From positions 87,501 through 151,500 of the forward strand of contig CAUYUJ010019362.1 of the NCBI GenBank assembly GCA_963575745.1: a DNA stretch of 64,000 nt, read 5' to 3'. The number at the start of each line of letters is the position of its first letter. The stretch's first letter is position 1. A program made the position numbers and the translations under genes. The DNA comes from Prorocentrum cordatum (Eukaryota; Sar; Dinophyceae; Prorocentrales; Prorocentraceae). Below are positions 1 through 64,000 of the stretch, one piece after another. Under the pieces are notes generated by a model that made no database searches, was not told the origin of the DNA, and saw nothing but the letters and a program-made list of their open reading frames with translations.

Positions 1-278
1 GCTACGACAACTACTACTACTACTACTACTACTACTACTGCTACTATTACTAATAATACTGCGGCTACGGCTACGGGTACGACTAGTACAACTACGATTT
101 TTATGACTACGGCTACGATCACTACTACATCTACCACTACTGCTTCGACGACTGCTACTACTACTCCCGCTGCTACGACTACTGCTACTACTACTACGAC
201 TACTACTACGACTACTACTACTACTACTACTATTACTAATACTTTCCCTACTACTGATACTACTTTAATTACTACTAC

Positions 279-348
<70 letters not shown>

Positions 349-473
349 GCTACTACTAGTACTACTGGTACTACTAGTACTACTACGACGACTACTACTA
401 CTACTACTACTACTACTACTGCTGCTGCTGCTACTACTACTACTACGACTACGACTACGACTACTGCTACTAT

Positions 474-538
<65 letters not shown>

Positions 539-547
539 TTGCTACTA

Positions 548-602
<55 letters not shown>

Positions 603-612
603 CAGTATTACC
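1..612. repeat. ACT trinucleotide microsatellite
   Basis: About 610 bp of nearly uninterrupted ACT triplets with scattered ACG, GCT and AGT variants, followed by a CCTACCTGCC tail to about 660. The threonine-, tyrosine- and leucine-rich frames here are by-products of the triplet period. The block touches the window edge, so its full length is unknown. Confidence 0.95.
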
Positions 613-662
613 ACGACCTGCCTACCTACCTGCCTGCTTGCCTGCCTGCCTACCTACCTACC

Positions 663-1290
663 GACACTGTGAGTGTGGACAGAGCTCGCAATCCATTTGT
701 CGCAGCCTATCATTTGCATTACCAGTCCTCCTACATATGATGAGGCTGTACCCGCATGGCCAGGCCAGACTGAAGGGTACGCCTCCGTTCGTTCAAGAGG
801 CTTGGACCATTCCGCCAACCCCAGCAACAAGGACATGTGGGAGTTCCGACGTCGTGCCTGTATTTTTCCGAGTCCCGCCGTGTTGCTTGCGTGTAGTTGT
901 TGCTTCTTCCGCGTCTGTTGCGCCGCCGCTTAGGGTCTTTTGGATGCACCGTAGGTTGCTTCGTGGGAGCCTGTGCAAGGCTCCTGTGGGCGTGGGGGGC
1001 GACTTGACCTGGGGGCTTGTTGGGAGACTTGTGGGGCACCTTGTGGCGGAAGGCTTCCAGTTCCTCTGCGCGTTCCCCCTCTTCGGCCCCTCCCCGGGGC
1101 TCTGTCGAGGTCTTTTTTGGTTGTCTTGGAGGCTTTTTTCTTGGGCTATCTTGAGGCCAACTTTGGCCGTCTCACGGCTCGCCTGGGGGCCGTCAAGATG
1201 CAGTCTCCCGGGGCGCAGCAGGTAAGACATGCGATCTTGCAAGTCTAAAGCGACATGTTAGCCCGCGTGGACCCCACACCAGCTTCCTTT
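663..1290. other. Gene-poor spacer with CTTGGAGGC-like motifs
   Basis: No exon can be supported. From about 1010 to 1190 the sequence has the CTTGGAGGC / CTTGAGGCC texture that recurs in longer blocks further along the window. Open frames on both strands overlap one another without a convincing protein signature. Confidence 0.5.
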
Positions 1291-1460
1291 AATCTATGCG
1301 ATGCGATCTAGGTGGTGCAGTCTAGGTGGTGCAACTCATGTGGTGCAATCTAGGTTGTGCAAAGCAATGCAGGGCAACGACCCAATGCACGTCTATGCAA
1401 AGTAATGCACATCAATGCGCAGCAATGCAATCCGATGCAAAGTAATGCAGCACAATGGTC
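1290..1460. repeat. GCAATGCAA-type minisatellite, first block
   Basis: Degenerate short-period repeats of the form GGTGCAATCTA and GCAATGCA. The second block at 2044-2460 has the same composition. No coding signal. Confidence 0.75.
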
Positions 1461-2043
1461 AGTGGGTATATGATTGGTGTCCCTCCTCCCACCCCCGCTT
1501 CTGCTCTTGCAGTTGTGTTTGGTGGTGTAATGTTGGCCGTTTGGGGCTCCATGGGTCTCATACATCGTGGTTATTCCCGATCCCGCCTGTCCCCCTCTCG
1601 TACGTGTCGTTCCTCCCACTGTATTGGATTTTTGTTGGCCATGCGGGCCATGGGAATTTTATAAATCATCACTGGTGACACGTCCTTCCATCTCTGGCTG
1701 CGCGTATCCGCTTGCCCATTGCAGGTTGGTGGTCGCGCTACGCACGGCTCTTGTTTGGCTCCCCCCCTTTCCTTCGTCCTCCCTCTTCCCCTCCCTCCCT
1801 TCCGCTTCACCGCTGCAGTTGAAGATGGCTTTTATGCGTAATCTTGATTCAGTTTCGTCGGCGTAGAGGCTGCAGGGTCATCCGCAGCATCCTCCGCCGC
1901 CTGTTCTGCCTGACCTTCTCTCCTCCGCTGCCCGCTGTGGTACTCGGCCGCGCCGCTCAAACGTTGCGTGCCAACTCTGCCGAGTCGTGTTTCTGCCTCC
2001 TTCTCGTTGGAGTCGGGGGCACTTCGCGCTCGCGGGCTTGGAG

Positions 2044-2460
2044 GCTGACATGTCGATCGCACCACATGGATTCGCAACATCGATTGCACCGCACACATTG
2101 CACCACTCACATTGCACCACATGGATTCGCACATCGATCGCACACATGGATTCGCAAAGATCTAAGCAACGCAAAGCAAATCAACGTCATCCGACGCAAA
2201 ACAATGCGAAGCCATGACAGCAAGCCGAAGCAACGCAAAGCAACGCAATCCGACGCAAAGCAAGGTACCGCCATGCACTCCGAAGTAACGCAATGCACAG
2301 CGATTCAAAGCAATGCACACCAATGCAATGCAATGTCAAGCAATGCAACGCACCGTAGAGCAATGGAAATCACGCAATGCAGCGCAAATCCATGTAAAGC
2401 AATGCAAAGCAATGCGCGCAATGCAAATGAAGTCAATGCAAAGCAATGGAATGGGGCGGC
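2044..2460. repeat. GCAATGCAA / CATGGATTCGCA minisatellite, second block
   Basis: Begins with CACATGGATTCGCA units alternating with ATCGATCGCA and ATTGCACCAC, then grades into AAGCAATGCAA units. This is a degenerate 10-14-bp tandem array. Between 1461 and 2043 no gene is recognisable. Confidence 0.75.
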
Positions 2461-2631
2461 GACGTGATGGTGACGGCGACCACAAGGCTGCGGACCCGAC
2501 AGCGGTGCCCCGACCACAGGCGGCGACGAGGCGGCAATTGAGCGGCGACGGCGACCACAAGGCGGCGTACCTGACAACGGTTCCTGGTTGCTTTGATGGA
2601 AAGTATGAACCCCAAAGTGCAAGCTTTGTTT

Positions 2632-2850
2632 GGGGAACGCAGTGGAGGCCCATGCCAAGAGACACCCTGCTTGCCTCCAGGGTGCCCTGGGTTGCTTGGA
2701 TCTCGACGGCTTTGCTGTGGAACTCGTGACGTTCCCACACCAATAATCACTGGACGTCCTGGGGCCTCAGGGTTGGGTTTCTTGTGCAAGGTCTCTTGTG
2801 GACTGGCCTGCACTGTGTTTTGTTTCGAGCGACTCCCCTCCGACAACGCC
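2632..2850 (+). repeat. Dispersed repeat R200, copy 1
   Basis: A segment of about 210 bp shares long matches with 27330-27540, for example CATGCCAAGA, GCTTGCCTCCAGGGTGCCC and CTCAGGGTTGGG in the same order and orientation. Termini are not resolved and no TSD was found, so the class of repeat is unknown. Confidence 0.75.
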
Positions 2851-2871
2851 AGGCGGGATACCGGGGGGCCG

Positions 2872-3064
2872 CCGAGACGTCGGAGGATCGCGCCGCATCG
2901 CCGATGCCACCGGTGGTGCAGCACAAGGTGGAGCCCGACTTGCTCCACGTCGACGTCGCCGATGCACCACACCGCCGATGTCGCCAGTGCATCGCCGATA
3001 CATCGCCGATGTATCGGCGCGATCCTCCGACCCTATCTGCTCCCGCCCTATCTAGGAGGCCTCG
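2872..3064. mobile_element. Fold-back element family GGAGGATC, copy 1
   Basis: Inverted repeat: GTCGGAGGATCGCGCC at the left, and its near-complement GGCGCGATCCTCCGAC at the right, followed by CTATCTGCTCC and GGAGGCCTC. The interior consists of GCATCGCCGATG units, themselves partly palindromic. A second, better preserved copy lies at 47453-47692. Confidence 0.75.
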
Positions 3065-3369
3065 ATGAAATCCAGCAGCCCCATCCTGTCGGGTGGGGAA
3101 TCAGTGATTTGTGCCTCTTGAGTCCTCCTTCAGAGTTCTCTTGCTGCCCCCTTGGGGCATCTTGGGGGGCCACTGGGTGTGGCCGTCTCGGGTATGCCTG
3201 AGGCCTGTCCAGCGTGTTGGAGCCCTTCTTGAGCCGTCCTAGAAGGCATCGTGGGCCCCCGGGCGGCCCCGGACGGCGAGTTTGGAAGCTCACAGGGTCC
3301 AGGAGGGCCGCGTTCTCGCCCCTCCCCCCCTCAAAAAAAAGGCATGTCTGACCCTCGGGTGCGGGGGAC

Positions 3370-3401
3370 ATACATTTATATATATATATATATATATATA
3401 C

Positions 3402-3446
<45 letters not shown>

Positions 3447-3486
3447 TATAAGATATTTTATACACATATATATATATATATATCGG
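3370..3486. repeat. TA dinucleotide microsatellite
   Basis: TA repeats interrupted by CATACATACA. The Tyr/Ile-rich frames here are repeat artefacts. Confidence 0.9.
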
Positions 3487-3830
3487 AGATTGGAGGGTGA
3501 GATCGCAGTGAAACGGAGCCCCCCCACCAGAAAATCCGTTTTTGTTGTGTGTTCGTGTCGTGCGTGCGGGCGAGGCGAAGCTGCGCGTGATCCTCCTGTA
3601 GCTAGGCCGAAGTAGGAGCGAAAGTGCGTTTCCGTCCGCCGGTGGCCGGGAGGTGTCCCATTTGGGCCGGGTGGTGTCCCGGGTGTGCGGGGTGTCAGTG
3701 GGAGCGAAATTAAGTCCGTTTCCCGTCCGACGGTGGCCGGGAGGTGTCCCAGGTGGGCCGGGCGGTGTCCCGGGTGTCCCGGGCGTCCGCGCGCTAACGC
3801 ATGTCGCTAATTTCATAATTCATTTGTTTC
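3487..3830 (+). repeat. Block D (about 345 bp), copy 1 of a 1270-bp-spaced direct repeat
   Basis: Starts near GGTGAGATCGCAGTGAA and ends near GCATGTCGCTAATTT. The same block recurs 1270 bp downstream at 4757-5100 in the same orientation, each copy followed by CCAATCCA satellite. The pair implies a segmental tandem duplication. The internal GTCCCGGGTGT motifs are themselves short repeats. Confidence 0.85.
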
Positions 3831-3844
3831 GGCGCTTGCGGCGG

Positions 3845-4395
3845 GCTTTGTTATCCAATCCAGTTTTCTTATCCAATCCATCTTGTCCAATCCAGCCCAT
3901 ACTGTCCCATCTTATCCAGCCCATACTGTCCCATCTTATCTTATCCCACCCAATCCAATCCACCCAACCCAGTCCATCAATTCAACGCATCTTATCTTAT
4001 CCAAACAAACTCTCCCAATCCAACCCACCTTATCTGATCCAATCCATCTTATCCCATCCAATCCAACCCACCCAACCCAATCCATTAATTCATTTTTGTC
4101 TGCGACTGCAGCGGGCTTTCTTATCCAATCCAGCTTATCTTATCCAATCCACGTTGTCCAATCCAATCGAGCTTATCGTATCCAACCCACCTTGTCCCAT
4201 CTTATCGTACCCTGCCCAACCCAATCCATCCAACCCAGTTCATCAATTCATTTGTTTTTGCGCCTGCGGCGGGCCAATCCAATCCATCATATCTGTTCCA
4301 ATCCACGTCTTCCAATCCAACCCACCTTATCTGATCCAATCCATCTCATCCCATCCAACCCAACCCCACCCAACCCAATCCATCAATTCAAATTT
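3845..4395 (+). repeat. CCAATCCA satellite, block 1
   Basis: Dense array of CCAATCCAWCTTATC-type units of about 12-20 bp, broken periodically by GCGCCTGCGGCGGGC. Lacks GC-rich coding character. Equivalent to 5110-5600. Confidence 0.85.
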
Positions 4396-4444
4396 GTCGG
4401 CGCCTGGGCGCGATCGCGGCAGACTGCGAGGCTCGAGCGTTCGG

Positions 4445-4750
4445 TAATGGGTACTCGTCGCAGGCCCCGACTAGACCTCGCCATCCCTGGGGCGCTGCGA
4501 TTTGCGAAACCGTCGCCACTCTCGGGGGCTTCTGGTGAGGCCAACATGGTCGGTATTCGCCGCAGGCTCAGATTAGACCTCGCCTTCCATGGGGGGCTGC
4601 GATTTGCGGAACTGTCGTCACGTTCGAGGGCTGCTGGGGGGCAAGCATAGTGGGTTCTCGCCGCAGATCCGGACTAGACCTCGCCATCCCGGGGGAGCTG
4701 CGATCTTGCGAAACTGTCGCCACGTTCGAGGGCTGTTGGGGGGGGGCAAG
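4445..4750 (+). repeat. Three tandem copies of a 102-bp unit
   Basis: The marker CTAGACCTCG or TTAGACCTCG occurs at 4471, 4573 and 4674, giving a period of 101-102 bp. Each unit contains GGCTGCGATTTGCG and CGTTCGAGGGCT-like segments. Similar GGCTGCGAACTGCG sequence appears at 11000-11190 as a diverged relative. Confidence 0.75.
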
Positions 4751-4756
4751 AATCGG

Positions 4757-5100
4757 AGGTTGGGGGGTGAGATCGCAGTGAAGCGGGGACCCCCCACCAG
4801 GAAGTCGGTTTCGGTTTCGTGTTCGTGTCGTGCGTGCGGGCGAGGCGAAGCTGCGCGTGATCCTCCTGTAGCTAGGCCGAAGTAGGAGCGAAAGTCCGTT
4901 CCCCGCCCGCCGGTGGCTGGGAGGTGTCCCATTTGGGCCGGGTGGTGTCCCGGGTGTGCCGGGTGTCAGTGGGAGCGAAAGTCCGTTTTCTTTCCGCCGG
5001 TGGCCGGGATGTGTCCCAGTTGGGCCGGGCGGTGTCTCGGGTGTCCTGGGTGTCCCGGGCGTCCGCGCGCTAATGCATGTCGCTAATTTTCTAAATTTAT
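4757..5100 (+). repeat. Block D, copy 2
   Basis: Second copy of the block at 3487-3830, offset 1270 bp, with a few substitutions (for example GTTTTTGTTGT replaced by GGTTTCGTGTT). Confidence 0.85.
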
Positions 5101-5109
5101 TTTTGTCAG

Positions 5110-5600
5110 CGCCTGCGGCGGGCTTTCTTATCCAATCCAGCTTTTCTTCTCCAATCCATCTCGTCCAATCCAATCCATTTTAACTTATCCAGCCCATACT
5201 GTCCCATCTGATCTTACCCCACCCAATCCAACCCACCCAACCCAATCCATCAATTCATCTGTTTCTGCGCCTGCGGCGGGCCAATTCAACGCATCTTATC
5301 TTATCCAAACAAACTCCCAATCCAAGTCACCTTATCTGGTCCAATCCATCTTACCCCATCCAATCCAGCCCACCCAACCCAAACCATCATTTCATTTTTG
5401 TCGGCGCCTGCGGCGGGCTTTCTTATCCGGTCCAGGTTATCTTACCAAATCCATCTTGTCAAATCCAATCCGTTCTATCGTATCCAACCTTGTCCCATCC
5501 TATCGTACCCCACCCAATCCAATCCATCCAACCCAATCCATCAATCCATCCTCCCAACCTCTTATCTTATCCCAGCCAATCCAATCGTCCCCTGTCTAAT
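5110..5600 (+). repeat. CCAATCCA satellite, block 2
   Basis: Same units as 3845-4395, placed after the second block D. Supports duplication of block D plus satellite as one segment. Confidence 0.85.
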
Positions 5601-5682
5601 TGGAGGTCAGCCAGGGTGAGCATTTGATTTCAATCCCCAATAAAATCCTCATCGCCCGCAGGGCGGTCGTATAGGTATATTC

Positions 5683-5687
5683 ATATA

Positions 5688-5741
<54 letters not shown>

Positions 5742-5825
5742 CACGACCACCCTCTGTTGATATAGAGGTCGGGGGGCAGCCCGAGGAGAATCATTTGGTC
5801 TGGCCGCGGCCCAGCCACAGGGGGG

Positions 5826-5878
<53 letters not shown>

Positions 5879-5880
5879 GT
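5683..5880. repeat. AAT and TA/TG microsatellites
   Basis: An AAT run at about 5697-5741, then 80 bp of unique sequence, then TA repeats from 5829 passing into TG repeats to 5878. Confidence 0.9.
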
Positions 5881-6933
5881 GTGCCGCACACTTCCTCACC
5901 CCCGGCACGCAGTCGCCCCCTGCAGGCGGGGTTTGCCCGATTCTCCAGCAGTCACATTGTTCTTATCAGGCCAGTATCGGTTCCCCCGCCATCCCTGTCA
6001 AATACCGTCATTCGATGCACACGTTGAAATACCAGGCGCATTTTGCAAGACCCTGGGTCAAATAATCTCATGTGGGCCACGCGCGCATACCCCCCGCCCG
6101 CGCACGTCGAAGTCAAGTCGAAATCATCGGCTACTTAAGCGCTTCAACGTAGAGTTCTCCAACAAAAATATGGAGGCATGGAGGCATGTGTGTCAGTGCC
6201 AGTGATAGCTGCAAGGCAAGATCCGCTCGTTATTGTGTCTGTCTGGATTTGCTAAGAAGATCCGATTGGTAATTACATCCCTGGCACCGTGCGCATTGCC
6301 AAAGAATTGCGATTCAGTGGGGGAGATGTGTGCCCGAGCGTTGAAGATTACGGCTGCAAGTTCTTCAATTTAATTAAGACCTTTAGATTTTACCGCGCAT
6401 ATTGCGCGACATACATTGTTGATACATTTGCTGCGCGCAGCTTGCACCTTATCGTTTGCAGCGCACATGTTTCAACGCACAGGTGACACATCCAGGAAGC
6501 GAAAAGTAACTGTTTTGAGTATTGCAATGGTGGATCTTCTGACAGAGGACGAAAACAACATCCCAATCGTGGATTCCAAACACTGACCTGGTTCAGCGCA
6601 TTTGGATACAATGTTGAACAATTCAGATCAGTGAGCCAGACGCCCTGAGTTCGTGACGTCAGAACTTCTCAGTGACAGCGTTGTTTTAGGGAATTGCGTA
6701 GGCTGGAGGGGGGGAGGCAAACGTACCTTAGAAAATGCGTTCTCTTGAGGCGATGCTCTCAGGGCCCCGTGGGCAAGATCTTGGCGGCGCATGCTCTGCT
6801 TGGAACCATGCCCCCTGCGACACCTCACATGGTATCATCGTTAATTGTTCGTGGTATCATCGGCAATGTTATGTGTCCGCGTGGATTCCTCGGGCTCGGC
6901 GCTGGAGCCCCCTTCCATATCCCTTGGCGTCGC
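5881..6933. other. Non-repetitive interval, no gene seen
   Basis: About 1 kb of moderate GC. Open frames are short and lack recognisable motifs or a plausible exon-intron chain. It could hold intron or intergenic DNA. Confidence 0.4.
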
Positions 6934-6941
6934 CTCTGACG

Positions 6942-7105
6942 TGAAAGTCGGGCATGTCCCTCCACAGGAGGAACCTTCAAACATAGTAAACAAGTAGTTT
7001 GGGGAGGATGTGTTTGTGTTGTTTTGTTATGTCATGTTTGAGCATTTTAAGATTGTTTTTGCTTGTCTTCCAACTGCCGCCGGAAGGAGGACATGCCCGA
7101 CCTCA
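6942..7105 (+). mobile_element. F1 TIR element, copy 1 (164 bp)
   Basis: Left end TGAAAGTCGGGCATGTCCC and right end GGACATGCCCGACCTCA are inverted copies. The flanks CTCTGACG (6934-6941) and CTCTGGCG (7106-7113) form an 8-bp target duplication with one mismatch. It shares both termini with 11724-11880 and with intron 1 of the hydrolase gene at 47841-47961. It has no coding capacity, as expected of a non-autonomous element. An 8-bp TSD is compatible with hAT-like or P-like transposition, but the transposase is unknown. Confidence 0.85.
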
Positions 7106-7850
7106 CTCTGGCGCCTCCCCACCCCCGGGCGGGCTGCGTGCTCCCAGGAGGGGCTGTGGGAAGGGGGGTCCAGTGCCAGCCCAAACAGTTCGCTCGGAAG
7201 TCGGATAGTTTCAGCACGTCCGGATTTGCAGTCTTCCGATTACCCCGTCCTCTCGCCATCTTCCGTGCTCGTCAGTGGCCTCGAGGTCCCCCAAAACCGT
7301 GCGGTGAGGTCGTCGGGGACTCCGAGGCCACCCCTCGGGGGCCGTCGCCGCACGCTTTTCGGGGCCCCGGACACGCGCCAACGCCCTGCTGCTCTCGCCG
7401 CGTTTCTCGGCCTTTCTGCTCCCGCCTGTGGCGCACGGCGGTGCCCAGTTCGCCCTGCGGTCGCCAGGCGCCCCTGCACCTGCCCCCCCCCCCCCCGCCT
7501 CGTCGCTGTCCATGCCTGGCGCGCATGCCGTCTGGCCTGACGAGGGAGACGATGTTCGGGAATCCTTGGATGGCGTGTGCACGGCCCAGCCTACGCCAGC
7601 CTTTCTCTCCAGCTCTGTATTCACAGTTCGAGGAGCACGGCAGGCCGCCGTGCACCGCTCCTCGGGGATGTCTCGGGCGACTGGGGCCTCCAGGGTCCCA
7701 CCACCGTGCCGTGACGTGCCACGCGGTGAGGTCGTTGGGGATTGCGAGGTCACTACACGATTTGGTCCCGCACAGTGTTGGGACCCTCAGTTCATGCCCG
7801 CGATGGGCGGCCGGTCAGGTCGCCTGCGGGAGACGTTTATCGGGCACCCA
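7106..7850. other. GC-rich interval without a resolvable gene
   Basis: Several overlapping long frames on both strands reflect high GC rather than coding. No domain motif or convincing splice chain was found. Confidence 0.4.
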
Positions 7851-7854
7851 GTTT

Positions 7855-8005
7855 CGAGACGATCGAAATGGGTACAGGAGGAATGCGTACGAAGACTGAC
7901 CGCAATGCTTGTCCATTTGGAACAGGACTCGCTGTCGGCGTCGCCGCGGAAGTTGTCCACGTGAGATAGAAGGCCGCCTGCCAAACAGAGGCCGCTGTCG
8001 GGTGT
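7855..8005 (+). mobile_element. Family GGACGYCCGAA, diverged copy
   Basis: Matches the element at 45587-45793: CGAAATGGGTACA at the left, then GGAACAGGACTCGCTGTC, a GCCGCCTGCCAAACAG segment and GGCCGCTGTCGG. The right terminus is lost into the CTCC tract that follows. Confidence 0.6.
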
Positions 8006-9020
8006 TCCTCCTCCTCCTCCTTCTCCCCCTCCTCCTCCTTCTCCTTCTCCTCCTCACCCTCCTCTTTCTCCTCCTTCTCCTTCTCCTGTCGGGCGTGCGG
8101 GGACCTCGGCAGTGCGAAGTCGCAATGACTGTGGTTTCGGGGGTAGTCTCGGGAGGTCCGCTGCTCGCTTGTGAGGGTTTCACGTGTGAGATTTTCAGTA
8201 GTTCGTTTGGGGTGTCGATCTCTTGGAATTTAAGGGCGGGCAGGTTAACCGAACGTCGCGACTGTTAAGTCGGTCCTAGGGCGTTCGATGTTGTTAGCGA
8301 AGTGGATGCATGCCAGTGTAGGTGTCTGATATATCCTCTGGTGCACCCCCTCCCGTGCTCTTCCTGCTGATCTTCTTGCTCTTCTGCTGTTCCTCATGCT
8401 GCTCATCCTGATGCTCTTCTGCTGCTGAGGAGGAGGAGGAGGAGGATGATGAGGAGGAGGAGGAACAGGACGGTGAGGGAGGAGGAGGAGGAGGAGGAGG
8501 AGGAGGCTCATGCTGCAGCTGCTGCTGTTCCTCCCGCTGCTCCTGCGGCTGCTCCTCCTCCTCCCCGATCCTGCCGCTCGTCCCTGGCCCTGCTGCTCCT
8601 TCCTGTTTGCTCCCCTTGCTGGCTCTGTGGCTGCCGCGGCCGTTCCCGTGGCTCCTCGGGCTGCTCCTGCTGCTGCTGCTCCTGCTGCTGCTGCTCCTCC
8701 TCCCCCTTGCTCCTCCTGCTGCTCCTCTGGCCTGTTCCTCCCCCGCGCTGCTGCTGCTCCTGGTGCCCGTGATGTTCCGGCGATTCTCCTCATTCAGCTG
8801 CGGCTGCTCTTCCTCCTTATTCGGCTGCTGCTGCTGCGGCTCCTTGTGCTGCGCCTCCTGGTGCATTTGGTCTTGCTTCCTGTGATGTATTCCTCCTACA
8901 GCTCCTCCTGTTACCTGCTCCTCCTGACCTGCTCCTCATCTTTCCTGCTCCTGCTGCTACTCGTGCTGTTCTGGTGCCCCCCCCCCCCCCCCCCCCCCCG
9001 GTCGCCTCCGGTACCGGTAC
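8006..9020. repeat. CTCC / GAGG tracts and poly-C run
   Basis: Alternating pyrimidine-rich (CTCCTC, CTGCTG) and purine-rich (GAGGAG at 8427-8505) tracts, ending in a long C homopolymer at about 8974-8999. The Leu-, Glu- and Arg-rich frames on both strands are low-complexity artefacts. Mirror-symmetric polypyrimidine tracts of this kind can form triplex DNA. Confidence 0.8.
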
Positions 9021-9545
9021 CCCCCCCCCTCCCCTGACCCACGTTTCCACACGTGTTATCCACAGGGAATGAAGCAGTCTCCAAGAGTGCACGGAGCTGG
9101 AGGGGGGATGGGGAGGGGGGCGGTGGGGGGAGAGGGAAGGCTCCTCGACGCTGTATGTGCCACTCGTGTGCTCGCGTGACGAGGGGAATCTGTGTGCCTT
9201 TGGCCGCCATTCTCCTGGCACCGATCCCAAATCATTGCAGAACTAGTTGACACCGTATTCACAAATGTTACGTGGTCTTCTTGTGAGCACTTCCACTTCA
9301 ACCGTGCATGTGATCGTTGCCCCAACGCCCTTTAAACGGCTCTGAGATGCGGTGATCGCCCAAGCCTCCCAGCTGCTTGAGGCTGGCGGGCGATCTGGGT
9401 CAGAAGAAGCATTAGCAGAAGCAAGAGGCGGGAGGAGGAGGAAAAACATTTTGAAGGTCTCGACGACGACTGTGGTGGACGAGGACGAGAGGGAGCTTCA
9501 GTAAGTGGGAAGCGCTTTGGCACAGAATTCTGGCCGCGACGGCGG

Positions 9546-9592
9546 GGAGGAGGAGGAGGAGGAGGAGGAGGAGGAGGAGGAGGAGGAGGAGA
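9546..9592. repeat. GGA microsatellite
   Basis: About fifteen uninterrupted GGA triplets. The surrounding 9021-9744 shows no gene that can be supported. Confidence 0.85.
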
Positions 9593-9744
9593 GGAAGCAG
9601 TTTCTGAACCAGGGATGACAGAACTGCATCACCAGAAGTGTATGTGCCTCCCTCCTCGACCTCCATGTCGAAGGGGAGCCGCCGGGAAGCATTGCGTCCA
9701 CTCTGCCAGTTGATGCCCGGATCTCAGGGTCTCAAGGGATTTTG

Positions 9745-9845
9745 GAGTACAGGGCAGTTTTTAATCCATAGGATTTGAAAGCATATAGGATTTTTAATAC
9801 ATGATTAATGTATGAATAAATGTATGCATGAACTCAGCGTTGTTT
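9745..9845 (+). repeat. AT-rich dispersed repeat, copy 1
   Basis: Contains TACAGGGCAGT, ATAGGATTTTTAATACATG, ATTAATGTATGAAT and ATGTATGCATGAACTCA in this order. The reverse complement of 39713-39812 has the same order of motifs. A related fragment continues to about 9905. Confidence 0.8.
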
Positions 9846-10163
9846 TTAATACTAAACCCTGCATGGTTAATACATGATCCGCACGCGGAGCATGTATTAA
9901 ACAACGGCACTGTAAGCCTGGAACGCCCGCAGAGCTGGGGCAGTGACCAGAGGCGAGGAGCCAAGGGGAAGCGGGAGCCCGACCCTCGGTCCCGGCATGA
10001 TGCAGGCGAGCAGCAGCGTGCAGCGGCGCCGCAGCCCGGGGGACGAGCGGGGTCCCAGCAGGACCCCCGGGCTCTTCATCTTGGGGCGCGTCTGCGCGTC
10101 CGGGGACGACCTCCTCCTCCTCCTCCACCCAGAGGAGGCGAGCGACAATGCACGGCCCCTTCC

Positions 10164-10317
10164 CGAGGACCTGTTCTCCACCACCACCACCACAAGTTGG
10201 GGGGTGGAGGGGATCCTCCTCCTCCTCCTCCTCCTCCTCCTCCTCCTCCTCCTCATCCTCGTCCTCCACCTCCTTGCCCCCTCCAACGTATGGTGGTGGT
10301 GGAGAACAGGCCCATCA
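10164..10317 (+). mobile_element. TIR element family B, copy A (154 bp)
   Basis: The left arm GACCTGTTCTCCACCACC and the right arm GGTGGTGGAGAACAGGCCC are inverted copies around a TCC-repeat core. CTTCC flanks both sides (10159-10163 and 10318-10322), a candidate 5-bp TSD. Copy B at 28497-28646 interrupts a reading frame. Confidence 0.7.
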
Positions 10318-10439
10318 CTTCCTCCCTCCTGATGGCTGGCTGGCTGAAGCCGTGCGTCAAGCAGACGCGTGAGCAAGACTGCATGCGTGGCAGCCAGAAG
10401 CGACAAGCGAGGAGAGGCAGCCAGACTGCAGACCTGCGC

Positions 10440-10645
10440 AGGTCGCGGGAGGGAGAAGGGGAGAGGAGGGGAGGGGGAAGGGAAACGGAAGAGGGGAGGG
10501 GAGGGCAGGGGAGGGGGGGGAGGAGGGGGAGGGAAAGGGGAGGGGGCAGATGGAAGGGGGAGGGGAGGAGGGGGAGGGGGAGGGGAGGGAAACGGAGGAG
10601 GGGAGGACGGGGAGGGGGAGGGGGAGGGGAGGGGGCAGATGGAAG
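10440..10645 (+). repeat. GGGGA-rich tract with strong G-quadruplex potential
   Basis: Nearly 200 bp of GGGGAGGGG-type sequence on the + strand, with dozens of G runs of three or more. Not coding. Confidence 0.85.
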
Positions 10646-10885
10646 GACTGTGAATAGAGTCGCGCGCCACGACCTCGGCCGCTACGCTCAGGAGCCCAGC
10701 TGCTTCGGCCACCTTTCCCATGGTACGTAATTGAACGCGCGTCTGTTTCCCAGCCCTCCCTCTGGCTTCGTCTTCGCTTTGAAGAGAGCAGTGGGTCAGT
10801 GTGTCTTCCATTCCCGCATTCACCTCGTCCTCATCCTTCTCCTCCTCGTGACCTCCTCTCCCCTTCTGCATCCTGCTTTGTTACA

Positions 10886-10930
10886 TCCCAACCCTCCTGA
10901 GTAGGGTTCTCGTCTTGAACAAAGAACCCG
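10886..10930 (+). repeat. Diverged solo copy of the composite-element leader
   Basis: CCCAACCCTCCTG followed by GGTTCTCGTCTTGAA resembles the leader at 14618, 51878 and (inverted) 22893, which read CCCAACCATCCTG and GGGTCCTCGTTTTGAAGA. It is not followed by the 90-bp satellite, so it is either a relic or a chance similarity. Confidence 0.35.
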
Positions 10931-11723
10931 TGCACTGTTCGCGCGTCTCCTGTTTCCTTCCGCCCGCCTCTTCTCTCCTCCTGCCTCCCCGCGGGTCTGC
11001 GAACCGCGCAAGTGGTGCAACTCGTCGTGGGCTCCTGGGCGGTCCCGTTGAGTGGCGTTATACGGGGGTCCAAACGAAACATCGCCCTCCCCGCGGGGCT
11101 GCGAACTGCGCGTTTGGCGTCACTCGTCGTGGGTTCCTGGGTGATTCCGTAGAGGCGAACTGCGCAACCGGCGCCACTTTCGAGGGCTCTTGGTCTTTGT
11201 CCTGTGAATCATGCAACGTGCAGTCACCCCATGCTGTTTGCACAACACGTGACAGTTCTTGAATCATCCAGTACGGTCTTGGCCAACAGCTCGGGCCACG
11301 TGATGCAAATGAATTGACGCCGCAGGGTAATTAGTCGGTTGACTTCTGACCAGTATGTCAAACTCTTCCGATCGCAAGCGTGGGCGCGGGCGCAAGCGGG
11401 GGGCGGCCGTTGGCGGGTGCGGAGCCGTGCGCTCCTTGCTCCTTCTGCGTCTCCTGGTGCTGCTCACGCTCATGCGATTGCTCTCCTCCTCTTCCCGCCT
11501 GGCAATCGCGCTGTTGCTGCTCTTCACGCTCATGATGCTGCTCCTGTTCCTCCTCTCCCTTGCGTGCTCATCATGCCGCTGCGCCTCGTTCCTCTTCCTG
11601 CTCACCCTCCGCGTCCCATCCCCCTCTGCCCCCCCCCTGTTGTCCGACTCTCGTGCATCTCTCCTGCGGTATCTCCACGTCGCGCGCAGCGATTTGGATG
11701 TGGAGCACGTGCTCTCTCTAGTG

Positions 11724-11880
11724 TGAAGTCGGGCTTGTCCCTCCACAGCAGGAACATGTTCAACATGGTAAAACAATACTCTGGGGACGATGGTTTGACT
11801 ACTGTTGCATATGTGCTGGATATGTTTTGAGCCTTGTCCGTCGTCCCAAATCCGCCTGTAGGAGGACATGCCCGACCTAA
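11724..11880 (+). mobile_element. F1 TIR element, copy 2 (157 bp)
   Basis: Begins TGAAGTCGGGC and ends GCCCGACCTAA. The 8-bp flank CTCTAGTG is perfectly duplicated (11716-11723 and 11881-11888). Element plus one TSD is 165 bp, a multiple of three. Removing it fuses the open frame on the left to about 100 nt of open frame on the right, so it may also act as an intron, although the flanking protein is not recognised. Confidence 0.85.
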
Positions 11881-12061
11881 CTCTAGTGTTGGCCTCACGG
11901 CGGCTCAAAGGTAATGCAATGGGGTTCTTGCCAGTGGATCTTTGGAGTAGGCATCCAGCTATTGTTACCAATATTGGCATGGGTTGATGTCCAATGTGAC
12001 GTATATGTCAATTGCCATGTGCAGCCAAATTGTTTGGTATGTGTTTGTTGCTTTGGCAGGG

Positions 12062-12145
12062 GCGATGGCGGAAAGTGGTGAGAACGTGGCGTTCCTGGCG
12101 ATCGCGCGGGTCAGCGACAAGGCTGGCGGCGCGTGGTTTGCTCCT
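12062..12145 (+). CDS. Possible N-terminal exon, longin-like (uncertain)
   Basis: After TTTGGCAG a short frame starts at an ATG and reads MAESGENVAFLAIARVSDKA. Hydrophobic beta-strand-like N termini ending in ARVSDK resemble longin-domain (VAMP/SNARE-type) proteins. The next exon was not found and the donor is ambiguous. This is a suggestion from a short match only, and a chance frame is possible. Confidence 0.22.
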
Positions 12146-13559
12146 TTGGCAGGAGCTCCTCCGACTTGGCTCGGGCAGTGTAGAACCAGGGGTGAGGGGT
12201 CAGGACCTCTCCTGGGGGGCGTGCTTGCCAGATTCTCGAATCCAACCGTGGCCGCGAGAGCGCCGTCCGACGCGCCAAAGGCCGGGGACATTAAAACATT
12301 TCGACCATCGAATCTCCGTCGAAGACGACGACGGCGAGGAGCGCAGGCGTCTCAAGATCTGCGGCTACCGTAGGCACACCAAAGAAGAAGTTGGTCTGCC
12401 AACGGGCGTCCCACGGTGATGTGTTCATCTCCCGATGGGGCCGTAAAGCCCTGAGGCACCTTGGCGGATTTGCACTGCATTTGTTGGAGCAAGATTTCTC
12501 ATCGTGTGCGCATGATGTGCAGAGCATCGGCACCATCGTGTGGCTCGTGCGCACAGTGGGCTGGCTCCAGTGGGCCACGTGGCTCGAGGTGGGACTGCCG
12601 ACGATGAGAGTTGATGGTGCAGAGTGGGATAAGTGGCCGATGCATGAAGGGGTTGTGCCCTGCTACGTGCCTCTCTGCATTTCGTCCAGATCCGCACAGG
12701 TAGCGATTGCATGGCTCACGGTGCGAGATGACCCGACCTCTACGTCTGTGGGTGGCCTTGAGGTGCGTTCGGTTCCAGGTATCGCACCTCGCTTTATCTT
12801 CTTAGCATGGCGTATCGTTTTACCGTTTTCTTTCCGTCACGTCTTTATCATAGCACAGTCCACGAACATGTATGCATTATCGTTGTTTGATTGGGGAGTG
12901 GGACCCAGGAGGTCACTGGAAACCTCTGGGGACGAGGCAAGAACAGAAAAGTTCGATCCTCGGCGAGGACCCCCTTTCCGACCCCTCGAAGAGGAAGAGC
13001 CGTTCAAGATCAGTCTTCTAATCGTCTTGGTGCCCATGTGGCCCAGGTGCTCCTCCTGGGCCGACGTTCCGACGGGCCCGGGGCTCGAAAAGGCACTCCA
13101 GAGGCCGAACCCCAACGGACACCCGCAATGCAATTGGCGCGTCACGCATGTATTTCTTCACTCGCATGGCTGCGCGTGGACGCACCCTGTGGCACCCCCC
13201 CGAGGTGCATGCGCACTGGGCCTCCATGGAGCCGCGTACGATGCTTCTTCTGTCTGATGTAACCGTTGTGAGTGGACATGAAAGCCCTCTTATGCATAAC
13301 ATATAGGATCGTGCTCACGGAACATTTCTGCGCGAGTTTGGGCGCAGCATGGCGGCGCGATTGTGCGTGTGCAACGGCGTCACACGCGAGCGCCATGTGT
13401 GTGGCGAACGCATTTGATACAGCTCCGCGTGCGCAGTCGTACCGTTATGGTGTGGCGACGCTCGCGCGGCAATGTCTTACAAGAACGAAGCCAATTCCCA
13501 GAAAAACAGGAACTTTCGCAACCGGGTTTTCTCGATATTTGCGCAAGTTTAAACGACGC

Positions 13560-14575
13560 GGGCAAAATTTAAGTGACGCCCCCATGGGCGGCCTAATTCA
13601 GCCGTGCCTCGGGCATGGCCCCTGGGTGCGCTTTTCCCCGGAAATCCAGAGACGCGCGTCTACTCGTGCAAGGTTACGAGTACTTCGAGAAGCGGTCCGA
13701 GTGGCTGCATTGCATCAAGCCTGGCAAGGATGCAAAGATGCGCCCGTGCAAGAACACGAGTCTTCCGGCACGTGTAATGCGGGCGGTTCTCTTAGAGGTA
13801 TTGCTCATTATGCTCAAGCACGTCGACGACTTGAAGATCGTTGGGCGCAAGGAGCACGTAGACTTTGATTGGTCACATCGAGGGCGTTTTCGGCAAAATG
13901 CAAAGTGATTGCGACGATTTCACCAGGTGCGGTGTCCACCAAAACCGCAGCTCCGATGGTGCAGTGGCGCTTGGCCAAGACAAGTACACCGACGCGCGGA
14001 TCTCAATATCAGGCACGTTCGCTTAGTCAAGTCGAAGGCCGACGATCCGGCCGAAGGTCCACTCCCGAACCTCTCTACCTCCCTCCTCGGAGCAGCCGCG
14101 TATGCGCTGGTCGCGCAATGCCACGCCGCCGTCTACATCGTCGCGCTGCAACGAGCCAGGAACAAACTGCTCATCCAGCATGCGATGCAGTTCATGTTCG
14201 TTGTTCTGGCCATGCAGAACATCAAGGCGCGCGTCGTCTTTCCTGCGATGGAGTGCGCGGGCCAGATCTGCGCACGCAGCGACGTTTCGTCCAATCGTGA
14301 GGAGAAGGCAGGATGCGGCATGGTTGGCTCCGTATACATGCGTTTGGGCAAGTGTCGCAGTATTGGTAAACATATTCGCCACTTGATCGACGCCGCGAGC
14401 CGATCGCGCAAACTTGTGTGTGTGGATCTCCCTTCGTCTCCGAGCTGCTCGCAGCATGTGGAGCAGCAGACGGCCTACAGGCGCACGCCATGATGCTCCC
14501 CGAGATGGTGTGCGGACCCGCTTCAGCAGTTGAGATCGGGAGGTTGAGGGAGGAGGGAGGCGACGCTGCGCTGGC
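13560..14575 (+). pseudogene. Decayed Ty1/copia-type reverse transcriptase and RNase H
   Basis: Four collinear fragments in shifting frames look like a copia pol 3' end. About 13655-13870 has YEYFEKRSEWLHCIKPG and then HVDDLKIVG, which matches the copia RT YVDD box with Tyr replaced by His. About 13873-14025 has HIEGVFGKM and CGVHQN. About 14030-14440 has LLGAAAYAL and QICARSDVSSNREEKAG, an RNase H-like segment. About 14430-14570 has ELLAACGAADGLQAHAMML. At least three frameshifts separate the fragments, so it is inactive. No LTRs were identified. The composite element at 14618 begins about 40 bp after the last recognisable residues. Confidence 0.6.
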
Positions 14576-14617
14576 CGACCTCGTCGTCGTGGCGGCATGT
14601 CTGTTTTTGTCCCAACC

Positions 14618-16025
14618 ATCCTGTGGTGTTGGGTCCTCGTTTTGAAGAATCGGTCCCCGCGTTCCTTGTCCTCCTCCTCCTCCTCCTCCTCCTCCTTCTC
14701 CTCGCCCTCCTCCCTCCAGGGTTCGCATGCCTCCCCACCACCCATTTCGGCACACCCCTCACACGCTTCGTGGCCCCATAGGGAGCTCCACCGATGGCCC
14801 CAATGGCTGCGTTCGCATGCCCCCCCACCACCAATTTCGGCACACCCCTCACACGTTTCGTGGCCCCATAGGGAGCTCCACCGAAGGCCCCAGTGGCTGC
14901 GTTCGCATGCCTCCCCACCACCCATTTCGGCACCCATAGGGGGGCTCCACCGAAGGCCCCACTGGTTGCGGTCGCATGCCTCCCCACCACCCATTTCGGC
15001 ACACCCCTCACACGTTTCGTGGCCCCATAGGGGGCTCCACTGAAGGGCCCCAATGGCTGCGTTCGCATGCCCCCCCCACCACCTATTTCGGCACACCCCT
15101 CACACGTTTGTGGCCCCATAGGGATCTCCACCGAAGGCCCCAGTGGCTGCGTTCGCATGCCTCCCCACCACCCATTTCGGCACACCCATCACACGTTTCG
15201 TGGCCCCATAGGGAGCTCCACCGAAGGCCCCAGTGGCTGCGTTCGCATGCCTCCCACCGCCCATTTGGGCACACCCCTCACACGCTTCGTGGCCCCATAG
15301 GGAGCTCCACCGAAGGCCCCAGTGGCTGCGTTCGCATGCCTCCCCACCACCCATTTCGGCACACCCCTCACACGTTTCGTGGCCCCATAGGGAGCTCCAC
15401 CGAAGGCCCCAGTGGCTGCGTTCGCATGCCTCCCCACCACCCATTTCGGCACACCCCTCACACGTTTCGTGGCCCCATAGGGAGCTCCACCGAAGGCCCC
15501 AGTGGCTGCGTTCGCATGCCTCCCCACCACCCATTTCGGCACACCCCTCACACGTTTCGTGGCCCCATAGGGAGCTCCACCGAAGGCCCCAGTGGCTGCG
15601 TTCGCATGCCTCCCCACCACCCATTTCGGCACACCCCTCACACGTTTCGTGGCCCCATAGGGAGCTCCACCGATGGCGGCACACCCCTCACACGCTTCGT
15701 GGCTAGGGAGCTCCACCGAAGGCCCCAGTGGCTGCGTTCGCATGCCTCCCCACCACCCATTTCGGCACACCCCTCACACGTTTCGTGGCCCCATAGGGAG
15801 CTCCACCGAAGGCCCCAGTGGCAGGGTCCGCATGCCTCCCCACCACCCATTTCGGCACACCCTTCACACGTTTCGTGGCCCCATAGGGAACTCCACCGAA
15901 GGCCCCAGTGGCGCGGTGCCTATGAGAAGAGGGGCCTAGTTTGCGTGCCCCCTCCTTCGTCTCATATCCGCGCGGTACTCGCAGCTGCATATGGTTGGGT
16001 CCTTCGCCAGGCTAATTTTTCGGCC
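14618..16025 (+). mobile_element. Composite element 1 (leader, CTCC tract, 90-bp satellite, terminal segment)
   Basis: Starts with the leader CCCAACCATCCTG (and GTGTTGGGTCC, which forms a hairpin with it), then CTCC repeats, then the 90-bp satellite. It ends with CATATGGTTGGGTCC and CTTCGCCAGGCTAATT. Composites 2 and 3 share the same order of parts. Exact boundaries are uncertain by about 20 bp; the two ends share the inverted motif CCCAACCAT / ATGGTTGGG. No protein is encoded. Confidence 0.7.
14728..15915 (+). repeat. 90-bp satellite, array 1
   Basis: About thirteen monomers with the consensus order TTTCGGCACACCCCTCACAC, GTTTCGTGGCCCCATAGGG, AGCTCCACCGAAGGCCCCAG, TGGCTGCGTTCGCATGCC, TCCCCACCACCCA. 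One monomer (about 14930) and one (about 15670) carry deletions. Because 90 is divisible by three, both strands stay open for hundreds of codons; these frames are artefacts. Confidence 0.95.
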
Positions 16026-16817
16026 CTGACCATGGACCACGCGCCACCAATGGTGGCTGGCAGACCACCAATGGTGGCTGGCAGACCACCGATGCTATCA
16101 GAGAAGGGCATGACAGGCCACCAACGGTGGCTGGCAAACCTGCTGCGCACCAAACAATTATCCGACATGCTGCGGTGCGACACCCGCGACATGAAAGCCG
16201 ACCCCGTTACGTAGGGAATTACCATCCAGGAATTCACCCTCAGCACCATGGATGGGAAGCCCGCCCACGCACAACCGACGGTGCGGTTGGGCGGGGAGTT
16301 GCACAAGAAAGCGGCGCCGAGCTTACATCGCAACGACTTGAACGAGGATATCGACAACGCAGGCCAAGTTACCTTTCGCTGCGTTCCTTCGTCTCATATC
16401 CGCGCGGTACTCGCAGCTGCATATGGTTGGGTCCTTCGCCAGGCTAATTTTTCGGCCCTGACCATGGACCACGCGCCACCAATGGTGGCTGGCAGACCAC
16501 CAATGGTGGCTGGCAGACCACCGATGCTATCAGAGAAGGGCATGACAGGCCACCAACGGTGGCTGGCAAACCTGCTGCGCACCAAACAATTATCCGACAT
16601 GCTGCGGTGCGACACCCGCGACATGAAAGCCGACCCCGTTACGTAGGGAATTACCATCCAGGAATTCACCCTCAGCACCATGGATGGGAAGCCCGCCCAC
16701 GCACAACCGACGGTGCGGTTGGGCGGGGAGTTGCACAAGAAAGCGGCGCCGAGCTTACATCGCAACGACTTGAACGAGGATATCGACAACGCAGGCCAAG
16801 TTACCTTTCGCTGCGTT
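15954..16817 (+). repeat. Exact 432-bp tandem duplication
   Basis: Copy 1 is 15954-16385 and copy 2 is 16386-16817. Peptides translated from both copies are identical over 131 residues, so the event is recent. Each copy holds the composite-element end segment and tandem ACCAATGGTGGCTGGCAG units. No gene is recognised. Confidence 0.9.
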
Positions 16818-18053
16818 TCCCCAACTGCGTTCGCGAATAAAACGTCAGAGGGGCACGGCGCGAACTGTGATCGCGAATGCGACGCGGCCGCCAGCTATCT
16901 AGTATCTACTACAGGTACCTCGGCTGCAATACTGTTCCTTCTCAGAGAGGGAGAGAACCGCGTAAACTCGCATGTCGTGAATTGTGTTTGCGAAGGCGAC
17001 GCAGTCAATCTGTGATTGGTCGGTGGTCGTCTCGAGCCGTGTTCGAGAGGCAGCAGGTGAGTTGTCAGTTTGTTTGCGCTGCCAGCTGTCTGCTGCCATT
17101 GTAATGCTTGTTTGCCCGTTGTGGCTTGTTGGCTTCGTCCGGCAGTTGCCGCAACTGTCCATGGTTTCTTCGTTGTTTTTTGTTGGCCGTCGCGACGTAT
17201 TGCCTCCGGGCTACCAACGACACGACGGACCCGCGTGAACACCAGACTCCGACGGGGTTGCAGGGACGAACCTTTTGTTGGCTTCCTTTTGTCTCAAGGC
17301 ACCGTGCCGCGCCCGCATTACAGTCGTTTCAGACACCTTGCTGTGCAGCCGCTTCACACAAACAGCATCGCTTCCACCCTACGGTTTACATTGCATTCTC
17401 TTCCCGCGGGGCGGAGGAGGGCGGACGCGCGGCGCCCACCGTGGGGCATGAAAGCGGGGGGGGGGGGCGAAGGAAGGAAAGAGGGGCAGAGGCGGAGGCA
17501 GGAGGAGGAGGAGGAGGAGGAGGAGGAAATGGAAGCAAAGGAGGAGGAGGCGGAGGAGGAGGGGGTCAAGGCGAAGGAGTGGGACGGAAAGAGGGCGAAG
17601 GAGGAGGTCGGGGTGGAGGCAGACGCGCAGGAGGGCGCGGAGGTGGCGCCTCGTATGTCACAGCTCCGCGTGCGGTGCCCATCGCGCCTCGCAGAGGCCA
17701 GGGGGCCATCTTGGCAGCATCTTCCAGAGAGGCCCAGTAGTACACAGGCAGGATCGGAGACGATTGAGGGGAAGGAGTCTTGCGACTGACTCGTTTTCAG
17801 TTCTGCGTGTGTGGTCCGAGCTCGCTACTAGGATTTGTTGATTGGGAGCGTGCGCGGGTAGGCGGAAATGCACCTGCGTTTCCTCACAAGCCAGGACTTG
17901 ATGGTTCGAGGGATACGGACGTGCTTGATATCCCGCGAAGCCGCCCCGAAACGCCCAGTGCCAGCACCATCCCTGGCCCGATGTGTGACCATCCTTCCTC
18001 CGACCTCGGCGTCGCCGGCCGCGATGTGATGAGCGGGGGCGCGATCATTTCAG
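16818..18053. other. Interval with GGAG tract, no gene resolved
   Basis: Holds a GGAGGA-rich tract at about 17490-17680. The Glu/Gly-rich frames there are low complexity. No other exon could be supported. Confidence 0.4.
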
Positions 18054-18163
18054 CGACCGCGCCGGAGGCTGTCCTGGCCAGCTGCTTCGACAACGCCGCG
18101 CTCGCAGAGGAGAAGCAGGGCTTCGAGAGCGCCCTGGTGCGCCCCGGGCGGAGCGGGGAGCAG
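18054..18163 (+). CDS. Candidate internal exon, unknown protein
   Basis: Between a TTTCAG acceptor and a GAGCAG/GTCAGC donor lies a 110-nt open frame with G or C in most third positions. It encodes APEAVLASCFDNAALAEEKQ and a few more residues. Composition fits a dinoflagellate exon. No family is recognised and neighbouring exons were not found. Confidence 0.3.
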
Positions 18164-18489
18164 GTCAGCCCATGGGGTCGGTTTTCGGCAGGCCCGCGTC
18201 GCGCTGACGCGGCGGCGACGCCCTTGTGGGCGTTCAAGGTTAGACTTAAGAAGTTAGAGGATCGCCAGGGACGGGCTTCCTCTCAAAAGCGGGACGCCTC
18301 ACCGAAACCCTCCCCGACGGGTTCCAGGAGTTGTTGTTGAACATTATTTCTTCTTAAGAATAATTATTGTTGGGACCCCTGGTGCGCGACCCCCCCGCCG
18401 CGCCTAGGCCGCAGCCACATTTTCATCATTTTCGTGAGGAAGTCTCAGGCAAAACGATTGGTACCGGATCCGGTTTTTTGTTGACGCTC

Positions 18490-19115
18490 GTTTTCCCTTG
18501 CAAAAAACAATAGAAAATGAAAATTCTTGTTCTTACTTGATCAAATTGCAAGAATCCCTTGCAAAAAATAAGGTAAAGTGGACATTCGTGCGCGCAAGAC
18601 GAAATCCTTCCAAAACCTTAGGTTTCGTAGCGATTTTAACATAAAAACATCAAAAACCCAATGGTTTTTTAAGAAAAAATTGTCAAAATGTCCTTCCGCG
18701 CGCGCTGTCCGAATCCCACAAAACCAATGGTTTTTCAACATTTATGTTACATGAGCTCGCGCGAGCTACTTTTTCTTGTTCTAACATAATCAAATTTCAA
18801 TAATCCCTTGCAAAAAATAAGGTAAAGTGGACATTCGCGCGCGCAAGACGAAATCCTTCCAGAACCTTAGGTTTCGTAACGATTTCAACATAAAAACATC
18901 AAAAAGCCAATGGTTTTTCAAAAAAAAATGTCCAAATTTCATCCCGCGCGCGCTGTCCGACTCCCACAAAACCAATGGTTTTTCAACATTTATGTTACAT
19001 AAGCTCGCGCGAGCTACTTTTTCTTGTTCTTACATAATCAAATTTCAACATCCCTTGCAAAAAAAAAGTAAAGTGGACATTCGCGCGCGCAAGACCAACA
19101 AAAAACACGACGATC
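18490..19115. repeat. AT-rich island of three tandem units of about 248 bp
   Basis: The marker CCCTTGCAAAAAA occurs at 18556, 18805 and 19052, giving periods of 249 and 247 bp, plus a partial unit near 18496. Units contain GGTAAAGTGGACATTCG, AACATAAAAACATCAAAAA and a GAGCTCGCGCGAGCT palindrome. Composition is far more AT-rich than the neighbourhood. Confidence 0.9.
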
Positions 19116-19492
19116 TCAGGAACTTGCCCCAAAAATGTGACCAACTCCGCTCTCTCTGTCTCTCTCTCTGTCTGCTCTCTGTCTCTCTCTCTGTCTGTCT
19201 GTGTCATGTATTGTATGTCACAATTGCAGGATGCTGGGCACACGCGCGCCCCGAATAAGTGACCAAGTTCTGTGGGTGTGTACCCCACGCCAGTGTAGTA
19301 GCCACGGTCGTCCGCACGCCACGAAGTGAAGTGTCCCAACGTCATAGGGCGGGAAGCTGGGTTTGGGTGGTCGCGAAGAGTCGTTTGGATATTTGGTAGA
19401 GCTTGAACTGCCCCCCCACGAAGTGGGGGTATTGTCTCGCGTCGCATGAAAACCCTGGCACTGGTGAGAACACTGAGCGTTCGGGTAAAATG

Positions 19493-20240
19493 ATTGTTGT
19501 TGTTGTTGTTGTTGTTGTTGCTGCTGTTGTTGGTGTTGTTGGTGTTGTTGTTGTTGTTGTTGGTGTTTTTGTGTGGTTGTTGTTGTTGGTGTTGTTGTTG
19601 GTGTTGGTGTTGTTGTTGCTGTTGCTGTTGCTGGTGCTGTTGCTGTTGTTGTTGTTGTTGTTGTTGTTGTTGGTGTTGTCGTTGTTAATGTTGTTGGTGT
19701 TGTTGTTGTTGTGGTTGTTGTGTGTTGTTGTTGGTGTTGCTGGTGTTGTTGTGGTTGTTGTTGGGTTTGCTGTTGTTGGTGGTGTTGTTGTTGGTGGTGT
19801 TGTGGTTGTTGTGGTTGTTGATGTTGTTGGTGTTGTTGTTGGTGGTGGTTTTGTTGCTGTTGGTGGTGTTGTTGTTGTTTTTGTTGTTGGTGTTGGTGTT
19901 GTTGCTGTTGCTGTTGGTGGTGTTGTTGTTGTTGTTGGTGTTGTTGTTGTTGCTGTTGTTGATGTTGTTGTTGTTGTTGTTTGGTTGATGTTGGTGTTGG
20001 TGTTGTTGGTGTTGGTGTTGTTGTTGTTGCTGTTGTTGTTGTTGTTGTTGTTGTTGTTTGTTTGTGTGTTTGTGTGTTTGTTTGTTTGTTTGTTTGTTTG
20101 CTTGTTTGTGTTGTGTTGTGTTGTGCTGTTTTGTTGTGTTTTGGGTTGTTTGGGTTTGTTTTGTTTTGTTTTGTTTTGTTGTTGTGGTTGTTGTTTGTCT
20201 TGCTGCTGTTGTTGTTGTTGTTCTGTTTTGCTTGTATTCG
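19493..20240. repeat. GTT trinucleotide microsatellite
   Basis: About 750 bp of GTT with GGT, GCT and GTTT variants. The Val/Leu- or Gln/Asn-rich frames are repeat artefacts. Confidence 0.95.
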
Positions 20241-20804
20241 CCGTTTGGGGGGGGAAGCTGGTCCCAAGCGAACCCTGGGCTCGCGAAGGTCAGACGCCCC
20301 CTCGAGGGCACGTCTCCCGGGGGCAATGTGCGGGGTCGATCGGCTCAGAGCTCAGGGGTGGAGGGACACGTCGGCCCCCCATCGCCCGCTCACCGCAGGC
20401 AGGGGCCCGGCAGCCCACCCCGCCGAGGAGCGTGCGGACTTGTGACGGGGGGCCTGTTGCCGCCCTGTCGGCGAGGTGTGTTCCGACTCCAGGCAAATGT
20501 CTTGTTCCCCTCTGGCCCAGTCCCCCTCCCCCCCCTATCGTTGACCCTCCTGTCCGCGCCGCCTCGACGCGACGCGACGGCGACCTCCTCGCCCTCCTCG
20601 CCCTCCGCCCTCCTCGTCCTCCTCGCCCTCCTCGCCCTCCTCTCCCTCCTCCTCCTCCTCCTCCTCCTCCTCCTCCTCCTTCTCCTCCTCGGGGTGCGGG
20701 CGTTCGAGGCTGCACGCCCTCCCGGGGGCCCGTCGCGGGCCCCCGGGGCCCACAGGGAGGGGCCCCCCGGCGTGAGATCTGCGGCAGGGGGGCGGGGGCC
20801 TCTC

Positions 20805-20868
20805 TTGGCATCGCTCGGACGTGTGCATGTTTTCTCGGCGAGAGCCATCGAGGACCATCCTGGACCAT
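20805..20868 (+). mobile_element. F7 TIR element, left half (split by composite 2)
   Basis: GGCATCGCTCGGACGTGTGC followed by TTTCTCGGCGAGAGCCATCG matches the left halves of the intact copies at 43300 and 63671. The remainder of this copy appears about 2 kb away at 22932-22992, so composite 2 is inserted into it. Confidence 0.75.
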
Positions 20869-22931
20869 CGAGCAACAATTAGCCTGGCGAAGGACCCAAC
20901 CATATGCAGTTGAGAGTACCGCAATTGTGAATATCTTCTTCGGTGGCGCTCCCTATGGGGCCACGAGCCGTATGAGGGGTGTGCCGAAATGCGTGGCAGT
21001 GTACACAACACGAACGAAGACGATAGGTCCGAATATGAAAGCTTGAGCGCGTGCGAGTCGGATCGCGAGCGAGTCTGATTATGAATGAATCTGCGCGCGA
21101 TTGATTCTATTCGCATGAATGCGTGCATGGATACGCCCAGTGTAAATGTATGTATACGACTGTGAACAGTTTGGGTCTGCGTGACTCTCGGTACTCGTGA
21201 CTCTGAGCGTCGCCTCTGCAGGGGGCTTCCCTGGGAACCCCGACGGCAGCGCCCGCGCGCCGCGACGCCCATGTCGGCACGCCACACACCTGGTGTGCGG
21301 GACGCATGCGGACGGCAGCACTGGGGCCTTCGGTGGAGCTCCCTGTGGGGCCACGAAACGTGTGAGGGGTGTGCCGAAATGGGTGTGCGGGACGCATGCG
21401 GACGGCAGCCATGGGGCCTTCGGTGGAGCTCCCTGTGGGGCCACGAAACGTGTGAGGGGTGTGCCGAAATGGGTGTGCGGGACGCATGCGGACGGCAGCC
21501 ATGGGGTGGAGCTGGGGCCACGAAACGTGTGAGCCGAAATGGGTGCGGGACGCATGCGGACGGCAGGGGGCCTTCGGTGGAGCTCCCTACGAAACGTGTG
21601 AGGGGTGTGCCGAAATGGTGTGCGGGACGCATGCGGACGGCAGCCATGGGGCCTTCGGTGGAGCTCCCTGGGTGTGCCGTGCGTGTGAGGGGTGTGCCGA
21701 AATGGGTGTGCGGGACGCATGCGGACGGCAGCACTGGGGCCTTCGGTGGAGCTCCCTATGGGGCCACGAAACGTGTGAGGGGTGTGCCGAAATGGGTGTG
21801 CGGGACGCATGCGGACTGGGGCCTTCGGTGGAGCTCCCTATGGGGCCACGAAACGTGTGAGGGGTGTGCCGAAATGGGTGTGCGGGACGCATGCGGACGG
21901 CAGCCATGGGGCCTTCGGTGGAGCTCCCTATGGGGCCACGAAACGTGTGAGGGGTGTGCCGAAATGGGTGTGCGGGACGCATGCGGACGGCAGCACTGGG
22001 GCCTTCGGTGGAGCTCCCTGTGGGGCCACGAAACGTGTGAGGGGTGTGCCGAAATGGGTGTGCGGGACGCATGCGGACGGCAGCACTGGGGCCTTCGGTG
22101 GAGCTCCCTGTGGGGCCACGAAACGTGTGAGGGGTGTGCCGAAATGGGTGTGCGGGACGCATGCGGACGGCAGCCATGGGGCCTTCGGTGGAGCTCCCTA
22201 TGGGGCCACGAAACGTGTGAGGGGTGTGCCGAAATGGGTGTGCGGGACGCATGCGGACGGCAGCACTGGGGCCTTCGGTGGAGCTCCCTGTGGGGCCACG
22301 AAACGTGTGAGGGGTGTGCCGAAATGGGTGTGCGGGACGCATGCGGACGGCAGCCATGGGGCCTTCGGTGGAGCTCCCTACGAAACGTGGGGCCACGAAA
22401 CGTGTGAGGGGTGGGGCCACGAAACGTGCCGAAATGGGTGCGGTGCGCGGCATGCGGAGCGGGTGTGACTGGGTGTGCCGCATGCGGACGGCAGCACTGG
22501 GGCGGTGGAGCTCCCTGTGGGGCCACGAAACGTGTGAGGGGTGTGCCGAAATGGGTGTGCGGGACGCATGCGGACGGCAGCCATGGGGCCTTCGGTGGAG
22601 CTCCCTGTGGGGCCACGAAACGTGTGAGGGGTGTGCCGAAATGGGTGTGCGGGACGCATGCGGACGGCAGCACTGGGGCCTTCGGTGGAGCTCCCTGTGG
22701 GGCCACGAAACGTGTGAGGGGTGTGCCGAAATTGGTGTGCGGGACGCATGCGGACGGCAGCCATGGGGCCTTCGGTGGAGCTCCCTATGGGGCCACGAAA
22801 CGTGTGAGGGGTGTGCCGAAATGGGTGTGCGGGACGCATGCGGACGGCAGGAGGAGAGGAGGAGGAGCAGAGGAGGTGGGACGCGGGGCGCTGTCTCTTC
22901 AAAACGAGGACCCAACACCACAGGATGGTTG
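20869..22931 (-). mobile_element. Composite element 2 (inverted)
   Basis: In reverse orientation: leader at 22893-22931 (CTTCAAAACGAGGACCCAAC, then CACAGGATGGTTGGG), a GGAG tract, the 90-bp array at 21290-22852, an internal region at 20990-21290 and the terminal segment near 20880 (TAGCCTGGCGAAGGACCC, AACCATATGCAG). The internal and terminal regions are shared, inverted, with 53817-54190 in composite 3. In this copy no helicase exon lies between array and internal region. Confidence 0.75.
21290..22852 (-). repeat. 90-bp satellite, array 2 (inverted)
   Basis: About seventeen monomers, the reverse complement of arrays 1 and 3. Two variants alternate irregularly, with CAGCCATGGGG or CAGCACTGGGG at the same position. 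Disrupted monomers occur at 21500-21700 and 22380-22510. Confidence 0.95.
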
Positions 22932-22992
22932 GGAAAAAACACGCACGAAACCGACGAATGCACGGGAAGAAATGGACGTCCGAGCGACGGCA
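22932..22992 (+). mobile_element. F7 TIR element, right half
   Basis: ACGCACGAAACCGACGAATG and ATGGACGTCCGAGCGACGG match the right halves of the intact F7 copies. Completes the left half at 20805-20868. Confidence 0.75.
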
Positions 22993-24708
22993 AGCTCTGC
23001 AGCCTCCGCGGGACCCCGAACAGGGCTCATTTCGAGTCTTGCGATCCAGTTCGATTCGGTTTCGATGGCTCCCGATGCCGATGTGATTCGACTCCGGATT
23101 CCGATGTGGGCTCCGACCTCGTAGTGGAGGCCCCCAAGCCTGCCGACCTCTGCCGATTCGACTTTTCCCGACTGGGCTGCCGATTTCCGCCGATCCGATT
23201 CATTTCGATCGCCGATCCGACGTATCGGCTCGATTCTCGGGGCGCCTGCCCGAAGAGTGGAGGTCGCTCTCAGGATTGGGCGGCTCGCGTGGCGTCAGGA
23301 GCCGGAGCCCGCGCCGTCCGGGCAGGAGCCTACGATCCTCTACGCAGGTGGGCATCTCTCTTGTCCTGCCACAGGGGTCCCCATCCAGAAGCGGCTGGAG
23401 CGTTTACACACCCGCCTGCCACAGTGGGTGCAGAAATCTTCCCAGCCGCCCTCTGGGGCAGGCGCACCCGGTGGCGCAGCCGTTCATGGTGCCCTGCCCG
23501 CCGAGGGAAGGCCGAGCCCGCTGCTGAGTTAACGGGGCCCGCATGTCCGCATGTCTTCCAAGCCTCTGGCTGCTGCACTACCCATCGGTCGTTGAAAGCG
23601 AGTATTCTTGGATTCCCAGATTCCAATCCACTTCAGGCGCCTTGCTACTTCAATTGTCGATTGGCTTCACACTGTTCCGTCATCCTTAGGGGGCGGGCGG
23701 ACACCCAATCTATGTTCAACGCCTTCCTACTTCATGTGTCTACCTACTTCTTCCGACCGATGGCTATGGGCGCGAACATTCGCACGCAGGCAGTCTGCCA
23801 TCGTCAGGTGCCCGCGTGAGTTCTCGCGCAGGTGCCCTCGTTCTTCAAACGTTGTTGCGCGTGCCGCGCCGGTGGCATGCGCAATGCACCCTCGAAAGGT
23901 CGTCGCACCGTCGTGCACAAGACCCCTATCTGGTCGTCGCTCATGCGTCCTGCGGTGTGTGCGTGTGTGCGTGTGTGGCACCTTGCTGCTTTCAGAAGCG
24001 GCGTGCGCCTCCGCGGTTGCGCTCTGTCGTCGACGATCAGATACCCATTTCTTTGATGTTGTTTAGGCCCCAGAGCTGAGACTACAGGTGCACCCGCGCG
24101 ATCAGCGTGCGACGGCGGCGTTGGGCGACAGGAACTCATGGACATCGTACCGTCTTCTGAGCACTATCGATCGCGATGTAGTTTGGAGCCGTCTGCTTTG
24201 ATTCGAACAGTCGTGTTGCCAGTCATGGGAGCGAGCCATCGAATACTCTTTTACCATCGTAAGTGAGCCCAGTGGCATGGTGAGGAAGCGACAGACGACG
24301 ACGAGGACGACGACGGCGACGACGATGTCAACGAACCAGCGGACAGCATTGGCGTGAGCGTATCGGCGGAAGCGCAAGCATGAGCAGGAGTGGGAGGAGC
24401 ACGGGCGGCAAGGGAGCGGACTCCAGAGCAGCAAACGGGAGGGAGGGAGGCTGCAGGTCGGGAGGTTGTGGGAGCAGGGTTGTCCAGCGTCCATGGTTCG
24501 TTCGCATCGGCTGCGTCGCAGCCGATGGCGCTCGGCCGGTTCGGTTCTGCAAGTCGTCGAGTCGTTCTTGCGCCGCTGCGCCCTCCAGGCTTCGCGCGGC
24601 CGATCAGTTTCGGTAGGCTTCGGTTTCGCTGGCGGCTCCGTCTGTCTTCGGTCATGCTATATCGCCGTGGACGGCCTTACGGGGAGAGGCCGGCCACCTC
24701 CACACCTC
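22993..24708. other. Interval with CGATTCG-type repeats, no gene resolved
   Basis: At about 23030-23250 GATTCGA and GATCCGA motifs recur. The rest is unique GC-rich sequence without recognisable domains. Confidence 0.4.
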
Positions 24709-24878
24709 GGGGGTGGACAGAGCCCCCAACAGTGACACGTCGATTAGTGAATTTTCCGTTTTCGGTTCTCGAGAGGGCGCCGTGGCCGTTATTTTCCAGG
24801 CTTGCGCCCGCCAGGTTTGGGCCTCAGGTCGTTTTCACTAAACCACGTTTTACTAAAGGGGGGTCTGTCCATCCCCGA
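24709..24878 (+). mobile_element. TIR element family GGGGGTGGACAG, copy 1 (170 bp)
   Basis: Left end GGGGGTGGACAGAGCCCCC and right end GGGGGGTCTGTCCATCCCC are inverted copies. The copy at 44691-44859 is more than 90 percent identical by eye. The flanks ACACCTC and ACACCCC could be a 7-bp TSD with one mismatch. Confidence 0.85.
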
Positions 24879-26718
24879 ACACCCCCTTACCCTCCCCCAT
24901 CCACCTTCCAAGACCCCCGACGCTGTGACTTCTAATCAGCGTGGGTCACTGGAGATCTCATGCTCTTTCCGTCGGCGCCTGCGCTTCCGATTCGAGTTAC
25001 CGATCTGCCGCGAAGCATTGCTGAACATTGCGGTCCTGTTCCTTCCCCGCTCGATTGGAGTCCGTGCTCTTGGACGGCGACGGCTCGGAGCTCTCCAGAG
25101 CGCTCTCAGAGCCTTCGAAGCGCTCTGGGCCGGCCGAGGACTCGACTTGTTGAACACGCGGCCCCCCGAAGTCCTGACGCTTTCGTTCCCCAGGGCCAGG
25201 ACTGCTCTCCGAGTCGTTTGTTGACGGTCCCAGGCACCAAAAAGGGCCAGAAAAATCTCCCGCCGTGGTTTTTGCGCGGCGCGGGCATTTCTGGGCGTGC
25301 ATCCTCCAGGACCGCCGGATCTCAGGTAAATATCCCCTGTTTGACCCCATCCGATTCGTCCCTGTGCGTCGTCTTGACCGGCGGCCCGTCGTCACCCAGC
25401 CCCGCCTTCTGCCAGCGCTGCCCAGGCCGCCGTGCTACAGCGCGCCAGCTCCGTGCACCCGGGCTGGAAGGTGTGCGCCCCGTCTTTGCCTGGCACGCGA
25501 GGTTCGCCTTCCTCTCCCTCCCTCCGCCCCCACCCCACTCAGAGGAGGAGCCTTGCCTCGTTTTCGCCTTGTGGGGCCTCCGGGGAGGTACTCTTCGCCA
25601 TACCCGGATTCGCCTCGACGAGGTCCGGGGAGCAGCGGTATCGGTGTATTTCCTTTTTGCCCCACCAGCCGCGACTACGTATCCATCTTCCATTCCCTTC
25701 ACATTTCCCCCTCGATTCACGTATTCCCCCGCCCCCCGTCTCCTCCCTCCCGGCCCTGTTCTCCCCCCCCCGCCGATCTCGTCCGTCCCATCCATTTTCC
25801 TCCCAGCCCGCTCGGGAGGAGCGCAGCGGGTGAGGGTACGGGAGTGCGGGAGAAGACGGAGTAGGAGGAGGAGGAGGTTTCGTGAGGGTATACAGTTTTC
25901 TAAGGGGGTCCCACGAGTGGGGCAAGAGGGGGAGAACAGGAGCATGGGAGGAGGAGGAGGAGCAGGAAGAGGAGGCGGAGGCAGGAGAGATGAGAGGAGG
26001 CGTAGGCAGCATAAGAGGGAAGGATGCAGTGAGGAGAAGAGGAAGGAAGCGGTGGAGGTGGGAGGAGCCTGAGAAGGGCACTCGTCTCGAACATTGCCAC
26101 TTGCAGTCGGGCAGCGCACATGCAGTACCACCAATTTCGGGAGTGCGCTGCAGTCGTCGCTTGCTGATAAAATGGCAGCAGTCGGTCGTACTCCCTTTTT
26201 CTTTCTGAGTAAGCTGCAGTTGCGAAGTGTGCCAATGTTGGACCACAGTTCATTGCCATCATGTCTGCGCGTCGCTACGCGTACGCCGTTGCAGTATGTG
26301 GGCCTCGATGTGCCCAGGATCGCTCCGTGCCTCACCCGCGAGGCAGCCGTAGCCCAATGTCGGTCACATGGTTTGGACAGTTGCTCCATGTTTTTGGACC
26401 CCCGCTCGACACCACTCCCAGCAGCTTACTTACGTGCCAGTTGCTGCCAGGAGCGCGTGGAGTGCCGCGAGTGCGAGGGCGTTCTGCACGTGCTGGCGGA
26501 CGCGCAGGCTGCACGTTTTTGCATCCCCGGGGGGGGAGGGCTCGCGTGGTGGTTTGCGCCCGTGGCGCCAGTGGCCACGAGAGAGCCTGCAGGACGGACG
26601 GTGCAGGGACGCGGCGGTGTCAGCATTTGAGATCTTTGCCAGCACCACTTTTTGTCCTTCATGTTTATCGGAACTGCCCGTTGGCTGAGAGGACTAGAGG
26701 AAGATGCGCGGTATGCAA
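24879..26718. other. GC-rich interval, no gene resolved
   Basis: Contains GGAG-rich DNA at 25860-26060. A frame starting after TTGCTGCCAG at 26452 (ERVECRECEGVLHVLADAQ) has exon-like composition, but no partner exon or family was recognised. Confidence 0.35.
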
Positions 26719-26720
26719 TA

Positions 26721-26892
26721 CAGTCAACTCGCATAGTAAGGACGGGCAAACTTCCTAAGGATGCCCTTGCATCCTTGTCCCTTCGGCCCATCCTTGGCCA
26801 CTTTCTCTGGCCGTACCCGCTCGAAAAGCTTCGAAATGACCCTCCAAGGTCCTTGCCTCCTTATCGCGCATCCTTACTATACGGGTTGACTG
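26721..26892 (+). mobile_element. Tc1/mariner-like MITE (172 bp)
   Basis: Terminal inverted repeat of about 22 bp: CAGTCAACTCGCATAGTAAG at the left and the complement of CAGTCAACCCGTATAGTAAG at the right. The flanks are TA on both sides. CAGT termini with a TA target are characteristic of Tc1/mariner-type elements. A diverged copy lies at 54281-54440. Confidence 0.8.
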
Positions 26893-27329
26893 TAAGCTGT
26901 TCCGCAACATGGGACGCCCGTCCCAGGGCGGCCACGTGCCGCCCGCGGGGGTGGACACGCTCTAGCCGCCCAGGGGCAGGCGTCCCCGATGGCGCAAACG
27001 TTTTTTTCGGCTGACTGGCCCCCAGTCCGCGAATCGAAGGGAGCCTTCGCGATGCTCGGGGGATGTGGGAGCCTTCTTGCCCAAATCAGTGCTTGCACTG
27101 AAGGGGTCCTAGCGGAAGTTGAAACGTTTGGCGAAAGTTTCCCGCCGATTTTGGTAGCAGGCTGTGTTCCCGGTTCCGGGTTCCCAGGCTCCTGGTTCTT
27201 GGTTCCGGGCCGTTTGCGGTGATGGGTTCCGGATTCCCGGGTTCCCAGTCAATCTCATCGATCTTTTTATCGATCCCATATCAACCATCTTTTGATTGGG
27301 GTTTTTCTCTGGTGTAATTTGGTTTGCAT

Positions 27330-27540
27330 ACAGTGGAGACCCATGCCAAGAAACACCTTGCTTGCCTCCAGGGTGCCCTGGATTTCTTGGATTTGGATGG
27401 TTTTGCGATGGAGAGCGCGACGCTCCCACACCAACAATGACTGGGTGTCCTGGGGTCTCAGGGTTGGGCTTCTTGTGGACGGTTTCTTGTCGACTGGCCT
27501 CCACTGTGCGTTGTTTCATTACGGTCCCGCCGCTCTGCTG
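27330..27540 (+). repeat. Dispersed repeat R200, copy 2
   Basis: Same ordered segments as 2632-2850, with substitutions. It is followed at about 27594 by a short C homopolymer. Confidence 0.75.
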
Positions 27541-28183
27541 TTGATCGGAAGTTTGTGCGCACACGATGGTGTAGCATGACGCCGTCGAGGAGTGCCCCCC
27601 CCCCCCCCCGCCTTACACCCCCTTCGTTTCCGCCTGGCACGTCTGTCCACAGCCTCTTCGGTATGCTCGGAAGTTCTCGCGTGCCAACGGGGTCCCCTCT
27701 CGATATTTCGGGCCTCTTCTGCAGCCTTAGGGCCCTCTTTCGGGAGCTGTGACCTCTTCAGAACCCTCGAGGTCGTTTGGGGAATGGTTTGGGAATGGAT
27801 GGAAGGCTGCAGCGTCGTCTCAGATGCCTCCGAGGCCGTCCTGTACGTCCCTTCGAGGCCCCGTTGGCTGTTTTGAGTTCTTGACGCTCCGCGCATTACC
27901 ACCAGCCCATCTTGACACGATCGGAGGCTTTCTTGAGGCCGATCGGCCGATCGGAGGCTATCTTGAGAGAGCTCGGCTAGAGGTTGTCGGAGGCTATTTT
28001 GGGCCATGCTCAGCTATCTTGGGTCAGCTTAAGGCTGTATTGTGGCCTCTTGCCTCTCAGAGGTCTTGAGCCATGCCCAGCCTCCTGGGACCATCTTGCT
28101 TGTAGGATGGGGAAGCGGAGGAGGAGAAGAAGGAGGAGGATGAGGATGAGGATGAGGAGGCGGAAAAGCAGAGAAGGAGGAGG

Positions 28184-28205
28184 TCCGTAGCCATTTTGGC
28201 TCAAG
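28184..28205 (+). other. Genomic copy of the complete 22-nt dinoflagellate spliced leader
   Basis: The 22 bases beginning TCCGTAGCCATTTTGGC and ending TCAAG match the conserved dinoflagellate spliced leader exactly (first base U is one of the permitted variants). In dinoflagellates this sequence is added to mRNA 5' ends by trans-splicing. Here it lacks the donor and intron that would follow in a spliced-leader RNA gene, so it marks the 5' end of a reverse-transcribed, reinserted mRNA. Confidence 0.9.
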
Positions 28206-28220
28206 CCATTTTGGCTCAGG
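28206..28220 (+). other. Truncated second spliced leader (relic)
   Basis: CCATTTTGGCTCAGG directly follows the full leader and equals its last 15 bases with one change (AAG to AGG). The AG inside the leader can serve as a trans-splice acceptor, so a previously retroposed leader becomes truncated to exactly this length in the next cycle. Two successive leaders therefore record at least two rounds of retroposition. Confidence 0.85.
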
Positions 28221-28342
28221 CCGTTGCTAGGGGCCTTCGCCTTCCCTGGGGTTCGGACCCGCAAGATCCTCGTTCAGGAGACCTGCCAAGGCTGTTCCAC
28301 CTCTTCATCACGACTTGAATTGCCCCAGCTTCGCCTGCAGTC

Positions 28343-28777
28343 ATGCTTGGCGCTGGCCGTGGTGTTCGCCAGTTTGACACGAAGGCCCATACGGCCGAGC
28401 ATGAGCAGGCCTCATCCTCTCAGCCTCCGTCCTGCGGGCCCCCTTCGAGGTACAACGTGAGCCCGAGCCGCCGCCGCTCGTCCCGTCCCTCCAGTTGATG
28501 GGCCTCCTTTCCACCACCACCACCACCACCATAATTTGGAGGGGGGAAGGAGGTGGATGATGAGGAGGAGGAGGAGGAAGAGGAGGAGGAGAAGGACCCC
28601 CTCCCCCTCCTGCTTATGGTGATGGCGGTGGAACACGAGCCCACCACCAGTTCTGACAGCCGCGGGTCTGATCGAATGCGGGCCCGGGGCCGTGCCAGTG
28701 ACCCGCTCAGCAGTGCGCCCCCTCCGACGCATCCGCCTTCGTGGATGACGCAGCTCGTCGGCGACATCCAGGAATAG
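28343..28777 (+). CDS. Small frame in a spliced-leader retrocopy, interrupted by element B
   Basis: First ATG after the tandem leaders, 122 nt downstream, with an in-frame stop upstream. Reading 28343-28496 and then 28653-28777 gives an uninterrupted frame of 92 codons plus TAG. It begins MLGAGRGVRQFDTKAHTAEH and ends SWMTQLVGDIQE. The intervening 156 bp is the family-B element plus one copy of its target duplication. Without excision the frame stops at TGA at 28496-28498. No domain is recognised, so the product is hypothetical. Whether the locus is expressed is unknown; as an alternative it may be a dead retrocopy with a simple insertion. Confidence 0.4.
28497..28646 (+). mobile_element. TIR element family B, copy B (150 bp), candidate introner
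   Basis: Left arm GATGGGCCTCCTTTCCACC and the complement of the right arm (TGGTGGGCTCGTGTTCCACC) match at most positions. The core is GGA-repeat rich. CCAGTT is duplicated at 28491-28496 and 28647-28652. Excision of element plus one TSD keeps the frame, and the AG needed for a 3' splice site is supplied by the TSD. Confidence 0.7.
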
Positions 28778-30012
28778 AGCAGCAGGATAGCCCACAGCAG
28801 CAGAACCTCACCCTGGAAGCTCGGGCGCCTCCGTCGGCGCCTGCCAGCGGCAGATCGTAACATGCAACCGCTCCAGGAGGAGAATCAGGACGGAGACCAC
28901 CGCGACTGCGGCGGGGGCCGAGCTAGCCACTGTCGATGATGCGCTTGTTTCGTTGCGGAGCTGTCCGACGTCGCCTCCTTCGCCTCCCTCCACTCCCTTT
29001 GTCGAGGTCGGCGCGCGGAGCGCGCCGGAGGTGCGCGCGGGCCGCGCCACGAGGCCAACGCGAGCGTGCGCACCGTGCGGACCTCGGGTGGCTTCCCGCG
29101 GAAGGTGACGCTGACCTGGCGGAAGCGCGCGGCGGAGCTCTGCATTCGGGGTTGTGCTGCACGGGATCGTGCGCGCGCCCGACCGCGCGCCTTCGGCATG
29201 ACAAAAAAATCCTCCCACGGCTGCGCTGACGCCCTGAGACCCCGCTGACGTCCTCAGCATGCTCAACGCGCGGCCGCCCGCTGTCCTTCCTGACCCCCCC
29301 CCTGCAGGAGCGCACTCCTCGTGTTAAGCGAGACTTTGGGCAAGGTACCCGGTTGTTGTTCCTGTCCATGGGGGTGATCCGTGGAGCTCTCGCTGCGGCC
29401 GTGCTTCCGCTCGACAAGGAGGAGATGGGCTCCCACGGGGTTGGTGGAGACATCATCGTCCTCCGCCATGCTTTGACCCCAGTTCTGATATGCCACCTGT
29501 AGCTTGGCATAGCTGAAGGCCCTGCTCCCTCTGTTTCTGTTCGTTTCTGTATGGACCAGTTTCAGGATTTTCACGTGCTGCTCTGTCCACTAGTTTGAGC
29601 ATATAGAGGAAAGTGTGGCTGACTTGAACAGCGCATGGCCCTTCTAAGCATGATCTTTGCAGGCCACAGGCTATGGGAGCGACCTCTGTGATGACGAGCC
29701 TGGGTGATGCGTCAGTCGCGAGCCGTTCTGGCCCTGCTCGTAAATCCTGTTCCAGCATTGCCAGTCGTGATTGGTGTGCAGATGTGTTTTTTCCCTTCCT
29801 CTTCAGTCCCAGAAATTGCCAACTTGTCTCATGTTTCGGTCAGGGCCTGTCCATTTCCCAATTGTTTCACATCGTTTTGTGGAGTACTCATGCTGTGTTT
29901 GCCGTGTCTCAACCAACCAGAACGAAGCCAGCTTCTCCTTATGCGTGCTTCCCGGAGCTCGCTAAGCAACTATTTGCATTTTGTGTTCAGGTAATTCACG
30001 GTCAGGTTCAGG
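28778..30012. other. Interval without a resolved gene
   Basis: Several GC-rich frames overlap at 28930-29250 on both strands and none can be preferred. The last part (29500-30000) is lower in GC and leads into the LINE fragment. Confidence 0.35.
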
Positions 30013-30730
30013 ATGTTTACATACTTCGGAGCCGCCATGGGATCGTCCATTCTACTATTTTGGTATACTCGTGAAGGTGGGGAGGCCACTTGCGTCCAGC
30101 ATGGCCTTGCTAGGCCCTTCCAGTCTATTGCCCATAGTGCTGTTTTTGAAGGTCGGATATTGCAGTCGTATCTCTCGGGGCCCCAGGGAGATCTCTGCAT
30201 GGTGAGCGTTCACATGCCTAACTCCAACGACATTGTCTATATCTATACGCGTGCTCTCCGTGATGGACTAGCTGCCCTCCTGGCTCCGCCCTGCGCGTTA
30301 CCGTTTTCACTGGCGATTGGAACTTCGCTCTCTCTCTTTCTCTCTCTCTCTCTCTCTGCTGATGGCAAGCTGCAGGCGCATGGGCGTGGGGGGTCACCTG
30401 GCGACGACGGTCATGTTGCACTGTTCCATAGGATGTGGGAGCTGGGCGGAGCTGCACCAATCGGGGAGCGCTCGCATGGGAGTTCGGGATGGGACCTTGG
30501 TGCAAGCTGCTCGTCTGAGCCGCACTTGCAGCACGATTTCCTCTGCCCACCTTCGGGGCTCAACTGTGTCTGGTGAGATTACTGGGAGGCTTCGGGTTGA
30601 CGTGATTTCTGATCATCTTCCGGTGTCTTTCTCTCTTCGTGGATTCAGGCCTCAAGAGGCACCCGAGAGGATCACCTGGATTTCCCGTCGCCCTGAGGGC
30701 TCGGAGATTTTGGACACGAGCTCGCCGCGA
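30013..30730 (+). pseudogene. Decayed LINE endonuclease (EEP) domain
   Basis: Collinear fragments of an APE-type endonuclease appear in more than one frame: GLARPFQSIAHSAVFEGRIL and GDLCMVSVHMPNSN at about 30090-30225, TGDWNF at about 30308-30325 (the Asp/Asn catalytic strand), and VISDHLPVSFSL at about 30603-30640 (the SDH active-site motif). The CT repeat at 30325-30358 disrupts the frame. Frame changes show it is inactive. A possible continuation at 31020-31275 is not diagnostic. Confidence 0.65.
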
Positions 30731-31696
30731 CGGTGACCGGTGGGGCCGCCTCGCCGCTGCGAAGAGCCTCATGTTTGAAGGTGTCGAGGAGGTCAAACAC
30801 ACATCTCAGCCTACGGACGCTGCGGAGTTGAAGCGCTGCCGCGCGCTGATGCATGCATGCTGACGAGTGCCATCGCCGCTTTTCCCGAGCTCAACCATGC
30901 ACTCCGTTGCCGGCCTGCAGGATGCCAGCGTTGCTGGGCACTGTCTGCATATTCAGAGTCTACATTCCATTCTTGTTGCCGCTGATGAGATTGCCCCCCG
31001 GGCCCCCCGACTCCCCGGACAATGCTCGGCAGAAGCTGGCGTCGCGGAAGGAGCCCTGGCGGAAGATGCAGCGACGCACTTTGCTTCAGGGGGCTCTTTT
31101 AGAATTTGGGGGCACCAGGACAGACGAGGAGGCGGCTCCGGCCTTTGAGGGTCACAACACCGACGTCTTTGCTGCCGCCCGGCACGACCAGTCTGGGCGC
31201 TTGGATTTTGCGCGGCGGATCCTAGATGTGCACGGCGATCCGAGATGGTATTATCTCATCGGAAGGGAAGAATGATCGGGTCTCGCCCGGGGCTGGTCTG
31301 GGGCGCAAGTTCCAGGGGACAAAATCGGTCTTTGAGTGTGTATGTCACGCGCTGACATCTGGCACGAGCCAAGTGAATGGCCCCCCTCAATAGCAGTGCG
31401 CATAGAGCAGCAGCGGTGTATCGCGCGTCACAAAAATCGGCCACACGTAAGAGTGACACTTGGCCGGAGTGACCTTTGGTGCGGGCCCAGCGGGGCCCCC
31501 CAATCGCCGAAATTCGCCGAGTGCGAGGCGATGGGGCCGGCTTGCGCGCCTGCGTTTGGCCCCCAGGCGGCCCCCGCCAAACCGCGCACCAAACGTCGCT
31601 CTTACCCAGGGTCACTCTTTGCGTGTAGCCGACAAAACAGTGTGACAAGGTCATCCGTGCTCTTTGGGCGCCTGCGTGAGGTCTGCGCGCCTCCTC

Positions 31697-31890
31697 TCGG
31701 GCCGGGCGAAAGGGGGGGATTGGGAAAGGGGGGGTTAGAAAATTTGCTGCATGCAGCTGGTTTCGGCCTCACCGAGGGGCCCATTCCTGGATACATGGCC
31801 GCCTCCGGCGCCGGGAGGCGCCGGGAAAATCAGCTACGTGAGCTGATTCTCAAACCCCCCCTTTGCTACCCCCCCTTTCGCCCGACCCGA
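31697..31890 (+). mobile_element. TIR element family TCGGG, copy 1 (194 bp)
   Basis: Starts TCGGGCCGGGCGAAAGGGGG and ends CCCCCCTTTCGCCCGACCCGA, an inverted pair of about 35 bp including the poly-G/poly-C stretches. TCCTC is duplicated on both sides (31692-31696 and 31891-31895). The interior has two small palindromes, CTGCATGCAG and AGCTACGTGAGCT. Further copies are at 42589-42771 and, diverged, at 40372-40565. Confidence 0.85.
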
Positions 31891-31895
31891 TCCTC

Positions 31896-33624
31896 GAACA
31901 AAAACCCTCGTCTTCGACCGTTCCCCCTGCGCCTCCGAGGGGGGGCGACTGCTGCCCCGCGGGCGGTCGGGGGGCAGTGCCCCCAGGGCCCCGGCAGGGC
32001 CTCGGCGGGGCCTCCCAACGGGGGTTCCGTGGGGCGCGCTTCCGACCAGCGCCCCCGGGGCGAACCGTTCGGATCTCTCGGCTTCGCCCTAAACCACGGC
32101 GTCGTCGCAGGGCCTTCGCGCGCGGAGAATGCACAGCGGAAACCATGCGCGCCCGCCGACCCGTGTAAATTTCAGAGCGTGAATTACCTACCCCGCTTTC
32201 GCTTCCAGGCAAAACCATGCAAGCCATACCACGCGCCTCCTCGTCAAGCGGCCTGACCAGTACAGGCTGCAATTTGGCATCGCTTGGTATCTCTTGGAAG
32301 CGAGGGTGGTCACAAGCGAGGTAGGTTTGTTTCCCCCCCAAGATTTAAATTTTTACCGGCAACCGCGCGCTTCGACCGGCGAGAACGAAATTCTGCCGTC
32401 GGGAGGGAATCCGGCGCGCGCGCGGCCGCGGGGCCGGTCTCCAGACCCCGACGGCCTCGCGGGGGTCGGCGCGCAGTGTGTCCCAGACGGCCCCAAGAGC
32501 CCCTCCAAGGCCGTTCGAAGGGCCCCACGAGAGCCCCGCGATGGGCCCGACGAGGGGCGAAGATCAGGCCACAGAGCCCCACCCAATAGGGACCCACTAC
32601 CCCTTCATAAGAGCCTCAAGAGGGCCCCCAGAAGCCCAGGGAGGACCCCGGACGTACACGACGCGACCGTCCGGGTTGATCACGACTCGCACATTGCGTT
32701 GCGCAGGATGCTCATGCACGCGGCAGCCAGCTTTTCGGAAGCGAGTCCAATGCAATTTTTTCGGAAAGCCCCACCTGGCCCAGACGCCCACCTTCCACCC
32801 CTCCCGATCTCAGCGAGAACGGGTGGACGGGCGACGAAGGAGGAGGGTCGATGGCGCGCGATCCAGGGAGGGGCCGACCGACAGCATGCCTGGGAAGATG
32901 TGGTCACATGCTTCGCCTGGAAGGTGGCATCGGTTGATGATCTGCTGCGCGAGTGCAGCTGTGCTCGCTTTCGAACATCCACGCGCGGGCACCCCTGGCG
33001 GCGCGTAGAGAAATTTCGTTGTTTGTTCCAACAGATCCTGGCAACAGGGGTTGGGCAAGGTGCCTGCCGTTCTCTTAGAGCCACCCGCCCCCTCAGCATG
33101 ACGGATGCGGATGCCAGGCTGTTACCTGACTCGATGACCTGTGCCATCGCTCGCCAGACTGCGCGCCTGGGTCCGCTCCGCTTGCCGCAGGTGTGTTTTG
33201 GTGGGCGAGATCTGCTCGCGCAAGCTTCGGGGGCTGAGCGGCGCCCCTCCGCGCCTGGCGCGCGCGCGATCGGTGCGCCAACGGGCTTCCTCTCACGGGC
33301 TTCGAACAGGTTTTCCTCTCCACCAAGGTCTCGCGGGCCCTCGGAGTTCTCGCTGCCGCTGGCATCCTTGGCCCCCAGTATCAGGTTCTTTCAGGCATGA
33401 TGCGATCGCTGCTTGGCCCTCATCTACGACACTGGGAGGACCTTCGGCTCGGCTCGCCAAGAGGGCCTGGGCTCCGCGCTGCTCTTCGCCAGTGCCGCGG
33501 AGCCCGCGCTGGCCGGGACTGAATGGCGCCTGCCAGGTCAGAGTGCGGTTTCATCTGCCTCGGAGGTCATGTGCCGTTTGTTCCGGAGCTGCGCGGGCTC
33601 GACGCTGCCATCGCTCTTGCTAGG
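31896..33624. other. GC-rich interval with unresolved exon-like frames
   Basis: A stretch around 33425-33535 reads IYDTGRTFGSARQEGLGSAL with GC-rich third positions, ending at a GT donor. A stop upstream and the lack of a clear acceptor prevent a gene model. Nothing else in the interval has a recognisable domain. Confidence 0.3.
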
Positions 33625-33965
33625 GGACCACGTGCGAGCCTTACCCCTGCCCCCCCCCCCCCCCCACACGATTTCTGAGGGGGGGGGGGGGGGGTCATTT
33701 TTCGTTCGGGAGCTCTCAAGCGAAGTGACCCCCCCCCAATCAGAAATCGAGGGGGAGGGGCAGGGCTCGCATGGGGCCCCCTGCGGAGGCGTCCCAGATC
33801 TCTCCAAGGAGCCCCGAGGGTGCCCCACAGCCCCTAAAACTGACCCCCCGCGGGCCCCACAGCCTCTAAAATTGACCCCCCGCGGGGCCCCCGCGGGGCC
33901 CAGAAATCGTGGGGGGGCAGGGGTCGGGCTCGCATGTGGCCCCCTCCTTGCGAGGGGCAATCCTC
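33625..33965. mobile_element. Fold-back element family GCGAGCC, copy 1
   Basis: Inverted arms: GTGCGAGCCTTACCCCTGCC then ACGATTTCTGAGGGGG, mirrored by CCCCCAATCAGAAATCG and GGCAGGGCTCGCATGGGGCC. The centre is TTCGGGAGCTCTCAAGCGAA. It continues into GGGGCCCGCGGGGGG units and a further partial arm to about 33950. Copy 2 at 36395-36665 has the same parts in opposite order. Confidence 0.75.
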
Positions 33966-34349
33966 AGAGGAACATGAAGTATTGATATTGATAGTTTTCC
34001 AGATTTCCAGGTTTTCCTGTTCTTCCGCGCGGGCTCCAGGGACGAATGGTCGAGCGCATTCCGTCGCGCAGGTTCTTTGCGTGATGTTCGCAGTGCGTTT
34101 TTCGCGCATCGGAGCGCCCTCGACGATTCCAAGCTGCATGCTGTGTTACTCTTGGGGAGCCCGCGAGTCGCAGCTGCCGTGGCGCTGTTTTCGAGGTAGC
34201 CCCTTCGAGCGCTGTTCGCGGGCGCAACGCGCGGCGCGCGCTGCGCCCAATCGCGCGCGGCGCGGCGCGTGAACCAGCCCGCCGCGCCCGTCGGACCGCC
34301 CGTGCATGATTTCGGGATAGTATGTGTCACAAAACGCTTCTGTTCTTGT

Positions 34350-34620
34350 TCCGCGCAAGCGGTTCCGGAATTTTTCAAAAATGAGCCCGGAAATTTCCCC
34401 CCCCCCAAAAAAAAAGTTTTGAGGGGTGGAATGCGCCCGCCGCGCAGGACATCTGAAGAATTCTGAAATCCGGAATTTTTCAAAATAGTTTCCGGAATTT
34501 TTCAAAATCGATCTGGAAAGTTCCAAAAACCATTATGGTATGTTTCAAAAAGTAGGCCGGACATGTTCAAACGTGTTCCCAGAATTGTTCAACTTTACCC
34601 CCGCAGAAATTTCCAGAGTC
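34350..34620. repeat. TTCCGGAATTTTTCAAAA short repeats
   Basis: The motif CCGGAATTTTTCAAAA recurs at about 34361, 34472 and 34492, with degenerate versions to 34600 and again near 34855. AT-rich compared with its surroundings. No gene is seen from 33966 to 35159. Confidence 0.7.
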
Positions 34621-35159
34621 CATCACGTTTTGCCTTACCAGGTCTTTGGAAATCCGCCGAGGCGCGCGGCGCGCAGCGGCGGGCGATGCGACGGTGCGCC
34701 ACCGTCCCCCCCGCGCTCGGCAACGAAAAGGGGGGTCAGCAACTGCCATATAGCCCCTTACGGGCGACCACTCGATTGCGAATGGGTGACTGACCAGCGG
34801 CGCCAGCCAGAGTAGACAATACTCGACGCAAATTGTACCCCGCGCGAAGGCTGTTCGAAATTCCGGAATCTCCGGAACGTATCAATAGCACGCTGTGTCA
34901 ATAGATTCTTCCCGTCCTAAATCTTTCGGAGCCGGGATTTTTCTTGGTGCGCGAGCGGTCTGCGAGGTGCTCTCTTGCGACCCTCCCGGAGGACCCTCGG
35001 GCCCCCGACTGATATGCGGTTGAGGTTGCGACCTGCGCTAATATAGTCTCGGCATGTGGATCGGGCCGGGGGGGGCGAGGGGGGTAGCTTGGTAGGAGAG
35101 CGCTAAGAAACTTATGAAGAGGACGAGGGAACTTCGCGATCTCCTGGAGAACTTCGCGA

Positions 35160-36170
35160 TCTCCTGGCACTGCCCATCATGCTGTTTAAGACGTTGCGTG
35201 TGTCTCTTGTGTATTCCGTGCTGCAGCTGCGCCCGCCATCGCCCGAGTTGGTGAAGGTCCACCGATCGAGCGTGCGCCTCGTGTCCGCTGGGCCGAATAA
35301 CGCCCTCCCTTATGATGCGCGTGCCAGTCTGACACGCGATTGTCTGCCGGTGGGGTTTCCTAGGCCTGAACGCGTTGCGACTGCTGCACGTCCGCGCTAC
35401 ATTGCCAGATGCGATGATTTTCCCAGTGCGCAGGCCATCGTAGATTGCGCATTGCAAGACGACGACTGGCGTGTAGCACGCGCAGTGGCTGGATGGCACC
35501 CTCGGAATTTCCCTACCTGCTCATGTACCTACCAAGCCTCTCTGCGTGAAAGCAGGTTTCAGATTCATTGTGTGAAGCCTGACGTGCAGACGTATTACAT
35601 GAATGCCCTACGCCCATATCATCTTCCCGCCGAGCCCCGTTTGATGCCCTCCTCCGTCGGGCCCGCAATTGTCTTTTTGAAATGTCTCTCCATGACCTTG
35701 CTCGGAGTTTTGCCTTGGTCAAAGGATTAGTCCGCAGGGCCAGCGTGGACCTCCCCCTGGCCGTCATCGGTTTGTTGGCGAGATGTGTCTTTACCACTTC
35801 TAGGTTTCATTCTGCACCCCGGGGATGCACTCTTGGCCTCCACTCCGCTGAATACATTCAAACACTTCGACGACATGAAACATTACCTCGTTTGCCCTCA
35901 GCTTCAGCTACTCTTTGGGAAATGGATGGGTGCATAGACACCGTGCCCTCCTTGGGCTCCTGAGGGCGCGCCTGGCTGAAGAACCGCCTTCTGTTTCACG
36001 GGTCAGGTCCTGACCAACGTCTTCTTGCTTGCGTGATGTTTGACGCGTCTTCCAGTATGCACGCGTCCGCAAGGTATGCCCTTCCTGGCTTTCCATCTCA
36101 GCACTTACAGCACGCTTGCGTGTGCAAGTTCGGAGGAACCGAGCTGTTCGTCGTGTGTGGCTTGACCTTA
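35160..36170 (+). pseudogene. LINE-like ORF2 fragment (post-RT region)
   Basis: Reads LVYSVLQLRPPSPELVKVHR and RLVSAGPNNALPYDARASLT, followed by conserved-looking blocks to about 35700, then frame changes at about 35700-36150. QL-x-PPP-x-L and the GP-x-N-x-LP pattern resemble the region after reverse transcriptase in protist LINEs. Family assignment is from general resemblance only. Stops and frame changes indicate decay. Confidence 0.45.
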
Positions 36171-36394
36171 ACCACGAAACAGATCCCACGGCGGCGGGGT
36201 GGAAAAAAGACAGAGGGGGAGGAGGATGAGGACTACGGCACGAGGGAGGTGAGGAGGAGGAGGAGGAGGAGGAAGAGGCATGAACGGAGGAGGGAAGGAC
36301 AGGACGATGACAAGGAGGATGAGATGTCTGGCGTTGGAGATATGTTGTTGGTGAAGAGACTTTTGAAGGACCACCGCTGCCATCTTAGGGGTTG

Positions 36395-36665
36395 TCTTGG
36401 GGTACCCGTGGGGCCCCTTTGGGTAATTGTGGGTCCCGCGGGGCGTCAGTTTTAGGGGTTGTGAGGCCCACTCGGGGCTCATTGGAGGGATCTGGGACGC
36501 CTCCTTGGCGGGCCACATGCGAACCCTACCCCTACCCCCCACGATTTCTGAGGGGAAGGGTGGGGTTCACTTCGCTCGGGAGCTCCCGAGCGAAGTGAAC
36601 CCCACCCTCCCCCTCAGAAATTTCGGGGGGGGGGGGGGGTAGGGGTAGGGCTCGCATGTGGCCTC
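36395..36665. mobile_element. Fold-back element family GCGAGCC, copy 2 with near-perfect palindrome
   Basis: The core at about 36514-36662 is a long inverted repeat. Its centre TTCACTTCGCTCGGGAG/CTCCCGAGCGAAGTGAA is a perfect palindrome at about 36567-36600. The outer arms are CATGCGAACCCTACCCCTAC and GTAGGGGTAGGGCTCGCATG. The left flank carries the GTCCCGCGGGGCGTCAG-type block also found in copy 1. Confidence 0.85.
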
Positions 36666-36749
36666 CTGCTCCTGGGCCCCACGTCTTCAAGACAGGGGGG
36701 CTCACCGAATCGACTTGCTCCCTCCGCCGGCCCATATTGTTTCACGGCT

Positions 36750-37290
36750 CTCGATTCCCCGTGTGTCCGCTGCCAACGCTGGTGTTTCTCGAAGGCTTCT
36801 CGGGTGCATTTTGCTCGTGGACAGGACGCCTCTTTGGTAGGCTTCTTGCGGTCTCTTGGTTGGCCCCATCGGTATTTTGAGAACCGCCTCTTGGGGACCT
36901 TTTGGGGGCTTCCTGGGGCCTGTTGGGGCTTCCTGGGAGCCTCTTCGGGCAAAGATCTCGAGCTGGCCGCTCGGGTCCCCCGCCTGAGCCCTCTTTTGCT
37001 GCCATCCTGGGTGCTTCGTGGGCCTGCTTCGAGGCCTCTTGGGCAGTCATGGGAACGCGTAATCCCTCAACAAACCCATGGAACAACACGAAACGTTGCC
37101 TCTTGAGACTCTTTTGGGAGGCAACTTGGGGCGTCTTGGAGGCTTTATTGGCCGTCTGGAGGCTATCTCTGGCGTTTGGGAGCGATCTTGGTGCGTCTCG
37201 GTGCTCTCGTGGACCATTTCGATGGCTTCTTGGCGGTCTCTTGGCTCCTCCTGGGGCTCCCTGGGAGGCCCCAAGGGCGGCGCCCAGTAG
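36750..37290 (+). repeat. CTTGG-periodic DNA, block 1
   Basis: Runs of CTTGGGGGC, TCTTGGAGGC and CTTGGGCCTC recurring every 10-20 bp. Similar blocks lie at 37470-37850, 40920-41275, 57420-57970, 60845-61345 and, in opposite orientation, at 58250-58920. All six reading frames are open over long stretches without domain motifs, so it is treated as repeat DNA. Confidence 0.65.
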
Positions 37291-37469
37291 CAAAACCATC
37301 TCTGGCGGGACTTTGCCGGCGACCTGCCCGGGGCATTATTCGCCCAGGGACCCCCAGGGGCCGCCCCGCGCGCGCGAACTACATAGAAATATTGTCCACC
37401 TGCGCTGGAGATCTTAGCACGCCTCTGGCCCAGTGGGCCGGCGAATTAATTCGGTTCCCGTCCTTGGAG

Positions 37470-37850
37470 GCTCCAAAATTGCGTCTTGGCCCTCTTGGAG
37501 CGTTTTTGGGCGCTCTTGGGGAAATCTTGGGGCCTTCTTGGGCTCCTCTTGGGCCTCTCTTGGGACGTGTGGGGGCCATCTTGAGGCCGCAAAAGCTGAA
37601 CGGAAGCGAACGCGCGAGAAGGCAGCACATAGATTTTCCTCAGGTGTCGGAGCCATTTCGGCCTCTTGGTGGGGGTCCTCGGAGAGCTCGGCGGGGACTG
37701 GAAACCGTCTTTGGGCAATCGTTAGGCCTCTTGGATATGCGTCGGAAGCTGTCTTGATCGATCTTTAGGTATCTTGACCCGTCTGGGAGACCATATTGAT
37801 CTTGGGCTCGCGGAGGCCCTCTTGGAGCCATCTTGGTGGATCCAAAAGCA
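37470..37850 (+). repeat. CTTGG-periodic DNA, block 2
   Basis: Same texture as block 1, for example CTTGGCCCTCTTGGAGCG and CTTGGGGCCTTCTTGGGC. No gene is recognised between 37851 and 38560. Confidence 0.65.
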
Positions 37851-38559
37851 CCCTCTGACACCTCTCCTGCGAGCAGGGGAGGGAGAGATTTCAGCAGAGA
37901 GGAGACACAAGTTCGTTCAACCACCTACGCCCAGAGGGCTCGTGGGACTTCCCTGGGGAGCGCATTGCGGGGCGTACTGGTCCGTCTTATTTTTGAGGGA
38001 GGCGATCGGATCATGCGGGAGGTCTATTGCGGATCGCGTGGGCTTTTGAGAGGCCATTTGGGGTCAAGGGAGGGTTGGTGTCGGTCATTGCCTTCCTTTG
38101 TGGGCACTACAGAATTGATGTCAAACTTCGCCGCCAAATAAAAAGGCATGAGGTGCTGTTTTGGCGCATCGGCGTCCTGAGCTGCAGGATCGACAAGCGA
38201 GGCCTTGGGGCCCAGCGGTCCGCCTAAGTTGTGACCATGGGGAGGGCATGGGTGAGGGGGGCAGCGCAACGCCTTCCCCCGGGGTCTGGAAGCACTGCAG
38301 AGGAGCTCAGGGAATCACTGGACGCCACTGGCCAAGCCAGTGGGAGTTGCCTGATGCTGCTGGTGTCACTGGCTACGGCTACTGCCACTACGACTCCTAT
38401 GGCTAGTCCTCGTCCCAGTACGCATTCCACACTCTTGCTTGAGTGAGATTCCGCACTGCTGCACTGCTGCGCCGAACAGTGCTGATACGTGCCACGACCA
38501 CCGACTCGACAACCCGTTCTTCAGAGTCCCCACCCCTCGCCCACGAGCCTCTCTCTTCT

Positions 38560-39200
38560 CACCGCCTGCAGGTTCCTCTCCACCGAGCCCTCCAGTTCTA
38601 CGCTGGCCCTGCCGAATCGGCCCGAGCCTACCGCCGACTCAATCGGTCTCGGAGCTCCGCCTCCTCCCCCCCCCACCCCCCCTTTACTACCCTCCCCATC
38701 CTCATCTCTCCCTCCCCCCTCATCCCCCCTCCCCCTCACCCCGATGGAGGACGGCTGGAAGAGGAGCAGCCTTCAGCGCCGTGCCCCGTCCGGACTTCTT
38801 GCCTGGCGCGCACCCGTTGCCGCCTGCCCCCAGCCACAGGCCTTCTGCTTCCTCGTCGCAGCCGTCAGGAGCAGGCAGTACCCGGACAGGGTGGCGGGCC
38901 AGCTGCTGCGCGAGCTCGGGAAGAAGGCCGCAAGCTCCTTTGGGAGAGAGGATGTTTGCGGAATCGATTCTCGTCCCGGCATTCCTCGTCGCCGTCCTCC
39001 TCCTCTTCCTACCTCTTCCTCTTACCTCCCTCCTCCTCCTCCCTGCCTCATCAGGTCCCTCATTTCCCCCTCCCCCTCCTCTTCCTGTCCCTTTTCGTCC
39101 CACCTCATCCTCCCTCATTCCTCCTTTCCCCACCTCCTCATCCTCCCCCCTCCCCTCACCTCCCCTTCCCACCCCTCGATCTCGCTTCCCTGCAACCTAG
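38560..39200. repeat. Pyrimidine-rich tract
   Basis: Mostly C and T on the + strand, with CCCTCC, CCTCCTC and CCCCCCAC runs, interrupted by about 200 bp of mixed sequence at 38750-38960. Ser/Pro/Leu-rich frames are composition artefacts. Confidence 0.75.
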
Positions 39201-39364
39201 TCCCCCATGTCGAAGCAGACGTTTCCGTATGACGGGTTGGGCCTCCGGCCTGAGATTTCTTTGTAACGTATGAGCGTCGAGCTCGCAAGTTCGCAGGGAT
39301 TGAGTATTAAAAATTAGCCCAGTGCGACCTTACCTAGGAGTTGGAGCCCTTAGGAAAGCAACAT

Positions 39365-39590
39365 TAGTAGTATCAGTAAAGCTAAGATAAAGCTAAGGTA
39401 AAGCTAAGGTAAAGCTAAGGTAAAGCTAAGCTAGAGCTAAGCTAAAGCTAAGCTTTAGCTAAGCTAAAGCTAAGCTAAAGCTAAGCTAAAGCTAAGCTAA
39501 CGCTAAGCTGAAGCTAAGCTGAAGCTAAGCTGAAGCTAAGCTGAAGCTAAGCTGAAGCTAAGCTGAAGCTAAAGCTAAAGCTAAAGCTCC
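39365..39590. repeat. AAGCTAAGCT minisatellite
   Basis: Tandem 11-12-bp units AGCTAAGCTAA / AAAGCTAAGGT / AAGCTGAAGCT. The sequence is largely self-complementary (AGCT core), so it can form hairpins. Confidence 0.9.
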
Positions 39591-39712
39591 CAGGGGACTG
39601 GGGGAACCGCTCCCGGCGGATGCTGGGGGAACCGCCCAGGGCGTGTTCCACTGCCCGGCCCTTTAAGCTAAGAGGGTAAGAACCCTTGTAGGCAGAGCCT
39701 ACGTAGGGAGCA

Positions 39713-39812
39713 ACGATGAGTTCATGCATACATTCATTCATACATTAATCATGTTTTAAACATCCTATATGTTTAAACATCCCATGTACTAAAGACTGCC
39801 CTGTAGGTACAA
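39713..39812 (-). repeat. AT-rich dispersed repeat, copy 2
   Basis: The reverse complement shows the same ordered motifs as 9745-9845 (TACAGGGCAGT, ATATAGGAT, ATTAATGTATGAAT, GTATGCATGAACTCA). Confidence 0.8.
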
Positions 39813-40371
39813 GGATGGAGGGCCAGTGGTTTTCGCTCTGGGGATCTCGTTTAGCGCCGCGCGCAGCTCCCTTAAGCATCTCCCCATCCTCCCTCCTCCT
39901 CCTCTCCTCGCATCTCTCTCCTCCTCATGCCTTCTCCTTCTCCACTTTTCCCCCTCCTTTTTCTCTCTTCCTCCCTCCCCCCCTAATCTGACGCTGGGGA
40001 TCTAACCTGACGCCTGCCCCGCTGCCAGCAGGCTCCGGTGACATCGCGGTCACTGTAACAGCAGTAGTGTGCAGTATTTTTGCATGCTTGGGACATCTAG
40101 AACCTTGGAATGGCCTTGTGCTCTCGCTTAAAACAGTGGAGGATGACTCTAACATCAGTCGTAGGATGTGTTTCGCCCTAGCCTGGCCTGGTCCATCTTG
40201 ATCCGTCAGCGGGCCGGGTCCTGCTTGATTTGGGGTTTATTCTGGCCTGATGCCTCAGTTTAGTCGCCGCCAAATTTGGCGTAGTAGGTAAGTATGCCTT
40301 TGCGACCAGAGTTGCCACCTAATTTCGTTACCCTTCGTTTTGTTCCGAGCCCCGCCCCAACATATCTCTTC

Positions 40372-40565
40372 TCTGAGAGGGCGAAAGGAGTGGATTCGCA
40401 AAGTGCGGTCAAGAATTCTGCTGCATGCGCCTGGTTTAGGCCCCGCCGAGGAGCCACAGTCATCGACACATGGCCGCCTCGGGCGCGGGAAGGCGTCGGA
40501 AACAACAGCTGCCTGCAACCGATTCGCTTCCCCCCCTTTCTCATACGCCCTCATTTTCGCATCAC
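40372..40565 (+). mobile_element. TIR element family TCGGG, diverged copy
   Basis: Retains GGGCGAAAGG at the left, GCTGCATGCGCCTGGTTTAG, ACACATGGCCGCC and a right segment CCCCCCCTTTCTCATACGCC. Clearly older than the copies at 31697 and 42589. Confidence 0.6.
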
Positions 40566-40919
40566 AGCCCCCCCCCCAGATCCTTTTCCTTCTCCGCTGC
40601 CCACGGTATTTTCTGGTCGGCTACCGAAGGGTTGCTGTTCGCTCAAGGCCACGCCCCGCCTTCTCCTGCCATGTTTTCCATTATATGCTGGTGCATGATT
40701 TGATGTGTAGCGTGTGCTTCGCCCTGGACGCGTTCTTGCATGATACCGAAGACGCCTACGGGGAATCACCGCCGCCCCCCGCCTTTTTGAAAGCGCCTGC
40801 GCGGTCGAAAGTTGGGTTTAGGCTTGGCCAAGCCATCGGGCCAGTTGTTCCCCGAGTGGGTTTCGAAGGCTTTCGGGGAACACGGGGTCGGGCGAGCTAT
40901 CGGACCAGGTGGTTTGCGA

Positions 40920-41275
40920 GCTTTCGGGTTTCCTGGAGGACGTCTTGGAGGGCTCTTGGGCCGTCTTGGAGGCCTCTTGCGGGCTTTTGGGGTAGGCTAA
41001 GGCCATCTTGAGGCCATCTGGGGCCGTCTTGGGTGCATCTTGGGGCCATCTTCGCTGTCTTGGAGGCCTTCTTGGCCGTCTTGGAGGCATCTTGGAGGCC
41101 ATCTTGGCCATCTTGGAGGCCATCTTCGGCGTCTTCGGGGCCGTCTTGGGCCATCTTGGGCTCTTCTTGGGTCCCTCTTGGGGGCCTCTTGGGCTGTCAT
41201 GGGGCCATCTTGAAGGCCTCTTGGGCGCTCTTGGGACGATGTTGGGGGGCGCTTGGGCCGTCTTGGCCGTCAGCT
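40920..41275 (+). repeat. CTTGG-periodic DNA, block 3
   Basis: Regular GCCATCTTGGAGG / CCGTCTTGGAGGC units about every 12-18 bp, the clearest example of this texture in the window. Confidence 0.7.
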
Positions 41276-41389
41276 GATAAGAAGAACATGTTAACATCAT
41301 TCAAAAGCTAAGGACAATCCATGATTGTTGCCCTTTCGGGCCTTCCTGGAGGGAATCTTGGAGGCCTCTTGGGGGCCTCCTGGCCAGTC

Positions 41390-42232
41390 TTAGGCCAAGC
41401 CCCGGCCCCGGGCACCGCGCCCAGCCCCAGCCCCGCGCCCAGCCCCAGCCCCGCGCCCAGCTCCAGCCCCAGCTTGGGCTGGGGGTCGTCTCCGCGCTCG
41501 GCTTCGGCTGCGGCCCCGGCCTCGCCTCTCCTGGCTCTATATATAGCCCAGGGCCCGCCCCGGCCCCCACGCCGGCCCCGGCCCCGACCTGGTCCTGGAT
41601 GCTGGCCCCGACCCCCGTCCCGGCGCCGCCCCAGCTGCGCCGCCCCGGCCCTCGGCCCCTCGAGCAGTTCGGGGTCTCGGCTCTCCGCCGCTCCCACCCA
41701 AAGGCCGGCACCGGCCCCGCGCCTGGCTCCAGCCCCTGTTCCTGGCCCCGGGTGCCCGCTCCGGCTCCGGGTGCGCCCCGGCCCCGCAGCCAGCCCGCCG
41801 CGGCCCCGCGGCCCCGCGCCTTCCCCGGCCCCGCTGCCCCCCCCGAGTCCCATGCTTTGGCTCCCCGCCCCGACGCCGCAAACGGAGCAACATGTCTCCC
41901 CATTCCCCCCCCCCAGAGCGAAACGATCGAGCGCCCTCCCCGACCTCCCTCCTCCTTGCCATCCCAGTGCGAAGCGAACCCTCCTGCCTTCGAAGACGGA
42001 ACGCCCCCCTCTCCCAGCACCCCCGCGCCGAACACGAAAACGGATCACCCCCCCCTTCCCCCCCAGACCGGGACGAGCCCCCCCCCCGCCGAAAATGGAA
42101 CATCCCACCCCCAGCCCTCCAAAGCGACCCCCCCCCCGAAAACGGACTTCCCTCCCCCAAAGCGAAACGACCCCCTTCGAAAACTGAACGCGCACCCCCT
42201 CCACAGCGAAAACAAGCCCCCCCCGACAACAG

Positions 42233-42271
<39 letters not shown>
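41390..42271. repeat. CCCCGG-rich DNA ending in a CA microsatellite
   Basis: Short CCCCGGCCCC / CAGCCCC units to about 41880, poly-C interrupted by GAAACGA and GAAAACGGA to 42230, then CA repeats at 42236-42270. G-quadruplex potential on the minus strand. Confidence 0.8.
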
Positions 42272-42588
42272 CATTTCCCAGAGCGAAGTTTGAGTTCAAG
42301 CTTATGCTTTTTTGCACGCGCGCGCCTGATGGGCGGATTATCGGGCATCTCAGCGCGTGAATGGGGTGTGTCCTCATCCTCTTCCTCTTCTTCCTCCTCC
42401 TCCCCCTCCTCCTCTTCCTGCTCCTCCTCCTCCAAATCCTCCTCCTCGTTTTTCGTTCGACCGTCCGCCTCGTGTTTTGGGTCCTCTCTCCCTGCCTGCA
42501 GCCCCGCCCGTCGCGGCCCGCGGTCCGCCCCCCAGGCGAGGAATTGCCAGGGCGACGAGAACTTGGCGAAGGCGCGAGGGGGGGGCAC

Positions 42589-42771
42589 TCCGAACGAAAG
42601 GGGGGGGCTAGGGAAAGGGGGGGTTACGAAATATCAGCTGCATGCAGCTGGTTTCGGCCCCGCTGCCAGGCCCATCCCTCGATACATGGGCGCCTCCCGG
42701 CGCCGGGAAAATCAGCTACGTGAGCTGATTCTCACCCCCCCTTTGCTATCCCCCCCTTTCGCCCGGCCCGA
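42589..42771 (+). mobile_element. TIR element family TCGGG, copy 2
   Basis: CGAACGAAAGGGGGGG at the left, and CCCCCCTTTCGCCCGGCCCG at the right. The interior is almost identical to 31697-31890, including CAGCTGCATGCAGCTGG and AAATCAGCTACGTGAGCTG. Confidence 0.85.
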
Positions 42772-42789
42772 AGGGGGGGAGTACTCAGG

Positions 42790-42955
42790 AGGGAAAGAAA
42801 CACACAGACACAATTAATCGTCGATTCCCCAGAAAAGATGGGAAGATATGGGAAGTGTGGGGGAAGACGAAAACCCAGAAAACATAAGAAGATATGGGGA
42901 ATCCTGTTATTTGTGTGTGTGTATTTAGTTGTGTGTCCCTGGACCCTTTGATGAC
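42790..42955 (+). repeat. Dispersed repeat ACACACAGACA, copy 1
   Basis: Begins AAGAAACACACAGACACAAT and contains TCGATTCCCCAGAA and ATATGGGGAATC, ending in GTGTGTGTGTAT. The outer ACACACA and inner GATTCCCC motifs are both inverted, so this is a weak TIR element. Copy 2 is at 63865-64000. Confidence 0.75.
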
Positions 42956-43299
42956 TGCCTTTCCCATGTCTTGCGTCACGTGTTCTTGCTACGCTAAGAT
43001 CTCGCTGGCCATGGCGCCACGGGATGCCACGTTGCCCGTGGCGGTCATCGATCAGGCCGAGAGAGAGGGTGTCGCAGTCCCTCGTGGATTAAGGTTTGGT
43101 ACACAAGGTACCCCTTCTGCGGTGTGGTTGTTGTATACCAGACCTTCTCCCAGAGGGGGTGACGTTCCAAGAAGGTCTTTCAGGTCGGGGCCCGCATTTA
43201 AAGGCGCTTAGGTCTCGCGGGGGTCGACGTTTCAGGGTCCGTCTCGTCGGGGTCTGCATTCGAGTCCCCTTGCGTGGGCTTACACTGTCATGCGTTTCT

Positions 43300-43432
43300 C
43301 GTGGCATCGCTCGGACGTGTGCATTTTTCTTTCTGCGAGGACCATCGAGGAGCATCTTTGATCACTTGGCGGAAAAACGCGCACGAAACCGACAAAAACA
43401 CAGGGAATGGACGTCCGAGCGATGGCCAGTTC
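43300..43432 (+). mobile_element. F7 TIR element, intact copy 1
   Basis: GGCATCGCTCGGACGTGTGC at the left, and ATGGACGTCCGAGCGATGGC at the right. Inverted termini of about 14 bp share CATCGCTCGGACG. Length is about 133 bp with no coding capacity. Other copies are at 63671-63795 and, split by an insertion, at 20805/22992. Confidence 0.8.
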
Positions 43433-44339
43433 TTGCAGGTCTACCGTCAGGGTGCCGCCAGCGTTTCGCTGAGAGTGGGCACTGCGGCGCGCCCGGGAGG
43501 CCATCGCCAGCGGTGGCGCGGCGCCCAGCAAAAAACAAGCGACCGACATGGGCTTCTCAACGGTCGTGCCCTGCGCGGCCAGAAGCGGCGCGCCGCCGCG
43601 AGCCAGGCCGGGTGCACGCAGGGCGAGACGAGCGGTTCGCGCGAGGAGGTAATTACGGAGGCTCGAGCGCAGCGAGGCACTCCAGCACTAGTGCAACGCG
43701 ACCGACCATGCCGCCCAGCAGCTCGCCACGGCGCGGGAGAAGCGTGGACACAGGCCGCCCAGAGTCGCGGCCGCTCCCGCGCGAGGGGGGCCAGGACGAG
43801 GGGCATCTGGGCGAGCCCTCGTGCGACGCAGGAAGCTCTGCAGCAGCGTGTGGGCGAACACGTGCGCGAGCAGCCTCGAGCACGGCGCGGGAAGGTCATC
43901 CGCGGGCCGACCAGCGCAGCGCCGAGGCCTTACGCCGGGCCCGAACGCCCCCGAGGCGCGGCCGGGGGCGCCCGGGCGGGGCGCGCAAGCCCGAGCTGCA
44001 CCAGGGCACCTCCCAGAGGCGCGGGAGGTGCGCCGGCAGGCGGCGAGGCTCAAAAGCTGGGCCCGGCCAGCCTGACGACCTGGCTCGCGCGCGGCTGGTG
44101 CTCGCGTTTTTGCTTGCTGTTCTGACGATCAGCGCAGGAACTCGCACCCCCCCCTCCCCCTCTCCCCTGGAGTACAGATCTTGGCCGTCGTTTCGCGCCC
44201 GCTTCGAGCAGGTGGAGCCTCCCCCATGGTGGACGCACGGAACCGAACAGCCGCACTAGACAGAGGTCCGGAGCCAGACCCCCCATCCTCCCCCCTCCGT
44301 CCGCCCAATGTCGAAACGCCGGGTAAAAACAACGCTCAC

Positions 44340-44440
44340 CTTGTAGATCAGGACCCTTACCACGTTGGCAAACAACCAGGCGCCAGTAATGACGGCGGCG
44401 CCCACCCCGCCAGAGACGGCGTCGCCTCTCAGTTTTTGTT
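44340..44440 (-). CDS. Candidate exon of a membrane protein
   Basis: On the minus strand between a CTCCCAAG acceptor and a TACAAG/GTGAGC donor. It encodes QKLRGDAVSGGVGAAVITGA and WLFANVVRVLIYK, a hydrophobic helix with basic edges. The same minus frame is open upstream over 44517-44621 (SSWPLLAVISELELGWASRW), which could be the preceding exon. No family is recognised. It is judged an exon from its donor, composition and membrane-like sequence only. Confidence 0.35.
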
Positions 44441-44690
44441 CTTGGGAGCCGGCAAGGACAGATGGGCGCGTGGGTGGGGTGGGGGGGGGGGAACAGGAGG
44501 AGCCCCATCCAGAGAAGAGCGATGTCACGGCCGACGTGCCGTTCGACGACCATCGCGAGGCCCAGCCCAGTTCGAGCTCCGAGATGACGGCCAAAAGCGG
44601 CCAGCTGGAGCAGATCAGCATTCTCGGCCAGATAGACTAGATCGCACGTCACGCGTTGCCTCGTAGCCTTCCCGGCCCGCGAAGGCAGTC

Positions 44691-44859
44691 GGGGGTGGAC
44701 AGAACCCCCAACAGTGACACGTCGATTACTGAATTGTCCGTTTTCGGTTCTCGAGAGGGCTCCGTGGCCGTTATTTTCCAGGCTTGCGCCCTCCAGGTTT
44801 GGGCCTCAGGTCGTTTTCACTAAACCACGTTTTACTAAAGGGGGGTCTGTCCATCCCCG
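44691..44859 (+). mobile_element. TIR element family GGGGGTGGACAG, copy 2 (169 bp)
   Basis: GGGGGTGGACAGAACCCCC and GGGGGGTCTGTCCATCCCC termini. Flanked by AGGCAGTC and AGGCAGAG, six of eight matching. Nearly identical to the copy at 24709-24878, so this family may have moved recently. Confidence 0.85.
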
Positions 44860-45586
44860 AGGCAGAGCACCTGCTGTGGCTGAGGCCCTCCTGCGAGCTG
44901 TAGTCTGGAGCCCCGATCGTCGGCCCTGCGCCCTGAGGGAGACCAAACAGACTGCAGGTTTCCCGGAGGCACGTCGTCCCAACTACGATCGGTCAAGGGC
45001 GCAAAAAACGCCCCTACCCTGGTTTGCGAGGCGCTGTGCGCTGAACCTCCTGTGGGCTGACAGGATAAACCCTGCGTGATGTGCCGCGTCCTGGCGGCTT
45101 TCTAGGCTCTGGGGGTTCCCAGGAGGTTTACAGACCACGAACTTGCAACCCAGGGTAGGGTCTTTTTATTCCATCCCTCAATTGAGGGAGACCAAACAAA
45201 CTGCAGGGTTCCCGGAGACACGTCGTCCCAACTACAATCGGGGAGCGGAAGAAACATTACAGTGGGGGCACTCCATGTCACAGCAAGCTGTATCTCTCGA
45301 CAGTGGATGGCAAGGACGCCATTCATATGCTGCTGCATTGAATGGAACAGTCAAGAGCTGGATCGCTGAAACAGAACAAGAACACGACTACGAGCTGAAA
45401 GCTAAAGGGTAAATGCTGGGCACAAGCAGTAGTTAGTTACAGTTGATCATGTACGCCCCCGACGGCGTCTCCCTTCTCCCCTCCCCTCCTTGTCCCGTGC
45501 TTGTTGCTTTGCGGCTCTCCCCCCTATGTCGGGTCCTGTCTGCCAGTCCTCTCGCGCTCTTCTCTTCCTCCCACCTCCTCCACTCT

Positions 45587-45793
45587 GGACGCCCGAATTG
45601 GGTACGGAAAGAATGGGTACAATGCCCAACAGCAATTCCAGTTCATTTTGAACAGGATCCGCTGTCCGCGCCGCCGCGGCCTGTGTCCATTCGAGACAGA
45701 ATGCCGCTTGCCCAACAGCGGCCGCTGTTGGCTTGGGACAACATTTGTTCTTGGGCATTGTACCCATTCGTTCTGTACCCATTTCGGACGTCC
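45587..45793 (+). mobile_element. TIR element family GGACGYCCGAA (207 bp)
   Basis: The left end GGACGCCCGAATTGGGTAC and the complement of the right end (GGACGTCCGAAATGGGTAC) match over about 40 bp, including GAATGGGTACAATGCCCAA. The interior has palindromic GCCCAACAGC and GCGGCCGCTGTTGG. A diverged copy is at 7855-8005. Confidence 0.8.
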
Positions 45794-46299
45794 AAATCCA
45801 CCTGCGGCGCTTTCCCTCCGTTCGCGAGGCCCTGTCGGGGACGAGCGCCAGGGGGCCCGGGAGACGCTCCGTGGGGGAGGGGGGGGCGGCAGGAGGGGCG
45901 GGGGCCGAGGAACGAGGAGAGCCATCGCCCCGCGGCGCGCGCGTGCGCGCGCGGGGCCTGGCGGCCCCCGGCGAAGTGCCGGGATGCGGCGGGTGCCGCC
46001 GCCGCCTCTCTGCTGTCCCTGGTTGCCCTGCCCTCTGGGGAGGGGGTGCTCGGGCTGGGCCAGTGGCCCCGGCCCGCCCCCCCCCCCCCCCTCGCACGGA
46101 TTGTCTTCTAGGGAGCTCCAGCCCCCGGCGCAGGGCCCCCCTTTGCGGGCCAGCGGGGCCAGATGGGGCGCCCCAGGCAGGCCGGGGGTGTCCCCAGAGA
46201 GACGCTCGGCCCTGCACACATACCTCCCCGCAGGGGCCCGGATGCTCGTTAGCTACGCCTCCACACTGACCCCGAAACGCTCAGTACTGTTTTCCTTTA

Positions 46300-46735
46300 C
46301 CGTCCTCCTCCTCCTCGCCCTCCGCCTCCTCGCCCTCCTCCTCCCTCCTCCTCCTCCTTCCTCCTTCCTCCTCCTCCTCCTCCTGCTCCTACTCCTCCTC
46401 CTCTCTCCCCGTCATCCCTCCTCCTCATCTTCCTCGTTTTCCCCCTTCTCCTCCCGCGTGGCCCGCAGCCCGCCTCGAGTGCTGCGCGCGTCGGGCAGTG
46501 CAGGAGTCGCGTCGCGGACCCTCCCGAGCTGCGAGTCCCCTCGCCTCTCCTCTCCTGCCAGTCCTCCTCCTCCTCCTCCTCCTCTCCCTCCTCCTCCTCC
46601 TCCGCCTCCGCCTCCGCCTCCTCCGCCTCCGCCTCCTCCTCCTCCTCCTCTCCTCCTCCTCCTCCTCCTCTTCCTCCTCCTCCTCCTCCTCCTCCTCCTC
46701 CTCCTCCTCCTCCTCCTCCTCCTCGGGCGAGTGTT
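46300..46735. repeat. CTC microsatellite-rich tract
   Basis: Long CTC/TCC runs with about 140 bp of mixed sequence at 46440-46560. Leu- or Glu-rich frames are artefacts. No gene is resolved between 46736 and 47452. Confidence 0.85.
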
Positions 46736-47452
46736 CTGACAGCGCCGGTCCACAGGCCAGTGCCGGCTTGCAGCCAGTGGCAGTGAGGATGGCTCGAGCG
46801 AGACCGCACCCCAACGACCACCAGCGTCGAGTCGCCAACTGCTCTAGCCACTAGGTCCCCAAGGACTCCTGGAGGGCGCTGGGTCCCCAACGAGCACCCG
46901 ACTTTAAAAAAGGCGAAACCGCACCCCAAATCAGCTCAAGCCAGGCGCATGGCTGGAGTGTCCCAAGCCACGGCGCTCCCAAAGCGGGCCCAAAGTCATC
47001 CAGAAAGACTGAAGTGGCACGCACAGAATTACACGCTCGGAGGTCCAACCTCGCCGAACTATGGCGGTCAGCGTTGCTGCTCCTGCGTCGAGCTGCCTCC
47101 ATGCCGTCCTCCTTCCGAGCATGGCAGCACTCATTGTGGCGACGCTTCTGGCACCGACCACAGGGCCGTATACTGTGGCAAGTCTCGTCGGATCCGATCG
47201 AGGGGAAGGCGCTTTCCTTTGACTCGGGTGCGGCCTGCGTTGGTTCACACTTCGGGTTTGTGAGCTTGGAGGGCCCAGGATGGCCGCAGGGATAAGGAGG
47301 GGGGCAGTTCTTGAGGACTGGGCCCCAGGGTGACCACAGAGAGTCGGGCAGCGGGGCAGGGCGGGGCCAAGAGCTGGGAGATTTGACGTCGCGTGCCGGC
47401 GGCGGGTGGGTTTGGCTGACCGCGCCTGCCTGTTCGTCCGATTGGCAGGTTC

Positions 47453-47692
47453 CAGGCCTCCTTCGTAGATGGGGTCGGAGTAGATGATGTCGGAGGATCT
47501 CGCCGCATCGCCGATGCATCGGCGATGCGGCTCTATGTGGCGTCCGATTTGCCTCAATTCGACGTCGCCGATGCATCGCCGACGTCGACGATGCATCGCT
47601 GGTGCATCGCCGATGCATCGCCGATGCATCGGCGATGCGGCGAGATCCTCCGACCCCATCTGCTCCGACCCCACCTGGGAGGCCTCTACAGG
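47453..47692. mobile_element. Fold-back element family GGAGGATC, copy 2
   Basis: Arms of roughly 60 bp: AGGCCTCC, GATGGGGTCGGAGTAGATG, TCGGAGGATCTCGCCGCATC at the left, mirrored by GATGCGGCGAGATCCTCCGA, CCCCATCTGCTCCGACCCC and GGAGGCCT at the right. The interior is GATGCATCGCC units. The right end lies only about 35 bp before the ATG of the hydrolase gene, so it may sit in that gene's 5' region. Confidence 0.8.
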
Positions 47693-47726
47693 CGTCTACG
47701 GCTCTGCTCAGGAGCGGGCCTGCTAG

Positions 47727-49463
47727 ATGGCTCAAGACATGCTGACGCTCCTCGCTGCATTCGTGCCCCTGGCCGCCGGCGCGCCCTGGACGACGTGTGG
47801 CGGGCTGTCGCCCGCATACAACCGCACCGCCTGCCCAGCCTTAAGTCGGGCATGCCCCTCTACAGGAGGAATATTCAAAAAGAGTCCAAATATAGTACGG
47901 GGCGAGTTTTCAAATATTCGTCCGTCCAAAATCCGCCTGTAGGAGGACACGCCCGACCTAAGCCCAGCCACCGCCACCTGCGCGCCGCAAAAGTGGATGC
48001 CGAGCGAGGGCAACTGGGGGTGCTGCCCGTATCCGCGCGCCGTCTCGTGCGGCGACTACACTTGCTGCCCTTTCGGGGGCGGCCAAGAGGGGGGGTGAGG
48101 GCGAGGGCGGGGGTGGATGTCATGGCGGGGGCCATGATATCTCCCCAGATTTCATGGCGTTCCTTCTTGTTTTCAATGCATCCCCAGCCCCCCCCCTCTG
48201 GGCCGCGCACATGCCGCTGGCCATGATTTCCCCCCCCCCCCCCCTCTTGGGCACCCCCCTCTTGGCCACCCCCGACCCTTCCGGCACGACTTGCCAGAAC
48301 GCGGGCGAGTCTTATGGTGTGGTGTCTTCGTGCGTTGACTCAAGCGGGAGCGTCGCACCTCCAGGCAGCACAGGCGGCGGGCAGCAGGTTTGCAAGACGG
48401 GCGGCCCATTACCGCTCAGCACCGAGATGCCGAACGTGGTCCTTCTGGGCGACTCCGTCTCCATCGGCTATTTCCCCAAGGTGGCTGCGCTGATGAATGG
48501 CACCGCGCTGGTGCAGCACTCCCCGTGGGGCGGCGACGGCGGGGCCGAGGAGACGCGCTATGGCTGGGAGTGCCTGGATTTCCTCCTCGCCGCGCCCGAC
48601 GGCACGCCCCAGGTGCCGGACGTGCTGTACTACAATTTCGGACTGCACAACCTGGACGGCCGGACGGCGCCAGTCGGCGGCGAGCGAGGGGGGGAACTGA
48701 GAAGGCGCGGGCCTTCTCAGAAGGCTCGGAAGTCCCCCGGCCTTCTAAGACATTTTCTGAGCCTTCCCCGAGAACACGGAAAACTTGTCAGAAGGCAGGA
48801 GGATTTTTGAGAAGCCCCGCCGCCTTCTGAGAAGGCCTTCTCCTCCTCAGTCCCCCCCCTCGCTCGCCGCCGAGCCAGGGCAGGCCGGCCCGATCGCAGA
48901 GTACGCGCCCTATCTCGAGCGAATAACCGAGAAGCTCGTAAGCTGGGCAGCGGCCGGCGGGACCAAGCTGCTGTTTGGCATCACGACCCCCGAGATGTGC
49001 GACGCCGCGCTCGACGCCGTCGTCCGCGGCAACAACGCGGCGGCAGCGGCGGTGATGAGAAAGCACGGCGTGCCGACCGTTGACCTGCACGCCGCGGTGG
49101 TCGGCCAGTGTGGCGCGTCGCCCAACCCCCGGTGCTTCAACCAGTCGGCGTGCTTTTGCCCGCACTGCCCGCAGGCCGACGGAGTCGGCTACGAGTTCTT
49201 AGCCCTGAGAAGGAAAAGCTGCACAAACGTAAATTTGTTGAGGTCGTCGTTGATCCCTTGGAGCCGCGCTGGCCCCTGTCGCGGAGGTGCCGCAAGGGGT
49301 CCCGGCGCCGATCCGGGTGATCCACGCGGGCCTCCAGGAGTGTACCTTTGTGCCGCCGTTCCTGACTCTGTTAGCGGAGCACGTGCTGGTGCCAGCCATC
49401 TCGGAGCTCATCTCGAGCTCCCAGAGGAGAGGTTGGCTTGACATGGATTTGGTTCTGGTGTGA
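47727..49463 (+). CDS. Secreted SGNH/GDSL-type hydrolase, five exons
   Basis: Exons 47727-47840, 47970-48072, 48281-48673, 48879-49203 and 49376-49463 join to 340 codons plus TGA. Residues 1-18 form a signal peptide (MAQDMLTLLAAFVPLAAGA). A cysteine-rich, granulin-like segment follows (GNWGCCPYPRAVSCGDYTCC, then PSGTTCQNAGESYG). The hydrolase domain shows block I NVVLLGDSVSIGY with the nucleophile Ser, a central LYYNFGLHNLDGR in the place of the GxND block, and CPQADGVGYEFLA near the end, where the family normally has DxxH; the His is not in its usual place, so activity is uncertain. Such enzymes hydrolyse esters or acyl groups; the substrate cannot be predicted. Boundaries were chosen because the protein is continuous when each intron is removed with one copy of its flanking direct repeat. 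Splice sites are not GT-AG. Transcript data would settle the exact ends. Confidence 0.8.
47841..47961 (+). mobile_element. Intron 1 of the hydrolase gene: F1 element, copy 3 (121 bp)
   Basis: Starts TTAAGTCGGGCATGCCCC and ends GACACGCCCGACCTAA, with inverted termini shared with 6942-7105 and 11724-11880. GCCCAGCC is duplicated exactly at 47833-47840 and 47962-47969. Removing element plus one TSD joins TACPA to TATCAPQKW. The 3' AG falls inside the TSD (CCCAG). There is no GT donor at the matching position. Confidence 0.85.
48073..48275 (+). mobile_element. Intron 2 of the hydrolase gene: TIR element (203 bp)
   Basis: Left TCGGGGGCGGCCAAGAGG and right CCTCTTGGCCACCCCCGA are inverted with one mismatch. 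CCCTT is duplicated at 48068-48072 and 48276-48280. Excision gives CCPSGTTC, restoring a cysteine pattern. The interior is C/T- and G-rich with a GGCCATGATATC/ATGATTTC pair. No AG lies at the 3' boundary, so splicing would have to be entirely non-canonical. Confidence 0.75.
48674..48873 (+). mobile_element. Intron 3 of the hydrolase gene: TIR element (200 bp)
   Basis: Left TCGGCGGCGAGCGAGGGGGG and right CCCCCCTCGCTCGCCGCCGA are inverted over about 28 bp, continuing as AACTGAG and CTCAGT. GCCAG is duplicated at 48669-48673 and 48874-48878. Excision joins DGRTAP to GQAGPIAEY in frame. The interior has several GAAGGC / GCCTTCT repeats that can fold back. Confidence 0.85.
49204..49370 (+). mobile_element. 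Intron 4 of the hydrolase gene: degenerate TIR element (167 bp)
   Basis: The left end CCTGAGAAGGAAAAGCTGCA resembles the complement of the right end (CAGAGTCAGGAACGGCGGCA) and continues with CAAACGTA / CAAAGGTA, a degenerate inverted repeat. TTAGC is duplicated at 49199-49203 and 49371-49375. Excision joins GYEFLA to EHVLVPAISEL, the expected C terminus of an SGNH enzyme. Confidence 0.65.
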
Positions 49464-51050
49464 TCCTCATGCCGCTATGGAGAGCCATGTGACTTCTGTT
49501 CCGTCGGACCTCTGCAGCGCAGCTTATTCATCAAAAAAGCATGCGTATTATTAGCTTAGCAAGGCATCATCTTAGCAGCACAGGCGAGGAGGCGGGTCGA
49601 GGAGTAGGAGAAGCACGGTCAGGGCACTGAGAAAGCAACGATGCAGTTGGGACATGGGTGAGAGCACGGCCTTTTACACCTGAGGGTGTTGTTTACCGGG
49701 GAACGTGGCCGTCCAGACCCAACATGCAGCTGGCATCGGGGCGAGAGCACGATTCCTGCAGAAGTTGTGGTGCAGCCTGAGACAAAAACGGTTACCCGAT
49801 CGCGCAGACCAGGGCTCCTCGTCCCCCGTGCGGGATCTCGTATGCTGTCTTTGCAGGCGATTCCTCGAACCCCGCTCCAGCGAAACGCCACCCGGGGCAC
49901 ATTCGGTGCGAGCGCGCTCTCTGTCCGAGTCCTGGCCACGCGCCGCCGTGGCCCCGCGGGCCGCAGTGCCGCGACCCGCGCGCCTCACCTCAGAGGCGGT
50001 CCTCGGCGCAGCGCCGGTCTCAAGGGCGCCCGCGATCCGATGTCGATGCGAATCGATGCGCCGGCCAGGGGTGCCGGCAAGAACTGTGTCCATATCCAGT
50101 GCGTCTTGGATGTTCGCGGAAGTGGCGCCACGAGGCCGAGGCGCACCGGATGCAGCTAAGCATCGCGCCTCTGGGGGGCAGTTCTATCCACCTCGGGTTT
50201 CTGGTGAAGGGAGCCCGAATCTCCAAGCTGCAGAGGATTAAGATGGACAAAGGTATTCCCCGCAAGGGGGCCAGCAAGGGGCGGGCGCGACGATCCGAGC
50301 TCGGGACGAGTCGTTGGCGATCCCGTATGTTTCCGATCCGATCCAGGTTCGCGAGTCGATCCAGCGCAGGCCTGACGACGGCTCACCTGCACTGTGCGTT
50401 GCCGCGTTCATGCACGTGCGCGTGAGTTAGAGCAGAGCCACCGAGCGAAGCAAGGCGTGGTCTCGCACGAATAGTTCCGCTCAGGTCATGAGCTCAGCTG
50501 TCCAGGTGCCCTACCAGGTTTGTACCAGGAGTGTGCACTGGCGCATTCGTGCAGGCAACAGTGATTTCCCAGTGCCGTGGCAGCACTTGCCCACCCAAGA
50601 GCGCAGACGGCCAGCCCAGAATCAGGGGCCTTCGAACCAGGAAACCCGTCGCGCACGCCAGCAGGGTCGGCGGCGGCTTTTGGCTCATACCCGGAGGGCC
50701 TCTTGGCCTCTGAAGCGTCTCGGACCTCACTCTGGCGCCTCTGAGGGTCCTGTTAGGGGCTGCCTGGCCTCTTGAGGCAATGTTGGGGGCCGTTCGTGCG
50801 GCCTTGGTGGGGTTCCTGGGCCGTCTTTTAACAGGCGAAGAACGGTTTTGCTGTCGGGGGCAGGCGTCCCCGACGGCGGAAAAGTGTATCTTATACAGTT
50901 GTTCGCCTGCCAGGTCTTTGGAAGCTGTAGACATCCAGAGCCCCAGGGACGCGCTGAGCCGGCCAGGAATTCTCAGGAGGGAGGGGGGGGGGCGATGCAT
51001 GCAGTGAAGCGTGAGGAGAGGGGGCGTCCCTCGGCAGACTTACAGTGACC
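49464..51050. other. Interval without a resolved gene
   Basis: GC-rich with overlapping frames on both strands at 49690-50240, none with recognisable motifs. No upstream helicase motifs (such as a Walker A loop) were found here that would belong to the exons at 52948-53413. Confidence 0.35.
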
Positions 51051-51060
51051 CTACTAGGAT

Positions 51061-51225
51061 CGAAAAAGAAAAAACGCCATAAACATAGACTTTCGGCGCC
51101 CCGCGCGGATTTCTCGGATCCGCGCCGGGCCCCCCTGGCGCGCCATGGAGGAGGGTCCAGCGCAGAATCAAGAAGTCCGCTCGGAGCGCCAAAAGGTTAA
51201 TGTTTATGGCGCTTTCGTTGTTCTT
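51061..51225 (+). mobile_element. TIR element with 10-bp target duplication, Mutator-like MITE (165 bp)
   Basis: Left CGCCATAAACAT and right ATGTTTATGGCG sit in longer arms: AAAGAAAAAACGCCATAAAC on one side and the complement AACAACGAAAGCGCCATAAA on the other. Flanks CTACTAGGAT (51051-51060) and CTATTAGGAT (51226-51235) differ at one base. A 9-10-bp TSD and longer TIRs fit Mutator-like elements, which is an inference. A GC-rich GGATCC-containing palindrome lies in the middle. Confidence 0.8.
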
Positions 51226-52015
51226 CTATTAGGATGCACTTGGCATACTACCCCGACTTCACGTGCCAGGGGGCACGGTGCGGATGTTTGATGTCCCTGA
51301 CATGTCACACTATCCGCACGGCAGATGTCATGGATCTTCCATGCGGCCGGCGAGGCACAAGCGGGCGCGTTGTCGACGCCGCTGAGAAAGACTATGAAAG
51401 ATTTGATGAAGTGCCTCCGCCTTTAGTGCACCGCGCGTTGAAGACGAGGGAAGCGGGTCTCTGGATGGACTCGGCGAGAGGATCCGCGGAGATACGCGGG
51501 GATGCTCATCTCCATTCGTTTTGTCGCGTTGGGCGTTGTGCAGTTTCATCAGTTGAGCGTTCGTGCGCCAGTCTAATGTGACCTGGGACGTCACCTACCA
51601 CGCACTAACAACGCAACTACCCAGCCTCTTTGGCACTGGGGGGGAGCATTGTGGGGGTCTGTCCCCTTCCCCTGCTCCACGTCGTTCGGACAGCGCTGTG
51701 TGACCTCTCTTCTGTGCAATACGTCTCGCTTTAGTTTCCAGATGTCGTGCACAACGTACGCAAACAGCAATGTTTTCCAATCATTCCAGATCAGCCATTG
51801 GTGTGAATTTCGTGTCGTTGGAAGCAGCCATCATTTGTGCAAGCATGTGGCGGTATTCTTGCTAGTGGTCTTGATTCCCAACCATCCTGTGGTGTTGGGT
51901 CCTCGTTTTGAAGAGACGGTGCCCCGCGTTCTCCTTCCTTCTTTCCTTCCTTCCTTCCTCCCGCTGCCTCCTCCCCCCTCCCATCATCATCATCATCATC
52001 ATCATCAACACCCAA

Positions 52016-52935
52016 TTCGGCACACCCCTCACACGTTTCGTGGCTCCATAGGGAGCTCCACCGAAGGCCCCAGTGCCCGCGGCCGCATGCGTCACCCACA
52101 CCCATTTCGGCACACCCCTCACACGTTTCGTGGCTCCATAGGGAGCTCCACCGAAGGCCCCAGTGCCCGCGGCCGCATGCGTCACCCACACCCATTTCGG
52201 CACACCCCTCACACGTTTCGTGGCTCCATAGGGAGCTCCACCGAAGGCCCCAGTGCCCGCGGCCGCATGCGTCACCCACACCCATTTCGGCACACCCCTC
52301 ACACGTTTCGTGGCTCCATAGGGAGCTCCACCGAAGGCCCCAGTGCCCGCGGCCGCATGCGTCACCCACACCCATTTCGGCACACCCCTCACACGTTTCG
52401 TGGCTCCATAGGGAGCTCCACCGAAGGCCCCAGTGCCCGCGGCCGCATGCGTCACCCACACCCATTTCGGCACACCCCTCACACGTTTCGTGGCTCCATA
52501 GGGAGCTCCACCGAAGGCCCCAGTGCCGCGGCCGCATGCGTCACCCACACCCATTTCGGCACACCCCTCACACGTTTCGTGGCTCCATAGGGAGCTCCAC
52601 CGAAGGCCCCAGTGCCCGCGGCCGCATGCGTCACCCACACCCATTTCGGCACACCCCTCACACGTTTCGTGGCTCCATAGGGAGCTCCACCGAAGGCCCC
52701 AGTGCCCGCGGCCGCATGCGTCACCCACACCCATTTCGGCACACCCCTCACACGTTTCGTGGCTCCATAGGGAGCTCCACCGAAGGCCCCAGTGCCCGCG
52801 GCCGCATGCGTCACCCACACCCATTTCGGCACACCCCTCACACGTTTCGTGGCTCCATAGGGAGCTCCACCGAAGGCCTCAGTGCCGCCGCCCGCATGCG
52901 TCACCCCCACCCATTTCGGCACACCCCCCGCATTT
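52016..52935 (+). repeat. 90-bp satellite, array 3
   Basis: Ten monomers with the start CACACCCCTC at 52021, 52111, 52201, 52291, 52381, 52471, 52560, 52650, 52740 and 52830. They are almost identical; one has a single-base deletion near 52526. The end of the array lies about 10 bp before the splice acceptor of the next exon. Confidence 0.95.
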
Positions 52936-52947
52936 CTCGCACGGCAG

Positions 52948-53413
52948 GGTCATCACCACGGTGGCGTGCCAGGGGCGCACCATGCGCGAAGGCGACGGGG
53001 CGGGGGAACGGCGCTCCGGGGGCGGCCAGACCTCCGGGGCGCGAGCAGTCCGCGGCCAGACCATCTCTCGGTCCTGTGGACTCTCGCCCTGGGCCGTCGG
53101 CTGCCCGGCGCGCTGCTCCCTCGGTCGACGTCGCCCAGGCGTGATCCTGGATTGCGGCCGCCACGAGGTAGGGAACGGCAAGAAGGAGGACGACGACTGG
53201 TGGCTGGAGCTCTACGTGCTGCTCTCGCGCGCCACGCGCCACGAGGACCTCCTGCTCATGCGGGCGCCGCGCATCGAGTTCTTCCTGGCAGGGCCGCCGC
53301 AGGGCTTGCGGAAGCAGCTGGAGCAGTTTGCGGCGCGCACGAAGCGGCGCAGGAGGGAAGCGACGGCCCTCGCCAGGGAGCTCGGCTTCACCGAGTTCAT
53401 CCGCGAGGCCTGA
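52948..53413 (+). CDS. C-terminal exons of a Pif1/RecD-like superfamily 1 helicase (partial)
   Basis: Exon 52948-52991 (after CACGGCAG) encodes VITTVACQGRTMRE, like helicase motif V with its conserved QG. Exon 53139-53413 completes it: GVILDCGR, then WWLELYVLLSRATRHEDLLL, matching motif VI (the YVxLSRAT-x-xEDL pattern), then a helical tail ending EFIREA and TGA. The intron 52992-53138 is GC-AG, with AGGCG repeated at both junctions. Motifs I-IV are not in the window upstream, and the preceding intron would contain the 90-bp array. Pif1-like helicases unwind DNA; related domains also occur in Helitron transposons. Confidence 0.7.
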
Positions 53414-53465
53414 CCTGAGGAGCGTCTCCCCCGAGCCGCGCCTTCTCTCGACTGCCCGACTAATT

Positions 53466-53735
53466 GTTTGGCCTCGCGCCGCGGACGACCCGCGCGCGTC
53501 GCTGGGACCCTCTCGGGGCGACCAGCGCGCGTCGCGGGAACTCCGTGCTGCGGGGGGCCCGGCGCCTCGTTCGCCCGTCGTCGCTCTGCCCAGCGGTCAG
53601 AGACTTGCCCGCTATCAGCCAGCCAGTTAGCTAGTCAGCTCTCTCTGCTTCGCGCAGCGGACGACCCGCGCGCGTCGCTGGGACCCCGCCCGGGGCGACC
53701 AGCGCGCGTCGCGGGGACTCCGCGCTGCGCTGCGC
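53466..53735 (+). repeat. Direct repeat of about 95 bp, two copies
   Basis: GCGGACGACCCGCGCGCGTC and GGGGCGACCAGCGCGCGTCG occur at about 53482 and again about 174 bp downstream at 53656, same orientation. Position between helicase stop and shared element region. Confidence 0.8.
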
Positions 53736-54280
53736 CCGCAGCCTTGGATTTTGGAGTGCGCGGGCAAAGAGGAAGGAAAAGAAGAGCCGAAAGCGGGCGC
53801 GATCCTCGCAAGAGGCGTGCCGACATGGGCGTCGCGACGTGCGGACGCTGCCGTCGGGGTTCCCGCGGAAGCTGCCTGCGGCGGCCACGCCCAGTGTCAC
53901 GTGTGTTCGGACAGGCATGCTCGACACTTACACTAGGCGTTTCCATGATCGCACTCATGCAAATATATTCACTCGCGCGCAGACCCATTCATACTCAGAT
54001 TCCCTCGCGCTCTGACTCACCCGCGTTTTTTCTCTCGTAATCAGATATATCGTATTCCTTTGCGTTGTGTACCCCGCCACATTTCGGCACACCCCTCATG
54101 CGGTTCGTGGCCCCATAGGGAGCGCCACCGAAGAAGATACTCACAATTGCGATGCTCACCACTGCATATGGTTGGGTCCTTCGCCAGGATAATTTTATCA
54201 TCGGGTTATTCAGCCGCCTGCGGCTACCCCCGCCACCGTGTCTGTGCAACAGCGCTGCAGGAAGGAGACTGAGCACGGTC

Positions 54281-54440
54281 AACCCGCATGATAAGGATGG
54301 GCAACCTTCCCAATGGTACCCTTGCATCCTTGTCTCCTCGGTCCATCCTTAGCTACTTTCGCTGGCCGCGCCCCGCCCGAGAAGTTTCGAACCGGCCTTC
54401 CAAGGCCCTTGCATCCTTATCGTGCACCCTTAGCGGCTCT
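54281..54440 (+). mobile_element. Tc1/mariner-like MITE, diverged copy
   Basis: GGTCAACCCGCATGATAAGG at the left, CCCTTGCATCCTTGTC in the middle and CCTTGCATCCTTATCGTGCA toward the right, matching 26721-26892. The right terminus is eroded. From 54441 to 55200 no gene is seen. Confidence 0.65.
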
Positions 54441-55209
54441 ACAGGAACAACGCAATCCCGACAACTGGTCTGATAAGGACGGGTCGTAAATTCGACCTCG
54501 TCTTCGTCCGCGCGGTAGGAAGGAGGTCGAGTTCACAACCCATTAGCGAGTGGTCTGAATTGGGGACGGCCGTGATCCCGACCTAGTCTTCGTCCACGCG
54601 TTAGGGAGGATGAGGAGGAGGAGGCGGACGCCTCGGCAGTTTGGATGACCTCATCTCTAATCGGGAAGAGGCGTTCTTCAACTTCTTGTCGCGCTGATTG
54701 CTGCCGGCAATGTCATTCCGCTTTGCAGGGGGAGCCTACCAGACCCTATGGCTCATAAGGCCTCTCGGGCCCGTTTCGGCGCTGGGCCAGATCCCCCTGG
54801 AAGATTTCACGGGAAGATGGCGAGGGATGTATCACATGCATCTTCTTTTCTCGGGCTAGGGAAATACAGCATCTCATATGATATTGTAACCTCTATAGCA
54901 TGATGCTGCGGCTGAGCATCTCAACCCCGTGTCCGACCCCCCCACTTCCCCAAAGACACCTCACCTCTCTTTCCCTTTATTCGTCGCTAGGCGCCTAAGG
55001 CGCTGGACGGCACGGATGCTGCCGTGCTCTGCTTGTCTGAGTAGACTTGCTATGTCTACTCCGTGGCCTGCCTGCTGCGCAGTATTTCTGCAGCTGGTGT
55101 TCCAGCGCGTTGGGCGGTGGCGCACCGACGAGTGCTGTTCCCACCCCCTGAGAGCGCGTGACCAGGCGCATCACGTTGCGGATCTCGGCCACTCCGATTG
55201 ATGATGAGT

Positions 55210-57090
55210 TCATTGCTGCTGTTGCCGCGGCCATGGCGGTTCCCTCCCTCGGCTTGTTGAGTTCCTGCTCGATCGTGACGTTGAACGGGATGGGGCCAGC
55301 GGATGCAGCATGCTGTGGATTTTCCAGCGATCCTTCTGGCCTTTCTCCGTACACGCGTTCTTCGCCCTCGTGTAGCGGAGCAAGTCCGCCAGTTCCGGGC
55401 ATTCGATCACGCCTATGATCTTGCTCAGCAGCCGCACGTTGCCCCTGGAGACAGGCTGGAGGTTCTCCATCCTCCCGCGCTCCATCATACAGTTCGTCGA
55501 CACGTGCACTTGCGGGCTGCCCTTGTCCTTTTCGCCCGCCTGGCTCCTCTCCGTGGATTTGCTCCTTGCCTGAGCGCCGACCTCTGCGTCGTGCTCGTCG
55601 TTCGCGTCCACTCCCACAGGCTGCCTGAGACCGCTCGTATCATCTGCACGTTGTTGCGGGCGAGCTTTCCCACGGTGAGTGTCGCCTCACCGCTCGCCTC
55701 GAAGCCAATTGATTTGCCAAGTGCTTTCTTCGGCTTGCCACGAGCCTGCTTGGGCCCCCCTTTTGCCTCCCGCCGACAGGAGGCCTGTCTCTCCCGTCTG
55801 GCTTCTCGGGAGACGTCCTACTTACTCTATCGTCACTCGCCACGATTTCGGGTCCTTCGACGTGCGTGGAAAAGTGGTCGAGGTGCTCGTGTAGTTCGGT
55901 TGCTTGGCTGCGCAGTAGCCGCAAAAGTATGAAGAAGTCTTCTCGGGCCGAAATGACAAGGACATGAAGCGAGTGGGACAAGGACGTGGCACCCGCTTGT
56001 CCATAGTAACACAATGGCGTAAATCTGATGCTCTGGAAGCGAAGGCTGTTCGGCACCACGGGCACACATCACTGGCGACAATCATGGAGTGCAGATTCCT
56101 CAGACGATGTGCGTGTGTGACTTGTGTTGTGAGAGCTCTTATGGTCTGAAATGCGTTCCCACACGGCGTGCAGTCCTCCATGTCATGTGCGCACACCCAC
56201 TCGTCAACAATTGCACTGTGTTTGTTCTCTGTGTCCTTGTGCTCGTGTTGCTCGGTGCGTATGTCCTCGACCGCCTCCTCTTCCGTAGTAAGGTCCACCA
56301 TTGTCATTATTCGTGCAAGTAGCATCGCTCTCTTTCCAGCCAAAAGGGTTGCGAGGTGCCGGTATGCTACATCTGGAAACGACGCAGATGCTAGTGAGCG
56401 TGAGAAGTTGGACAGCAGTTCCTCGATCCCGCCAAACGCGTCCGAGGTCGCCTTCTTCATGCGCACAGGCCTGCAAGTCCGCAAGACACTGCCTCGCCCG
56501 CGGGGCGCTTCATCGATTCAAATGGCAGTCTGGCTCGAGGCGGGTGCGGCGAAGCTGCCCCTCAAGCTCAGTCGTGCCGAATATGGCCATGAGGAGCTGC
56601 TTATTGTTCCCTGGCCGCCTTGGAACCGTCTGCCACTACCTTAAACGTTGTGTTCTCAACTCGGTGGCTGTGTCGCTATGGTCCCAGTACTTGAGCACTT
56701 GCTGATTACTCAATGTGCGATCACGTTGTTCATATTTCTTGTGCCTTTCCATGCATGAGAGATCCAAACAACTTAACAATCGTCGTGCCCAGCGCATTCG
56801 TGAACCCAGCTGGCATAACGAACGCCGTCAGTCCCGCGAGGGCCGCGCCGAAACCGAGGAATCGTGTACACAAGTGCCCATGATGTAGAGGTTGATGCCA
56901 CGTTTGAGCCCATCACCGCCAGGCTGCTCGTGCCGAGCGGATTCGATTCGTTCGCTCGGTCCGGAGTTTCCTGTCAAAGCTGAGGATGGATCCCAGCACT
57001 CTGTTTTTCGAAGTACCTCAGCATGTAAACCTCTGTTCTTGGAGAGCTCCTTGGCGGCCTTGAGCGATCGTCTACCAGCTAGGCTGATCA
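55210..57090 (-). pseudogene. Decayed LINE ORF2 3' part with C-terminal zinc finger
   Basis: On the minus strand. A frame at 55822-56484 has CTPCGNAFQTIRALTTQVTH, HRLRNLHSM and CPWCRTAFASRASDLRHCV, a C2H2-like pair of fingers typical of protist LINE C termini. Upstream on the same strand, 56500-56640 reads LMAIFGTTELEGQLR and 56828-57091 holds further RT-like sequence (INLYIMGTCVHDSSVSARPS). Downstream, 55485-55673 reads KLARNNVQMIRAVSGSLWE, resembling the tail of such ORFs. Frame changes and stops between parts show it is dead. Confidence 0.55.
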
Positions 57091-57419
57091 ACCGGTTCGC
57101 CTTGCCGGGGTCTAAATCAGGTCCGTGCTCCTCTATTCTATGTGCTCCTTCCGTTTACTCTTGGCGTGATTCAGATGTTGTGCCATGAATATGCCGTCAT
57201 GTTCGTATGCGTGAATGTGTATGTGTGATACGTTATCCATGAAGAGCCCTGTACCAATGTCCACCTCTCACGACCCCCTTGTGAACTATGGGCCTCTCAG
57301 CCATGTGTAGATTATGTCCTGACTAGCCAGGTCGTCATTGCACTGACTGGCCGACGGCGAGTACACATCTATGAAGTCCCCCGCTGCCAGTGAGTGCCCC
57401 ACCGTGGTGCCCCAGTACG

Positions 57420-57970
57420 ATGAGGAGAACGCTTCTTGGGCTCGTCTTTGCGCCTCCCGGGAGCCTCCTGAGTTTTGTGGGGGGCCTCCTGGGGGCTCTC
57501 CTGAGGACTTCCTGAGGCCGTCTTGGGGACCTCTTGGGGACCTCCTTGGGTTGTCTTAGGGAACTCTTGTCCCGTCTGACGACTTCGGAGGCCGTCGTTG
57601 GGGCTTCCCTGAGCCGCCTTGGTGCCTCTTGGAGCGCGTTTGGGCCGTCCTGGGACTCCCTTGGGACCCTCTTGGGCGACCTTGGAGTCCTCGTGGGCTG
57701 ACTCGGGGCCCTCTTGGGGGCCTCGTGGGCTGTCTTAGGGCTATGTTGGAAGATCATTGGGCTGTCTTGGGCGGTCGGAACCCCAAGTAGGCGATAACCT
57801 GAAAATCCTCCAACAACTTGAGGAAAATCAGAGGCGTTAGCCTCCTCGGGTTCTCCTGGGGGGCCTTTTGGAGCCCTCTTGGGCCGTCTTGGGAGACTCT
57901 CGGGCCGTCTTGAGGCCGTCTTCGGCGCCTCTTGAGCCGTCGTGAGCCATCTAGAGCCGTTTAGATATCG
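57420..57970 (+). repeat. CTTGG-periodic DNA, block 4
   Basis: CTTGGGGACC, CTCTTGGGCC and GTCTTGGGCGG units. Continuous with the next, inverted block after about 280 bp. Confidence 0.65.
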
Positions 57971-58249
57971 TTGTGGTTGTCTAAGAAGCTGTCCTGGAGG
58001 CCATATTGGCTGCTTGGAAGCCGAAAAGGCAGTAGGAAAGCAATTTCAGAGGGAACGATTTTCGAACCACGCGTGGGCGAGGGGGGTCCGCATGTAAAGC
58101 ATCCAAAAGTTTGCCAGACAACAGACGAGCATGACGGAAAGATTGCTAGCGAGAGAAGTTCTGCATATGGTTCTAGCCCAAGTGGCGGGGGGTGCCTGGG
58201 GGGGGGGTCTGGACCGGGCCTTCTTTTCTAACACGCCCTCCGGGGGCCA

Positions 58250-58920
58250 TGTTGGCGGCTTGTTCGGCCCAGGACGGCCAAGGCGACGCCCAAGAGGCCC
58301 CCAAGACGGCTTACGATATTTCCAGAACGGTCCACGAGACGCCCCCGAGAGGCCCCAAGACGACCCAGAAGCGCCCCAGGGGGGGGGGGGGCGACGGTGG
58401 CCGCCCAGAAACCGCCTCAGAGGCCCCACAGACCCCCCGAGAGGCACCCACGAGGACAGCCAAGAGGGACTCAGGAGGGAGAAACAGTAGAGATTCAGTA
58501 GTTTTTGAAGGATTTTAGTGCTCTCGTTGTTTCGTGCCACAAATGGCCACAGACGACCCAGGCCTCCAGGATCGCCAAAAGACGCCCCCAGAGGCTCCAA
58601 AGAGGGCTTCTAAACTGCCCGAGAGCTCTTCAAGATGGCCGAATAGAGCCCCAAGACGGCACAAAGCGGGCTCCACAGAGCCCCAAGCAGCTCCCAGGAG
58701 AGGTCCACGGGGGCCATAGGTGGTTCCAAAAAGGGCCCCAAGAGCGCCCCAAGCCGGCCCAAGCCCCTCAAGACGGTCCAAGAGGGACCCGGGACGGCTC
58801 AAGAGGGCCCCAAAGCGGGCAAAACGGACGCAAAGAGCCCCAAGAGTGGTCCAAGAGGCATTTAAGATGCCTCCCAGAGCCTCTCAAGAGGCCCCCCAAG
58901 ACCTTCAATGACACAACTTC
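58250..58920 (-). repeat. CTTGG-periodic DNA, block 5 (inverted)
   Basis: GGCCCCAAGA and CCCCAAGACGGC units, the reverse complement of block 4. Blocks 4 and 5 therefore form a large, imperfect inverted arrangement. Confidence 0.65.
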
Positions 58921-60844
58921 AGGAGCGAACGGTGATGCAAAAGCTAGGACCTTCTCTGGTGTCCTGGTCCTCTTCGAGTCGTCCCTCATCTCTCTCACCT
59001 GCCGGCTGCCTCACTCCCTCCCCCGCGTCTTCCAATGTCCCCTGCTCCGGCCTCCAGCACGGAGTACGCCCGCCGGCCATAGAACATGTGAAGTCCCCCT
59101 TCTCTTTTGATTCCCCCCGTCCTTGTATCCTTCGCAAACGCACTCTCTCAGTTTTCATCTCTCCTCTTCCCCTCTTCCCCCTCTTGCGCTCTCCTCTTCA
59201 AGGTGGCCGTCTTAACGCGCCTCGCCCTCCAGTTTGCTCCAACACTTCTGCATGATGATCGCCATGTCAAAACCGCTGCCGCGTAAATGGCCGCCAAGCC
59301 CCTGTGACCATGTTCAAACGTCCGCTCAACAGCAGTGCTCTTTCCGTTCCCGTGCCAGCCCAGGTTCTGACGCGCCCATTCCGTGCAGGCACGGTTGCGG
59401 ATTCCGCTTCAGCTCGTATGTTTCAATTTTGGGGTCCAGCCCCATTCTCGCCAGGTCGTACAATGACGTTGGTGCGCATGACAAGACGATTGAGGCGACC
59501 TCTGATGTGGGACAGCGTTATGTTTGCCTTCTTTTCTTAGTACCCGTGCCGTCGTTCATTGTGGTCTCTTCTCCCTTGCTTATCCTGCCTGCATTTTTCG
59601 CTCTGTTTAGCACGCATGCCCATGTGTAGCACGGACTGAGTATCTGATGTACCTTGTCATGCTCATTATTTCCGCCACTCTCGCCGACACGTTTGCATGT
59701 ATGCTCACCCAGGCATTGTTTGCATTGGAGGCTTCTGATGCGCTCTCAAAGTAAATCGGTCTGAACTGCGGACTGTCGGCCAGGAGTCGCCAGGTGTTGC
59801 CCCCCCCCCCAGTTCCAATCCGTTGTTGCTCTGTTGTTGTATTGGTGTTGCCCCGTTGCCGTCGGGTCGCCGTGGCGCTGCCGCCTCGATGTGTTGTTAT
59901 GCATTGATGTTCGCCGACTGGCATCGTTTTGCTTGCAGCAGTTCGCGTTCATATGCATGTTTCTGTGATGCTATGGATGCACGTTGAGTGATGCATTGCT
60001 CTTGCACACTTGCTGGCTTGGGTCCACGCCGGAATCATGTTTCAACCATTCCTCGAGGTCGCGCCAATTGAACATTGCCCGATTCTTGTGACGCGCCAAA
60101 ATCAAAAGACGCCGAACCAATGCGTCGTGTCACACGTGGGTTTTTCTTATTTCCAACATGCCTGTACAGACTGGGGCCCTGCCGTGGTAAGAACTCAGAA
60201 GCCGGCGCCCAGCGCTTTGAATGAGACATCCTCACACCAATCGGTTTTTCGCTTGAGCCATATCCTCCGAATTCTGGCCTTGCGCGAGGTCGTCAGGCCA
60301 GTTTCGCCTGAGGCATCTTCGGAACTTTAGGCCCCAGGATGTGCTCCAGATGGTCTGGCACGTTTCGCCTGATATATCCTTGCAGCTCTGAGTCTAATTC
60401 TCGACGCTTCGAGTAACCCCATCAGCCCTCCCTGGATTTGCACGCCTTGGCTTCTCAGACGCCCTGGGTTGCCGCTGCTCGCCGCCTGACCGCGGCCCCG
60501 CGCGCGCCCGCCCCCTCGTCGCGGCCGCAGCCCGACCGTGACCGCCTGCCGCTGGCGCTTCCGCCTGCGGCCGTAAAAAAAAGTAACCCCATCAGCCCAC
60601 CCAGCAACGATGCCCAGGCCGTTGCAAAGATCAGGGACGTGGGGGAGCATACAGAGAAACAAATGGCGGGGGAAACCGTCATGCTCCAAGAGGGGGAAGC
60701 TGGAGGAGGAGTCGGAAGAGGAGGAGGGGGATGAGGGATGAGGGAGGAGGAATAGACGGATGATGAGGAGGAGGAGAGAGAGAGAAGCCGAGCGTGGAAG
60801 GAGAGGAGGGGGAGGAGGGTGTTGGACAATTTGCATGTTATTTT
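58921..60844. other. Interval without a resolved gene
   Basis: Mixed-composition DNA. Motifs TTTCGCCTGAGG and ACCCCATCAGCCC at 60300-60430 and 60590 recur near 63220 and 63520, indicating a diverged dispersed repeat. No exon could be supported. Confidence 0.35.
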
Positions 60845-61345
60845 AAACCCTCTTGGGTTTTTTGGGGGGGTCGTGGGGGTCTCTGGAGGTTTTTTTGTTG
60901 GCTTCTTGTGATCCTCTTGTGGCTTTTCGGGGGGTCTTGCGGTCCTCTTGGGTTGGGGGCCTTCTTTGGGCCCTTCTGGGGCTCTCTTGGGATCCTCTTG
61001 GGAGCTAGGGGGCGCTCTTGGGGCGATCTTGGGCGCGCTTGGGGCCGTCGTGGGGGCCTCTTCGACCTCTCGTGGGCCATTTGTTGGTGCCATTTTGATG
61101 CCTTTAAAGCACATCGGAAGCGAAAGGGCGATAAGGCAATGATCACTGATGTTCCTTAAGTGTTTGTAGGAGCTTGTCTTTCGGGGTGGTCCTGAGAGAG
61201 CTCCGAGAGCACCTGGAACCGTCTTGTGGCCCTCTTGGGGACTCTTGGAGGCATGATGGAAGTCATCCTGAGCGACCTTGCGCTATCTTCAGGCATTGTG
61301 GAGGCCATCTTGGAGCATCAGAGGCCCTCTTGGAGCCATCTTGAG
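60845..61345 (+). repeat. CTTGG-periodic DNA, block 6
   Basis: CTCTTGGGTT, TCTTGGGGCG and CATCTTGGAGC units, same orientation as blocks 1-4. Confidence 0.65.
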
Positions 61346-61551
61346 CGAGAAAGGACCCTCTGATGACTTGCGGCCCCTCCCGTCCAGGTCCAGGGGAGGA
61401 GGTAGGGGGAGGGGTCAAGACGCCCTCCCCGCCCGCAAGCCGTCTGGCTCACTCCCACCCGCCCTCCCAACACATACGTAGCACCCGAGCCTGGCCCGAG
61501 CCGCAGCATATGCAGCAGTCGTCTTTGGATGGTCAGCCACTGGGGGCCAAT

Positions 61552-61709
61552 CCGCCGCCGCCGCCGCCGCCGCCTCCACCGCCGCCGCCGCCTCCCGCCG
61601 CCGGCGCCGGCGCCGCGCTGCCCGCCGCCGCCGCCGCCGCCCCCGCTGCCGAATCGCCGCCGCCGCAGCCGCTGCCGCCGCAGTCGCTGCCGCCACCGCT
61701 GACGCGCCG

Positions 61710-61747
<38 letters not shown>

Positions 61748-61842
61748 CCCGCCGCCGCCGCCGTCCCCGCCGCCGCCACCGCCGCAGCCGCCGCAGCCGC
61801 TGCCCCCGCCACAGCCGCCGCAGCCGCCGCCGCCAAGTGTAA
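61552..61842. repeat. CCG trinucleotide tract
   Basis: Nearly pure CCG/CGC triplets with CAG and CTG variants. Pro-, Ala- and Arg-rich frames are artefacts. Confidence 0.9.
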
Positions 61843-62089
61843 TCTGAGTTTTTGACAGGGATGGTGGGGGGAGGCCGCATCGGGTTCGCTGCGCATGCTC
61901 CGAATTTGGAGACCGAGTGTGTTTTGTATCGTTTTTTATTTAACAGCGAAGACTGATAGGTTTCTAGCGGGGTCAAAAGAGAGCATCATGACTCCTCAGG
62001 GGGGTCGGGGCGGGACCCGGGGCGGGACCCGGCGCGGTTGCCTTCGAAGCCCAAATCGCTGAGGACATCCTCGCAAAATCGCTCTTGGC

Positions 62090-62490
62090 GCTGCTAGAAC
62101 TTCACTCCCGGCGTACAGTTTGGATGTCCGGAGCCAACTGTAGGCCACTTCGTGCTCTTCGACTTCCTAGAACTCCATTCCCGGCGTACATTTTTAAGCC
62201 CGGAGCCAACTGTAGGCCACGTCGTGGTCTTCGAGTTCCCAGAACTCCATTCCCGGGCCACATTTTGGATGCCCGGAGCCAACTGTAGGCCACTTCGTGC
62301 TCTTCGAGTTTGCAGAACTCTATTCCCGGCCTACATTTTGAATGCCCGGAGCCAACTGTAGGCCACTTCGTGCTCTTCAAGTTCCCAGAACGCCACTCCT
62401 GGGCATGATTTTGAATGCCCAGAGCCAACTGTAGGCCACCTCGTGTTCTTCTAGTTCCCAGAACTCCATTCCTGGGCCACAGTTTGAATG
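62090..62490 (+). repeat. 73-bp tandem repeat
   Basis: The marker GAGCCAACTGTAGGCCAC occurs at 62131, 62203, 62276, 62349 and 62422, giving a 72-73-bp period and five to six copies. Units contain TTCGTGCTCTTCGA and AGAACTCCATTCCCGG. Confidence 0.9.
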
Positions 62491-62494
62491 CTGA

Positions 62495-62830
62495 GGTAGG
62501 CTGATGCTGCGGCCGAGGCAGGCTGAGGCTGAGGCAGGCTGAGGCTGAGGCCGAGGCTGAAGGCAGACTGAGGCTGAGGCTGAAGCAGACTGAGGCTGAG
62601 GCTGAGGCAGGCTGAGGCTGAGGCTGAAGCAGGCTGATGCTGAGGCAGGCTGAGGCTGAGGCTGAGGCTGATGCAGGCTGAGGCTGAGGCAGGCTGAGGC
62701 TGAGGCCGAGGCTGAAGGCAGACTGAGGCTGAGGCTGAAGCAGGCTGAGGCTGAGGTTGAGGCAGGCTGAGGCTGAGGCAGGCTGAGGCTGAGGCTGAGG
62801 CAGGCTGAGGCTGAGGCTGTGACTGCGACT
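62495..62830 (+). repeat. GAGGCT hexamer-based minisatellite
   Basis: GCTGAGGCTGAGGCAGGCTG-type units following directly on the 73-bp array. Confidence 0.9.
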
Positions 62831-63670
62831 GCCGTTGCCACTGCGACTGTCATCGCAAATGCGACTAAGACTGCGAGAACAGCAGAATTCTACAACTGGA
62901 TTCTCATCTGAATCTGAAGGGGAATGCTTCCAGATATGCTCCTACACATCGCTGTTAGGTTGTTGCCGGGATAATTTACTAGGAATGGTGGGGGCAGAGT
63001 ATGTCTTGCATTGTTTTTTTGCAAAGGGTGGTGGGGGGTGCCCGCATGGACCTGGGTTGGCTCCCAGTCGCCTGGGGGAGGGGGTGTGTACTAATAGGGG
63101 ACAATGATAAACCCTTCCCCGAAGAGGCTTTTGGAGGAGGAAAGAAATACATCGTTAGACCACTTGTCGCCCAGAGGGCTGGTGGGGTTGAAAGGTGCTG
63201 CCCGCAAGGTGCTCCAGCCTGTTTCGCCTGAGGTACGCTCGCTACTCTGGGCTCCGAGATGCCACGTGAGAGGTGGTCTGTGGTCCGGTCTATTTCGCTT
63301 GAGACATCGTCGCAGTTCTTGGCTTCGATAGGGCGGAGAGAGTACGGAGGCGGGGCCGGGCAAGAGCAACCCACTTGATTTCATTTCTGGTGGCGCAGCG
63401 TGTCCCGAGAGATGCCAGAACGTCCCTGGCCCGAGGAAGAAGGTATCAATCGCCGAGGCGGCGAGGCGAGATCAAGCTTCCGCCAGGATCGCCATACCTG
63501 GGCAAAGTCTTGACGCTTCGCTCATCCCCACCAGCCCACCCAAACACAATCAACAAGCGGGGAAGTGTACGGTCGGAAAGGCTAGCTGGCTAAACCACCC
63601 ACGCCCGAATGGTTGGTGCCTGTTGCGGGTCGGTCCTGGACGAGAGCGCGGTGAAGAGGGAAGAGGGCTT

Positions 63671-63795
63671 GGCATCGCTCGGACGTGTGCATTTTTTCTC
63701 GGCGACGGCCATAGAGAGCATCCTTGATGATTTGGCGACAAAAAAACCCACGACATCGAAACATACACGAGGAATGGGCGTCCGAGCGCTGGCGA
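63671..63795 (+). mobile_element. F7 TIR element, intact copy 2
   Basis: GGCATCGCTCGGACGTGTGC at the left, and ATGGGCGTCCGAGCGCTGGC at the right, 125 bp. Interior GATGATTTGGCGACAAAAAA matches the copy at 43300-43432. Confidence 0.8.
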
Positions 63796-63864
63796 GAGGG
63801 AGGCTGGGGGAAGCCTCGCCCCCCTACACAGCGCTTGCGCCAGGGGTCTTACCTATCTCTCAGG

Positions 63865-64000
63865 AGGAAAAGAAACACACAGACATAATGAATCCTCGAT
63901 TCCCCAGAACATATGTGAAAATGTGGGAAGTGGGCGGGGAAACAGAAACCCAGAACATATGGGAACATATGGGGAATATTTTTTTTGTGTGTGTATCTAT
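63865..64000 (+). repeat. Dispersed repeat ACACACAGACA, copy 2 (runs off the window)
   Basis: GAAACACACAGACATAATGA, TCGATTCCCCAGAACATATG and CATATGGGGAATA in the order seen at 42790-42955, ending in a TGTGTGTGTAT tail at the window edge. Confidence 0.75.

Follow-up and report, generated by a model that had tools for sequence, protein, structure and literature searches.

Four element-like introns flanked by exact direct repeats in a granulin-SGNH hydrolase gene of Prorocentrum cordatum

The gene and its encoded protein

The analysed stretch of Prorocentrum cordatum DNA (64,000 nt, hereafter the window) carries on its plus strand a gene at 47727-49463, composed of five exons and four insertions, each of which lies between two copies of a short exact repeat: GCCCAGCC at 47833/47962, CCCTT at 48068/48276, GCCAG at 48669/48874 and TTAGC at 49199/49371. 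The features of the gene are the following:

47727-47832, plus strand: exon 1, likely start ATG at 47739 (restored frame, alignment of relatives)
47728-47736, plus strand: TGGCTCAAG, identical to the 3' end of the spliced leader, a possible truncated relic (4 matches in the window, 0.66 expected)
47833-47840, plus strand: direct repeat GCCCAGCC, copy 1, 8 bp (exact match)
47841-47961, plus strand: element of intron 1, with inverted repeat TTARGTCGGGC...; its family makes 8-bp duplications (inverted-repeat tests, genome copies)
47962-47969, plus strand: direct repeat GCCCAGCC, copy 2 (exact match)
47962-48067, plus strand: exon 2, granulin (restored frame, Pfam)
48068-48072, plus strand: direct repeat CCCTT, copy 1 (exact match)
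48073-48275, plus strand: element of intron 2, with inverted repeat TCGGGGGCGGCCAAGAGGGG; its family makes 5-bp duplications (window scan, genome copies)
48276-48280, plus strand: direct repeat CCCTT, copy 2 (exact match)
48276-48668, plus strand: exon 3, GDS motif (restored frame, Pfam, alignment of relatives)
48669-48673, plus strand: direct repeat GCCAG, copy 1 (exact match)
48674-48873, plus strand: element of intron 3, with inverted repeat TCGGCGGCGAGCGAGGGGGG; its multi-copy family makes 5-bp duplications (window scan, genome copies; absent from P0006)
48874-48878, plus strand: direct repeat GCCAG, copy 2 (exact match)
48874-49198, plus strand: exon 4 (restored frame, alignment of relatives)
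49199-49203, plus strand: direct repeat TTAGC, copy 1 (exact match)
49204-49370, plus strand: element of intron 4, a worn palindrome with relatives in a dispersed family (palindrome tests, relatives; absent from P0006)
49371-49375, plus strand: direct repeat TTAGC, copy 2 (exact match)
49371-49463, plus strand: exon 5 (restored frame, alignment of relatives)

Deletion of 47833-47961, 48068-48275, 48669-48873 and 49199-49370, that is, of each element together with one copy of its repeat, leaves 1023 nt in one open frame that encodes 340 amino acids without an internal stop. The first-pass annotation had claimed that such a deletion restores the frame and a family-consistent protein, and this holds: the product is a granulin and SGNH hydrolase protein that matches its family and is collinear with its relatives. 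In Pfam the restored protein matches Granulin above the cut-off (5.8e-8) and Lipase_GDSL_2 below it (1.9e-4). The joined exons have a GC content of 0.84 at third codon positions, and the four introns, 129-208 nt long, contain stops in 9 of their 12 reading frames.

A search of 5.8 billion proteins returned at least 171 relatives at E<=0.001 among the best 8000 candidates scored. Fifteen relatives that are 64-77% identical, aligned in addition to the JGI sequence P0006 (see below), are collinear with the restored protein at junctions 2, 3 and 4 where they cover them; at junction 1 some are one residue longer, and the agreement there is within one residue. One sequence matching the granulin-SGNH family, P0023 (EukProt), combines Pfam granulin and enoyl-CoA hydratase domains in one chain. 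The gene had been annotated from 47727, which stands for the span of the gene; the ATG at 47739 is the likelier start codon, because the signal-peptide region of the relatives begins near the second methionine. The ATG at 47727 overlaps the spliced-leader-like TGGCTCAAG.

A codon scan trained on the granulin-SGNH gene did not reveal a second clear gene in the window, ten chosen window segments gave only Pfam matches below the cut-off, and neither Rfam families at gathering score nor tRNA genes were found in the window. The GC content of 2-kb stretches of the window ranges from 48 to 68% and is mostly near 60%.

Structure of the four elements

Inverted repeats in the terminal 45 nt were compared with those of 2000 equally long stretches placed at random in the window, which gave p=0.004, 0.0005, 0.0005 and 0.0135 for introns 1-4. 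A palindrome test on the whole elements against 1000 random window stretches gave 0.06, 0.029, 0.003 and 0.007, of which the value for intron 1 is not significant. In introns 1-3 the inverted repeats begin right at the direct repeat. Intron 4 is the weaker case: its direct repeat is exact as well, its inverted repeat begins 7 nt inside the element, and it forms a 153-bp imperfect palindrome (65%). RNA folding brings the ends together in all four introns, with z values of -5.2, -6.2, -11.2 and -5.1 for introns 1-4.

A scan of the window for exact 5-bp repeats combined with inverted repeats, blind by design to introns 1 and 4, returned introns 2 and 3 among 60 raw rows that are mostly simple repeats, and zero rows in five Markov shuffles. 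Another scan, for 4-bp repeats with complex arms, produced 22 rows as against 0-4 in ten shuffles; the four introns are absent from it and it is uninformative on them.

The annotation also held that several families had made introns in this one gene. The four sequences do differ, but introns 2 and 3 have TCGG...CCGA ends and 5-bp duplications in common and, judged by these, may belong to one superfamily. The same ends are present in other elements of the window, such as those at 24707-24878 and 44689-44860, two 172-bp members of a TCGGGG-ended family that are 97% identical and have the duplications ACACC and GGCAG.

Further inverted-repeat families are each represented in the 64 kb of the window by two or three related copies: one at 31697-31890, 42595-42771 and 40379-40539, one at 45584-45796 and 7858-8001, and one at 47467-47676, just upstream of the granulin-SGNH gene, and 2876-3043. 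It also contains a 90-bp unit repeated in tandem arrays of either orientation (14627-16031 and 51897-53005, inverted at 21151-22982) and a 100% identical 300-bp direct repeat (15953-16252 and 16385-16684).

Copies of the elements in the genome

The assembly searched comprises 4,128,499,153 bases in 21,875 contigs. The search of one repeat scores the best 40 candidates; the first-look lists, whose entries are unconfirmed as copies, hold 6843 candidates for the whole gene, 1070 for intron 1, 2337 for intron 2 and 45 for intron 4. The intron 1 family occurs at at least 39 other places in the genome. Intron 2 has near end-to-end matches at at least 39 other places, and intron 3 at at least 33, where the matches are 84-88% identical. 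The expectation that copies with the same termini exist was borne out for introns 1-3, and about half or more of the fetched copies have duplications of their own. Among 29 copies of the intron 1 family fetched from the 39 other places, 13 are flanked by an 8-bp duplication with at most one mismatch, five of these exact, whereas the offset control gave 0/1102; in the test the ends could shift by as much as 2 nt on either side, a tolerance not granted to the control, and with no shift 10 of the 29 qualify. Two of the intron 1 copies, L076 and L078, resemble one insertion copied twice. Two members of this family lie in the window itself:

11724-11880, plus strand: second member of the intron 1 family, with the exact 8-bp duplication CTCTAGTG (inverted-repeat and palindrome tests)
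6942-7105, plus strand: third member of the intron 1 family, with 7 of 8 positions matching in the duplication CTCTGACG/CTCTGGCG (inverted-repeat and palindrome tests)

Exact 5-bp duplications flank 15 of the 22 copies fetched from the 33 places listed for intron 3. For intron 2 they flank two of five and then eight of 15 further copies (10/20 in all), a sample of five loci representing six places, since locus L051 holds two copies and was counted once, plus 15 further places of the 39. The offset controls gave 3/1350 for intron 3 and the first intron 2 set together, and 3/240 for the second intron 2 set. No duplication is visible in 16 of 29 copies of intron 1, 10 of 20 of intron 2 and 7 of 22 of intron 3. 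A chance origin of the direct repeats was considered and is ruled out by the copy and duplication tests with their offset controls.

For intron 4 only diverged relatives were recovered: the best 40 of 45 candidates were scored, one of which is intron 4 itself and most of which are partial. Five relatives align over nearly the whole length and together form a palindrome family, and by eye two of the relatives have 5-bp duplications of their own (AGCTG in L014, GCAAT in L026). Introns 1-3 thus clearly belong to mobile families, and the same very probably holds for intron 4. We attempted to estimate the age of intron 4 from how far its palindrome has decayed and dropped this, because the palindromes of its relatives are nearly as worn; its age is therefore not used as evidence.

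Among the 29 intron 1 copies L070 is one further candidate for an element that serves as an intron in another gene. A coding segment spans the site weakly in L084, L086 and L092; in the others the best coding segment stops short of the element. Of seven copies of introns 2 and 3 that were checked, L003 alone has a coding segment reaching across the element, and this one is weak.

Removal from the message

Probably, in our judgement, the granulin-SGNH gene is a working gene in which four inserted MITE-like elements are each removed as an intron together with one copy of the duplication. Four non-autonomous DNA transposons, MITE-like and of four sequence families, would have entered the coding sequence, with target duplications of 8 bp for one family and 5 bp for the others, and the mRNA would lose each element and exactly one duplication copy. 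The removal would take place on the RNA level, where the stem of the inverted repeats would join the two repeat copies, so that structure rather than the usual donor dinucleotide would guide the cutting.

The sequence P0006 (JGI, 219 aa, encoded on a 1112-bp contig) matches residues 122-340 with 100% identity and runs across junctions 3 and 4, which shows that a form without introns 3 and 4 exists. The annotation had expected related sequences to lack the introns at exactly one repeat copy, and the relatives and P0006 agree with this where they cover the junctions. About 452 nt of the P0006 contig lie outside the coding part and might still contain intron 2. When the first 141 residues were used as query, six proteins were returned, none above 71% identity and none showing introns 1 and 2 removed in P. 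cordatum; for these two introns the one argument is collinearity with the family, which suggests their removal.

The genome protein search met the granulin-SGNH gene once, the other matches being 32-40% identical. As this search found no second close copy of the gene, P0006 represents RNA from which introns 3 and 4 were spliced, or else an allele that never received them. The same search bears on a further explanation, in which the elements are excised from the DNA of expressed gene copies and not from RNA. A precise excision of DNA would likewise lose the element and one repeat copy, but no intron-free copy was found in the 4.13-Gb assembly, and we regard this explanation as exceedingly improbable. 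We know of no precedent in dinoflagellates for elimination of such elements at the DNA level.

Intron boundaries

An exact repeat allows the splice position to slide within it, and every such register was examined: GT-AG, GC-AG and GA-AG are absent from all exact-repeat registers of all four introns. If removal is exact, the boundaries therefore lack the usual dinucleotides. The spliceosome might instead use a nearby GT-AG, GC-AG or GA-AG pair and yield a protein slightly different from the restored one, since frame-keeping GN-AG pairs are present within 30 nt of each intron (15, 4, 30 and 22 for introns 1-4). GT, GC and GA donors make up 99.9% in the published P. cordatum table (PMC10666404), and at L070 (G000:C14092:354044-354151) an element of the intron 1 family inside a coding-like exon has a GC-AG solution at GCAGG. 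All of the nearby pairs, however, alter the protein. The nearest alternatives for introns 3 and 4 remove or add residues and are contradicted by P0006, and that for intron 2 changes SGTTC to FGGG and loses a conserved cysteine. Only the alternative for intron 1 is mild, a GT-AG pair at 47845-47967 that adds two residues (+LT) in a variable stretch and may be the one used. We thus consider conventional splicing at such neighbouring sites very unlikely for this gene. As a single case, L070 suggests that insertion at AGG-containing sites would give conventional introns, and insertion elsewhere unconventional ones.

When the same elements were placed at all sites of the CDS, a GN-AG pair arose at 13, 11, 11 and 3% of the sites, so that about 87-97% of exon sites in the CDS offer no GN-AG after insertion. 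The chance that four of four introns lack one is 0.67, and their lack of GN-AG is thus what unfiltered insertion would produce; on this comparison the four surviving introns look unfiltered for splice dinucleotides. An NC-AG reading is possible in three of the four introns (0.016, in a post hoc comparison), which fits a relaxed spliceosome better than a mechanism based on structure only; the corresponding value for at least three introns with any AG acceptor is 0.20. A spliceosome with a relaxed first donor base may accordingly be at work.

The absence of GN-AG from the exact-repeat registers at all four sites would also be in line with a broken or polymorphic gene, in which the insertions are ordinary and unspliced and P0006 derives from an allele or strain without them. 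Any target-duplicating insertion that is removed with its duplication restores the frame automatically, and P0006 may be DNA or RNA. Yet four separate insertions have accumulated while the 1023 nt show no other stop or frameshift, residues 122-340 are identical to P0006, and no other close copy was found in the genome that could carry the function. The divergence of the intron 4 element points the same way, a weak point as its age could not be dated. A broken or polymorphic gene is in our view unlikely, and we retain the reading as a working gene with elements removed as introns. It starts from what is observed at the locus, namely elements, duplications, related copies, a restored family protein and exact-repeat registers free of GT-AG, GC-AG and GA-AG.

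History of the gene

Published genes of P. cordatum contain on average 9.8 introns per gene of 4.7 kb (PMC10666404). The granulin-SGNH gene has no introns other than the four elements, which suggests that it was once intronless, probably as a reverse-transcribed copy. Divergent paralogues lack these introns where they align and have no stops across the corresponding positions: L042 and L043 are free of stops over residues 40-324 (positions of introns 2-4), L046 over residues 114-313 (introns 3 and 4), and L041 and L047 over residues 22-147 and 151-325, with a change of frame between the two pieces. In a separate tblastn on L042 only residues 96-324 aligned.

An exact spliced-leader relic lies about 0.5 kb upstream of the matched part of L042 and L043, on the same strand, which would mark a reverse-transcribed gene. 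The relics were recognised by the dinoflagellate spliced-leader sequence, both for the 21-mer and for TGGCTCAAG. In the granulin-SGNH gene TGGCTCAAG stands directly before the likely start codon; the 9-mer also occurs at other, unrelated places. An exact 21-nt spliced leader is present in the window at 28185-28205 (no matches in 100 shuffles), and it is followed by a second, partial one (TTTTGGCTCAGG), so that 28185-28220 represents tandem relics of reverse-transcribed sequence. Exact relics, some of them in tandem, were seen in the fetched loci L008, L021 and L096 in addition to L042 and L043. The likeliest history is that of an intronless gene, cDNA-derived or originally so, that later took up four elements.

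Comparison with known introns

Introners of core dinoflagellates were reportedly treated by Roy et al. 2023. Mendez et al. 2015 is said to deal with dinoflagellate splice sites and may be the earlier work that described intron boundaries of dinoflagellates as identically repeated. Such a report is cited in the paper on Amoebophrya (PMC7789003).

The closest match to the four introns is found in Amoebophrya A25/A120, whose introner elements are described as non-canonical, with an inverted repeat at either end (Farhat et al. 2021, PMC7789003) and without consistent dinucleotides (PMC7789003). As in the gene studied here, direct repeats extend over the boundary and a hairpin could join the exon ends (PMC7789003). 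The inverted repeats of A25 start with TTA and two purines (PMC7789003), and intron 1 has TTAAG/TTAGG, a likeness that could be due to chance. The direct repeats are 3-5 nt long in Amoebophrya (PMC7789003), in contrast to 8 bp at intron 1 and 5 bp at introns 2-4 here. Because the repeat of intron 1 exceeds 3-5 nt, we class the four introns with introners only and say of the Amoebophrya type that they would work like it, in a core dinoflagellate and in a gene otherwise free of introns. Furthermore, the host genome has 4 Gb, unlike that of Amoebophrya, in which U1 was reported as not detected (PMC7789003), and unlike the Amoebophrya introners most of the fetched copies lie outside recognisable exons.

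Introners of core dinoflagellates are described as DNA-transposon-like, with duplications and inverted repeats, each genome harbouring many families (PMC11453091; PMC9860276 for an example from Symbiodinium). The four introns share the duplications and inverted repeats; the signature of insertion accompanies similar copies spread through the genome, represented for intron 4 by diverged relatives only. In contrast to the present case, where the exact registers hold none, those introners use GT, or more rarely GC or GA, donors with AG, supplied by the element or by the duplication (PMC11453091, PMC9860276). For P. cordatum itself, introns with inverted repeats at both ends are reported to be enriched (Dougan et al. 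2023, PMC10666404). Mapping and gene finding in that study were adapted to GC and GA donors, and its table gives only GT, GC and GA (PMC10666404), so that introns like these four would presumably be missed in its gene models. Among titles and abstract openings, mostly of papers outside subscription, we found no introners without GN-AG ends in Prorocentrum.

Nonconventional introns of euglenids have variable borders, ends paired in the RNA and direct repeats, and a MITE origin has been proposed for them (PMC4770533, PMC6221363). They resemble the four introns in the paired ends and the direct repeats, but belong to an unrelated lineage. In euglenids the pairing is at +4..+6/-8..-6, mostly as CAG/CTG (PMC4770533, PMC6221363).

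Conclusions

The presence of element-like introns in the granulin-SGNH gene is confirmed, and their reading as introns made by transposons is well supported. The proposed extension of the idea of introners from Amoebophrya fits the data, although the novelty is narrower than claimed, as multi-family introners have been reported for core dinoflagellates and inverted-repeat introns for P. cordatum (PMC11453091, PMC10666404). It is modest in kind and would become important if exact removal without GN-AG ends were borne out by RNA.

Tentatively, and as a possibility we hold to be somewhat short of even, core dinoflagellates might possess, beside the GN-AG spliceosome, a structure-guided removal from RNA of inverted-repeat transposons at their target duplication, whatever the dinucleotides. 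Almost any exonic insertion would then become an intron at once, annotation that demands GN-AG would hide such introns, and intronless retrogenes would refill only in this way.

If RNA confirms the removal, non-canonical introns made by transposons would reach beyond the parasite Amoebophrya into a free-living dinoflagellate with a large genome, and gene models restricted to GT, GC and GA would miss a class of introns. The small gene makes four different insertions comparable within one transcript, and would thereby allow one to test directly whether such introns are defined by hairpins and not by splice-site letters.
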